A DNA stretch of 41,953 nucleotides from an uncultured Verrucomicrobiota bacterium. GTDB lineage: Bacteria; Verrucomicrobiota; Verrucomicrobiia; Limisphaerales; UBA9464. The DNA lies in assembly GCA_903907925.1 (NCBI GenBank), contig CAIVQB010000145.1:1-41953 (forward strand). The letters run 5' to 3'. Position 1 is the stretch's first letter, and each line of letters starts with the position of its first letter. Under the pieces are notes generated by a model that was not told the origin of the DNA, did no database searches, and saw only the letters and a program-made list of their open reading frames with translations. The position numbers were made by a program, and so were the translations under genes. This document shows, one piece after another, positions 1-41,953 of the stretch.

Positions 1-97
1 CCAAAGGCCCGGCCCCATACCAGCCTTGGGCACCGCCCAAGGTGGAGGGCTCGGTTCCACCCGAGCCCCCTATTCGTTTGGGTACACGGTGGAGCAG
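1..97. repeat. Tandem-hairpin element at window edge, interrupting a DUF1592 gene
   Basis: Two perfect hairpins stand side by side. CCTTGGGC (24-31) pairs with GCCCAAGG (35-42) across a 3-nt loop, and GGGCTCGG (47-54) pairs with CCGAGCCC (61-68) across a 6-nt loop. A further GGCC-C-GGCC palindrome lies at about 6-14. The DUF1592 homology of the minus-strand gene stops at about position 97, exactly where this block begins. The composition and arrangement resemble a dispersed intergenic repeat rather than coding sequence. Its extent to the left cannot be seen because the window ends. That it is a mobile or dispersed element is an inference, since no second copy occurs in this window. Confidence 0.55.
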
Positions 98-1450
98 AAA
101 ATAGGACAGGCGCGAAGCGAGCGCGTAGTCGTCAATGTTGGCCGCAAATGCCGAACGACTTCCGCCGGCCGGTTCTTCGAGCCGGAACAGGAAGCGCGGC
201 GAGGCCAGCACCGCCACCATCGCGTGGGCGATGCCGGCTTCGACGGTTTTGCCCGGCTGGGTGTAGATGCTTTCGGCCAATGCCGTCAGCCGGTCGCGGG
301 TCCGGGCGTCCACCGGACGGCGAAACGCCCGCGAGGCGAAGGTGCCCAGACGTTCACGGGCATAAGCACGGCGATCCGCCGCCTTCGCAGGGGGTTCGCT
401 GACAAAGAACCGTTCGTAGTTCCGGGGCCGCGTCCATTGCTCCTTCTCCAACGGACCGTGGACGTCGACCTCGACGATTCGCATGTCCATTGGAAACAGC
501 TTCTTTTCCAGCGGAACAAGTGGTTCCAGGGTGAAGCTCATCCGTTGCTCCCCCGCCTGCCACTGTTGATCGAAATCGAAGTGGAAGGTCTTGTTGTCGT
601 GCCAGCCGAACTCCTTTTTCAACACTTCCCGATCGTTGACCTTGAACACCACCCGGCAGCGTCCGGGATCGTACTCGAAACCGCCGTGAATTCCCAGTTG
701 CAGGGTCATCCGGTAGCTGCCGGCGTGATCCACGGTGACGGCAGATGAAACCGCGCCGGGTTCGTAGTAGGAGAGCAGGACCGGGCGTCCGTCATCGGAG
801 CCGGGCTTGGATTGGGTCCGACGAAAACGTCCCCCGGGAACCGTGTTCTCCGGGATGGCCCGGGAGACCGTTGGCACCGCTTCGGCCACTATGGATTTGG
901 CCGCCGTCAGATACTTCTCCAACAGCATCGGAGACAGGGTGAGGACATCGCCGATGGTGTCGAATCCGTAGCCGGTGTCGTCCGGCGGGAATTCGACTTC
1001 CGCGTTGAAGTCGATCCCTATCAGATCGCGGATGGTGTTGCGATACTCGACCCGGTTCAGCCGGCGCACGGTGACGCGTCCGGGATCGGGGTTGGCGGGA
1101 TCAATTCCGAACGCCGAATACTTGATCCAACGCTCCAACTTCTGCTGGTCGGCAGCGGCCAGGCGGGGCTTTTTCTCCGGCGGCATCAGGCCCGAGCGGA
1201 CATTCTTCAGGACCTTGAGCCAAAGATCGTGGTTGAGGAGCACCGCGTCGGACGGCAAGGCATCGAAGGCGATCTTGCCCTTGCTGGCTCCGTCGCCGTG
1301 GCAGTCGTAGCAATACTCCTTGAGGATCGGCTGGACCTCGCGGCGGAACTCGGTGGACGGAGAGGCGACTGCGTGAGACCCGATGCCGACAGTTCCGGCG
1401 AGGGCTGCGCAAAACGCGGCTAAAAACCCGGATGTTCGGGTGGCGCGCAT
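1..1450 (-). CDS. DUF1592-family (PSD-type) cytochrome-like protein, 3' part missing or disrupted
   Basis: Third gene of a minus-strand operon, starting 4 nt after the DUF1552 stop. The start is ATG at 1450; an AGGAGG abuts it with almost no spacer. The product begins with a signal-peptide-like segment (about residues 1-30). A c-type heme motif CYDCH follows (C47, C50, H51), then a DUF1587-like block (motif NRVEYRNTIRDL), a beta-rich middle section, a DUF1595-like block and the start of DUF1592, ending in ALASRLSYFL. In the paralogue upstream (2807-5836) the same motif continues with W-S-S-I-P-D-D. Here it changes at about position 97 into residues encoded by the tandem hairpins. The frame stays open to the window edge, so the end is not seen. 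The DUF1588 and DUF1585 domains are therefore absent, at least in this frame. These proteins are secreted and typical of Planctomycetes and Verrucomicrobia; their biochemical role is not established. Confidence 0.8.
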   Translation of the reverse strand, partial: MRATRTSGFLAAFCAALAGTVGIGSHAVASPSTEFRREVQPILKEYCYDCHGDGASKGKIAFDALPSDAVLLNHDLWLKVLKNVRSGLMPPEKKPRLAAADQQKLERWIKYSAFGIDPANPDPGRVTVRRLNRVEYRNTIRDLIGIDFNAEVEFPPDDTGYGFDTIGDVLTLSPMLLEKYLTAAKSIVAEAVPTVSRAIPENTVPGGRFRRTQSKPGSDDGRPVLLSYYEPGAVSSAVTVDHAGSYRMTLQLGIHGGFEYDPGRCRVVFKVNDREVLKKEFGWHDNKTFHFDFDQQWQAGEQRMSFTLEPLVPLEKKLFPMDMRIVEVDVHGPLEKEQWTRPRNYERFFVSEPPAKAADRRAYARERLGTFASRAFRRPVDARTRDRLTALAESIYTQPGKTVEAGIAHAMVAVLASPRFLFRLEEPAGGSRSAFAANIDDYALASRLSYFLLHRVPKRIGGSGGTEPSTLGGAQGWYGAGPL

Positions 1451-1454
1451 CCTC

Positions 1455-2810
1455 CTACAGTTGGGCGAGGCGGGAATCCGCGTCGCCGAAATGATCGAGC
1501 TTCACGCCCATTCGATCCATGAGACCCAGATACAGGCTGCAAAGCTTGCGGTTGTCGTCACCGGCATCCCGATAGTCGAGGACCCGTCCGGTCTTGAGCG
1601 TGCCGCCCAAACCGCCGGCGGTGATGATCGGCACCTTGGAATTGTCGTGCTTGGTGCCCGACCACATGTTGGACAGGAACATCAGACAGGAATGGTCCAG
1701 GACGGTTCCGTCGCCCTCCGGCATTTCGTCGAGGCGTTTCGCCAGGTAGGCGAGCTGGCTCAAATGGAAGCGCGCGATGCGCTCGTAGCCGTCCGAGGTG
1801 TCGTTGTGCGAGGCGCCGTGGTGACCATCGCGCACGTCGAGGAACGGGTAGTAGAGATACGACAGATCCCGGGCAAGCAGCAGGGACGCCACTCGGGTTT
1901 TGTCGGTCTGAAATCCGAGGGCGATGATGTCGCACATCAGCCGGGCGTGATCGCGGAGATCCTCGGGCAGTCCGTTGTCCGGACGTTTCATCGTGAAGAC
2001 TGGCCGACCCCGGTCACGGGCGCGATCCTCGGCCTTCGCCTTGTCATCGCGCATCCGTTCGATGCCGCGTTCCACACTCCTGACGCTGGCGAGATACTCC
2101 TCCAGCTTGGTCCGGTCGGTGGAACTGATTCTGCGGCCCAGCTTCTCGGCCTGCTCCTTCACCCGGTCCAACACGCTGACATTGCGCAGGCTGCCGCGGT
2201 TCTCGAACAGGCTGTCGAATGCCAGCGAAGGATACATCTCGTTCGGGACCGGGGAATCGGCGCTCTGCCAGGAGATGTGCGAGCTGTAGGCGTTCGAGAA
2301 ATTCGTCTCGTGATAACCGGTCATCGGCTGCTCGCAGGCGAGGACCATGCTCGGCTGAAGTGTTTCCTGGCCGACATGATTGGCCAGGACCTGGTCCACG
2401 CTGATCCCGCCGTGAATGATCGCGCCGCGCTGGATCGGCACGCCGGAGAGCAGATTCCCGGTCATCGCCGGATGAATTCCCTGCCCGGTGGCGGTCTTGT
2501 TGAACAGCCCGTTGATGACGTTGATCTTCCCCTTGATCGGTTCCAGAGGTTGCAACGACCGGCCCAATTCCAAATCCGCTCCGGCGCCCTTGGCCCACCA
2601 GTGAGTGGGGTTGATGCCGTTGCCCATGAAGAGCACGGCGAAGCGCTTGGGGTACGCCACGGCAGCATCCATCCCGGCCGCAGGTGTCGCTGCCGCGGTC
2701 GGCAGCGATTCGAGCCAGGGAAGGGCCATGGTGACGCCGACGCCGCGGAGAAAGGTTCGCCGCGAAACGGCGGGTGCAATCCGACGGACTGAAGGGCGGT
2801 CCTGTTTCAT
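1455..2810 (-). CDS. DUF1552 domain-containing protein, Tat-exported
   Basis: A 451-residue protein of the DUF1552 family, which in Planctomycetes and Verrucomicrobia is habitually encoded beside DUF1592 proteins. The N-terminus has a twin-arginine signal, SRRTFLRG (about residues 16-23), followed by a hydrophobic stretch ending near TAAA, so it should be exported folded through Tat. An ATG at 2885 is open in the same frame, but the start at 2810 is preferred. Its ATG overlaps the TGA of the upstream DUF1592 gene by 4 nt (ATGA), which suggests translational coupling, and it puts the Tat motif at the usual distance from the N-terminus. The downstream DUF1592 gene starts 4 nt after the stop. 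Family function is unknown. A role in a secreted redox or polymer-degrading complex with the heme-motif neighbours is an inference from gene order only. Confidence 0.9.
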   Translation of the reverse strand: MKQDRPSVRRIAPAVSRRTFLRGVGVTMALPWLESLPTAAATPAAGMDAAVAYPKRFAVLFMGNGINPTHWWAKGAGADLELGRSLQPLEPIKGKINVINGLFNKTATGQGIHPAMTGNLLSGVPIQRGAIIHGGISVDQVLANHVGQETLQPSMVLACEQPMTGYHETNFSNAYSSHISWQSADSPVPNEMYPSLAFDSLFENRGSLRNVSVLDRVKEQAEKLGRRISSTDRTKLEEYLASVRSVERGIERMRDDKAKAEDRARDRGRPVFTMKRPDNGLPEDLRDHARLMCDIIALGFQTDKTRVASLLLARDLSYLYYPFLDVRDGHHGASHNDTSDGYERIARFHLSQLAYLAKRLDEMPEGDGTVLDHSCLMFLSNMWSGTKHDNSKVPIITAGGLGGTLKTGRVLDYRDAGDDNRKLCSLYLGLMDRMGVKLDHFGDADSRLAQL

Positions 2811-5800
2811 CGCGGTGTCCCGGTGCTGGCCGCCTGCTCTCCGCGGCCTCGTTGGGTGAGGAACTGACGGCTGGTGACGATGCACTCGATCGCCTGATCA
2901 AAACGGTAGCCGGTGGTGGCCAGTTTTTTGTGCATGTCCCGGATCATGGAATCATCGGATAAGATCAGGCTGCGACCCAACGCGTAACTCAAGAGCTTGC
3001 CGCAAAAGTTGTTCACAAAATCGTCCTGACGTCGATCCCGGATATAGCCGCGCAAACCGGCCAGTCCGTCGCCTTCAAACCCACCGGGAAAGGTGGCTCT
3101 TGCATCGATGGCGCGGCCGGCAAGATCCCGGTTGCGGACCTCCCCGACCGGGCCAAATCCTTCGAAGGCGAGTCCCAGAGCATCGAACCGGGCGTGGCAT
3201 CCGGCGCAACTCGCGTCGGCCCGATGGCGCGCCAGCATGTCCCGCAGTGGCAGATCCATTTTCGCCTCGTCCCGTGGCAGTTCGGGAACCACTGCCGGCG
3301 GCGGCGGGATGCGTTCGCCAAGGATGTTTTTCACCACCCAATTGCCGCGCTTGACCGGACTGGTGCGCAGTCCGGGTGCGTTCTTGGTCAGGAAGGCCGC
3401 CATCGGCAACACCCCGCCCCGCTGATAGGTGCCGGCATCGGTGACGCGCACCCATTGGTTGGTCCGCAGTTCGGGCACCGGTATTCCATAGTGTTTCGCG
3501 AGGATCGGATTCACGAAGGTGTCGTTGGCGTAAAGGCAGTCGAGGATCGGACGATTGGCCTGAATCACATCGAGCAGAAACCGGACGGGCTCTTGGAACA
3601 TCGCGTCGCGCAGTTCACCGGTGAAGCTGGGGAACCGCTGGACGTCGACGGTGCCAATTTCCTCGAAGCGCCGGAAATCGAGCCAATTACCCCCGAACTC
3701 TACCGCCAGGGCGCGGATCCTGGGATCCCTCAACATCCGGCGCGCCTGTCCCGCGATGACCTTCGGCTGATGCAACGTGCCGGCTGCGGCGCGTGCCAGC
3801 AGTTCATCGTCTGGAATGCTGGACCACAGGAAATAGCTCAGGCGGCTGGCCAGATCGAAGTCGGACAACGGTTGGACTGACGGACTGGCCTGGGCGAAGT
3901 TGATCCGGTAACTCAGGTCGGGCGACATCAGCACGCTCACCACCGCTTCGCGGATCGCGGTCTCGTGGTCCACACCGTCCTTGATCCGGGCCGACGTGTA
4001 GTACTCCAACAGCTCATCGCGGTCCGCTTTCGACAACGGGTGGCGATACGCCCGCGCGGCAAAACCGAGGAGCGCCTCCAGATGGCTCGCTTCGGCGTCC
4101 ACACGGGCTTTTTCAACCCAGCGGATGCCCTCGTTCGCCGTCTTGAAGAAGTCATGGATCGCCTGGATTCCCACCGCGCTTCCGCCTTTGGCGTCCTCCA
4201 GATACCGGTTTTCCAGCAGGCTGATCTTCGATTCGGAGGTGATCTCACGTTCCTCCGGTGGTTTGCCTTTGGGGAGGTTTTCCTCGGCGATGATCCGGCC
4301 TTCGCGGTTTCCGCCGAGATAGAATTGGACGTAGGTGCGGATGTTGGCTGAGGCGACGAAATCGAGCTCGTGCCACAATTCGTCGAGTATCTCCTGCTGT
4401 TTCGCGTCCAGGATGAGTTCGTACAACGGTTGGTCATCGCGGAAATACCCCATCAGGTTGTGGAACCCCGCGCTCAGATAGCGGCCCCGGTCGGTGGTGG
4501 TGTCGAAATAGTTCCGGCCCCGTTCCTCCTTGTAAAACATGTCGGGAAACACGCGGCAAAACCGGGCAAAGGCGGCCTCATACCGCGTGCGTTCGCCAGC
4601 CGGAACGATCAGGTCGGGATCGTCCGGGGTGTTGACGATCAACTGGCTGCGGCCGGGTCCGAAGACGTTCTTCACCCCGGGTTCGGTCGGCGGGGCACCG
4701 GTGGGTTTGGGTTCACCGACGACCTGCAATTGCGCGGGATCAAAGGTCCGCCGATGGGTCGCGTACTGGACGTTTTTCCAGATCAGGAGCGGTTGGGCTT
4801 CGGCATCGATTCTGCCGGCGGTGATGTTGAGGAATCGCGGTTCCACCTTCCGTCGAAGCTGCACCACAAATCCGCGCATCGCTTCGCAGCCGCTGCGTGC
4901 CGCATCCGGTTGCCGGGGAGCTGGCACGGGCAACGACCGCCACATCGATTGCAGCCTGGCCAGCGGTCCCACCGATTCACGGGTTCCTTCGAGCGTGGAC
5001 CAGAGTGTCGCCAGGTACTTGGCGCTGACGCGGGTGTCGGTGGCGATATCGGTCAAGGTTGCCCGGGATTTGCCGAGTGCGGCGCGATGCTTGTAACGCC
5101 AGGCGGCCTCGAAATAGTCCGCGTAGTCGATGTTGTGCTGGTGATAGAAGCCGATGATCTGCATCACGCAGAACTGGTCGCGATCGGTCTCGACGAGCAT
5201 CGGGTTCGGCGCGAAGGCGAATCCGTGCGGCTTCAGATACAGGTGGCTGGCCACGTCGCGCGCCGCCTTCAGATACTTGTTCAGAAGGGTTGGCGACATG
5301 ACCAGCGTTTCGCCGGAATTGTCGAATCCCGCCGTATTCGCCGGATCCGCCGGGAACTCGCGGGTGGGTTGAAGATCGACCCCGGTGAGGTCGCGGATTG
5401 TGTAGTTGTACTCGGAATTGCTGAGCCGGCGCGCGAGGACGATTCCGGGATCACCGGCGTTGCGCGATGACTCATGGCGTCGCCACGCCTGGATCCAATC
5501 CGCCACTCCTTTGCGGAGATCCGGTGTCGGATGTTGCTTGGCCTTCTCGGGTGGCATCTCCCCGTTCTGAAGTTTTTCGAGCACCAACTCCCACCGCGCC
5601 GGATCCTTCGCGACGGCGTCGAGGGTCGTGTAGGGGCTGAGATCCAGATCGCCCTTGGCCTTCTCCCTGCCGTGACAGGAAATGCAATAGGTCTGGACGA
5701 AGGGCAGGACGGAAACCTCGAAGCGGTGCTCCAGCTCGCGCTGAACCCGGTCCGCGGCGTCCGCTCGAAAGGCCAGGAACACGGCGGCGAGAACCACCAT

Positions 5801-5836
5801 CGGAAGACGTGCCAAGCGCTGGAACTGCCACTTCAT
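2807..5836 (-). CDS. DUF1592/DUF1588/DUF1585 multidomain protein with N-terminal planctomycete cytochrome c motif
   Basis: First gene of the operon, 1009 residues. A hydrophobic signal segment (about 8-27) is followed by the heme motif CISCH (C51, C54, H55) of planctomycete-type cytochrome c and MPPEKAK downstream of it. The other blocks come in the usual order: DUF1587-like (RRLSNSEYNYTIRDL, about 135-150), a long central region (about 200-600), DUF1595-like (about 610-675), DUF1592 (ASRLSYFLWSSIPDDEL, about 690-815), DUF1588 (with a second CxxCH, CAGCH, near 880, then RFDALGLAFEGFG) and DUF1585 (about 930-1000). The length is normal for the family. Its TGA overlaps the ATG of the DUF1552 gene. 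The protein is probably periplasmic or extracellular; substrate and reaction are unknown. It serves as an intact reference for the broken paralogue at 1-1450. Confidence 0.93.
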   Translation of the reverse strand: MKWQFQRLARLPMVVLAAVFLAFRADAADRVQRELEHRFEVSVLPFVQTYCISCHGREKAKGDLDLSPYTTLDAVAKDPARWELVLEKLQNGEMPPEKAKQHPTPDLRKGVADWIQAWRRHESSRNAGDPGIVLARRLSNSEYNYTIRDLTGVDLQPTREFPADPANTAGFDNSGETLVMSPTLLNKYLKAARDVASHLYLKPHGFAFAPNPMLVETDRDQFCVMQIIGFYHQHNIDYADYFEAAWRYKHRAALGKSRATLTDIATDTRVSAKYLATLWSTLEGTRESVGPLARLQSMWRSLPVPAPRQPDAARSGCEAMRGFVVQLRRKVEPRFLNITAGRIDAEAQPLLIWKNVQYATHRRTFDPAQLQVVGEPKPTGAPPTEPGVKNVFGPGRSQLIVNTPDDPDLIVPAGERTRYEAAFARFCRVFPDMFYKEERGRNYFDTTTDRGRYLSAGFHNLMGYFRDDQPLYELILDAKQQEILDELWHELDFVASANIRTYVQFYLGGNREGRIIAEENLPKGKPPEEREITSESKISLLENRYLEDAKGGSAVGIQAIHDFFKTANEGIRWVEKARVDAEASHLEALLGFAARAYRHPLSKADRDELLEYYTSARIKDGVDHETAIREAVVSVLMSPDLSYRINFAQASPSVQPLSDFDLASRLSYFLWSSIPDDELLARAAAGTLHQPKVIAGQARRMLRDPRIRALAVEFGGNWLDFRRFEEIGTVDVQRFPSFTGELRDAMFQEPVRFLLDVIQANRPILDCLYANDTFVNPILAKHYGIPVPELRTNQWVRVTDAGTYQRGGVLPMAAFLTKNAPGLRTSPVKRGNWVVKNILGERIPPPPAVVPELPRDEAKMDLPLRDMLARHRADASCAGCHARFDALGLAFEGFGPVGEVRNRDLAGRAIDARATFPGGFEGDGLAGLRGYIRDRRQDDFVNNFCGKLLSYALGRSLILSDDSMIRDMHKKLATTGYRFDQAIECIVTSRQFLTQRGRGEQAASTGTPR

Positions 5837-6062
5837 TCAAGGCATCATTGGAGGACATCCATGGTCCGGGCAATCCTTTCGGCGGGATCCCTCTGATTTC
5901 AAAACGCGAAACAGGGTCCTCCGGTTGACACGCCTCCCGCGATCGGGTTGCTTGAGGCGCTTGCCAAAACCAACATCATCGTCGGTGACCTCTTGTTGTC
6001 GCGCTCGGGAGTGCCAACGATTTCCCGCCGCCTTCGATCGCGCCGCGCAAATCCTGACCGGG

Positions 6063-7160
6063 ATGATTGGAGCGGGCCTGCTGCTGCTGAGCAGTTCGAT
6101 GGAAGCGGCGGTCGATGATCGCACCCGGGTCGCTCTGGAGGCTTTGGGACGAATGAAGGGCGCGGATTTTGAAGGAAACCCGGCCTTGAAACAGGCGTTG
6201 CAGCGGGTCTTGGAACGGGTGCGGGGTGAACCGGAGTTCGTGACGCTGGTGCGGGACTTCAACCTGCCCGGACAGGAGGAGGCACTGCGATCCTTCCTGC
6301 GCGATCATTCCGATTCTCAGGTGGCGGTGGATGCCGCCCGATTGTTGTTGGGGCGCCAGACTCCATCCGAGCTGGCCGGGTTGGTGACCGGCCCGGCCGC
6401 GGTTGTAGTTCCAGTCGTTCGCGTGCTGGGCGAAACCGACGACCGCCGGTTCGTACCGGTCGTCCTGCCCGTGCTGACCGTGGCGACCAACGTCGTCGAG
6501 GTCCGGCGGGTGGCGGTCACTGCCCTGGTGCGGGTCAATGAAGGCGCGAACAGCCTGCTGGGGTTGTCCCGCTCCAATCTGTTGTCGGACGATTTGCGGT
6601 TCATGACCGGCGCGTTGCTCCGTTCGAGTCGCTGGCCGGCGGTGAAGGCCGAGGCGGAGAAGCTGTTTCCCGCGCCGGTCGGGAAGGGAGCGGATCCGTT
6701 GCCACCGATCTCCGAACTCCTGCGCCGGACGGGCGACGCAGCGCGAGGGGCGGCGGTGTTCCGTCGTGCGGACATCGGTTGCATTCAATGTCATCAAGTC
6801 AATGGCGAAGGCATCGACTTCGGACCGAAGCTGTCGGAAATCGGCGTCAAACTCGGAAAAGACGCGCTGGCGGAGGCCATTCTCGATCCGAGCGCCGGGA
6901 TTTCATTTGGATTCGAGGCGTGGTCGATCCAGTTGAAAAACGGCGATGAACTGACCGGGTTGATCACCGGAGAAACGGAGGACGAACTCTCCGTGAAAAC
7001 CCAGGGCGGAACAGTGACCCGGTATAAAAAGTCGGAAGTGACGCGCCGGGACAAGCAGGCGTTGTCGATCATGCCGGCCGGACTTCAGCAAAACATGACG
7101 ACCCAGGACTTCGTGGATTTGCTCGAGTATCTGGCATCCTTGAAAAAGGCCACGAAGTGA
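6063..7160 (+). CDS. HEAT-repeat-like protein with Pirellula/Verrucomicrobium-type heme-binding domain
   Basis: A 365-residue protein transcribed divergently from the DUF1592 operon. ATG 6063 is chosen because a short signal-like hydrophobic stretch (GAGLLLLSSS) follows at once; the open frame continues up to 5925, but those residues are arginine- and cysteine-rich and look non-coding. Residues of about 40-210 are alpha-helical and HEAT-like. A c-type heme motif CIQCH (C240, C243, H244) follows, then GPKLSEIG and a C-terminus (about 300-365) with TVTRYKKSEV and a DFVDLLEYLASL ending. This matches the C-terminal heme domain usually fused to a large membrane-bound dehydrogenase-like module in PVC bacteria (TIGR02603 type). 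The N-terminal dehydrogenase module is absent, so this is either a stand-alone cytochrome or a truncated relative. Confidence 0.82.
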   Translation: MIGAGLLLLSSSMEAAVDDRTRVALEALGRMKGADFEGNPALKQALQRVLERVRGEPEFVTLVRDFNLPGQEEALRSFLRDHSDSQVAVDAARLLLGRQTPSELAGLVTGPAAVVVPVVRVLGETDDRRFVPVVLPVLTVATNVVEVRRVAVTALVRVNEGANSLLGLSRSNLLSDDLRFMTGALLRSSRWPAVKAEAEKLFPAPVGKGADPLPPISELLRRTGDAARGAAVFRRADIGCIQCHQVNGEGIDFGPKLSEIGVKLGKDALAEAILDPSAGISFGFEAWSIQLKNGDELTGLITGETEDELSVKTQGGTVTRYKKSEVTRRDKQALSIMPAGLQQNMTTQDFVDLLEYLASLKKATK

Positions 7161-7215
7161 AGGCTTCGGATTCACCTTTTCCCCAGCGGGGATTCCCACT
7201 CTGATCGGTCACCGG

Positions 7216-9504
7216 ATGGTTGTTCGCGTTGCCCTCGACATCGCCCTTGGACGGGAATTCGACTACCTGGTGCCGTCGGAATGGACGGACCGGGTCGAGG
7301 TGGGAACACGGGTCAAGGTCCCGTTCGGTGCCCGCGACTTGCTCGGGGTCGTGACGTCGATTCACGATCAATCCGATCAACCGGGTCTCAAGCCCCTCCG
7401 CAAGGTCATCGGCGCGCAGAGCCTGGTGACACCCAAGGTCCTCGCGCTCGCCCGCTGGATTGCCGGCTACTATTGCTGTCCGCTGGAGGTCGCGTTGAAA
7501 AGTGTGCTGCCCGATGCAGTGCGGAAGGAAGCGGACGGATGGCGCGAGCGACTTCAGGTGACCTGCCTCAGTCGGCCCGGTGATTTTCCAAAACTGACCG
7601 CCCGTCAGGACGCGGTGTTTCGCATTGTTGAGGAATGGCGGGAGTTGCCGTTGCAGGAATTGTTGCGCCTGGCCGAGACGACGCCGGCCACCGTCCGGAA
7701 GCTGGAGGATCTCGGTCTGGTCCGGATTGCCGGCAAAATCTCCGAACGCGATCCGCACGCCAACGACGTGTTGGTGGCGAGCCGATCATTGGTGCTGAAC
7801 TCCGACCAACGGACCGCGCTCGACGCCATCACCGGAGCGATGGATGTGGCGATGGCGGCATCAAAAACCGCGGTTGAAACGGGTGAACCCGCGGCCGCAG
7901 ATCCCGCCGCGATGGGTGGTGCCTCGCAAACGTTCCTGCTCCATGGCGTGACCGGTTCGGGCAAGACCGAAGTGTACCTCCAGGCGATGGCGCATGCGTT
8001 GGAACGGGGACGCGGAGCGATTGTGCTGGTGCCGGAGATTGCGTTGACGCCGCAGACGGTGGAGCGGTTCAAGTCGCGATTTTCCAGCGGTCCATTGCAG
8101 ACCCTGGTGGCCGTGTTGCATTCGCATTTGAGTGCCGGGGAACGGCATGATGAATGGCACAAGATTCGACAGGGACGGGCCCGCATCGTGATCGGCGCGC
8201 GATCGGCCGTGTTTGCGCCGGTCGATCCCCTCGGGTTGATCGTGGTCGACGAGGAACACGAGCATTCCTACAAGCAGGAAGAAGCGCCGCGATATCATGC
8301 GCGCGATGTCGCTGTGGTCCGGGGTCAGCGCGAGGGCGCGGTGGTGGTGCTCGGGTCGGCCACGCCCTCGCTGGAGAGCTATCACAATGCAGTGCGGAAA
8401 AAATACCGGCTGATCAGCCTGCCGAACCGGGCGACGGAGATGAAGCTGCCGGTGGTCCGGGTGATCGATATGCGGCAGGAGCAGAGCCGCGGTGGAGGTC
8501 CGCCCCCGTTGTTTTCCAACCGCTTGGTCGAAGCCATCACGCAGCGATTGGAACGCGGTGAACAGACCATGCTGTTCCTCAACCGTCGCGGGTATTCGAC
8601 CAGCCTCCAGTGCCGAAAATGCGGTTACGTGGCGGGCTGTCCGAATTGCAGCGTCTCGCTGACCTATCATCGGAATGCCCAGAAACTGCTCTGCCACATC
8701 TGCGGCCATGAGGAGCGGGTGCCGACGAAATGTCCGGGCGCGGACTGTGGTGATCCGGGAATCCGTTTTTCCGGGGCGGGCACGGAACGGGTGGAGGACA
8801 CCCTGACCAAGCGCTTTCCCAAGGCGCGTATTCGCCGAATGGATTCCGACACCTTGAAGCGCAAGGAGGACTTCCGGATCATTCTCAACGAATTCCGCAC
8901 CGGGAAAATCGACATCCTGGTCGGCACCCAGATGATCGCCAAGGGACTGCATTTTCCCAATGTCACCCTGGTCGGCATCATTCACGCCGATCTCTCATTG
9001 CACTTGCCGGATTTTCGCGCGGGGGAACGGACATTCCAACTGCTCACCCAGGTCAGCGGCCGTGCCGGGCGCGGTGATGTCGAGGGCGAAGTGGTGGTGC
9101 AGAGTTTCACTCCGTTTCACCCCGCCATCCAGTACGCCCGGCGCCACGATTTCCTCGGGTTTTATGACCAGGAAATCGAATTTCGCGCGCAGTTGGGATA
9201 TCCGCCATTCAGCCGGGTGGCGTTGCTGACCTTGCGCGGTCGCAACGAGGACAAGGTGAAGTTCGGTGCCGAACATCTGCGGCGCTGGCTGGACGAACAT
9301 GCGTCGGCCTGGCCGGGAACGATCATCGCCGGACCGGCACCCGCACCGCTGGCCCGCGCTGAATCGTTTTATCGATACCAGTTGATGCTGCGCTCCCCGC
9401 GCATGAGCCGGTTGAGCAAGGATCTCGCCCGGCTGGATGAAGCGGTGGTGTTGCCGGACGACCTGCGCCTGACCATCGACATCGATCCAGCGAGTTTGTT
9501 GTGA
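7216..9504 (+). CDS. priA: Primosomal protein N' (replication restart helicase PriA)
   Basis: A 762-residue protein of normal PriA length, a cytosolic 3'-5' superfamily 2 helicase that reloads the replisome at stalled forks. The N-terminal 3'-DNA-binding domain (about 1-100) has the typical LGREFDYLVP. Walker A GVTGSGKT is at 244-251 and the DEEH box at 345-348. The zinc-binding region has all eight cysteines (466, 469, 475, 478, 493, 496, 506, 511). Helicase motifs continue with GTQMIAKGLHFPNVTLVG and QVSGRAGRG, and the C-terminal domain runs to the end. A loop of about 25 residues rich in Ala, Pro and Glu (about 212-236) precedes Walker A and looks like a lineage insertion. The gene stands alone; the next gene is convergent. 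Confidence 0.97.
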   Translation: MVVRVALDIALGREFDYLVPSEWTDRVEVGTRVKVPFGARDLLGVVTSIHDQSDQPGLKPLRKVIGAQSLVTPKVLALARWIAGYYCCPLEVALKSVLPDAVRKEADGWRERLQVTCLSRPGDFPKLTARQDAVFRIVEEWRELPLQELLRLAETTPATVRKLEDLGLVRIAGKISERDPHANDVLVASRSLVLNSDQRTALDAITGAMDVAMAASKTAVETGEPAAADPAAMGGASQTFLLHGVTGSGKTEVYLQAMAHALERGRGAIVLVPEIALTPQTVERFKSRFSSGPLQTLVAVLHSHLSAGERHDEWHKIRQGRARIVIGARSAVFAPVDPLGLIVVDEEHEHSYKQEEAPRYHARDVAVVRGQREGAVVVLGSATPSLESYHNAVRKKYRLISLPNRATEMKLPVVRVIDMRQEQSRGGGPPPLFSNRLVEAITQRLERGEQTMLFLNRRGYSTSLQCRKCGYVAGCPNCSVSLTYHRNAQKLLCHICGHEERVPTKCPGADCGDPGIRFSGAGTERVEDTLTKRFPKARIRRMDSDTLKRKEDFRIILNEFRTGKIDILVGTQMIAKGLHFPNVTLVGIIHADLSLHLPDFRAGERTFQLLTQVSGRAGRGDVEGEVVVQSFTPFHPAIQYARRHDFLGFYDQEIEFRAQLGYPPFSRVALLTLRGRNEDKVKFGAEHLRRWLDEHASAWPGTIIAGPAPAPLARAESFYRYQLMLRSPRMSRLSKDLARLDEAVVLPDDLRLTIDIDPASLL

Positions 9505-9556
9505 CGGGTTGTGGGAATCCACGCGTGCTGTCGACTGGTGGAGCGCCCCAAGAGGA

Positions 9557-9650
9557 GACACTGATTTCACGAATTCACACGGATTGAGAAAGGATGAACC
9601 GAATCCGATCCGCTCTTCAAAAATCCGTGTGAATTCGTGCAATCAGTGTC
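9557..9650. repeat. Dispersed imperfect inverted repeat, copy A (most complete)
   Basis: A 29-nt left arm (9557-9585) and a 29-nt right arm (9622-9650) are reverse complements with a single mismatch, around a 36-nt spacer containing ATGAACCGAATCCGATCC. The element fills the space between the convergent priA and EF-hand genes and could fold as a long hairpin in either transcript. Related or degenerate copies lie at 15757-15829, 15970-15995, 32844-32912 and 34040-34082. Copies A and D share the 18-nt core in the spacer. A role as a bidirectional terminator or mRNA-end stabiliser is an inference from position. Confidence 0.85.
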
Positions 9651-9657
9651 GTCTACG

Positions 9658-11532
9658 CTACGGCCCTTTTTTCAACAGCGCCTCCAGCTCGGCGCGGTCG
9701 AGCATGCCGTCGCCGTTTTGGTCGAACGGCGTCAGGTCGGCGTCGGGTCCGCGCCACAATTTGAATTCCGCCGCGTTGAGCCGGCCGTCGCCGTCCAGAT
9801 CGCGGCGGGCCAAAAGTTCCGTGACCGCGGTTCCGGGTGCGGCAACCACGACCAATGGAACCGGTGCCGGTGCGGCAGTCTGTGACGCCGGTCGGACGCC
9901 GTTGGCGATTTCCGTGTAGAGACTGTCGGGATGTTTTTCGCGAAGTTCCGCGAGGTAACCGTCGAGCTTTTCCGGCCGATCGAGTCCGATGGCATCGTGG
10001 GCGAAGGCGAGCAGGAACAGTGTCTCAGCGTCGGCATCCGGTGGTGCGGTCCCTTCCGGTGCCAGCAGTTCGACCACCTTGGCGGGTTCACCGGAGAAGA
10101 AGGCGTAGACCGCGCGTTCATGGGGCGGCATGGAAGCCAGGCGGCCGCCGAGTTCTTCGGCGCGGATGGCATCCGGGGTCCAGCGGGCCTGCGGCAGTGA
10201 GACGAGGGGGAAGGTGTCGATGGCGACCAGGGGTGTCGCGCCCGGCGCCCGGGTGATGTCCAATCCCAGCCATAGCAATCGATCCGAGGCTGCCATTGAG
10301 CGGACCGGTGAGCCGATGGGAAACCAGCCCAGCCAGCGATGACTGGGCATGTGAAACAGGAGAACGCGTCCGCGCAGCGTGTTGGCGCCGTCGGTGGTGG
10401 CGATCCACAGCAGTGTTTTGCTGGCGAACAGGGCGGTGACCGCTCCGGGGAGGCGGCTGGTCGGGGTGACCGCGTTGACGGGTGTGTGGGTTTCCGCGCT
10501 GAGCCGGGCGGAGCGGGCGCGCTGTCGCATTCGGTCCCGGATGCCGTTGGCCACGCGCAGGCGGGCGGCGGCCTGACCTGCCTGGGTTGCCTTGAACCCG
10601 GGCGCGAGGGCCACTCCGAGTCCGCCGGCGACGGTCACACCCACCGGCGCAAACCGGCTTTCACTGGACCCGGTTTCCGGATTCAGAAAGTGCAGCCCGG
10701 CGTCGCTGCCGATCCAGAATCCATTTTCGCCGTCGCCGGCGATGGTTCGGATCGTGACCGGTTCCAAACGGGGCGAGCCGCGCGACAGCTCGGCGCCGGC
10801 GGGCACCCATTGCGAACCGTGGGAATGGCGCACGGCGATGTTCTGGGTTCCGGCGGCGAGCAACCAGTCGTGCGAGGCGCCGAACTGGGTCCACGGTTCG
10901 GGCGCGGTGCCTGAGACCGGCGCGGACGTGCCCGGTGCGCGTAAAAAGTTTCCAGCGCCGGCCGCTTCGGTGAACAGGACGCCATTGCGACCAAGGACGG
11001 CCAGGCCGCTGTCCAGTTGCGCCATGTCGGCGAGGTTCCGGGTGGTGACGCCCTCGGAAGGTCCGAAGGCATCCAACACAAACGGCTCGATGCTCAATGA
11101 TGCCAGGCCGGTGTTGAGATTGAGCCAGACCCGCTGGCTTCCGGGGAGGATTGAACGGACGAGATTGGTTTGCAGGATGCCGCGCACCGGTTCGAGGCGG
11201 TTCTCGGCAGGAGTGTAGGTCCACAACCGCCCGAAGCCGGGAAACTGGTCACCCGCACCGGCCGGCCGGGCGATCATCCACAGCCGGCCGGCGCCCAACG
11301 CCAGGCGCTCGACCGATTCCACCGGATTTTCCCGGGGAAAGGTGGCGGGAACAAAACGCGGGATTGGAAAAGGCGGGATCAGCTCGATCCGGTGGAGAAC
11401 GAAAGCATCTGTGGGCGCGGAGAGAATCCGCGAGGAAGTTCCGTTGGTGGCCCGAACGCTGGATGCCGGCGGCATTTCGGCCCGGAGACCCAGACCCAAC
11501 ACGGCGGCGATGATGAACGAAAAGAGGCGCAA
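9658..11532 (-). CDS. Exported beta-propeller-like protein with C-terminal EF-hand pair
   Basis: About 624 residues. The suggested start is TTG at 11532: it is preceded by GAGG with about 5 nt spacing and is followed immediately by a hydrophobic signal segment (LFSFIIAAVLGLGLRA). The frame is open to an ATG at 11682, but that start lies inside a palindromic repeat and adds unlikely residues. The body has repeated motifs such as RLWMIARP, WIGSDAGLHFLNPETG and LLWIATTDGAN, typical of periplasmic propellers like those of hybrid two-component sensors. No kinase domain follows. The C-terminus carries two calcium-binding EF-hand loops, DLDGDGRLNAAEF and DQNGDGMLDRAEL, about 20 residues apart. It is probably a secreted or periplasmic calcium-binding protein; partner and function are unknown. 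Confidence 0.8.
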   Translation of the reverse strand: MRLFSFIIAAVLGLGLRAEMPPASSVRATNGTSSRILSAPTDAFVLHRIELIPPFPIPRFVPATFPRENPVESVERLALGAGRLWMIARPAGAGDQFPGFGRLWTYTPAENRLEPVRGILQTNLVRSILPGSQRVWLNLNTGLASLSIEPFVLDAFGPSEGVTTRNLADMAQLDSGLAVLGRNGVLFTEAAGAGNFLRAPGTSAPVSGTAPEPWTQFGASHDWLLAAGTQNIAVRHSHGSQWVPAGAELSRGSPRLEPVTIRTIAGDGENGFWIGSDAGLHFLNPETGSSESRFAPVGVTVAGGLGVALAPGFKATQAGQAAARLRVANGIRDRMRQRARSARLSAETHTPVNAVTPTSRLPGAVTALFASKTLLWIATTDGANTLRGRVLLFHMPSHRWLGWFPIGSPVRSMAASDRLLWLGLDITRAPGATPLVAIDTFPLVSLPQARWTPDAIRAEELGGRLASMPPHERAVYAFFSGEPAKVVELLAPEGTAPPDADAETLFLLAFAHDAIGLDRPEKLDGYLAELREKHPDSLYTEIANGVRPASQTAAPAPVPLVVVAAPGTAVTELLARRDLDGDGRLNAAEFKLWRGPDADLTPFDQNGDGMLDRAELEALLKKGP

Positions 11533-11640
11533 GTGGACCTCAAGGTGCCGACGCCCCGTCGACCGGTCAACTCGGCGCGAAACAACGAGCCGCGCGGTCC
11601 ATAGATTCGGAACCCGCAAATCCGTTGGAGGAATTCGATT

Positions 11641-11707
11641 TGGAAAGCATGAAAGCAGGAAGGGGAAAACTTCTCGGGCCACTCTCCTCCTGCTTTCATA
11701 CTTTCCA
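11641..11707. repeat. Long hairpin repeat between EF-hand gene and PEP-CTERM gene
   Basis: The 20-nt left arm (11641-11660) and right arm (11688-11707) are reverse complements with one mismatch (19/20), around a 27-nt spacer. The arms read roughly TGGAAAGCATGAAAGCAGGA. It lies in the 359-nt divergent gap 11533-11891, which otherwise shows no convincing gene. The upstream ATG (11682) of the EF-hand reading frame falls inside the hairpin, which argues against that start. This is a different family from the repeat at 9557. Confidence 0.8.
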
Positions 11708-11891
11708 GATTTTGATTCTTTGGGATCGATGACGAATGGGAAAACTGCCTGCGCCTCGAAGTCACATTCTGTTGGAATGGAGGAAAATAGACTCGCCTTG
11801 GCTGGGAATTGTCAGATTCACTTCCCCGCCCCATCGGTAGGCGATTGGGCGTATGACAGTGGTTCCCATCCAACAACGACTGCCCAACACC

Positions 11892-12440
11892 ATGCGACGA
11901 TTCCCTCTACCCCTCCGTCTGGCGACCTGTGTCGCCTGTGCTCTGGCCACTTCCACCGCGCACGCTGTGGTCCTCATCAATATCACTACGGATACTGCCA
12001 CGGATCTCGCCGGGAGTTTTTCTGTACCTGGGTATAACTTCGAAGGCACTCCTCCCACGACGTTCAGTGCGCTCCCATTTGGTGACACCTTACTTTATCT
12101 GAATCGTGGGCCGGGCTCGCCATACAATGACGCCTTCGAGACCCGCAGCGGAGGCGGCGGAACTCCCGACGATCCGCGTTTCTTCGCCATCGCCTCGTTC
12201 GGCACTTCTGCTCTTTCAGGAACCTATACCAACGGTGGAAGCACCGCAGATCAGACGGTGAACTGGTCGTTCAGCAATCTGCAGGAAACAGATTTCGGCC
12301 AATTTGGAGGCACGTTTTCCGGCGACTTCTCCTTCTCGTTGGTGGCTGTGCCTGAGCCCACCGAAACCGCCGTCGCTGTCGGACTCGGTCTCGGCGTTTT
12401 CGCCCTGGTGCGCCGCAACCGCAGACCTTCCGTTGTCTGA
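11892..12440 (+). CDS. PEP-CTERM sorting domain protein (small, secreted)
   Basis: About 182 residues. ATG 11892 is preferred to the in-frame ATG at 11853 because a clean signal peptide follows (MRRFPLPLRLATCVACALA, cleavage likely after AHA). The middle is Gly-, Ser- and Thr-rich, low in charge and of unknown fold. The C-terminus has the PEP-CTERM tripartite signal: VPEP, a hydrophobic helix (TAVAVGLGLGVFALV) and a basic end RRNRR. Such proteins are processed by an exosortase/archaeosortase-type enzyme and sent to the surface or exopolysaccharide matrix. No exosortase gene is in the window. A rho-independent terminator follows at 12488. Confidence 0.85.
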   Translation: MRRFPLPLRLATCVACALATSTAHAVVLINITTDTATDLAGSFSVPGYNFEGTPPTTFSALPFGDTLLYLNRGPGSPYNDAFETRSGGGGTPDDPRFFAIASFGTSALSGTYTNGGSTADQTVNWSFSNLQETDFGQFGGTFSGDFSFSLVAVPEPTETAVAVGLGLGVFALVRRNRRPSVV

Positions 12441-12487
12441 CGGGCGGACGGTTCGCTCCACCGACATCCGGTACACTTCCATTCTCA

Positions 12488-12514
12488 GCCCCGCCGTTGC
12501 GCGGGGCTTTTTTT
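12488..12514 (+). terminator. Rho-independent terminator after the PEP-CTERM gene
   Basis: GCCCCGC (12488-12494) pairs with GCGGGGC (12501-12507) over a 6-nt loop, followed directly by seven T residues (12508-12514). It lies 48 nt after the stop at 12440. On the other strand the same hairpin lies just past the stop of the convergent membrane-protein gene (12523) but has no T tract in that direction. Confidence 0.88.
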
Positions 12515-12522
12515 GTCGCCGG

Positions 12523-12903
12523 CTATTTCCACTTGTGTCGGATGCCTGCCCACGCCAGCAGGGCGATTCCAATGGGAGTGCCCGTCACGGAAAACGGCAC
12601 CGCGGCCACGATGCCGAGGAACAGCGCCTTCGCGGCGGCGATCAGCCGCCGATCCTGGTTGAATCGACGTTGAATCCAGTAGGTGGGGAAGAAGACCGAA
12701 AGGAAGCTCAGCGGAATGGTGAGAAACCAGTCGATGATCGCGAACTCGGCGAAGTTCCAGAGATTGTCGACCACCAGCATGAGTGCCGAGGAGGCCGGGT
12801 GAAAGGCAACCCGGTCGTTGGAGGCCGACGCGGGCGTCGGAGACCGTGAAGGAATCGGTGTGCCGGGCGGCAGCACTTCCGGAATGATGGGCGACTCGCT
12901 CAC
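12523..12903 (-). CDS. Small hypothetical membrane protein
   Basis: 126 residues, not recognised. The start is GTG at 12903, with AGAGGAAG upstream at a usable distance. A Pro/Ser-rich, probably disordered N-terminus (about 1-35) is followed by hydrophobic segments at about 40-75 (NLWNFAEFAIIDWFLTIPL, then SFLSVFFPTYWI) and about 88-122 (AAKALFLGIVAAVPFSV, then GIALLAWAGI). This suggests a two- to three-helix inner-membrane protein. It is first in line with, but separated from, the small-paralogue/acyltransferase group upstream on the same strand. Confidence 0.7.
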   Translation of the reverse strand: MSESPIIPEVLPPGTPIPSRSPTPASASNDRVAFHPASSALMLVVDNLWNFAEFAIIDWFLTIPLSFLSVFFPTYWIQRRFNQDRRLIAAAKALFLGIVAAVPFSVTGTPIGIALLAWAGIRHKWK

Positions 12904-12953
12904 GACACTCTTCCTCTGACAGGGAAATGGCCCAACGGCAAGGCACCGCCCGT

Positions 12954-13181
12954 TTATCCACCCGATCGTTTGGACCGGGATTTCGGCAAATCCTCCACCG
13001 CCACGATGTGCAAGGCATCGAGAGTGGTCACCGAATCATCCCGTCCCAAAACCACCACCACCCCTTTGCCGATGGCCAGGAATTCAGGATGCGGAACCGG
13101 GTAGCGCTGTCCGTCGCTGGTTCCGATAGTGAAGGGTTTGAATCCGTTCACCAAACGTTCCCGGATCCGGTTCAAGTTCAT
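12954..13181 (-). CDS. Small conserved protein, paralogue of 14309-14533
   Basis: 75 residues. ATG 13181 is used because the frame's longer version would need a TTG two codons earlier and the paralogue begins at the same residue. It is predicted to be soluble, with no signal peptide and one compact domain: an MNLNRIRE start, GFKPF, VPHPEF, then a C-terminal core VLGRDDSVTTLDALHIVAVE. Identity to the second copy is 51 of the first 66 residues (about 77%), and the last 23 of those residues are identical. Codon differences in that core are silent, so both copies look maintained. GTAGT lies 8 nt before both start codons, so the duplication included the leader. I recognise no named family. Confidence 0.8.
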   Translation of the reverse strand: MNLNRIRERLVNGFKPFTIGTSDGQRYPVPHPEFLAIGKGVVVVLGRDDSVTTLDALHIVAVEDLPKSRSKRSGG

Positions 13182-13241
13182 AAGCAATCACTACTCCCGG
13201 GCACATCAGCCGGCAACCGTGCTCTCTTCCACCGCCCCGGA

Positions 13242-14312
13242 TCATCGTTTCCCGAGCCGACTGCCGATTCGAATCATCGGCACTTCGATGCAATAATAGC
13301 TCAGGGCGGCGAGAATCAGCGTCGCTCCGAGGCACCCGGGAACGCTCCAAACCGGGGAAGGAATCCGGACCGCGCAGAACAGCGTCTGCCAGAGATAAAG
13401 GCTGAAGCTGATGCGCCCGATCCAAACAACCGGTGGCCAGTTGCAAACGATTTGAGCGATGAAACACCGTCCCTCAGTGACGACCTTGATCACCACGGCA
13501 ATGGTTCCCAGGATCGCCGATGGGCCGGCGACGATTCCCAGCTTTCCGCCGGGCAGACCGTATAGGATTTGGTATCCCAACAAGGCGATCCCGGCAAAGA
13601 GAGTGAGGGTCGCCGTTAAGGGTCGATTCAGCAGCGCTCGAAACGCGGGTCGTCGCTGGGCCAATGCCAGCGCGGCCCCCACCAACACACTGTCGAAGAT
13701 CAGATCGAGGCGGCCCAATCCGAGAGGCGCGCCATGCGCCGCCTTGGTGACCAGATGACGCCAGATGGGAGCGGCTCCGCAAAGTGCGACCACCATCCAG
13801 AGCCGATATCGCGCCGGCGCGATCACCAGCAGCAGGGGCCAGATGAAATAGAACTGGGCTTCGACGGACAGGCTCCACAAATGACCGGTCAGGCCGGATC
13901 CCTCCGTGTGGAGAAGATTCCGGAAGAACAACAACGATCCGAGCCATTCTGAAGAATCCCACGTCAATCGACACCCGAGCGTGAGCACGAGGGCTCCGAC
14001 GAGATAGACATAGGTGGCCGGCAGGATCCGGAAGGCGCGACGAAGGTAGAACCTGTGGATATCGATGCGTCCGGTCCGATCCTCCTCCTCGCAGAGCAGA
14101 GTGGTGATGATAAATCCGCTGATCACGAAGAACAGAGTGACCGCAGCACTACCGTGACGGATCCATTGATCCATGAGTCCGGCCGAACGAAAAAAGCCGT
14201 CACGGACGTGCAGGTGGAAGGCGATCACCCAGACAACTGCGAACGCACGCAAAGCGTCCAAACCCGGGAGCCGGTCTTTACGCGGAGGGTTCAAGGATGC
14301 GGTCCGGATCAT
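13242..14312 (-). CDS. Acyltransferase family 3 (OafA/YrhL-type) integral membrane protein
   Basis: 356 residues with about ten hydrophobic segments. Hallmarks of the family are RLPGLDALRAFAVVWVIAFH near residue 20, LFFVISGFIITTLL (about 60-75), FYLRRAFRILPATYVY, and GHLWSLSVEAQFYFIWPL with the conserved H and E. Members transfer acetyl or other acyl groups from the cytoplasm onto cell-surface sugars such as O-antigen or exopolysaccharide. The ATG overlaps the TGA of the small gene 14309-14533 by 4 nt (ATGA), so the two are probably translationally coupled. A second copy of that small gene lies 60 nt downstream. The physical sandwich suggests, but does not prove, a functional link. Confidence 0.93.
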   Translation of the reverse strand: MIRTASLNPPRKDRLPGLDALRAFAVVWVIAFHLHVRDGFFRSAGLMDQWIRHGSAAVTLFFVISGFIITTLLCEEEDRTGRIDIHRFYLRRAFRILPATYVYLVGALVLTLGCRLTWDSSEWLGSLLFFRNLLHTEGSGLTGHLWSLSVEAQFYFIWPLLLVIAPARYRLWMVVALCGAAPIWRHLVTKAAHGAPLGLGRLDLIFDSVLVGAALALAQRRPAFRALLNRPLTATLTLFAGIALLGYQILYGLPGGKLGIVAGPSAILGTIAVVIKVVTEGRCFIAQIVCNWPPVVWIGRISFSLYLWQTLFCAVRIPSPVWSVPGCLGATLILAALSYYCIEVPMIRIGSRLGKR

Positions 14313-14533
14313 CGATCCCGCTTGGATCCGGGCCCGGGCAGATCTTCCACGGCAACGATGTGCAAGGCGTCGAGGGTGGTCACTGAATCATCCCGGCCCA
14401 GAACTGCGACCACACCCTTGCCGATCATGATGAATTCCGGATGTGGAACCTCGTACCGCTTGCCGCCGCTGGTTTCCAGGGCGAACGGGCGAAATCCATT
14501 CGAAACCTTTTTGCGGATCCGATCCAAATTCAT
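14309..14533 (-). CDS. Small conserved protein, paralogue of 12954-13181, coupled to acyltransferase
   Basis: 74 residues from ATG 14533. It begins MNLDRIRKK and shares VPHPEF, IGKGVV and the 23-residue C-terminal core with its paralogue. There is no signal peptide or membrane segment, so it is likely cytosolic. The stop overlaps the acyltransferase start (ATGA), pointing to coupled synthesis. The two copies differ mainly in the N-terminal half and the charged tail. Function is unknown; an adaptor or regulator of the acyltransferase is one guess, a tandem duplication interrupted by the acyltransferase another. Confidence 0.82.
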   Translation of the reverse strand: MNLDRIRKKVSNGFRPFALETSGGKRYEVPHPEFIMIGKGVVAVLGRDDSVTTLDALHIVAVEDLPGPGSKRDR

Positions 14534-14576
14534 GGACCATGACTACCCATCGGGAAACCCGCCCGCAAGTGGGCGT

Positions 14577-15659
14577 TTAGTACACGCCTTCGACGATGTT
14601 CTTTTCCATCGCGCCGAAGGGCCGGACATCACCGACGCCGTCCCAGGCATAGGGCGGCCGTGGGGTGCGGCGGATGGCTTCGTCGCGTTCGAGAAAGCGT
14701 GGCATGAAGAATTCCTTCGTCAGCGTGGTGAGTTCCACGCGGCCGAATTCGCCATAGCCGACCAGGTCGGTGGTGGCGTTGGGCTTCACCACTCGCAACA
14801 CGGCGCGCGGCTGGGAGGCGTAATAGGTCACGCTGAAATTGTCCTCCGGCTGCAGCGGCACGCTGGCGGCGAGACCCATGAGGGTGTTGCCGTAGGTGGG
14901 ATAGAAACCGATGCGGCCTTCGAGAAGTTCCTCGACCAGGAAACGAACCTCCTGCGGCTTCATCGACGTGCCGCCGCAGAACACACCGCGGATGCCGGCG
15001 TCCCAGAGGTTGACCTGCTCGGCGAGGGCTTCGAGCAGCTTCGGCGTGGTGAAGAGTCCCGAGACCTTGCGATGCTTGAGGATGGTGGCCGCCTGATCGA
15101 CCACGTGGGTCATGTACTGCTTCGCGACTTCAAACTGTTTGTTCGTGATGAGCTTCTTCACGAAGCTCGGATCGAGATCAATGAAGTAGCAGGAGCTGCC
15201 GCGCACGTTGGCGAGATGCTCGATCGCGAGACGCAACCGGCGGGGACCGGTCGGCCCCATCATCAGCCAGGCACCGCCGCGGGGAAAATGGGCGTCGGAA
15301 ATCTTCTCGGAGAATTCCGAGTAGTCGACCTTGTAGTCGTTCCAGCCGATGCGCTGTTTCGGCATGCCGGTGGTGCCACCGGTCTCGAAGATGTTGAACG
15401 GTTTGCCCTTGAAGGCACCGGGGACCCACACCTCGGGCTGCAGATCGCGGAGGAATTCGTCCTGGAAGTGGGGGAACTTCATCATGTCGGCGAAGTTCTT
15501 CACTTCCTTCCGTGGATCGAAATTCTTCGAGGCCCAGTCGAGCCAGAACGGACAGCCGGTCTCCGGGCTGAAATGCCATTGGATGATCTCGGCCAGATGG
15601 GATTCAAGCTGCACCTGGGCGGCAGCGACGGCTTCGGGAGCAACGGTCGGGATGGGCAT
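14577..15659 (-). CDS. Short ANL-superfamily adenylate-forming protein (EhpF/AMP-binding-like)
   Basis: 360 residues. The motif ETGGTTGMPKQRIGW (about 92-106) corresponds to the phosphate-binding TSGTTGxPK loop of acyl-activating enzymes. Further AMP-binding-like blocks are GLFTTPKLLEAL, GIRGVFCGGTSM and FYPTYGNTLMGLA (the Y-G-x-T-E-type motif, with N in place of E). GDVRPFGAMEKNIVEGVY ends the protein. The C-terminal lid domain of ordinary acyl-CoA synthetases is missing, as in the phenazine-pathway protein EhpF. It probably activates or binds a carboxylic acid; the substrate is unknown. No biosynthetic partner (carrier protein, condensation enzyme) is adjacent. The gene stands 44 nt upstream of the small-paralogue/acyltransferase unit on the same strand and may be cotranscribed with it. 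Confidence 0.72.
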   Translation of the reverse strand: MPIPTVAPEAVAAAQVQLESHLAEIIQWHFSPETGCPFWLDWASKNFDPRKEVKNFADMMKFPHFQDEFLRDLQPEVWVPGAFKGKPFNIFETGGTTGMPKQRIGWNDYKVDYSEFSEKISDAHFPRGGAWLMMGPTGPRRLRLAIEHLANVRGSSCYFIDLDPSFVKKLITNKQFEVAKQYMTHVVDQAATILKHRKVSGLFTTPKLLEALAEQVNLWDAGIRGVFCGGTSMKPQEVRFLVEELLEGRIGFYPTYGNTLMGLAASVPLQPEDNFSVTYYASQPRAVLRVVKPNATTDLVGYGEFGRVELTTLTKEFFMPRFLERDEAIRRTPRPPYAWDGVGDVRPFGAMEKNIVEGVY

Positions 15660-15756
15660 AATAAAGCGGCAGGAGGATAGTACGTGTCCGTACCTTTGGA
15701 AGCCGTAAGTTTTGCCGGGCTCTCATCCGGAACGAGTCAGAGGAAGACACAGGCAG

Positions 15757-15829
15757 GACACTGATTGCACGAATGGACACGGATTTGGACAGGATGGACG
15801 GAATGAACTGAATTCCTGCAAGCAGTGTC
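15757..15829. repeat. Dispersed inverted repeat, copy B (internally shortened)
   Basis: The left arm 15757-15785 matches that of copy A with few changes (GACACTGATTGCACGAAT start). The right end 15810-15829 matches the outer 20 nt of the right arm with two mismatches. The inner part of the right arm is missing. It sits in the 328-nt gap 15660-15987 between the ANL gene and a PEP-CTERM gene, which otherwise holds only the two shorter repeat pieces at 15891 and 15970. Confidence 0.75.
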
Positions 15830-15890
15830 TCCGTTCCAGCCCCCGGCAGGACAAATCTCGCGATGAGTCGAGCGGACGTGGCTCCCAGAA

Positions 15891-15910
15891 CCGCGTAAAC
15901 GCGGAACTCC
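15891..15910 (-). repeat. Short palindromic repeat, inverted copy of part of 19885-19946
   Basis: CCGCGTAAACGCGG followed by AACTCC is the exact 20-nt reverse complement of 19887-19906. It contains the small CCGCGT/ACGCGG hairpin. It lies in the gap downstream of the PEP-CTERM gene that ends at 15988. Confidence 0.75.
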
Positions 15911-15969
15911 CGCCGCGTTTCCCTCTTCAACTCTTCAACCTCTCGACAATTCAACCCACCGGCTTCCTT

Positions 15970-15995
15970 CCGTGCAAATCTGTGCAATCAGTGTC
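15970..15995. repeat. Dispersed inverted repeat, fragment C (right arm only)
   Basis: AATCTGTGCAATCAGTGTC here matches the right arm of copy A at 9632-9650 closely. It spans the 3' end of the PEP-CTERM gene, whose TGA (15990-15988) lies within it. Confidence 0.7.
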
Positions 15996-16710
15996 TCATC
16001 TTCGAGATCGCGACCGAATCGCAGGGTGTTGCCGGAGTGCCCCGAGCGTTGCGCCGCCACCAGGTGACTCCCGTCAAACCAGCCATGGCGACGATGGCCG
16101 CCCAGGTTCCCGGTTCGGGCACGGCCTCGCCGGTCAGGGTGAGGCTCCAACTCGCCAGACGCATGGTGCCGCCGGCTTCCAAGTCGCCCACGCTGATCCG
16201 CCAATCCCCGTTGCCGGTCTCTCCGTTGAAGACGTCCAACAGTTCCGGACGCAGGGTATCGATCGGATTCACCCGTCCGTCCGGCTGATAGGTGCCGGTC
16301 AGGACCCCGGAGTCCAGTGTCGCCAGGTGCACGTCACTGGCGGCCAGATCGCTGAAGGTGACATTCCAACCGTCGTACGGCTGCCCCACTGAGTCCGTCC
16401 CGCTGAAACCGGCGCGGTTGAGCAGCACGCTGGTGAGGCTGAGGTTCTTGTTGAGGAGGACCACCATCTCGCCGGCGAAACCACTGCTGGCCGGTGTTCC
16501 CACCAGGTTCAGGCTGATTTGAACCTGGGTGAGCGAGAAAATGGAGGAGTCGCTGATGGTTTGGAGAAACGACAACGGCGGATCCTGGAAATCCGGGATG
16601 TCGGTCCCGACCGTGAAGGTGCGGGTCGGTTCGGTGATGATCGTCGCCGAGGCGACCGTGCCGGACAGCAGCGCGAGGGCGAGGAACAGCGGCGTGCGGG
16701 ATACGTTCAT
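15988..16710 (-). CDS. PEP-CTERM protein with P-domain-like (proprotein-convertase-like) fold
   Basis: 240 residues from ATG 16710. A signal peptide (MNVSRTPLFLALALLSGTV) probably ends after VASA. The central part resembles bacterial P/Homo B-type beta domains, with VVLLNKN, GDWRISVGDLEAGGTMRLA and then SWSLTLTG at about 180-205. VPEPGTWAAIVAMAGLTGV and WWRRNAR then form a PEP-CTERM sorting signal. It carries an unusual extra tail of about 17 residues after the basic cluster, ending SKMRH, whose last codons and stop are supplied by a dispersed repeat fragment. It is probably exported and anchored or released at the cell surface. It lies downstream of the 980-residue secreted protein on the same strand, 62 nt apart. 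Confidence 0.85.
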   Translation of the reverse strand: MNVSRTPLFLALALLSGTVASATIITEPTRTFTVGTDIPDFQDPPLSFLQTISDSSIFSLTQVQISLNLVGTPASSGFAGEMVVLLNKNLSLTSVLLNRAGFSGTDSVGQPYDGWNVTFSDLAASDVHLATLDSGVLTGTYQPDGRVNPIDTLRPELLDVFNGETGNGDWRISVGDLEAGGTMRLASWSLTLTGEAVPEPGTWAAIVAMAGLTGVTWWRRNARGTPATPCDSVAISKMRH

Positions 16711-16772
16711 GGCTGGGAAGGGAAGGGAGGTGAACCGTGGAAGTCAGGGGTGGCGGGGACGATGGAGGCCGG

Positions 16773-19715
16773 TCAGGGATTGGGAATCGCCCGGTAGAAA
16801 CGGGCGGCGTCCGGTGGATTGACGTCGGTATGGATGAACACGGCGTTGTCCGGCGCGGTGTAGGTGGCCAACGGGCTGAATTCGTTCCAGGTGTAGGGCG
16901 AGCTGGTGCTGGTCGAATACTGCACCCGGTAGGAATTCCCCGGCACGCCGATGAAATAGACGATGAAATCCGTCCCGCTGGCCACGATCCGGACGGCATT
17001 GGGATCCCCGCTGTTCGCTGTGGCCGACACTTCAAGCACGGTCACAGTGCCGGTGGTGGTGTGGCCGCCGGAGCCGTCGCTCAAGGTGTAGGTAAAGCTG
17101 CCGTTGCCGGCGGTGGCGGTCGGTGCGGTGTACACCACGAACCCGCCCGCCAGAGTGACCGTCGCACCCGAAGGCAGTGGATTTCCCACCGCGATGATCG
17201 TCAACGGATCGCTGTCCGCATCGGTGTCGTTGGCGGTCAATACCGTCTTGAGGACCTTGGCCACCTTGGTGTTGTTGCTTCGCACCAGGGTGTCGCCGAC
17301 GGCCACCGGAGCGACGTTGGGATTCAAACCGGTTCCGCTGAGACTGATGTCGAAGGGATTCCGGCTTCCCGGCGCGTTGTCGCTGGCGATGTGGAGCGCC
17401 GCGGTCCGGGATCCGGTGGCGCTGGGATTGAAGGTGACCGTGAAGGTGGCGGAACCGGAACCGGCCGCGATGCTCGTACCGCTCAGGGTGCCGACCGAGA
17501 AGTCACCCGCATTGGCACCGTCGACGGTGACCTGCAATCCGGTGAGCGGGGCCGACAGACCCGGATTGGTAATGGTGAAGGTGCGGGTTGAGCCGGTCGC
17601 TCCGACGGCCACGCTGCCGAAGCTCACCGAACTCACCCCGTCCGTCAGGGCGCCACCCTGCGAGACCGCGATGTCCACCGCGCTGCCGAGGGAGCTCAAC
17701 ACCACATCGTTCCCGGATCCGCCCACGTAGGAGATCGAGTACACCGAGCCGCCCACGGTGAAGGTCGCGCCTTCGGCCAGACCGGTGAAGGTTCCGGTGA
17801 CGGCATCGGTTCCGTCGTTGGCGATGAGTGTGAAGGAATCGCCCGCGAAGGGAACATAGCTGCCTGACAGACTGAGGGTCACACCGGTCAGGTTCACTTT
17901 TCCAATCACGTTCAACTGCTGGTATTGCGTGTCGACAGTGGTGCCGTTCAAGGCAAAGCCCAGGGTGGATCCGGTATGGAATGCCAGCGTTCCCGTGCTG
18001 CTCATGTTGACGTCCGTCGAACTGTTCGCGGCGGTGATGGTGGAGCCTGCGGTCAGATTGACGTTGCCTCCGGCCGAGGTCAGTCCGCCGCCGTTGAAGC
18101 TGATCGCGCCGCCGGAGGTGAGGTTGACCACTGCGTTGCCCGACCGGCTGACGGCGGCGCTGACCGTCATGGCACCGCTGTTGGCATCACCGATGTTGAT
18201 CGTCCCGGCGGTGATGTTGTTGTACTCGGCACTGGAAAGGGTCAGCGGTCCTCCCACCGGATCGGTGGTGCCACCCAGGTCGATCGGGACCGCACTGGTG
18301 TAGGGCAATATCGTCACCGGGCGGGTCCCGGCATTGATGCTTCCACCGAGCTTGGCGCTGTTGGCGGTCAGAGAAATGGACCCGGTGGATCCGCAGGAAA
18401 CCGCGCCGAGAACCAGACCCGTTGCCGGCTGGGTGGTGCTGGTGCCGGCACCCTCGACCCCGGTGATGCTGACGCTGCCGGCCGTGGATTGAATGCTGCC
18501 GGCGAGATAGGTGCCGACGTTGTCGAATTGCTGGCTCGCCGTTCCGGTACCGCCGGTTCCGGTGATCGAGATATTGCCGCCGGCCTTGATCAGACCGTTG
18601 TTGAACACGCCGTAGCTCGACGTGAGCGTGGTCGCGTTGCCCGTTCCAGTGTTCCGGGTATTTCCGCCGGTTCCATTGATGGTGATGGAGCCCGTTCCGC
18701 CGGCTTGAATGGACACCCGCGCGGTGCTGGTTCCCTCGATGTCCACACCGATGTGAAGGTTGCCGACCGAGGTGCCGTCGCCGCCACCGGTGCCGGTGAT
18801 GTTGATGTCGCCACCGCTGGTCGCGATGGAGGAGAAGGCCGGACTGTATCCCTGAAAAATAACGCCCCGATGGTAGAACTGTCCGCTGCTGGCGCCACCG
18901 GTGCCGACGATGGTGATCGTGCCGGTGCCGCTGAGGACGTTTCCGCCGCCCTGACCGACGTAGCCGATGCGGACGCCGGCCTGGATGAGCCCGCTGTTGC
19001 CGCCACGGCCCTTGAGGGTGATCTGGCCCGAACCGGTGGATTGGATCGTGCCGCCGCTCGCCAGGTCGACGCCGATAAAGCTGCCGCTGGTGGGCGTTGC
19101 CTGCTGGTTGCCTTCGATCTGGATGTTGCCGTTCACCGTGGAGACCACCGCACCGCTCAACGACACGTACTGACTGGCCCGCAGGTCCACACTGCCGGTG
19201 CCGGACAACGCGAGGGTCTTCGATCCCGCCACGGTGATCGCATCCACGCCGGGTGTCGCGGTGTCGTCCTGAAGATTGACGTTCAGGTTCGCGTCGGCGG
19301 CGAAGGTGATGTTGCCGTTGAAGTTGATGGAATCGTTCCCGGCATCACCGTTGACGGTCAGGCTGGGAAAGGACGAGGTGAACGAGCCGAAGTTGGCGGT
19401 GTCGTTGCCGGCGCCGAGGTTCAGCGTGACCGATGTGATCGCCGACAGTGAAATGGATCCGGAATCACCGGTGGTGTTGGCAGCGCCGTCCACGCTGAAG
19501 GTGCGACCGCTGACGGCGAACTTGATGTTTCCGGAGGACGGCTCGGTGATGGCCATCGTCTCGCCGTTGCCGGAGGTGTCGGTCACCACAATGGCGTTGC
19601 CAGTGGTGGTGATCGTGTAATCCGCGGCCCGGGCGATTGCCGTGAGCACAATGGTCGAGGCCAGCAGCAGGGAGGACGTCGCAAGGCGGCGTCCAGGAAG
19701 GATCTGATTCTTCAT
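16773..19715 (-). CDS. Large secreted beta-rich protein (beta-helix, choice-of-anchor D and cadherin-like domains)
   Basis: 980 residues. The signal peptide (about 1-30) ends at ARA. Residues of about 30-590 are Gly-, Thr-, Ser- and Asn-rich with many short repeats such as GGNISITGTGG, GSITINGTGG and GSVSITG, typical of right-handed beta-helices of autotransporter-like or filamentous proteins. About 595-690 carry FTLIANDGTDAVTGTFTGL. About 690-800 form an Ig-like choice-of-anchor D domain (FGSVAVGATGSTRTFTITN; FTVTFNPSATGSRTAALHI). About 805-900 form a cadherin-like tandem unit (LTANDTDADSDPLTI; GSFTYTLSDGSGGHT). The end (about 900-980) resembles C-terminal domains of Verrucomicrobial secreted proteins (GNSYRVQYSTS; ARFYRAIPNP). 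No PEP-CTERM signal or autotransporter barrel is visible. An adhesin or extracellular-matrix role is inferred. Confidence 0.85.
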   Translation of the reverse strand: MKNQILPGRRLATSSLLLASTIVLTAIARAADYTITTTGNAIVVTDTSGNGETMAITEPSSGNIKFAVSGRTFSVDGAANTTGDSGSISLSAITSVTLNLGAGNDTANFGSFTSSFPSLTVNGDAGNDSINFNGNITFAADANLNVNLQDDTATPGVDAITVAGSKTLALSGTGSVDLRASQYVSLSGAVVSTVNGNIQIEGNQQATPTSGSFIGVDLASGGTIQSTGSGQITLKGRGGNSGLIQAGVRIGYVGQGGGNVLSGTGTITIVGTGGASSGQFYHRGVIFQGYSPAFSSIATSGGDINITGTGGGDGTSVGNLHIGVDIEGTSTARVSIQAGGTGSITINGTGGNTRNTGTGNATTLTSSYGVFNNGLIKAGGNISITGTGGTGTASQQFDNVGTYLAGSIQSTAGSVSITGVEGAGTSTTQPATGLVLGAVSCGSTGSISLTANSAKLGGSINAGTRPVTILPYTSAVPIDLGGTTDPVGGPLTLSSAEYNNITAGTINIGDANSGAMTVSAAVSRSGNAVVNLTSGGAISFNGGGLTSAGGNVNLTAGSTITAANSSTDVNMSSTGTLAFHTGSTLGFALNGTTVDTQYQQLNVIGKVNLTGVTLSLSGSYVPFAGDSFTLIANDGTDAVTGTFTGLAEGATFTVGGSVYSISYVGGSGNDVVLSSLGSAVDIAVSQGGALTDGVSSVSFGSVAVGATGSTRTFTITNPGLSAPLTGLQVTVDGANAGDFSVGTLSGTSIAAGSGSATFTVTFNPSATGSRTAALHIASDNAPGSRNPFDISLSGTGLNPNVAPVAVGDTLVRSNNTKVAKVLKTVLTANDTDADSDPLTIIAVGNPLPSGATVTLAGGFVVYTAPTATAGNGSFTYTLSDGSGGHTTTGTVTVLEVSATANSGDPNAVRIVASGTDFIVYFIGVPGNSYRVQYSTSTSSPYTWNEFSPLATYTAPDNAVFIHTDVNPPDAARFYRAIPNP

Positions 19716-19884
19716 GGCAAACGTGGACCTCGAGCCCGCTTGGGGAGGGTTGATCCCCGTAAAAATCGCGTGCGCGGTGTCCGTTCACCGTAAAGCAGGG
19801 AAGACCCCGCGGAATCTTACCGGAAAACTTGAGCGTTTTTTTCGGGAGGGTTTTTTGAGCCCCTGGAATTGAGTTCCACCACGC

Positions 19885-19946
19885 CCGGAGTTCCGCGTTT
19901 ACGCGGTCTGCGGGGTTCGCCGAGCCGTCTGAAGACGGTACTCCGG
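19885..19946. repeat. Branched palindromic repeat after the kinase gene
   Basis: The outer arms CCGGAGT (19885-19891) and ACTCCGG (19940-19946) enclose two smaller hairpins: CCGCG-TTTA-CGCGG (19893-19906) and CCGTCT-GA-AGACGG (19925-19938). RNA or single-stranded DNA could fold as a three-way junction. The element ends one base before the TAA of the kinase gene. An exact inverted 20-nt piece is at 15891-15910. The gap 19716-19947 holds no gene; a T- and G-rich tract lies at about 19832-19858. Confidence 0.75.
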
Positions 19947-19947
19947 T

Positions 19948-22900
19948 TTATTGCGGACGGGTGGGCGCTTCCCAGGCTTCGAGGGCGTGGCCGGGGGCGC
20001 TATGGAGGAGGACGGTGTCGTTGGCAGCAAACCGGATCCAATTCCGCGGTGCGATCGGACTCACCCGGAGCCGCAGGTGGCGTTCCCCGCCCGGGGCGGG
20101 AAGGGCATCCCAGAACTGCAGGGTTCGGTCCCCGGAGCTGGTGACGATTCTCCCGTCCTGGGAAACCGCGAGGGCCGTAACTCCCCCGGTCTGCGCCCGC
20201 CAACGCTCGGATTCCAATTCCTGACCGTTGTTGGCGTCGAAGACCCGCACCCAGCCATCCTCGTTTCCGACGAACAGGCGGCGACCGTCGGGATGAAAGG
20301 CGACGGCGGTGTCATAATCCTCGGCCGTTCCCAGCGAAACGAATCCCCCAGTGATCGCGTCGGCACGATACAATCGCGCGTGGTGTCCGATGAATCCAGT
20401 CACGGCAATCCTCCGTCCGTCTGGCGAAAGATCGACCGCATTGACCCCGCTCGCTCCATACAACATGCGTTGATCGTCCGTTCCCGAGGTGGTGTGGGAT
20501 TCCAGATTCAGCACCAGCAACTTGCCCGGAATGAGACCGACCAGGGTACGTTCATCGCTCGAGAGAATACCCCGGACGACGACCCCGAAACCCGGGTGGG
20601 ACGGAATTCCCTTCACCCGCCAGAGTTCGTGCGGTGGGCTGTTGGCGTTCGTGATTGGGGACCAGACGAAGAGTTCGCCGGTTTCGAAATGACGCGTCAC
20701 GGCGCGGCCGTCGCTGAGGACCGCGAGGGGGTAGTGCCACTCGGGATATGGAATGCGCCGTCCGGAAGTCCGGTCCCAGAGCCAGGTGCGATTGGTGTCG
20801 GCACGGTACAGTGCGAACCGACCATTGGCCGAGGCGGCTGGATGTTCCCAGAAATTCGCGGTCGAGATTCCACCCACCCGGGCCTGGGGAGCGGAAGCGA
20901 TCAGAGGCCAGAGGCGGAGCGAGCCGTCGTCGCCCACAGTTGCGAGCGGTGCGGTTCCGGGGACTCCGGGGGAAAAGGTCAGGTCCCGGATGCGTTCGGT
21001 ATTTCCGAGCAGAAAACCGAACTGCCCGCCGCCGGCCGAGCGGCTGAGTAAATCGGTCGGAGGTGTTTGCGGACCGGCTTCGCCGATGGGTTGTCCCAGA
21101 CCGGGAGCGGCCTCATCGTCGTAGGTGGGCGATGCGATTGATGCCGTGCCGATCCGAAACGTCCGCAGCGAAGAATCACCGCTGGCGACGGCGAGGACCG
21201 GTTGATCCGGGCTGAATGCGAGCGCATGAATCTGTGCCGGCAACGAGGCTTCGAGTACGGGCGCCTGGGTGTTGAGGTCATACACCGAGACGTCGGAAGC
21301 CGTTCGCGCCTGGTGGCCGATGGCGACGGCGAGATAGTGGCGATCGGCGGAAAAGGCCAGAAGCGCGGGGGATCCGTGGATTGGAATAATCCGTTTTGCC
21401 GGGGAGCTTTGCAGCGTAGCCACTGGAACGAGATTCGTTCGCGGAAGCACCTCGATCTGCATGCCGCGGGGATTGTCGCGGGACCACGCGAGCCATTCCC
21501 GATCCGGAGAAAGGACGACCGGACCGAAGATGCCATCGAGGATCCGTTCTGTGGCGCGGGTCGTGATATTGAAGATGCCGGACGAAGCGGTTCCGGCTGC
21601 ACCCCAAACATTGTTGCCGGCAAAGAGGACCCGCTCGTCGTCGATCCATACGCCGCCCATGTGACGGCCGGCGGTGGAATGGATCAGGGCACCCGTCGCG
21701 GTCTCGGCGACGATGAGGATGTCACCATCGCCGCACAGGAAGCGTTTCCCGTCGGGTGAAAACGTGAGGACCTGAAAGCCGGTGTCGACGGCGATCTGCG
21801 TGTGTTGCGCGCGGACGTTCGGCACGGTGGGACCGACGGTCACGGCCAGAGTCACAGGATCAAACCAGCGGATCACCCGGTCGCTGGTGAGCACCGCGAG
21901 GTTTTTTCGAATCGAATCCCACGCCACACACCGGGGTTCCCGGGGAGCGAGGTTCAGCGAACCCGCGTCGTCACCCCGGCACAGCCAATCCAGGAGCCGC
22001 CATTCAAAGCCGCGCCGTTCAGGATCCATTCCCGCCAGCAAGTGTCGCGTATGTCCCAGATCCCCCTGCGCCCGCGCCGAGAATGCCTGGGCCACCGTGG
22101 CGAAGTATGCGTGATCCCTGGCCCTGACTTCCGCGGCATGGGCGAGAAGGGCGTTTTGATCGGCGTGACGTCGCGCGGTCTCGGCCCGACGCCACAGGAC
22201 TGTTGAGACGCCGGCTCCGGACACCAGCGTGAGCAGCAGAAAGGCGGCGAGGAGGGAGATCTTCTTGTTGCGACGCACCCACTTTCCGGCGCGTTCCAGC
22301 GGAGTCACGGCGCGGGAATGAATGGGTTCACCGCGAAGCCACCGATCCAACTCGTCGGCGAGCCCGCCCGCGCTGGCGGGGCGCCGGGCGGGATCCTTGT
22401 CGAGGCAGCGCAGGCAGAGGGTTTCGAGATCGCGGAAGGCGGACCGGGACGATTCATGAATCGAAGGCGTCGAGTCGCCCGGGCGCGTGGTCTGAAGTGC
22501 GCGTACCTGGCTGGGTGGCACGGGATCGACGTCGAGGATTCGTCGAAAAATATCCTCCTGACTCTCGCCCGAAAACGGCAGTTGGCCGGTGGTGAGTTGG
22601 TAGAGAATGGTGCCCAGGGCCCATATGTCGCTGGCCGTGCTGATGTCGCGGACCCGTCCGGCGGCTTGTTCTGGCGACATGTGGTGCGGCGTCCCCAGAT
22701 GCGCGGAGGACATCGTGAGGGAGCTGTCCTCATTCATCAGCTTGGCCAGACCGAAGTCGGTCAGGAACGGCACGCCCGAGCCGTCGAAGAGAACATTGGC
22801 CGGCTTCAGATCGCGATGCAGGACGCCGTGTTGATGCGCGTGTTGCACGGCGCGGGCGATGGTGGAAACGAGACCGGCGGCGTCGCGATCAGAGATTCGC

Positions 22901-23400
22901 GGTCCGGGCTTGGCGATCCGCTGCGCCAGCGATCCGCCCTCCATCAGCTTCATTGAAATGAACGGCTGACGGCGATGCTCGCCCACTTCGAACACTGGAA
23001 CGATGTGGGGATGGTCGAGCCGGGCCGCCGTTTCCGCCTCCAACCGGAAGCGCGCCTTGTCGGAGTCGCCCACCAGAAACACGCTTCGAAACAGCTTCAG
23101 GGCGACGATTCGACGCGTCCGGGTGTCTTCGGCTTCGTAGACAGCGCCGGAGCCGCCGACGGCGATCTCCCGACGCACGACATACGGCCCGAGTCGGCAG
23201 GGCAACGCGGTGGCGTCGAAACCGGTGTCCATGGGAGCGACATCGTCGATGGGGGCGGGCGTGACGTTTTCACTGTCCCTGGCGGGAAAGGCGTCTTCGA
23301 ACAGGACCTGCGAAAGCGCGCAGGCCGCGCAGGGTTGTTGCGCGGGGACGGGCGCGCCACAGGTGCGGCAGTGGCGGGCGGAGCCGGGCTCGGTGCTCAT
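19948..23400 (-). CDS. Membrane Ser/Thr protein kinase with WD40-like beta-propeller sensor
   Basis: 1150 residues. The N-terminus has a possible zinc-ribbon (CRTC at 11-14, CAAC at 24-27). The Hanks-type kinase domain (about 73-355) is complete: Gly loop VGGSGAVYEA (81-90), Lys102 in VALKLF, catalytic HRDLKPANV (195-203), DFG (215-217) and SPE (242-244). A single transmembrane helix (about 381-402) leads to a coiled-coil-like Ala/Arg stretch and then WD40-type repeats (about 470-1150) with phrases like LTFSPDGKRFL, LAFSPDQPVLAVASGD and VTALAVSQDGRIVTSSGD. The propeller is therefore probably extracytoplasmic, with the kinase in the cytoplasm. The ECF sigma gene lies just upstream (99 nt) on the same strand, an arrangement known in PVC bacteria where the kinase may act on the sigma factor. 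Here that is an inference. Confidence 0.93.
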   Translation of the reverse strand: MSTEPGSARHCRTCGAPVPAQQPCAACALSQVLFEDAFPARDSENVTPAPIDDVAPMDTGFDATALPCRLGPYVVRREIAVGGSGAVYEAEDTRTRRIVALKLFRSVFLVGDSDKARFRLEAETAARLDHPHIVPVFEVGEHRRQPFISMKLMEGGSLAQRIAKPGPRISDRDAAGLVSTIARAVQHAHQHGVLHRDLKPANVLFDGSGVPFLTDFGLAKLMNEDSSLTMSSAHLGTPHHMSPEQAAGRVRDISTASDIWALGTILYQLTTGQLPFSGESQEDIFRRILDVDPVPPSQVRALQTTRPGDSTPSIHESSRSAFRDLETLCLRCLDKDPARRPASAGGLADELDRWLRGEPIHSRAVTPLERAGKWVRRNKKISLLAAFLLLTLVSGAGVSTVLWRRAETARRHADQNALLAHAAEVRARDHAYFATVAQAFSARAQGDLGHTRHLLAGMDPERRGFEWRLLDWLCRGDDAGSLNLAPREPRCVAWDSIRKNLAVLTSDRVIRWFDPVTLAVTVGPTVPNVRAQHTQIAVDTGFQVLTFSPDGKRFLCGDGDILIVAETATGALIHSTAGRHMGGVWIDDERVLFAGNNVWGAAGTASSGIFNITTRATERILDGIFGPVVLSPDREWLAWSRDNPRGMQIEVLPRTNLVPVATLQSSPAKRIIPIHGSPALLAFSADRHYLAVAIGHQARTASDVSVYDLNTQAPVLEASLPAQIHALAFSPDQPVLAVASGDSSLRTFRIGTASIASPTYDDEAAPGLGQPIGEAGPQTPPTDLLSRSAGGGQFGFLLGNTERIRDLTFSPGVPGTAPLATVGDDGSLRLWPLIASAPQARVGGISTANFWEHPAASANGRFALYRADTNRTWLWDRTSGRRIPYPEWHYPLAVLSDGRAVTRHFETGELFVWSPITNANSPPHELWRVKGIPSHPGFGVVVRGILSSDERTLVGLIPGKLLVLNLESHTTSGTDDQRMLYGASGVNAVDLSPDGRRIAVTGFIGHHARLYRADAITGGFVSLGTAEDYDTAVAFHPDGRRLFVGNEDGWVRVFDANNGQELESERWRAQTGGVTALAVSQDGRIVTSSGDRTLQFWDALPAPGGERHLRLRVSPIAPRNWIRFAANDTVLLHSAPGHALEAWEAPTRPQ

Positions 23401-23499
23401 CGACGCCTTAATTCGGAAACGAAGGGATCCACATCAACAGAAAGCAGGGAAGAGAGGGCGATTCCTTACGGGATCACCGCGGTTCCGTGGGGCATTGAT

Positions 23500-24246
23500 T
23501 CATTGCCGGAGGAGTCGAACCAAGTGACGGAGTTCGTCGTCCACCTCGGATTCATCGGGAACGGTGGCCCGGATTTCGGATCGGACCCGGGTGGCGAACT
23601 GCTGGCGCAGGTCGTGGGCGGCCTTGTTGACCGCCCCCTCGGTCATTCCCAGTCGAAGCGCGATAGTCCGGTGGGTTTCGGCGTCCGGACTGCCCTCCAG
23701 TGAGATGCGGAGCGCGGCGAAAAGTTCGGCCCGACCCGACCAGGCCTCTCCAACCAGGCTCAGCGCCCGGGAGAAAACACCGCGTGCCCAGGCGCGCTCG
23801 AAGGCAATGTCCGGAGTGTCGCCGTCGCGGGCCGGCGGTTCGGCGCGCAACGCCTCCAATTCCTCCAGCGGCAACGGGACGATTCCTCCGCCCCGTTTGA
23901 CGGCGTGGTCCCGATCGTTTTGATCCCGCACCCAGCGCCGGAGGGCCACCAGCAGAAAATTCCGGAAGCGTCCGTCGCCGGGACGCACCTCGCGGAGAAA
24001 ATCGCGGCTCAGCAGATAGGCGAAGAACCCCTGAACCTGATCGGCCGCCGTATCCGGATCCGCACCCCGCTGGCGCAGATAGATGTAGAGGGGTTGCCAG
24101 TAGGCGTGCGCCAACCGCTCGAGGGCCTGGAGGGAAGCCGGGGCGTCCGCGTCACCCACCGCGAGAATGGCCGACCACATCGTGGCCGGAAAGAGACCCG
24201 GCTGAGTCGGCGCCGGGGCGGGACTGGGCTGGATGCCAGGCTTCAA
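23500..24246 (-). CDS. ECF-type RNA polymerase sigma factor (PVC kinase-associated type)
   Basis: 248 residues. The best-supported start is TTG at 24246; the family core begins at FPATMWSAILAVGD (about residue 19). Region 2-like sequence YWQPLYIYLRQRG, then DTAADQVQGFFAYLL and RFRNFLLVALRRWV, match the sigma-70 ECF proteins of Planctomycetes and Verrucomicrobia. Region 4-like helix-turn-helix is near 190-215 (THRTIALRLGMTEGAVNKAA). A C-terminal tail of about 25 residues (VDDELRHLVRLLRQ end) is typical of this group. The divergent neighbour side has no anti-sigma gene. The kinase directly downstream is the likely regulator, possibly by phosphorylation. Targets may include the secreted proteins further downstream. 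Confidence 0.9.
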   Translation of the reverse strand: MKPGIQPSPAPAPTQPGLFPATMWSAILAVGDADAPASLQALERLAHAYWQPLYIYLRQRGADPDTAADQVQGFFAYLLSRDFLREVRPGDGRFRNFLLVALRRWVRDQNDRDHAVKRGGGIVPLPLEELEALRAEPPARDGDTPDIAFERAWARGVFSRALSLVGEAWSGRAELFAALRISLEGSPDAETHRTIALRLGMTEGAVNKAAHDLRQQFATRVRSEIRATVPDESEVDDELRHLVRLLRQ

Positions 24247-24364
24247 ACCGGGCCGAACCTGTCACCGTGCGCGGCCTTGAAACGAGGGAAAAGATTCCGG
24301 GGTTTCCCTTCTTCCCTGGCTTCCAAAGAAAACGGGCGGGAACCCCCGGCGAGTCCCGCCCGAC

Positions 24365-24397
24365 AAAAAAGACATCCCGGAGCCGGCTCCGGGATGT
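24365..24397 (-). terminator. Rho-independent terminator of the PQQ-propeller gene
   Basis: A perfect 26-bp palindrome occupies 24372-24397 (half-site ACATCCCGGAGCC). On the minus strand it is followed by CTTTTTTG (T run at 24370-24365). It begins 8 nt after the stop of the minus-strand gene ending at 24405. The gap 24247-24404 contains nothing else I can identify. Confidence 0.93.
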
Positions 24398-24404
24398 TGA
24401 AATC

Positions 24405-26084
24405 CTACTTCGCCTGCACTTCGTCCTTCTTTGGGGCATCGATGCTGACCGGCTTGGCGTTGGCGCCGATGGCGAACAAATGGGTCTGCGAGGCGATGTA
24501 CATCACGCCATTGGCCATGACCGCCGTGCTGTAGACGGGCGCGCCGAGGTTGGTCTCGCTGAGTACCTCGGGCTTGTCACCGCCCTTGGCCGCGAGGATC
24601 ACAAAGTCACCGTCTTCATCCCCGACATACACCTTGCCGTCGGCCACCATGGTGGAGCCCCACATGTGGGCCTTCATGTCGTAAACCCAGTTCAGCTTGC
24701 CGGTCTCTGCGTCGAGACAGTGAACAAAGCCCGAGAAATCGCCGATGAACAGCAGGCCGGTCATGGGATCGATGCTGACCGAGGAGATGGACCGCTTGAT
24801 GCCCTTGTAATCCCAGATCACACCGGTCTTGGTGACATCACCGGTCTTGGTGGCGTCCAGGCAGACGAGGTGGCCCACGCCTTCGCCGTGCTCGGGATCC
24901 TGTCCGGTCGCGACGTAAACGCGGTTTTTATAGAACACCGGAGTGGCGTTGATCTCGCTCGGACCTTCGGCGGCGGGATACTTGAAGGGCTTGCCGTTTT
25001 TGTCGGTCTTGTATTCGGGCGGATTGAGGTCGGCCCAGAACACCTTCTTCAGATAGGAATTGTCCTTCTCCTCTTCGCGATCGAGGACGGCCCCCGGGAG
25101 GACTGGAATGATTTTCGATCCGTCACCCTTTTGTGGTTTCGCGTCCAAGGCATACAGGACGCCGTCGCCGCCGCCGAAGAACACGAGTTGCTTGTCACCG
25201 ATCTTGGCGGTGGAGGGCGAGGTCCATTGACCGTGGAAGATGCGGGGACCGATCCCGGCATTGTCCTCGGCGATCAGCTTGCCGGTCTTCGGATCGATGG
25301 CGATGAAGCTGGGAGAAGTGGGTGAGGGGATGTTGACGTGGGTCCAGTCCTGTCCGTTCGAGGTGCAGACATAGAGGACGCCGTCGACCATGATGACCGA
25401 GCAATTGGAGGCGTTGTGCGGGAACACGCCCAACTCATCCATCATGTCATAGCGCCAGATGATATCGGCGTCGGTCTTGCCCGGTTCGACCGGCGGTTTG
25501 CCAGTGTCGAGGGCGAGGTACTTGGCCTCGTCGACATAGGGACCGTCATTGCCATTGGACATGCCTTCGGTGTCGAGACAGAGGACTTCGCAGCGGCTGG
25601 TGACGATGTACAGGCGGTTGCCGACGACCAGCGGCGAGGCGAGCAGGCCGAGATTTTCCCAGTCGTTCACCTTGCCGGATTTGAGCTTGGGAACGACCAA
25701 CTGCCAGAGGAAGGCGCCGCTCTTCTCATCGAAACAATAGAGAACGCTGCGGTCGCCGACGTGGCGCTTGTCGCGGGGCGACTCGTTGTTGGTGCCGACG
25801 TAGACCTTGCCGCCCGCGACAACCGGATTGCCGTAGCTTTGGGATCCGAGCTTGACCGCCCACTTCACATTCTTGGTGGTGGCGAGATCGATTTCCTCGG
25901 TACCGGTCTTGACCTTGCCGGGATTGAACGTGCTCGGGAGCCCGGTCGCAGGAGAATAGAAATTGCGCCCGGGATCATTGCCGCCCCATTGCGGCCAATC
26001 TTCGCCGGATGCGGCCGCCACGGCCAGAGTGCACGCGGCGATCCAGCCCAGTGCTGATACCGGACGAATGGAATTCTGCTTCAT
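24405..26084 (-). CDS. Exported PQQ-like beta-propeller repeat protein
   Basis: 559 residues from ATG 26084. A signal peptide (about 1-27, ending AAASG) is followed by EDWPQWGGNDPGRN, the common opening of PQQ-like propellers in Planctomycetes and Verrucomicrobia. Repeated blades show the tryptophan-docking pattern, for example YGNPVVAGGKVYVGTNN, YCFDEKSGAFLWQL, LVCLDATKTGD, HCLDAETGKLNWVYD and STMVADGKVYVGDEDG. No heme motif is present, and I see no obvious quinoprotein dehydrogenase active site, so it may be a binding or scaffold propeller (PQQ_2/BamB-like) and not an enzyme. It follows a second propeller gene on the same strand after 60 nt and ends in a strong terminator. Confidence 0.87.
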   Translation of the reverse strand: MKQNSIRPVSALGWIAACTLAVAAASGEDWPQWGGNDPGRNFYSPATGLPSTFNPGKVKTGTEEIDLATTKNVKWAVKLGSQSYGNPVVAGGKVYVGTNNESPRDKRHVGDRSVLYCFDEKSGAFLWQLVVPKLKSGKVNDWENLGLLASPLVVGNRLYIVTSRCEVLCLDTEGMSNGNDGPYVDEAKYLALDTGKPPVEPGKTDADIIWRYDMMDELGVFPHNASNCSVIMVDGVLYVCTSNGQDWTHVNIPSPTSPSFIAIDPKTGKLIAEDNAGIGPRIFHGQWTSPSTAKIGDKQLVFFGGGDGVLYALDAKPQKGDGSKIIPVLPGAVLDREEEKDNSYLKKVFWADLNPPEYKTDKNGKPFKYPAAEGPSEINATPVFYKNRVYVATGQDPEHGEGVGHLVCLDATKTGDVTKTGVIWDYKGIKRSISSVSIDPMTGLLFIGDFSGFVHCLDAETGKLNWVYDMKAHMWGSTMVADGKVYVGDEDGDFVILAAKGGDKPEVLSETNLGAPVYSTAVMANGVMYIASQTHLFAIGANAKPVSIDAPKKDEVQAK

Positions 26085-26093
26085 AGTCGGATC

Positions 26094-26129
26094 AAGATTA
26101 CGATTAAGAGTAAGATTAAGAAAAAGAGG
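26094..26129. repeat. Imperfect hexanucleotide tandem repeat (AAGATT-like)
   Basis: Six consecutive six-base units: AAGATT, ACGATT, AAGAGT, AAGATT, AAGAAA, AAGAGG. It sits in the 60-nt gap between two propeller genes, forming a pyrimidine-rich leader (on the minus strand) just before the start at 26084. It contrasts sharply with the GC-rich surroundings. Confidence 0.7.
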
Positions 26130-26144
26130 GGAACTGAAGGCGGT

Positions 26145-28514
26145 TCAATTCGCCGTCACGCTGATGTTGTCGATGGCGACTCGCATGTCCTGCGGGGCGA
26201 AGGCGTATAATCCGGGTGAACCTTCGGCGTGGGCGTGTTGGTGCGGGACCTCGATGTTCCAGGCGTCCGGCTCGGGATCGCCCTTTTTCCAGGCTTTGGC
26301 GCGGACGACGCCGGAACCATCGGCGGCAACATCGACGCGGGTCTTGAGATGATACCAGGTTTCCGGAGCCCATTTGAACGGCGCGGCGACCTTGATGCGC
26401 TCCTGATTGGAGTTCACTTCGATCTGTTGGGAATTGCCCTTGAGAATGATGATGTAGCGTTGGTTGATCAGGCCCACTTCGGACATTTTGCGCTTGTTGC
26501 CTTCGGTGAGGACATCCGCCTCGACCGTGTAGTTCTTCATGTCGGGGAACCCGAAGAACACCTGGCCGCGCTGAAACAGTTTGTTGTCGATCGTCTTCAC
26601 CAGGGCCTGATTCGTGCCGCCGTCGAGGTCCTTGGCGCGGACCTCAAAGCGGAACCGGGCCGAATTCCAGGGCAGCGGGGGATAGGCGAAGGCGGTCGGC
26701 GATTCCACCATATTGGTGGTCATGTTGGTCAACGCAAAGCTCTGGAAGTTCTGGTTGAGCGGGATTCCCGGAAGCACGCGTCCCTTGATGAAGCCCGACA
26801 CCTCCGAACCGTCCTCCAGTTTGAGTGTGGCCTTGAACTGACCGGCGCTGCCGACCGGGACGCGGTCCGCGACTAATTGCCCGGCGGCATTGAAGCTGCC
26901 CTTCAACGTGGCCTTAACGAGGGCGGTGGGCGGGATGAACGATTCCCATTTCAATGTTGAAGGGTCCACTGACTCGGTGACCGTGAATCCGTTGGCGTCG
27001 AGGACGCGGACCCGGAACGACTGGGTCTGGCCGGGTCGCAGGAGGATCTCGTACGGAATCGCCTGCAACTGGCGGGCGGCCCCGGGAGCGGGCCATTCGG
27101 CGGGAGCGGGCGCCGCCGCGACGCCCGGATTATTCCCGGCTTTGCCGAAGGCATAGAGCTTCTTGTCGGTCTGCAGGTACAACTTGCCGTTGTAGCCGAT
27201 CGGCGAACCGAAGACCCGTCCGGTGACCTGGGTGCGGCTGACTTCCGTCGCGCCGTCGGCTCCGGGCTTGAGCACGATCAGGTCACCATTGGCGACGCTG
27301 TCGGCGTCCGAGGAGGCTGCGGCATTGGCATCCTTCATGGTGACATACATGCCGATATACAACAGTCCATCGGCGAAAAACGGCGTGCTCTGGCGTTGCT
27401 CGATGCCGACCTTTTTCTTCCACAGCACCTTGCCGTCGGCGGCGTTGACCGCACAGAGATCGCCGGTGCCGGTTACTTCATAAAGGGTGTCGCCCACCGG
27501 GATGGGAGAACTGGCGAGCGATCCGACCCCGTTGCGCCACAGCTCGAAGGTGGTGGGCGGAAACACCTGCGGCGTGGTCGAATTAGTCGGATGCACCTGG
27601 CCCGGTGCCGGCAGGCGAAAGGCGGCCATGCGCCCGATTTCTGAGGAGTCGAGATTCTCGGATTCGTGCAGGGCGATGAGACTGTCCTTGTAACGGATCA
27701 ACGCGGCGTTGATGCCGCCCTTGGCACCGGCCTTGGCGAAGGAAAAACGCCAAAGGGGTTCGCCGGTGCGGGCGTTGATCGCGAGAATCGAACTATCCCC
27801 GCCTGCGCTGTACAGGACGCGTTTCCCGTCCCAGAGATCGAGCCACGGCTGGGAAAAGGTGTTGTCCTGCGGGCGATCGCCCGGGGCGCTTGACCAGACG
27901 AGCTGGCCGGTCTTTTTGTCGAAGGCGTAGAAACGGTCACCGGCGGCGCCGTGGGCGCCCCAGGAGCTGGTGATGCCGCGGGTGATCACCAGTTCATGGT
28001 CGATCACCGGCGAGGCGGTGCGGGAATTCGGGAAGGTGAGGCGTCCAAACTCCTCCATCATGGAATGTTTCCAGAGGAGTTTGCCGTCGGCGCTGAAGGC
28101 CATCAACAGGCCCTGGGTGTGGAGGGCGTAGACATTGCCGGTTTCGGCATCGACCGACGGAGACGAGGTGGCGTAGCGGCTGTAAACCGTGTCGCTGAGG
28201 AAATCGTTTTCGGCGTGCTGCCAGATTTGCCGGCCGGTCTCGGCGTCGAAGCAGGCGGTGATTTCACGCAGGTCGGGCCCGTCCCCGAGGTAGCCGTTGA
28301 TGTAGAGGCGGCCGTCGGCGATCGCCGGCGTGCTCTGGCCGGGAAAATTGACCACCCACAACGGCGCCTTGGCGTCGATCTTTTGCGGGAGACCGGTTTC
28401 GCGGGAAACCGAGGTTTGTTCCGGACCGCGCCAACTGAGCCAACCGGTGGCGGCGGAAAGGGAGAATTGAAGCGCGGCAAGGGCCGCAACAGCCGAAAAA
28501 AGAAAGCGGTTCAT
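26145..28514 (-). CDS. Exported PQQ-like propeller protein with C-terminal concanavalin-like domain
   Basis: 789 residues. ATG 28514 is chosen because a signal peptide follows directly (MNRFLFSAVAALAALQF, cleavage near LSAATG); the frame is open to 28601, but that extension lies over the promoter palindrome. Propeller blades occupy about 25-480 (WLSWRGPEQTSVSRETG; ACFDAETGRQIWQH; FYAFDKKTGQLVWSS; LCAVNAADGKVLWKK). A linker and Ig-like stretch cover about 490-610. A C-terminal beta-sandwich (about 640-785; MKNYTVEADVLTEGNKRK, WYHLKTRVDVAADGSG, MRVAIDNISVTAN) resembles LamG/DUF1080-type carbohydrate-associated domains. The combination suggests an envelope protein acting on or binding glycans; this is inferred. 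It is divergent from marR. Confidence 0.86.
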   Translation of the reverse strand: MNRFLFSAVAALAALQFSLSAATGWLSWRGPEQTSVSRETGLPQKIDAKAPLWVVNFPGQSTPAIADGRLYINGYLGDGPDLREITACFDAETGRQIWQHAENDFLSDTVYSRYATSSPSVDAETGNVYALHTQGLLMAFSADGKLLWKHSMMEEFGRLTFPNSRTASPVIDHELVITRGITSSWGAHGAAGDRFYAFDKKTGQLVWSSAPGDRPQDNTFSQPWLDLWDGKRVLYSAGGDSSILAINARTGEPLWRFSFAKAGAKGGINAALIRYKDSLIALHESENLDSSEIGRMAAFRLPAPGQVHPTNSTTPQVFPPTTFELWRNGVGSLASSPIPVGDTLYEVTGTGDLCAVNAADGKVLWKKKVGIEQRQSTPFFADGLLYIGMYVTMKDANAAASSDADSVANGDLIVLKPGADGATEVSRTQVTGRVFGSPIGYNGKLYLQTDKKLYAFGKAGNNPGVAAAPAPAEWPAPGAARQLQAIPYEILLRPGQTQSFRVRVLDANGFTVTESVDPSTLKWESFIPPTALVKATLKGSFNAAGQLVADRVPVGSAGQFKATLKLEDGSEVSGFIKGRVLPGIPLNQNFQSFALTNMTTNMVESPTAFAYPPLPWNSARFRFEVRAKDLDGGTNQALVKTIDNKLFQRGQVFFGFPDMKNYTVEADVLTEGNKRKMSEVGLINQRYIIILKGNSQQIEVNSNQERIKVAAPFKWAPETWYHLKTRVDVAADGSGVVRAKAWKKGDPEPDAWNIEVPHQHAHAEGSPGLYAFAPQDMRVAIDNISVTAN

Positions 28515-28582
28515 ACGGCAACGAAAGCATCCTGCGAACACCATCCACAGTGACCGGCGACCCACCCTCTGGCAACCGAAAA

Positions 28583-28600
28583 TGATACGAGTGCGTATCA
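28583..28600. promoter_or_regulatory. Perfect palindrome, candidate MarR operator
   Basis: TGATACG (28583-28589) and CGTATCA (28594-28600) flank a 4-nt spacer AGTG. It lies between the divergent propeller gene (start 28514) and the marR-like gene (start about 28689), 69 and 88 nt from them. An 18-bp dyad of this size and location is what MarR-family dimers bind. Autoregulation plus control of the propeller operon is the simple prediction. Confidence 0.65.
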
Positions 28601-28688
28601 ATCGTCAGGTTCGGGAGACCGCGGCGGGAGGTGTTTCGTGCCGTCGGGCTTGGCAAGCAAGGTGTTGGCGGGATAAACACCGTGCACC

Positions 28689-29189
28689 TTGGCGTCCCGA
28701 AAATCCAAACTTCCTGATCTGCCGGTGGATTCTCCGCATCGGCGAAGATTGCCCCCGCTGTTGCGCCGTTCGTGGTACGGCCTGAATCAGGCCTTCCGAC
28801 GGCGCATCGCCCACACCGGCGTGACTCCGGATCAGTTCACCGCGATGCGGACGCTGATCGAGGGCGATCCGGCCGGACTTACCCAACGCGATCTCACCCT
28901 GGCGATGTCCAGCGATCCGAACACTGTCGCCTCACTGTTGGAACGTATGGAGGATGCCGGTTGGGTGGAGCGAAAAGCACACGAACGGGATCGCCGGGCG
29001 TATCGGATCCGGTTGCTCGAACCCGGTCGTGCGCGGTTCGAACAGGTGCGCGACCTGGCGATTGATTTGCAATCCGATGTCCTGGGAGTACTTCCCGAGG
29101 CGGAACGGGAATCGTTCCTGGCGCAATTGGATCTGGTGGCGATGGCCTGTCGCAAGGCGGCCGAAGATGCGCCGCGATCGCGCCCATGA
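28689..29189 (+). CDS. MarR-family transcriptional regulator
   Basis: About 166 residues. The start is probably TTG 28689; an in-frame GTG at 28725 is an alternative, as both lie before the conserved part. The winged helix-turn-helix is clear: TPDQFTAMRTLIEG, LTQRDLTLAMSSDPNTVAS (recognition helix) and LLERMEDAGWVERKAHERD, then DRRAYRIRLLEPGRA (the wing). Helices at both ends form the dimer interface. Such proteins are dimeric repressors or activators often released by small aromatic ligands. The divergent propeller operon and the palindrome in between are the probable targets. Confidence 0.92.
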   Translation: MASRKSKLPDLPVDSPHRRRLPPLLRRSWYGLNQAFRRRIAHTGVTPDQFTAMRTLIEGDPAGLTQRDLTLAMSSDPNTVASLLERMEDAGWVERKAHERDRRAYRIRLLEPGRARFEQVRDLAIDLQSDVLGVLPEAERESFLAQLDLVAMACRKAAEDAPRSRP

Positions 29190-29203
29190 AACATCGGATG
29201 CAG

Positions 29204-29232
29204 CAGCGTCAGACTCGCTCTGAGCGACGCTG
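29204..29232. terminator. Hairpin after marR, possible terminator
   Basis: CAGCGTC (29204-29210) pairs with GACGCTG (29226-29232), with extra AGA/TCT pairing inside the loop. There is no T tract, so intrinsic termination is uncertain. It stands 15 nt after the marR stop. Confidence 0.4.
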
Positions 29233-29275
29233 ACCGAAACAACGGACCCGCGGGTCCCATCGAACTATTGCCTCC

Positions 29276-30163
29276 ATGGAGACTCCCCCCGAACTGCCGC
29301 CGATCCTTCCGTCTGAAGATTCCCACGGGCTCGGTTCGGCACAGCCCGAGCTGGCTGCGGCGGCGCCGCGGATCGCGGCCTGGCGTGGGTGGATCCTCAT
29401 GCTGGTCATGGCGAGCTACCCGTTGTCGCTTGGGTTGATCGGCGCCGAGAGGCAGCAGGGCGATTCCAGTCCGGAGGCCATGCTGCCCGAGACGATCGGC
29501 GGATTGTGGGCCAGTTGCGGCCTGAATTTCGGAGTATTTGCGGCCTTCTTTTTCGTGGCGTGGGCTGTCGCCCGGCCTGGTGCCGAAGCCTTGTACCTGC
29601 GACGCAGCTCCCCCTGGGCCGCTCTCGGATTTGGCGTGGTCTGGTCGATCGCGCTGCGCGTCGTCGTTGCGGGAATGGTCCTCGCCGTCATGGGCGGGTT
29701 TTGGCTCTGGGCACGGGCGCAGGGTGAAGGCGCCGTTTCGCTCGATGGATTCCGGCCGAAGATTGAAAACGTCATCACTCCGTCGGCGCTTCACGATCCC
29801 GTTTACCTGTTGATGGTGCTGACGGTGGTGAGCTTCGTCGTGGCCGGCTTGCGCGAGGAATTGTGGCGTGCGGCCATGCTTGCCGGCGTGCTCAGCATAC
29901 TTCCGGAACGCTGGCAGGGACGGCGGGGCGAAATCCTCGCGGTGGGAATTGCCGCCGTGATCTTCGGTCTGGGACATCTCCCGCAGGGTGCCGGGGGCGT
30001 GTTCCTGACCGGCCTGCTGGGGATCGGTCTCGGGGCCATCCTGGTGGGTCATCGTTCACTCTGGATCGCCGTCCTCGCCCACGGTTTTTTCGATGCCACC
30101 TCGTTCTTCGGATTGTGGGCGGCGGATCGCGCGGGCCTTCTGAAGCAAATCCTGCATCCGTGA
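29276..30163 (+). CDS. CPBP-family intramembrane metalloprotease (CAAX/Abi type)
   Basis: 295 residues with about seven to eight hydrophobic segments after a Pro-rich cytosolic N-terminus (1-35). The motifs of the family are present: EExxxR as E194, E195 and R198 in GLREELWRAAML, FxxxH as H234 in FGLGHLPQG, and HxxxD-like H269 and D273 in AHGFFDATSF. Members are membrane-embedded glutamic- or metalloproteases (Rce1-like) that process peptides or prenylated proteins; the bacterial substrate is unknown here. It follows marR on the same strand after 86 nt and may be transcribed with it, or may have its own promoter. Confidence 0.92.
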   Translation: METPPELPPILPSEDSHGLGSAQPELAAAAPRIAAWRGWILMLVMASYPLSLGLIGAERQQGDSSPEAMLPETIGGLWASCGLNFGVFAAFFFVAWAVARPGAEALYLRRSSPWAALGFGVVWSIALRVVVAGMVLAVMGGFWLWARAQGEGAVSLDGFRPKIENVITPSALHDPVYLLMVLTVVSFVVAGLREELWRAAMLAGVLSILPERWQGRRGEILAVGIAAVIFGLGHLPQGAGGVFLTGLLGIGLGAILVGHRSLWIAVLAHGFFDATSFFGLWAADRAGLLKQILHP

Positions 30164-30226
30164 ACCGGTGGAATGCCGCGGGGACTCCGAGGCGTGGAAA
30201 ACCTCCCGGAAATCACCGCCGGCTCA

Positions 30227-31033
30227 TCACAAACGGATGATGTCACCGTCGCGCGCGATGCGTGCGCCGGAGGTTCCCAGTTCGTCGACCAGGGTTCGAC
30301 CAGTTTCCTGCCGGTTCTTCCAGAGCCGTCGGGAGAGGTGAACCCAGACGATGCGCCGAATGGTGCAGGTCCGGAGACGGCGGAACAGTGCGCCGGGTGA
30401 AACGTGCGACAATTCCGAGACCAGTAGGTCCAGCGGCTCAGTAAGAAGCGGTTCAAGATCGCTGACCTGGCCGATGTCGGCAGTATGGGCGATCCGGACC
30501 TTCGGGCTTTGGATCAGGAAACTATAGGCTTCAAAACAGATGGCCGGAATGGCGGGCTGCAGTTTGCGTTTGAGCGAATCGAGATGACGGGTTGGAAATG
30601 GGGTCAGCGTGCATCCACCGCATTCGATGGCCAGTCCCGGTTGAAGCGCATTCCAATGAATGGGGAATCCGATCAATTCCTCCGGCAGCAATGTAGCCTT
30701 CAACCAGGCGCGCAACGCCGGAATCGCGCTGGCGGGTGCATGGATGTAAAGCGGCTTGCGGCGGCGTTCGAGCCAGAGGCCCTGAATGAACATCGAGAAT
30801 CCGCCCACGTGATCGCTGTGCATGTGGGACAGCACCAGATGATCCACACCTTCTCCGCCCAGCCCCGCGGCCCGGTAGCCGCCGCTCAGTCCGTCTCCGC
30901 AGTCGATGACCAGTCGCGTGGAGCCGATGTGGTAATGAAAGGAGGCATGCCGGCGTTCGGCGCAGGGCCAGCCTTCGCCGACGCCGAAACAACGGAGCAC
31001 GCAACGCGAGGATGTGGCTTTACGGGCGGACAT
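30227..31033 (-). CDS. MBL-fold metallo-hydrolase (RNase Z-like)
   Basis: 268 residues from ATG 31033. The zinc motif HxHxDH is intact (LSHMHSDHVGG, H70, H72, D74, H75). Further ligands are probably His in FPTRHLD, Asp in AHTADIG and His in WVHLSR. The fold and order match the beta-lactamase superfamily near RNase Z/ElaC and phosphodiesterase-like members. The RNase Z exosite arm is not obvious, so a general phosphodiesterase or hydrolase is as likely as tRNA 3' processing. It stands alone between a convergent CPBP gene and a divergent nuclease-like gene. Confidence 0.88.
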   Translation of the reverse strand: MSARKATSSRCVLRCFGVGEGWPCAERRHASFHYHIGSTRLVIDCGDGLSGGYRAAGLGGEGVDHLVLSHMHSDHVGGFSMFIQGLWLERRRKPLYIHAPASAIPALRAWLKATLLPEELIGFPIHWNALQPGLAIECGGCTLTPFPTRHLDSLKRKLQPAIPAICFEAYSFLIQSPKVRIAHTADIGQVSDLEPLLTEPLDLLVSELSHVSPGALFRRLRTCTIRRIVWVHLSRRLWKNRQETGRTLVDELGTSGARIARDGDIIRL

Positions 31034-31183
31034 TCAGCGGTTCTCTCAGCCTATCGGAGCCGGAGCCTTCCCACAAGTCGGAGGCAGCGGGAAAAGAAGG
31101 GGCGGAATGAGTGTCGGCGGGAGTCGCGCAACGTTCGCATTTCGTCGTTCGACAATCGCGAGACCTGCTTTCAGCCTTTGGCC

Positions 31184-32227
31184 ATGGGCTCTGCCTTTAC
31201 TCTGCTGTTGCGCCGGTGCCGTTGGCTCCTCTTTCTGCTCGGGACCTCGCGGTTGGCGCTGGCCTGGGACTACGAGTTCCACCGGATGGTGAATCAACTG
31301 GCGCTCCGGTCGTTGCCAGCGGATTTTCCCTCCTGGATCCGTGAAGCGCGGACCGCCGAGCGGATCGCCTTTCTGGCCGGAGAACCTGATCGCTGGCGCA
31401 ACATGGCCGATCCGACCCTGCGCCACATCAACTCGCCGGAGCATTTCATCGATCTCGACGATCTACCGCTCTACGGACTGACACCGGCGACGCTGAGCCC
31501 CTTTCGCCACGAATACGTCGGTCAACTCACGCTGGCCCGCAGCCAGGATCCGGCCCGGTTTCCCGGTGCCGATCCGACCCGCGATCCGGAGCACAACCGC
31601 TGGATTCCGGGTCTCCTGCCGTGGCGGATTGCCGAGGACTACGCCCGGCTGCAGTCGACGTTCAGCTCTCTTAAAACCTATGAACTCTACGGCGGAACCA
31701 CCGACGAAATCGCCAATGCCCGGGCCAACGCGATCTATGTAATGGGCGTGATGGGACATTACATCGCCGACGCCGCCCAACCGTTGCACACCTCGAAACA
31801 TTACAACGGATGGGTCGGCCCGAATCCCGAAGGCTACACCACCAATCGGACGTTCCACGGATGGATCGACGGCGGCTATCTGCACAAGATCGGATTGAAG
31901 ATTGGGGATCTCTCGGGACGGGTCCGCGCCGCCCGGTCGGTTTGGGAACGGCTTCCGGGGGCATCGCATGAACACCTGTTTCCAGTGGTGATGGGTTACG
32001 TGGTGCAACAATCCGAAGGTGTGGAACGGTTGTATCAGTTGGACAAGACCGGCGGATTGTCCGGGGACGGACCGGCGGGACTGGCAGGGCGTGAGTTCCT
32101 TTCGGGTCAGATCCTTCGTGGCAGCCAGATGCTGGGAGATGTGTGGTTCACCGCCTGGAAGACCGCTCCGACGGACACCTTCCTTCAGTCGCAGCTCGCA
32201 CGACGTAATGGAGGCGAAGGGAAGTGA
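31184..32227 (+). CDS. Exported S1/P1-nuclease-like (zinc-dependent phospholipase C fold) protein
   Basis: 347 residues from ATG 31184; the open frame reaches back to 30485 but overlaps the divergent MBL gene. The signal peptide (LLLRRCRWLLFLLG) ends at RLALA, so Trp28 becomes the mature N-terminus. In S1/P1 nucleases the N-terminal Trp and a His five residues later bind zinc; here W28 and H33 keep that spacing (WDYEFH). Other zinc-ligand candidates are HFIDLDD and GHYIADAAQPLH, which resembles the GDxHQPLH motif of the family, and the SKHYNGW segment. The enzyme probably cleaves phosphodiester bonds in the periplasm or outside the cell. Whether the substrate is nucleic acid or phospholipid cannot be told. 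Confidence 0.82.
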   Translation: MGSAFTLLLRRCRWLLFLLGTSRLALAWDYEFHRMVNQLALRSLPADFPSWIREARTAERIAFLAGEPDRWRNMADPTLRHINSPEHFIDLDDLPLYGLTPATLSPFRHEYVGQLTLARSQDPARFPGADPTRDPEHNRWIPGLLPWRIAEDYARLQSTFSSLKTYELYGGTTDEIANARANAIYVMGVMGHYIADAAQPLHTSKHYNGWVGPNPEGYTTNRTFHGWIDGGYLHKIGLKIGDLSGRVRAARSVWERLPGASHEHLFPVVMGYVVQQSEGVERLYQLDKTGGLSGDGPAGLAGREFLSGQILRGSQMLGDVWFTAWKTAPTDTFLQSQLARRNGGEGK

Positions 32228-32483
32228 TGGGTGAGGAGTGAAGCGAACGCGAGTCAATGGACGCCGCCGCTCCAAATTCAATCACAGTTCATTGACCCGC
32301 GGGTCCCCGCTCCTCCCAACGCGATTGCGCAGCAACATCCGGCCGGCCGGCGGAAAAATATGCGGCGGAATTCAACTTCCGCTTGCATGCGACTCATTCT
32401 TGGGCTTTTTAGCGCGCGCTGTGGTGGACGTTTTTTCGATCCCCACGGCACCACCCGATTTCACGAAAGCCGCCTCTCATCGA

Positions 32484-32798
32484 ATGCATTCGCACCGGAC
32501 CGCGATCAAACCGCTTCAGCGACTTCAACCGAAGGCCACGCTCAAACCCGTCAACTTTTTTTGCAACGCCACCCAGGCTCGGGAGGTGTTTCTGGTGGGG
32601 GATTTCAATGATTGGAATCCCACCAGTCACCCAATGAAGAAGGGATTCGAGGGCGCCTGGCAGATATCGGTCACGCTCGGACACGGCGGCCATCACTACC
32701 AGTTTCTGGTCGATGGAAAACGTGTCAACGATCCGCGGGCCCAGGGGCTCGCCCGAAACTTGGAAGGCGAGAAGGTGTCGATGATTCTGGTGAGTTGA
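32484..32798 (+). CDS. Small CBM48/AMPK-type glycogen-binding domain protein
   Basis: 104 residues from ATG 32484. The frame is open from 32238, but the upstream part is Arg- and Pro-rich without family features. Residues of about 20-104 form one CBM48/isoamylase-N-like beta-sandwich: VNFFCNATQAREVFLVGDFNDWNP with the typical GxFNxW core, the second block WQISVTLGHGGHHYQFLVDG, and VNDP. Stand-alone versions are common in Verrucomicrobia and may recruit enzymes to glycogen or starch; no catalytic domain is attached. The 256-nt gap before it (32228-32483) contains no clear gene, only a GACCCGCGGGTC palindrome (32294-32305). Confidence 0.83.
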   Translation: MHSHRTAIKPLQRLQPKATLKPVNFFCNATQAREVFLVGDFNDWNPTSHPMKKGFEGAWQISVTLGHGGHHYQFLVDGKRVNDPRAQGLARNLEGEKVSMILVS

Positions 32799-32843
32799 GT
32801 CCCCGGAGTACGGGGTTCGGCGCGGCGTCCCAGTTTCCAGACT

Positions 32844-32912
32844 GGATGAGACGGAATGAACCGAATCCGATCCTTTTTTCAGGAATCCGTGTCAATCCGT
32901 GCAATCCGTGTC
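32844..32912. repeat. Dispersed inverted repeat, copy D (degenerate)
   Basis: It holds the same 18-nt core ATGAACCGAATCCGATCC as copy A and a right arm ending TGCAATCCGTGTC. The left arm is eroded. It lies between the convergent CBM48 and tadA genes, the same context as copy A. Confidence 0.72.
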
Positions 32913-32940
32913 TTCCCGACTTGATTTGCATTGATCGGGA

Positions 32941-33447
32941 TCAATTCGCGGTGGAATCCGGCGGAGTGCTCCGTTCGGCGCGGCGTTCGGCGAAGAAGGC
33001 CCGCAACAGGTCGGCACATTCCTGTCCCCGGACGCCGCCGGTCACTTCGCAGCGGTGATTCAGGGTGGGAAACTGCAACAGGTTCAAGGCCGACCCGGCG
33101 GCACCGCCCTTCGCATCCGCCGCCGCGAAGACCACCCGGTCGACCCGGCAATGCACCAGGGCACCGGCACACATCGGGCAGGGTTCCTTGGTGACGTACA
33201 GCGTGCATCCGTTCAGTCGCCAGTCGCCGACCGCCTCCTCGGCCATGGTCAGTGCCAACATCTCGGCGTGGGCCGTGGCGTCCTTCAACAATTCCACCTG
33301 GTTGAAGGCGCGGGCAATGACCCGGCCTTCCTGGACGATGACGGCACCCACCGGCACTTCGCCCGCATTGTAGGCGCGAACGGCCTGCTTCATCGCCTCT
33401 CCCATGAACCGCTGATCGGCTTCCGCTTCGGCTTCGGGATCGATCAT
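32941..33447 (-). CDS. tadA: tRNA-specific adenosine deaminase (TadA-type)
   Basis: 168 residues. ATG 33447 is supported because it overlaps the TGA of the upstream Nudix gene by 4 nt (ATGA); an upstream extension to 33507 would overlap that gene. Zinc deaminase motifs are HAE (H60, E62; TAHAEMLAL) and PCxxC (C90, C93; KEPCPMCAGALVH). Together with the N-terminal VPVGAVIV and the C-terminal helix LLRAFFAERR they match TadA, which converts A34 to inosine in tRNA-Arg. Other nucleoside deaminases (guanine deaminase) share the motifs, but the length and the NHRCEVTGGV region favour TadA. Confidence 0.9.
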   Translation of the reverse strand: MIDPEAEAEADQRFMGEAMKQAVRAYNAGEVPVGAVIVQEGRVIARAFNQVELLKDATAHAEMLALTMAEEAVGDWRLNGCTLYVTKEPCPMCAGALVHCRVDRVVFAAADAKGGAAGSALNLLQFPTLNHRCEVTGGVRGQECADLLRAFFAERRAERSTPPDSTAN

Positions 33448-33953
33448 GGGGTGGATGCGGGAGAAGATTGTTCGACCGTCCAGGTGCTGGTGCCGTCCGG
33501 ATGACACCGGGCATGGGCGGCAAAAAAACCGCGACGATGCCGCCAGAACAGCGGCCAGATTTGTTCCCGATCTGTCTGGGGAAGATCCAGTCCGGGGAGG
33601 GCGTCGCGGGAGAAAAAACCAAAAACGCCCTCACGATGCGGCGGTGGCAGGGCGTGAAGGTGGGGCTTGATCTCGAACAAGAACATCAGCCAGTGCGTTT
33701 GGCCCTGGTAGCCGAATTCGCTGATCAAGCCGGTAAGGTGGAGATCGGACGCCCTAAGCGCGATTCCGGTTTCCTCGGCCGCTTCCCGACAGGCGCAGGC
33801 GTAGGGCGATTCACCGAGTCCCTCCTTCAACTTTCCGCCGGGCGGCGACCACAGACCGCGATTCGGTTCCTGGGCGCGGTGCAGGAGCAACACCTCGCCG
33901 GCCGGATTGAATCCGTACAACAGCGTGGCGATCTTGTGGGGCAGGTCCGGCAC
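33444..33953 (-). CDS. NUDIX hydrolase
   Basis: 169 residues starting at GTG 33953. The Nudix box is present but with a longer loop: GG (39-40), E48, REAAEETG (56-63). Compared with GX5EX7REUXEE there are two extra residues between the glycine and the first glutamate, a variant also seen in 8-oxo-dGTP/MutT-like relatives. The sequence around LLLHRAQEPNRGLWSPPGGKL fits MutT/MTH1-type pyrophosphohydrolases, which clean oxidised or other nucleoside triphosphates. Its stop overlaps the tadA start, so the two are co-translated. Confidence 0.88.
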   Translation of the reverse strand: MPDLPHKIATLLYGFNPAGEVLLLHRAQEPNRGLWSPPGGKLKEGLGESPYACACREAAEETGIALRASDLHLTGLISEFGYQGQTHWLMFLFEIKPHLHALPPPHREGVFGFFSRDALPGLDLPQTDREQIWPLFWRHRRGFFAAHARCHPDGTSTWTVEQSSPASTP

Positions 33954-34039
33954 TCGCGGAGAGAATCAAACCCGGAGGATTCCGACAAGCGGGCGCGCTG
34001 GGCACTGTGTTGTTTGCACAATGAAACGAGAGGGGAGAG

Positions 34040-34082
34040 GACACGGATTGCAGGATTCCCGGAGATCCGATCGAATTCCGTC
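34040..34082. repeat. Dispersed inverted repeat, fragment E (reverse orientation)
   Basis: GACACGGATTGCA (34040-34052) is the exact reverse complement of the right end of copy D (32900-32912), followed by GGATTCC and GATCCGATCG-type sequence in the reversed order. It is degenerate and short. It lies in the 206-nt divergent gap between the Nudix gene and the membrane-anchored gene, which has no other gene. Confidence 0.5.
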
Positions 34083-34159
34083 CAAATCAAGTGCCCGCCT
34101 GAGCTCCGACACCACGCCCTTTGCATCCCGGTGTCACCCGGCCTACCTTTCCGGCGGGC

Positions 34160-34981
34160 ATGTCCGGCCGCATCACCTTTCTCGCGATCACCGTCTTCTG
34201 GGTGATCATGAACGTGTTGCTCTGGCGGGCGGAGTTCGGAAGCGGCCGTGAACTTGGAGCGGAGGTTCCGGTGGCGACGGTAGTGGAACGGATCCTCAAC
34301 GCTCCGGACGCCTCGTTGCTGACGCTGCGTCAGCACGGACGGATTCTCGGCCAGTTGCGCTGGACTCCGTCGATCGCCGAAGCCGCGGCGCCGACCAACA
34401 CGACCAACGCCGAATTGCCGGAAGGTATGGTGAGAACTCCGATCGGCAATCGCATCGATCTCGATTTGAGTTTGTTCGGTGACGATCCGTCCTCCCGGTG
34501 GCGGATTCTGGGACATCTGGATCTCGACACCAACCAGGCCTGGACCACGTTCCAAGTCCGGCTGCTGCAACGACCGTCGGCGTGGGAATTATCAGGGCGT
34601 TCCGGTGCCGATACAATCCGGATGGCCTTCGAAGACGGACGCACGCATTGGGATCAGCGGTTCTCCCTCGCCGATTTGTCCCACCCGTCGCAACTCCTGG
34701 GTCCGCTCGCGATGCTGCTGCCCCGCGGCCTGGTTACCGCGCCGGCCGGATTGGAGCCGCGACAGGTCGCCGCCGGATTCCGTTGGACCGCCCGCAACGA
34801 CTGGTTGCGCATCGGTGCTCAACGGGTTCGCGTCTATCGCATTCGGGCGCGGTGGTTCGACCGCTTCGAGGTGAACGCCTACCTGAGCCGGGCCGGCGAG
34901 ATTCTGCGGGTCACGCTTCCCGACGGGCTGACACTGGGCAATGAGGCGCTGCCGGGGATGGCACGGGACACCGACCACTGA
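34160..34981 (+). CDS. Membrane-anchored hypothetical protein upstream of ABC ATPase
   Basis: 273 residues. ATG 34160 is chosen because a single hydrophobic anchor or signal helix starts there (MSGRITFLAITVFWVIMNVLLW); an earlier in-frame ATG (34121) adds nothing recognisable. The remainder is soluble and beta-rich without a family I can name, with phrases such as RIDLDLSLFGDDPSSRWRI, HLDLDTNQAWTTFQV and RFEVNAYLSRAGEILRVTL. It ends 4 nt before the ATP-binding protein start, so the two are a unit. It may be an accessory or substrate-contacting protein of that transporter; this is inferred from position only. Confidence 0.75.
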   Translation: MSGRITFLAITVFWVIMNVLLWRAEFGSGRELGAEVPVATVVERILNAPDASLLTLRQHGRILGQLRWTPSIAEAAAPTNTTNAELPEGMVRTPIGNRIDLDLSLFGDDPSSRWRILGHLDLDTNQAWTTFQVRLLQRPSAWELSGRSGADTIRMAFEDGRTHWDQRFSLADLSHPSQLLGPLAMLLPRGLVTAPAGLEPRQVAAGFRWTARNDWLRIGAQRVRVYRIRARWFDRFEVNAYLSRAGEILRVTLPDGLTLGNEALPGMARDTDH

Positions 34982-34985
34982 CGCG

Positions 34986-35732
34986 ATGATCGAACTCCAC
35001 CAGTTGGAAAAACACTTCGGCGAAGTCCGGGCGGTGGACGGTCTGAGCCTGACGGTGAAGCGTGGGGAATTCTACGCCGTGCTCGGACCGAACGCCGCGG
35101 GAAAGACCACCACCATCAAGATGCTGGTAGGGCTCATCAAACCGACCCGAGGGACGGCGCGGCTCGCCGGCTTTGACGTTCAACGCCAGCCGCTCGAGGC
35201 CCGCGCACGCCTGAGTTACGTCCCGGATTTTCCCTTTCTCTACGACAAGTTGACCCCTTGGGAATTCCTCGCCTTCACCGGCCGGTTGTTCCGGATGAGC
35301 GAGGCGGCCATCGCGCGCGCGGCGGATGAACTGGTGCCGCGGTTCAATCTGGAGCCGTGGCTGAACAAGACCATCGAGGGTCTCAGCCACGGAACCCGTC
35401 AACGCGTGGCGATCGCCAGCGCGTTGCTGCACGAGCCGGATGTCTTCGTCATCGACGAGCCGATGGTCGGCCTCGATCCCCACCATGCCCGGGTGGTCAA
35501 GGATACCCTCAAGGAACGCACCCGCAACGGGATGACGGTGTTCCTCAGCACCCATCAGATCAACGTCGCCGAGGAAATGGCGGATCGGATCGGCATCATT
35601 CACAAGGGGCGGTTGATCGCGGAGGGCTCCGCCGCCGAATTGCGCCGGCAGGCCGGCACCGATGGAGCTCTTGAACGGGCGTTCCTCGCGCTCACCGGCG
35701 AAGCCGCCGCCGCGCCGGTGGTGCGGGATTGA
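34986..35732 (+). CDS. ABC transporter ATP-binding protein (EcsA/ABC-2-type)
   Basis: 248 residues from ATG 34986. Walker A GPNAAGKT is at 34-41, the signature LSHGTRQR at 133-140, Walker B VFVIDEP at 153-159 and the H-loop in STHQIN. The Q-loop is YVPDFPFLYDKLTP, with Asp81 where the usual Gln stands, and the signature has H where ordinary ABCs have G; both are seen in EcsA-type ATPases. A permease gene would be expected next, but coaD follows, so the membrane partner must be encoded elsewhere or be unusual. The upstream membrane-anchored gene is only 4 nt away. Confidence 0.92.
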   Translation: MIELHQLEKHFGEVRAVDGLSLTVKRGEFYAVLGPNAAGKTTTIKMLVGLIKPTRGTARLAGFDVQRQPLEARARLSYVPDFPFLYDKLTPWEFLAFTGRLFRMSEAAIARAADELVPRFNLEPWLNKTIEGLSHGTRQRVAIASALLHEPDVFVIDEPMVGLDPHHARVVKDTLKERTRNGMTVFLSTHQINVAEEMADRIGIIHKGRLIAEGSAAELRRQAGTDGALERAFLALTGEAAAAPVVRD

Positions 35733-35802
35733 CCGCGGGCCTCCCGGACCGGTGCCTCAATTTCCGGCTCGTCGGCCGCGCCCGGGTGGGTAGTTTCCCG
35801 TC

Positions 35803-36300
35803 ATGCGCACGGTCATCTACCCGGGCAGTTTCGATCCGTTGACCAAGGGACATCTCGACGTCATCGAACGCGCCGCGCGGGTCTTCGACCATGTGGTGGT
35901 GGCTGTCGCGCGCAATGAGGCGAAGACCCCGTTGTTCTCCATCGACGAACGGCTGTCCTTCGTCCGGGCGGATGTCGCGCACCTGAGCAATGTCGAGGCC
36001 GATGCCTTCGACGGGTTGCTGGTGAACTACGTGGTTCGCCGCGGTGCCTGCGCGGTGGTCCGCGGACTTCGCGCGGTCAGCGATTTCGAGTTCGAATTTC
36101 AACTCGCGCTGATGAACCGCCGGTTGAACGAGCGCGTGGAAACCCTGTTCATGACGCCGCGGGAAACCTACACGTTTGTCAGCTCCCGACTGGTGAAGGA
36201 GATCGCCCGGCTCGGCGGAGACGTCAGCCAGTTCGTTCCCCCCGGAGTGGCCGAAGCCCTCCGCAGCCGGTTTTCAAAACCAGAGCAGCCGGCCCCCTGA
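35803..36300 (+). CDS. coaD: Phosphopantetheine adenylyltransferase
   Basis: 165 residues, the usual length. It catalyses the penultimate step of coenzyme A synthesis, transferring AMP from ATP to 4'-phosphopantetheine. The nucleotidyltransferase motif GSFDPLTKGH (8-17) and the C-terminal SSRLVKEIARLGGDVSQFVP match CoaD, and VRGLRAVSDFEFEFQLALMN is the substrate region. It lies between the ABC ATPase and the yceD-rpmF-plsX-fabH group, consistent with a link to acyl-carrier and CoA metabolism. Confidence 0.97.
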   Translation: MRTVIYPGSFDPLTKGHLDVIERAARVFDHVVVAVARNEAKTPLFSIDERLSFVRADVAHLSNVEADAFDGLLVNYVVRRGACAVVRGLRAVSDFEFEFQLALMNRRLNERVETLFMTPRETYTFVSSRLVKEIARLGGDVSQFVPPGVAEALRSRFSKPEQPAP

Positions 36301-36363
36301 ACCCAAAAATGCAACTCCACCACCGGGGTTGCGACGACGCTTCCACGCACCGACACTTCCGCC

Positions 36364-36846
36364 ATGCCGCTCAAGGTCAACGTCCTGTCCCTCGCCCGGA
36401 AATCCGAGCACGTCACCGGGGAACTCCCGGCCGCCGAGATCGCCGAGGGCTACCGTGACGAACTCGTTTCGATGGGTTCACCGTTGGCCTACGACCTTGA
36501 TCTGGAGCATCAGGCCGATGGAATTCTGATGACCGGACGCCTGGCCATGACGGTGAATTGCCGGTGCCGCCGATGCCTGGAATCGTTCGAACAGGCGGTC
36601 GAAATTCCCGCCTTTGCGGCGGTGGTTCCGCTCGAGGGGGAGGGCGCGGCAACCTGTGATGGAGATTTTGCCGACTTGACGCCATTTCTGCGAGAAGACA
36701 TGTATCTAGTTCTGCCAACGAACCCGTTGTGCAGTCCGAACTGCTGCGGGCTCCTGAAAAAGTCCGCGGAAGGGGTGCCCGACAGTGAGCCGCCGGAGGA
36801 TTCCGGCGAATCTCCGTGGGGCGCCTTGGATCAACTGAAACTGTAA
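36364..36846 (+). CDS. yceD: YceD/DUF177 family protein
   Basis: 160 residues. DUF177 proteins usually precede rpmF, as here (gap of 13 nt), and are linked to rRNA/ribosome biogenesis and rpmF-fatty-acid operons. Cysteines C66, C68 and C71 (NCRCRRCLESF) and C122, C126 and C127 (LCSPNCCGLL) may bind a metal, as in other members with paired Cys clusters. The DMYLVLPTNPLC region is the conserved core. The start ATG 36364 is the first in frame. Confidence 0.9.
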   Translation: MPLKVNVLSLARKSEHVTGELPAAEIAEGYRDELVSMGSPLAYDLDLEHQADGILMTGRLAMTVNCRCRRCLESFEQAVEIPAFAAVVPLEGEGAATCDGDFADLTPFLREDMYLVLPTNPLCSPNCCGLLKKSAEGVPDSEPPEDSGESPWGALDQLKL

Positions 36847-36859
36847 ACCGACCCGAACC

Positions 36860-37048
36860 ATGGGTGTTCCGAAACGCAAACCGTCGACCAGCCGCCAGCG
36901 CATGCGCCGTGCGTATAACAGCGTGCTGCACCTGCCCCAGATTTCGTCCTGCCCGCAATGCGCGGCACCGTACGTTCCGCACCGGGTCTGCCCGGCCTGC
37001 GGCTACTACAACAGCCGGCAGGTGCTGAGCGTCAACGCGCTCGCCTGA
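36860..37048 (+). CDS. rpmF: 50S ribosomal protein L32
   Basis: 62 residues, normal for L32. MGVPKRKPSTSRQRMRR is the typical basic N-terminus. Four cysteines (C31, C34, C44, C47; SCPQC and VCPACGYYN) form the zinc finger of the zinc-containing paralogue type, so this is the C+ form. It is placed between yceD and plsX as in many bacteria. Confidence 0.97.
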   Translation: MGVPKRKPSTSRQRMRRAYNSVLHLPQISSCPQCAAPYVPHRVCPACGYYNSRQVLSVNALA

Positions 37049-37106
37049 TCTGCTTTCCAGGAGCGCCGAGCCTCGCTGTCTGCGGGTCGGCGCTCTGTCG
37101 TTTCAT

Positions 37107-38129
37107 ATGCGGCTCGCGGTGGACGTGATGGGTGGCGACCACGGTCCGGAGGAACTCCTCCAGGGCGTGAAGCTCGCCCTCGCGGCCGAACCCGGTCTCG
37201 GCGAATTGTATCTGGTCGGCCCCCAGGCCGAGCTGGAGTCCCTCTGTGCCCGCATCGGACTTCTGGATCCCCGGGTGCGCGTTCATCCGGCGACCGAGGT
37301 CCTCAGCATGGGCGATGATCCCGGTCTCGCCGTTCGCCGCAAAAAGGACAGTTCCATCCTGCGGGCCATCGAATTGGTCCGGGAAGGCACCGCCGACGCC
37401 ATCATTTCCTCCGGCAACACCGGTGCCCTTCTGGCCGGTGCGACCATCCGGCTCGGACGCCTCAAGGGAGTCCGCCGTCCCGCCCTCGCCTGCATCCTGC
37501 CCACCTTGAAGGGTGCCTGGGTGCTCGTCGACGGCGGTGCCAATCCCGAGGGAACCCCCGAACTGTTGCTGCAATTCGCCATCATGGGTTCCGCCTATTC
37601 CAAGGCGATGCTCGGCGTCGCCAACCCCCGGGTCGGCGTGCTCAGCAACGGATCCGAGGACGGTAAGGGCAATGACCTGACCCGCGCCACCGTCGCTCTC
37701 ATCCGCAAGACCGACCTCAACTGCCAGGGATATTGCGAGGGCTACGATCTCTTCCTCGATGGCATCGATGTCGCGGTCTGCGACGGCTTCGTCGGCAACA
37801 TCGTTCTCAAGTCGGTCGAAAGCCTCGGCAAGGCGGTCCGCGCCATGCTCAAGGAGGAACTGACCGCCACCTGGACCCGGATGCTCGGTGCCAAACTCGC
37901 GGAAGGCGGTCTCCGGCGGATCGCCGCGCGGATGAACCCGGAAGTTTACGGCGGAGCATTGCTGCTGGGTCTCAATGGCTGCGCGGTGAAAATCCACGGC
38001 AGCGCCAAGCGCGACACCCTTCGCCACGCGATTTCCCAGACCCGCCGGTTTGTCGAACTGCAGCTCAACGACGCCATCGTCCGCGACCTGGCCCGCTGCG
38101 CGGAACCCGAACCGGTCGCCGCCTCCTGA
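37107..38129 (+). CDS. plsX: Phosphate acyltransferase PlsX
   Basis: 340 residues. PlsX makes acyl-phosphate from acyl-ACP, the first step of phospholipid synthesis through PlsY. The start motif AVDVMGGDHGPEE, the GNTGALLAGA core and the C-terminal GGALLLGLNGCAVKIHGSA match the family. It lies 3 nt before fabH, so the two are clearly one unit, as in the classical rpmF-plsX-fabH cluster. Confidence 0.97.
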   Translation: MRLAVDVMGGDHGPEELLQGVKLALAAEPGLGELYLVGPQAELESLCARIGLLDPRVRVHPATEVLSMGDDPGLAVRRKKDSSILRAIELVREGTADAIISSGNTGALLAGATIRLGRLKGVRRPALACILPTLKGAWVLVDGGANPEGTPELLLQFAIMGSAYSKAMLGVANPRVGVLSNGSEDGKGNDLTRATVALIRKTDLNCQGYCEGYDLFLDGIDVAVCDGFVGNIVLKSVESLGKAVRAMLKEELTATWTRMLGAKLAEGGLRRIAARMNPEVYGGALLLGLNGCAVKIHGSAKRDTLRHAISQTRRFVELQLNDAIVRDLARCAEPEPVAAS

Positions 38130-38132
38130 CCG

Positions 38133-39152
38133 ATGGCCCCGTTCAAACATCCCCGGACCCACCGTCCCCACCTGCGGACGGTCTCCATCACCGGAGTGGG
38201 ATCGTGGGTGCCCGAACGGATCCTCACCAACGCCGACCTCGAACGGATGGTCGACACCAGTGACGAGTGGATCACCAGCCGGACCGGCATCCGTGAGCGC
38301 CGCATCGCCGCGGCCGGTGAAACGACTTCCGACATGGCGGTTCAGGCCGGTCGACGCGCCCTCGAACGGGCCGGCGTCACCGCCGAACAGGTCGACCTGA
38401 TCATCGTTGCGACCATCACTCCCGACATGCCATTTCCGAGCACGGCCTGTCTGGTGCAGCAGAAACTGGGCGCCACGCGGGCGGCCGCCTTCGACATCGA
38501 GGCGGCCTGCAGCGGATTCGTCTACGCCCTCGACATCGCCAGTCATTTTGTCGCCTCCCACACCTACGAGACGGTGCTGGTGATCGGCGCGGAGAAAATG
38601 TCATCGGTCATCGACTGGACCGACCGCAACACCTGCGTGCTCTTTGGCGACGGAGCCGGCGCGGCCGTGCTGCAGAACCGCCCCAACGCCCACGGCCTGC
38701 TCACCACCTGCCTCGGATCCGACGGCTCCAAGGCCGGGCTGCTGGAATTGCCAGGCGGCGGCAGCGCCTGCCCACCGACCGCGGAAAGCGTGGCCAACCG
38801 GATGCATTACCTCCGGATGGACGGTCGCCAGACCTTCAAGAATGCCGTCAACGCCATGGTTTCCGCCGCCCACGTGGCGCTGGAGCGTTGCGGACTGACG
38901 ATTGAGCAGATCCGTTGCATCATCCCCCACCAGGCCAACCAGCGCATCATCACCGCGGTTTCCGAACAGTTGGGGGCCGCCGACGGACAGGTCTTTGTGA
39001 ACGTCGAACGCTACGGCAACACCAGCGCCGCCAGCGTTGCCATCGCCCTGGATGAAGCCGCCACGGCCGGCCGGATCCAGCGCGGCGACCTGGTCCTGAT
39101 GGTCGTGTTCGGGGCCGGACTGACCTGGGGCGCCGCCATCATTGAGTGGTGA
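38133..39152 (+). CDS. fabH: 3-oxoacyl-ACP synthase III
   Basis: 339 residues. It starts fatty-acid elongation by condensing acetyl-CoA with malonyl-ACP. The catalytic triad is intact: Cys126 in EAACSGFV, His266 in IIPHQANQRI and Asn296 in ERYGNTSAAS. TSDEWITSRTGIRERR (42-57) is the signature of the thiolase-fold family III. A short N-terminal extension of about 15 residues (basic, His-rich) precedes the usual start, so translation may begin a little later. No fabD, fabG or acpP follows within the window. Confidence 0.97.
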   Translation: MAPFKHPRTHRPHLRTVSITGVGSWVPERILTNADLERMVDTSDEWITSRTGIRERRIAAAGETTSDMAVQAGRRALERAGVTAEQVDLIIVATITPDMPFPSTACLVQQKLGATRAAAFDIEAACSGFVYALDIASHFVASHTYETVLVIGAEKMSSVIDWTDRNTCVLFGDGAGAAVLQNRPNAHGLLTTCLGSDGSKAGLLELPGGGSACPPTAESVANRMHYLRMDGRQTFKNAVNAMVSAAHVALERCGLTIEQIRCIIPHQANQRIITAVSEQLGAADGQVFVNVERYGNTSAASVAIALDEAATAGRIQRGDLVLMVVFGAGLTWGAAIIEW

Positions 39153-39232
39153 GCGGCGGTTTTCCGGGAATCGTCGGGTCAGTTTGTCATTCCACGTGGC
39201 AGTGCACCTGCTAGCGTTTGCACCCGTCATCT

Positions 39233-40321
39233 ATGGAACTGTTGCGAGGCATCCTTAAAGCCGCCGTCGAAGGCGGCGCATCCGACGTGCACATCAAGGT
39301 GGGCTATCCGGTCGTGTTCCGGATCAACCGCCAGCTGGTCGCCATCGAAGCACCGGTCCCCACCGACCAGTGGATGTCCAGCATTGCCGACAAAATGGTG
39401 CCGATCCACGCCCGGAAACGTCTGGATGAGGATCGCGAAGTCGACTTCAGCTATTTCGAGGCGGGCGTTGGCCGTTTTCGAACCAACATCTTCCAGCAGA
39501 AGGGCGCCTATGCCCTGGCCATGCGCTATGTGAAGACGCAGGTGCCGAGCTTCGACGAACTCGGCTTGCTGCCGGTGCTCAAGGACATCGCCTCCTCCAC
39601 CCGCGGCATCGTCCTCGTCGCCGGCACCACCGGTTCCGGCAAGTCGACCACGCTCGCGGCGATGCTGGAGCACATCAACGCCACCGTCAAAAAACACGTG
39701 GTGACCCTCGAGGACCCGATCGAATTCGTGTTCGAGGACAACCAGTCGGTGATCGAACAGCGCGAGATCGGTCTCGACACCCAGAGCTTTGAGCACGGTC
39801 TCAAGCACGTGCTCCGCCAGGATCCCGACATCATCATGGTCGGCGAAATGCGGGATTCGACCAGCTTCACCGCCGCCATGCAGGCCGCCGACACCGGCCA
39901 CCTGGTGCTCTCCACGCTTCACACCCAGAACGCCTCACAGTCGATCGGGCGCATCCTTGATTTCTTCCGACCCGAGGAACGTGAACAGGTCCGACGTCAG
40001 CTCGCCAACACGCTCAAGGCGGTGATCTGTCAGCGCATGATCACCACCGTCAGCGGTGGCATCACACCGTCGTTGGAAATCCTGATCAACACCCCGACCG
40101 TCCGCAAAATGCTCGAGGAAAACCGCCTCGAGAAAATCGGCGCGGCCATCGAGACCGGGCGTGACGATGGGATGCAAACCTTCAACCAGGCGCTCTACGA
40201 CCTGGTCAAGGCCCGCAAGGTCACCGAGGCGGAAGCCCTGGCCAAGGCGAGCAACCCGCAGGCGCTCGACATGATGTTCAAGGGCATCTTCCTCGACGAG
40301 GGCCGCCGCATCCTTTCCTGA
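39233..40321 (+). CDS. Type IV pilus retraction ATPase (PilT/PilU type)
   Basis: 362 residues. ATG 39233 fits the family start (MELLRGILKAAVEGGASDVH); a TTG five codons earlier is also open. Walker A GTTGSGKS is at 131-138, the Asp-box region VTLEDPIEFV near 158-166, GEMRD (204-208) in the Walker B region, and a His-box TGHLVLSTLHT follows. The C-terminal half, with an ENRLEKIGAAIETG-type segment and a GMQTFNQALYDL motif, looks nearer to PilU than to PilT, because the usual PilT AIRNLIRE segment is absent. Pilus structural genes are not in the window. Confidence 0.92.
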   Translation: MELLRGILKAAVEGGASDVHIKVGYPVVFRINRQLVAIEAPVPTDQWMSSIADKMVPIHARKRLDEDREVDFSYFEAGVGRFRTNIFQQKGAYALAMRYVKTQVPSFDELGLLPVLKDIASSTRGIVLVAGTTGSGKSTTLAAMLEHINATVKKHVVTLEDPIEFVFEDNQSVIEQREIGLDTQSFEHGLKHVLRQDPDIIMVGEMRDSTSFTAAMQAADTGHLVLSTLHTQNASQSIGRILDFFRPEEREQVRRQLANTLKAVICQRMITTVSGGITPSLEILINTPTVRKMLEENRLEKIGAAIETGRDDGMQTFNQALYDLVKARKVTEAEALAKASNPQALDMMFKGIFLDEGRRILS

Positions 40322-40389
40322 AAACTCCGCCGCGTCCTTTTCAGCGCCGTCCGCGGCGGCGGAATCGGCGTACCAGCCCCAATCGGGTG

Positions 40390-40418
40390 TTGTCACCGGC
40401 TTGTAACACGGCCGTCAT
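40390..40418 (+). promoter_or_regulatory. Pho-box-like triple direct repeat upstream of PhoB-like regulator
   Basis: Three 7-bp units, TTGTCAC (40390-40396), TTGTAAC (40401-40407) and CCGTCAT (40412-40418), are each separated by 4 bp, giving an exact 11-bp period. Proteobacterial Pho boxes are repeats of CTGTCAT with the same 7+4 architecture. A weak -10-like TAGCAT lies at 40423-40428. It lies directly before the response-regulator gene, so autoregulation by that protein is the natural reading. Confidence 0.72.
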
Positions 40419-40455
40419 CGGTTAGCATCCCGCCATGCCTACGACTTCACGAGTT

Positions 40456-41136
40456 ATGGCGAAAATCCTCGTGGTGGACGACGAACCGGACGCGTTGGAG
40501 CTGGTCAGCTTCAATCTCAAGGCGGCCGGCTATGAAGTGGTGACGGCCGACGACGGCACCGACGCGCTCAAGCGCGCCCGTCAACACGCCCCCGATCTCA
40601 TCCTCCTCGATGTCATGCTGCCGGAGGTCGACGGACTGGAAGTCTGCAAGCTGCTCCGGCGCGATCCGGCCACCGCCGGCATCCCGATCATCATGCTGAC
40701 CGCCAAGGCGGCCGAGATCGACCGCGTCCTCGGACTCGAACTCGGGGCCGATGATTACGTCACCAAACCGTTCAGCCCGCGGGAACTCGTGCTGCGGGTA
40801 AAGAACCTGCTCAAGCGACAGGCCACCCCCGACGAGAAGCCGGAACAGCTCAACGTGGGTGATCTGTTCATCGACATCCCCCGCCACCTGGTCACCGTCG
40901 CCCGCCGTCGCATCGATCTCACCGCGACTGAATTCAAGCTGCTCACCACCCTCGCCTCCCGTCGCGGCCGGGTTCAATCCCGGGAACAGCTTCTGCGGGA
41001 TGTTTGGGAATACGACAACATCATCGACACCCGCACCGTCGACACTCACATGCGGCGCCTGCGCGAAAAGCTGGGCACCGCCTGCCGCTATCTCGACACG
41101 GTCCGCGGGGTCGGCTACCGGTTCGTCGAGAATTGA
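40456..41136 (+). CDS. Winged-helix response regulator, PhoB-like
   Basis: 226 residues from ATG 40456 (an in-frame ATG at 40435 is possible, but lies only 17 nt from the Pho-box-like array and gives a non-conserved extension). The receiver domain begins MAKILVVDDEP with the acidic pair D8/D9, phosphoacceptor Asp52 in LILLDVMLPEVDG and Lys in DDYVTKPFSPREL. The DNA-binding OmpR/PhoB wing is complete: TATEFKLLTTLASRRGRV, QLLRDVWEYDN, TVDTHMRRLREKLG and VRGVGYRF. The adjacent kinase starts 18 nt downstream. Together with the Pho-box-like repeats, PhoB is the best guess, without direct proof of phosphate control. Confidence 0.9.
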   Translation: MAKILVVDDEPDALELVSFNLKAAGYEVVTADDGTDALKRARQHAPDLILLDVMLPEVDGLEVCKLLRRDPATAGIPIIMLTAKAAEIDRVLGLELGADDYVTKPFSPRELVLRVKNLLKRQATPDEKPEQLNVGDLFIDIPRHLVTVARRRIDLTATEFKLLTTLASRRGRVQSREQLLRDVWEYDNIIDTRTVDTHMRRLREKLGTACRYLDTVRGVGYRFVEN

Positions 41137-41154
41137 CCGCGCCGAATTCGGGAC

Positions 41155-41953
41155 ATGTGGTTCTTCCTCACCCTCCTGTTGACCGCCGCGCTCGCGGGGG
41201 TGATCTGGGTGTGGCTCCGCCGCGAACGGCGCCTCGAATCGCAGCTCCGCCAATGTCAATTGGACCTGGCCGAGGTGAAGGCCGCACGGCACCTGGCCCT
41301 CGCCGAGGAACAGAACAAGCAGCAGACGGTGTTCAACAGCATGGTCGAGGGATTGCTCATCCTCGACGAAGACGGCCGGGTCCAATTTGCCAATCCCACG
41401 CTCGGAAATCTCTTCGACCTCCATCACGACATCCGCGGTCAAACGCTTCTGGAAGCCCTGCGCCATCACGAACTCAAGGCAGTCGCTGACCGCTCGCTGC
41501 TCGAGGGACGGGTCACTGATTTTGAACTCACCCTCGCCGGTTCCGAGCCGCGCGTTCTTCAGATCAACGCCGCCAGCTTTCGCGATCGTGACCGTGCTCA
41601 TGCCGGGACGATTCTCGTTTTCCACGACCTCACCCGCCTCAAGCAGTTGGAGAACCTCCGAAAGGAATTCGTCGCCAATGTCAGTCACGAGCTCCGGACC
41701 CCGCTCTCACTCATCAAGGGCTATGTCGAAACCTTGATCGACGGCGCAAAGGACGATCCAGCCATCGCGTTGCGCTTCCTGCAGACCATCGAGAAGCACG
41801 CCGACCGCCTGTCGTTCCTCATCGAGGATCTGCTCACCATTTCCCAACTGGAGTCGGGGCAGATCGTCCTGAACCAGCAGCCCCTTCTGCTGGCGGAACA
41901 GATCGATCAGGTGATCCGCGATCTCCACGCCCGCGCGCAGGAGCGCGACATCA
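41155..41953 (+). CDS. Sensor histidine kinase, PhoR-like (incomplete at window end)
   Basis: 266 residues seen from ATG 41155; the rest lies outside the window. One N-terminal transmembrane helix (about 1-21, WFFLTLLLTAALAGVIWVWL) is followed by a short coiled-coil-like segment, a PAS-like domain (about 60-160; SMVEGLLILDEDGRVQFANP) and the HisKA dimerisation domain with the H-box VANVSHELRTPLSLIKGY (His178). The ATPase domain is not reached. A single helix, a PAS domain and the regulator next door match the PhoR plan. Confidence 0.9.
   Translation, partial: MWFFLTLLLTAALAGVIWVWLRRERRLESQLRQCQLDLAEVKAARHLALAEEQNKQQTVFNSMVEGLLILDEDGRVQFANPTLGNLFDLHHDIRGQTLLEALRHHELKAVADRSLLEGRVTDFELTLAGSEPRVLQINAASFRDRDRAHAGTILVFHDLTRLKQLENLRKEFVANVSHELRTPLSLIKGYVETLIDGAKDDPAIALRFLQTIEKHADRLSFLIEDLLTISQLESGQIVLNQQPLLLAEQIDQVIRDLHARAQERDI

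Follow-up and report, generated by a model that had tools for sequence, protein, structure and literature searches.

Two small genes that flank an acyltransferase gene belong to a dispersed multi-copy family with a promoter signature abutting the start codon

Two small genes of closely similar sequence bracket an acyltransferase gene in an uncultured Verrucomicrobiota bacterium (GenBank assembly GCA_903907925.1, contig CAIVQB010000145.1; the window, the whole stretch of DNA that was analysed, is 41,953 nucleotides long), and the arrangement raises the question of whether the small proteins serve the enzyme beside them or belong to something larger. On the minus strand, in the order of transcription, the locus comprises an AMP-ligase-like gene (14577..15659, 360 aa), which has a weak PF00501 match below the cut-off and recurs upstream of the small gene at other sites; small 1 (14309..14533, 74 aa); the acyltransferase (13242..14312, 356 aa); and small 2 (12954..13181, 75 aa). 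By its profile match the acyltransferase is an ordinary member of the Acyl_transf_3 (OafA-type) acyltransferases, passing the Pfam PF01757 cut-off with 93.2 bits against 31 (E 2.1e-26). A first-pass annotation of this DNA had described two proteins of about 75 residues around a family-3 acyltransferase, and its description of the pair holds in every detail: the first 66 residues align without gaps with 51 identities, the last 23 aligned residues (44-66) are identical, 10 of the 23 codons of this conserved core differ silently, and the TGA of small 1 and the ATG of the acyltransferase overlap as ATGA. The view that both copies are under selection agrees with the low dN/dS of about 0.17 between them (NG86: dN 0.17 and dS 1.07 over 66 codons; 0.18 and 1.00 over 64).

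Both small genes belong to a large multi-copy family that is dispersed and uncatalogued, and they are paralogues within it, not a pair invented around the acyltransferase. Both match a 17-row family profile, in which they are themselves two of the rows, over the full length (E 7e-33 for small 1, 3e-33 for small 2) and carry its P-F, G, HP[ED]F and D-x-L-H-I-V motifs; P16, F17 and G24 are nearly invariant in an alignment of 42 rows. At E values up to 0.001, this profile found family matches in 96 of 293 genomes of the order and in 56 of the 154 of good quality, with copy numbers that rise to at least 19 scored matches in one genome. With a single small protein as query, 10 of 58 relatives had matches (the own genome is counted), and a phylum-wide draw, in which the best 15 candidates per genome were scored, gave matches in 8 of 387 genomes, again counting the own one. 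With small 1 as the query, members in other genomes were matched down to E 1.4e-20 and small 2 in the own genome at E 9.8e-32, far above chance; a third, distant member lies on another contig of this genome. The family protein is under purifying selection, with omega between 0.05 and 0.20 in 10 of 12 hand-picked member pairs with usable dS, several of the dS values being saturated.

Catalogues of protein families returned little for these sequences. The window's two proteins had no match under E 1e-3 in Pfam, NCBIfam, PHROGs or PADLOC (best in PHROGs 0.085); 17 members searched against PHROGs and Pfam, and 42 against Pfam and NCBIfam, gave only matches of single members, the best of which (0.0026 in Pfam, 0.0013 in NCBIfam) we take as chance. 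Solved structures searched by sequence yielded best E values of 0.3 and 0.82, and no publication title on such a small-protein family was found in the literature searched. A family that attains this copy number under purifying selection thus lacks a match in the copies of Pfam and NCBIfam searched. Carriage by viruses or plasmids was considered and set aside, with no match in plasmids (two members queried) or phages (one member) and no family match in four scans of viral contigs (one protein, three small alignments).

To describe the surroundings of the family we read 111 members in 104 sources, which amount to 102 loci when the window and one duplicate stretch are left aside; the context set of 110 members omits the duplicate and includes the window's two. 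No immediate same-strand neighbour is found at more than 7 of the 110 members, and the neighbours of most members are non-recurrent in this set. The recurrent contexts are a prfB-small-trpC order (7 members), a small gene followed by a leuC-like gene of the aconitase family (5 members), and DUF1553 or DUF1501 genes as immediate same-strand neighbours, each neighbour being named from one example with the others assigned by similarity. An AMP-ligase gene precedes the small gene at four sites: the window, L038, L119, where another short ORF intervenes, and L037, where the small gene is a shortened copy. As a constant partner the AMP-ligase was rejected. It is matched at E 1e-80 in 128 of 195 genomes of the order, nearly always once per genome, and a small gene was found within the fetched flank at 3 of 32 AMP-ligase loci, the window's included, in addition to the shortened copy in G016. 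The scatter of members poses a further question, namely how a gene with no visible mobility features comes to stand at so many sites.

The string GTAGT, which the first-pass annotation had placed 8 nt before both start codons, is indeed at that position, but its reading has changed: judged by its place, it overlies a -10-like box (TAGTNA, -12..-7) and is not to be taken for a ribosome-binding site. In this exact placement GTAGT is confined to the window's two members among the 110 and is not a family-wide motif; its A occupies position -11, which is an A in most members. With the start codons of members set by the protein profile and not by upstream DNA, we tested each base at each position of the 60 nt that precede the start codon, 240 combinations in all, comparing 106 non-redundant members with 407 other genes from the same stretches, whose starts came from a simple gene caller. 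The strongest enrichments were A-11 (61% versus 24%, p 7e-13), T-34 (59 versus 25, p 9e-11) and T-35 (55 versus 26, p 4e-8), and G-33, A-32 and C-31 were also in the top eight of the 240 tests. When the start codon is counted as +1, TTGAC at -35..-31 together with A-11 corresponds to a sigma-70-type promoter with a 17-bp spacer and predicts a leaderless mRNA. Family members thus apparently possess such a promoter directly abutting the start codon, and through this signature leaderless expression could be tested directly and cheaply in a bacterial order that has been little studied.

Counts of whole promoters point the same way, with the proviso that they are not independent because the members are related. 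TTG at -35 combined with A-11 is present in 42 of 106 members as against 13 of 647 other genes, and a candidate promoter that has its -10 box at -12 and a spacer of 17 scores 7 or more of 12 consensus matches in 39 of 106 members and in 2.6% of the 647. In a sliding control, no more than 9 of 106 members reached this level at spacers of 14-16 and 18-20 or at the five other best offsets shown. The sliding control separates the strong matches clearly and is less telling in the mean, which is 4.90 at the predicted offset, 4.58 at +23 and 4.39 at -1 (both of which touch conserved coding sequence) and 2.84 on average elsewhere. The boxes in the window, placed by the family-wide enrichment, have the form TTGCGG-N17-TAGTCA-N6-ATG for small 1 (-35-like box at 14563..14568, -10-like box at 14540..14545) and TTGCCG-N17-TAGTGA-N6-ATG for small 2 (13211..13216 and 13188..13193), all on the minus strand at -35..-30 and -12..-7 from the start codon; they are weak candidates, with 5 and 6 of 12 consensus matches, levels that 18% and 8% of other genes also reach. 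The spacing of members from their neighbours bears on the same point. Among same-strand gaps of up to 150 nt, an upstream gap under 31 nt was found for 1 of 38 members and for 113 of 228 other gene pairs (p 4e-9), and 18 of the 38 member gaps measured 31-51 nt. The rarity of gaps under 31 nt suggests that room for the promoter is kept free. Downstream gaps showed no such clear deficit (10 of 31 under 31 nt, p 0.085).

The model that we favor, and consider probable with some reserve, is of a dispersed family of self-contained promoter-plus-ORF units with a leaderless message and a barrel-type binding protein as product, with the acyltransferase of this locus probably read from the message of a small gene. 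A typical member would consist of a sigma-70-type promoter of 35 bp, directly adjoining the start codon, and one ORF of about 70-80 codons, from whose start codon transcription is predicted to begin, so that the mRNA would be leaderless and would need no Shine-Dalgarno site. Members occupy gaps between unrelated, often housekeeping, genes, and their presence differs between close relatives. In the own genome, one member lies after the AMP-ligase-like gene; the acyltransferase gene is joined to its 3' end by the ATGA overlap and is probably read from the message of small 1, and beyond the acyltransferase lies the other copy, which has diverged. The small protein would be made wherever a unit sits, in some places with read-through into the next gene. 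In this model the family, its copy number, its contexts, the selection on the protein and the family-wide promoter signature are observed, whereas the leaderless transcript, the mobility, the fold and the binding role are inferred.

The edges of the putative unit were examined in 19 pairs of members with at least 75% protein identity, chosen greedily such that no member was reused and no neighbour was shared among up to three genes on each side; fourteen pairs with a shared neighbour had been excluded before this count. DNA identity in these pairs was 0.458 at -37..-1; the two stretches farther upstream gave 0.306 and 0.233, and the two downstream of the stop codon 0.265 and 0.255. Of these five stretches, that of the promoter had the highest identity in 13 of the 19 pairs and not in the other 6. 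A wider set, consisting of the 153 of 165 related pairs that have unlike flanks, displayed a smaller step, from 0.34-0.38 inside -37 to 0.25-0.27 outside, and two pairs (L130/L151 and L175/L173) are alike out to about -57. We read the unit as promoter plus ORF, but the same edge could arise if selection acted on nothing more than the promoter. No common end sequence was seen after the ORFs, where identity was near chance in the ungapped comparison of the 19 pairs. Terminator-like hairpins were discarded as a component of the unit, since they are rarer after members (4 of 109) than after other genes (51 of 538).

That edge at -37 is also what would be expected of vertical descent with very many losses and rearrangements, in which selection holds promoter and ORF together and the unit itself has no mobility. 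Such a history would sit comfortably with the recurrence of several contexts, among them prfB-trpC and the leuC-like gene, across families of the order, and with the lack of a common site after the stop. It is harder to reconcile with L123/L150 (91% identical proteins) and L107/L122 (89%), in which promoter and ORF are common to both members with no shared neighbour among the fetched genes, as if the unit moved or was copied as such. (The contig of L107 ends soon after the gene, and its neighbourhood is poorly known.) The relatives in the window's own genus point in the same direction: five with readable sequence after the AMP-ligase gene have no small-gene unit there, the contig of a sixth (G004) ending inside that gene. 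One of this genus, G005, has the AMP-ligase gene followed directly by a relative of the gene that comes after small 2 in the window, an arrangement that is an empty site, though too diverged to show a joint. We regard vertical descent as a serious possibility to which we give somewhat less than an even chance, and we retain the dispersed promoter-plus-ORF unit as the preferred reading. Integron gene cassettes, some of which carry promoters, are likewise small, dispersed single-gene units; unlike them, the small-gene units are mostly single rather than in arrays and share no attC-like site after the stop at the identities given above.

Within the upstream signature, A-11 is the only strongly enriched position of the -10 box, as T-12 (28% versus 25%) and T-7 (37% versus 28%) are at most slightly enriched and fall outside the top 14 of the scan. 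This pattern would suit a short leader behind an ordinary promoter, or a signal for translation, in place of a leaderless transcript. We consider both unlikely, given that TTGAC and A-11 lie, with a 17-bp spacer, at the positions required if transcription begins at the start codon, and that A-11 is as frequent in members that have a same-strand gene just upstream (63%) as in those that do not (62%). Words resembling a Shine-Dalgarno site are not clearly enriched (GGAG 5% versus 7%, AGGA 6 versus 5, GAGG 9 versus 6).

Promoters of the predicted leaderless kind have precedents elsewhere. In published work, a TANNNT box at about -12 is tied to leaderless genes in other phyla (PMC3160421, PMC12340547), a -35 box placed 17 bp before the -10 box raised expression in D. 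radiodurans (PMC12340547), and some Verrucomicrobia are listed as Shine-Dalgarno-scarce (PMC10783764); by term counts, Verrucomicrobia are not mentioned in the main text of PMC3160421 or PMC12340547. The leaderless genes of Deinococcus-Thermus resemble the present members in the position of a -10-type box, about -12 relative to the start codon (PMC12340547; survey in PMC3160421). They differ in that the feature there belongs to many unlike genes, most of which have no -35 box, whereas here it marks one dispersed protein family with a clear TTGAC box.

Small size, many dispersed copies and own promoters are also attributes of the components of type II toxin-antitoxin systems, the messages of which are predominantly leaderless in M. 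tuberculosis according to one report (PMC8485053), and a gene with a nucleotidyltransferase domain (DUF6036) is present at the same site in G016. The family might accordingly be read as a solitary antitoxin or a toxin-like component. PADLOC, as noted, did not match the window's two proteins, and no constant adjacent partner gene is to be seen among the 110 members; we judge this reading improbable.

Two AlphaFold models of the product, each built from four sequences, are poor (pLDDT 53 and 54). The first comprises a helix and five strands; the second has an N-terminal helix, six strand segments and a three-residue helix before the last of them. The best matches of the second model among solved structures were Hfq and DUF903 barrels, some tudor domains and unrelated chains, with a best Foldseek E value of 0.1, which is without significance. 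VIA Z scores reached 5.1 at most (Hfq chains 4.3-5.0, DUF903 about 5), a level that may reflect only a common arrangement, an unrelated cytochrome c scoring 4.9. Comparison by hhalign, with profiles of two or three rows, gave about 1% each against Hfq and DUF903 over 14 and 10 columns and under 0.1% each for the controls, cold-shock and CsrA, so that Hfq and DUF903 score higher and all lie far below significance. Judging from these models, an SH3/Sm-type beta barrel is the leading candidate for the fold of the small protein; that it is a nucleic-acid- or peptide-binding barrel is a guess, and one that we think rather doubtful.

The likeness to Hfq and other Sm-like barrels consists in the N-terminal helix, the strands and the short helix before the last strand of this weak model, together with the presence of Hfq chains among the best matches. 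The differences are that hhalign found no sequence relation and that Hfq is encoded by one gene as opposed to many paralogues. None of 42 members matched the Pfam Hfq family, and a search for PF17209 (Hfq) itself found no match in the 29 genomes taken from the own group, the own genome included, but did so in 5 of 14 control genomes. The DUF903 lipoproteins (YgdI/YgdR), which are small and SH3-like and carry a lipoprotein signal, are similar in size to the small proteins and match the weak model at the Z of about 5 given above; the window's two proteins, inspected by eye, have no signal peptide or lipobox. A bolder and, in our estimate, long-odds extension of the model would make the family a minimal mobile gene: a unit of about 260 bp, formed by the 35-bp promoter and one small barrel-protein ORF, which occupies many intergenic sites per genome with no visible end repeats and acts as a locally tuned nucleic-acid-binding regulator of the operons beside which it comes to stand, in bacteria that gave no Hfq match.

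There remains the enzyme from which the question arose. The first-pass annotation had suggested that the small proteins could be accessory subunits or regulators of surface-glycan acylation, and had proposed to look at the neighbours of homologues. A profile built on 30 acyltransferase sequences, among them that of the window, had no match at E 1e-4 in the 111 fetched stretches, which comprise the 102 distinct member loci outside the window, the duplicate and eight stretches in which no member was called, six of them AMP-ligase loci and the other two carrying members that contain a stop; in a further 58 short loci, which largely overlap these stretches, the window alone matched. Conversely, 29 other acyltransferases, taken as the best of the matches in 62 of 293 genomes, had no match to the family profile in their flanks, which were read to up to 1.5 kb, some being cut short by contig ends. 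A role for the small proteins as translationally coupled subunits or regulators of the acyltransferase, to which the ATGA overlap and the two selected copies around the gene had lent appeal, is thus largely refuted and in our view very improbable, given no acyltransferase of this type at 102 other member loci, no small gene at 29 other acyltransferases and, in L117, a 4-nt overlap of the same kind between a member and a DUF1501 gene. Homologues at these loci are not found near acyltransferases of this type, and the small-acyltransferase-small order was seen in this genome only, the outcome that the first-pass annotation had itself named as refuting its reading; nothing was found to tie Acyl_transf_3 enzymes to the small proteins. 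The finding corrects a tempting but unsupported link between the small genes and glycan acylation.

The other suggestion of the first-pass annotation, that the arrangement is the trace of a duplication around the acyltransferase, fares better and is limited by the protein trees. In a 9-row DNA tree the window pair are sisters with support of 96/94, and the grouping of small 1 with L106, a member found in a different family of the order, is rejected (p 0.044); dS is 1.0 between the window copies and 1.8 between small 1 and L106. The window pair is therefore probably an old local duplication followed by divergence, which we hold to be the better reading of these trees and not a certain one. The alternative that the window copies group with L038 and L119, which are linked to the AMP-ligase, was rejected weakly (p-AU 0.03). 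At the protein level small 1 is slightly closer to L106 (56 of 72 residues identical) than to small 2 (54 of 72); a 14-row protein tree places small 1 with L106 at support of 70/66 and does not reject the pair (p-AU 0.32), and a tree of 110 rows joins small 1 to L106 (96/36) and small 2 to the shortened L037 (92/72).

The GC3 values of the Acyl_transf_3 acyltransferase gene (0.71) and of the two small genes that flank it (0.67 and 0.67; window positions 12954-14533) lie below that of the upstream AMP-ligase-like gene (0.82) and those of most genes in the window, which would fit a later acquisition of the acyltransferase and both small genes. The site downstream of the AMP-ligase-like gene looks like an insertion hotspot. 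In G016, a genome from the same family as the window's host, this site carries a shortened member of the small-protein family (L037:8220-8393), probably one that is frame-shifted. The shortened member is followed by a 180-aa ORF and then a DUF6036 nucleotidyltransferase gene; in genome G003 (L034), the AMP-ligase-like gene precedes ORFs that match those of G016 in size and have similar starts.

Local clusters of the small-protein family are not mostly fresh duplicates, because the co-located members are distant or come from different branches of the family tree. Two members separated by 3 nt in genome G499 (L173:3998-4480) belong to different branches, and distant members also stand in the other two-member stretches L116, L132, L163, L174 and L180. 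In-frame stops interrupt the members at L108 (G600) and L152 (G565); therefore, some family copies decay. The host genome encodes a third, distant member of 84 aa on contig C132 (L064:5646-5900), and a 65-aa ORF that begins 70 nt after it had no match in Pfam or NCBIfam and resembles, by eye, a short antitoxin-type protein.

The Hfq family PF17209 was matched in 0 of 29 genomes of the host's own group (order level), the host genome included, and in 5 of 14 control genomes of the same search. Elsewhere in the window, a large protein (19948-23400) is similar to Ser/Thr kinases, with matches below curated cut-offs, and an adjacent 226-aa ORF (23500-24180), for which NCBIfam returned no match at 1e-10, resembles an ECF-type sigma factor on visual inspection.
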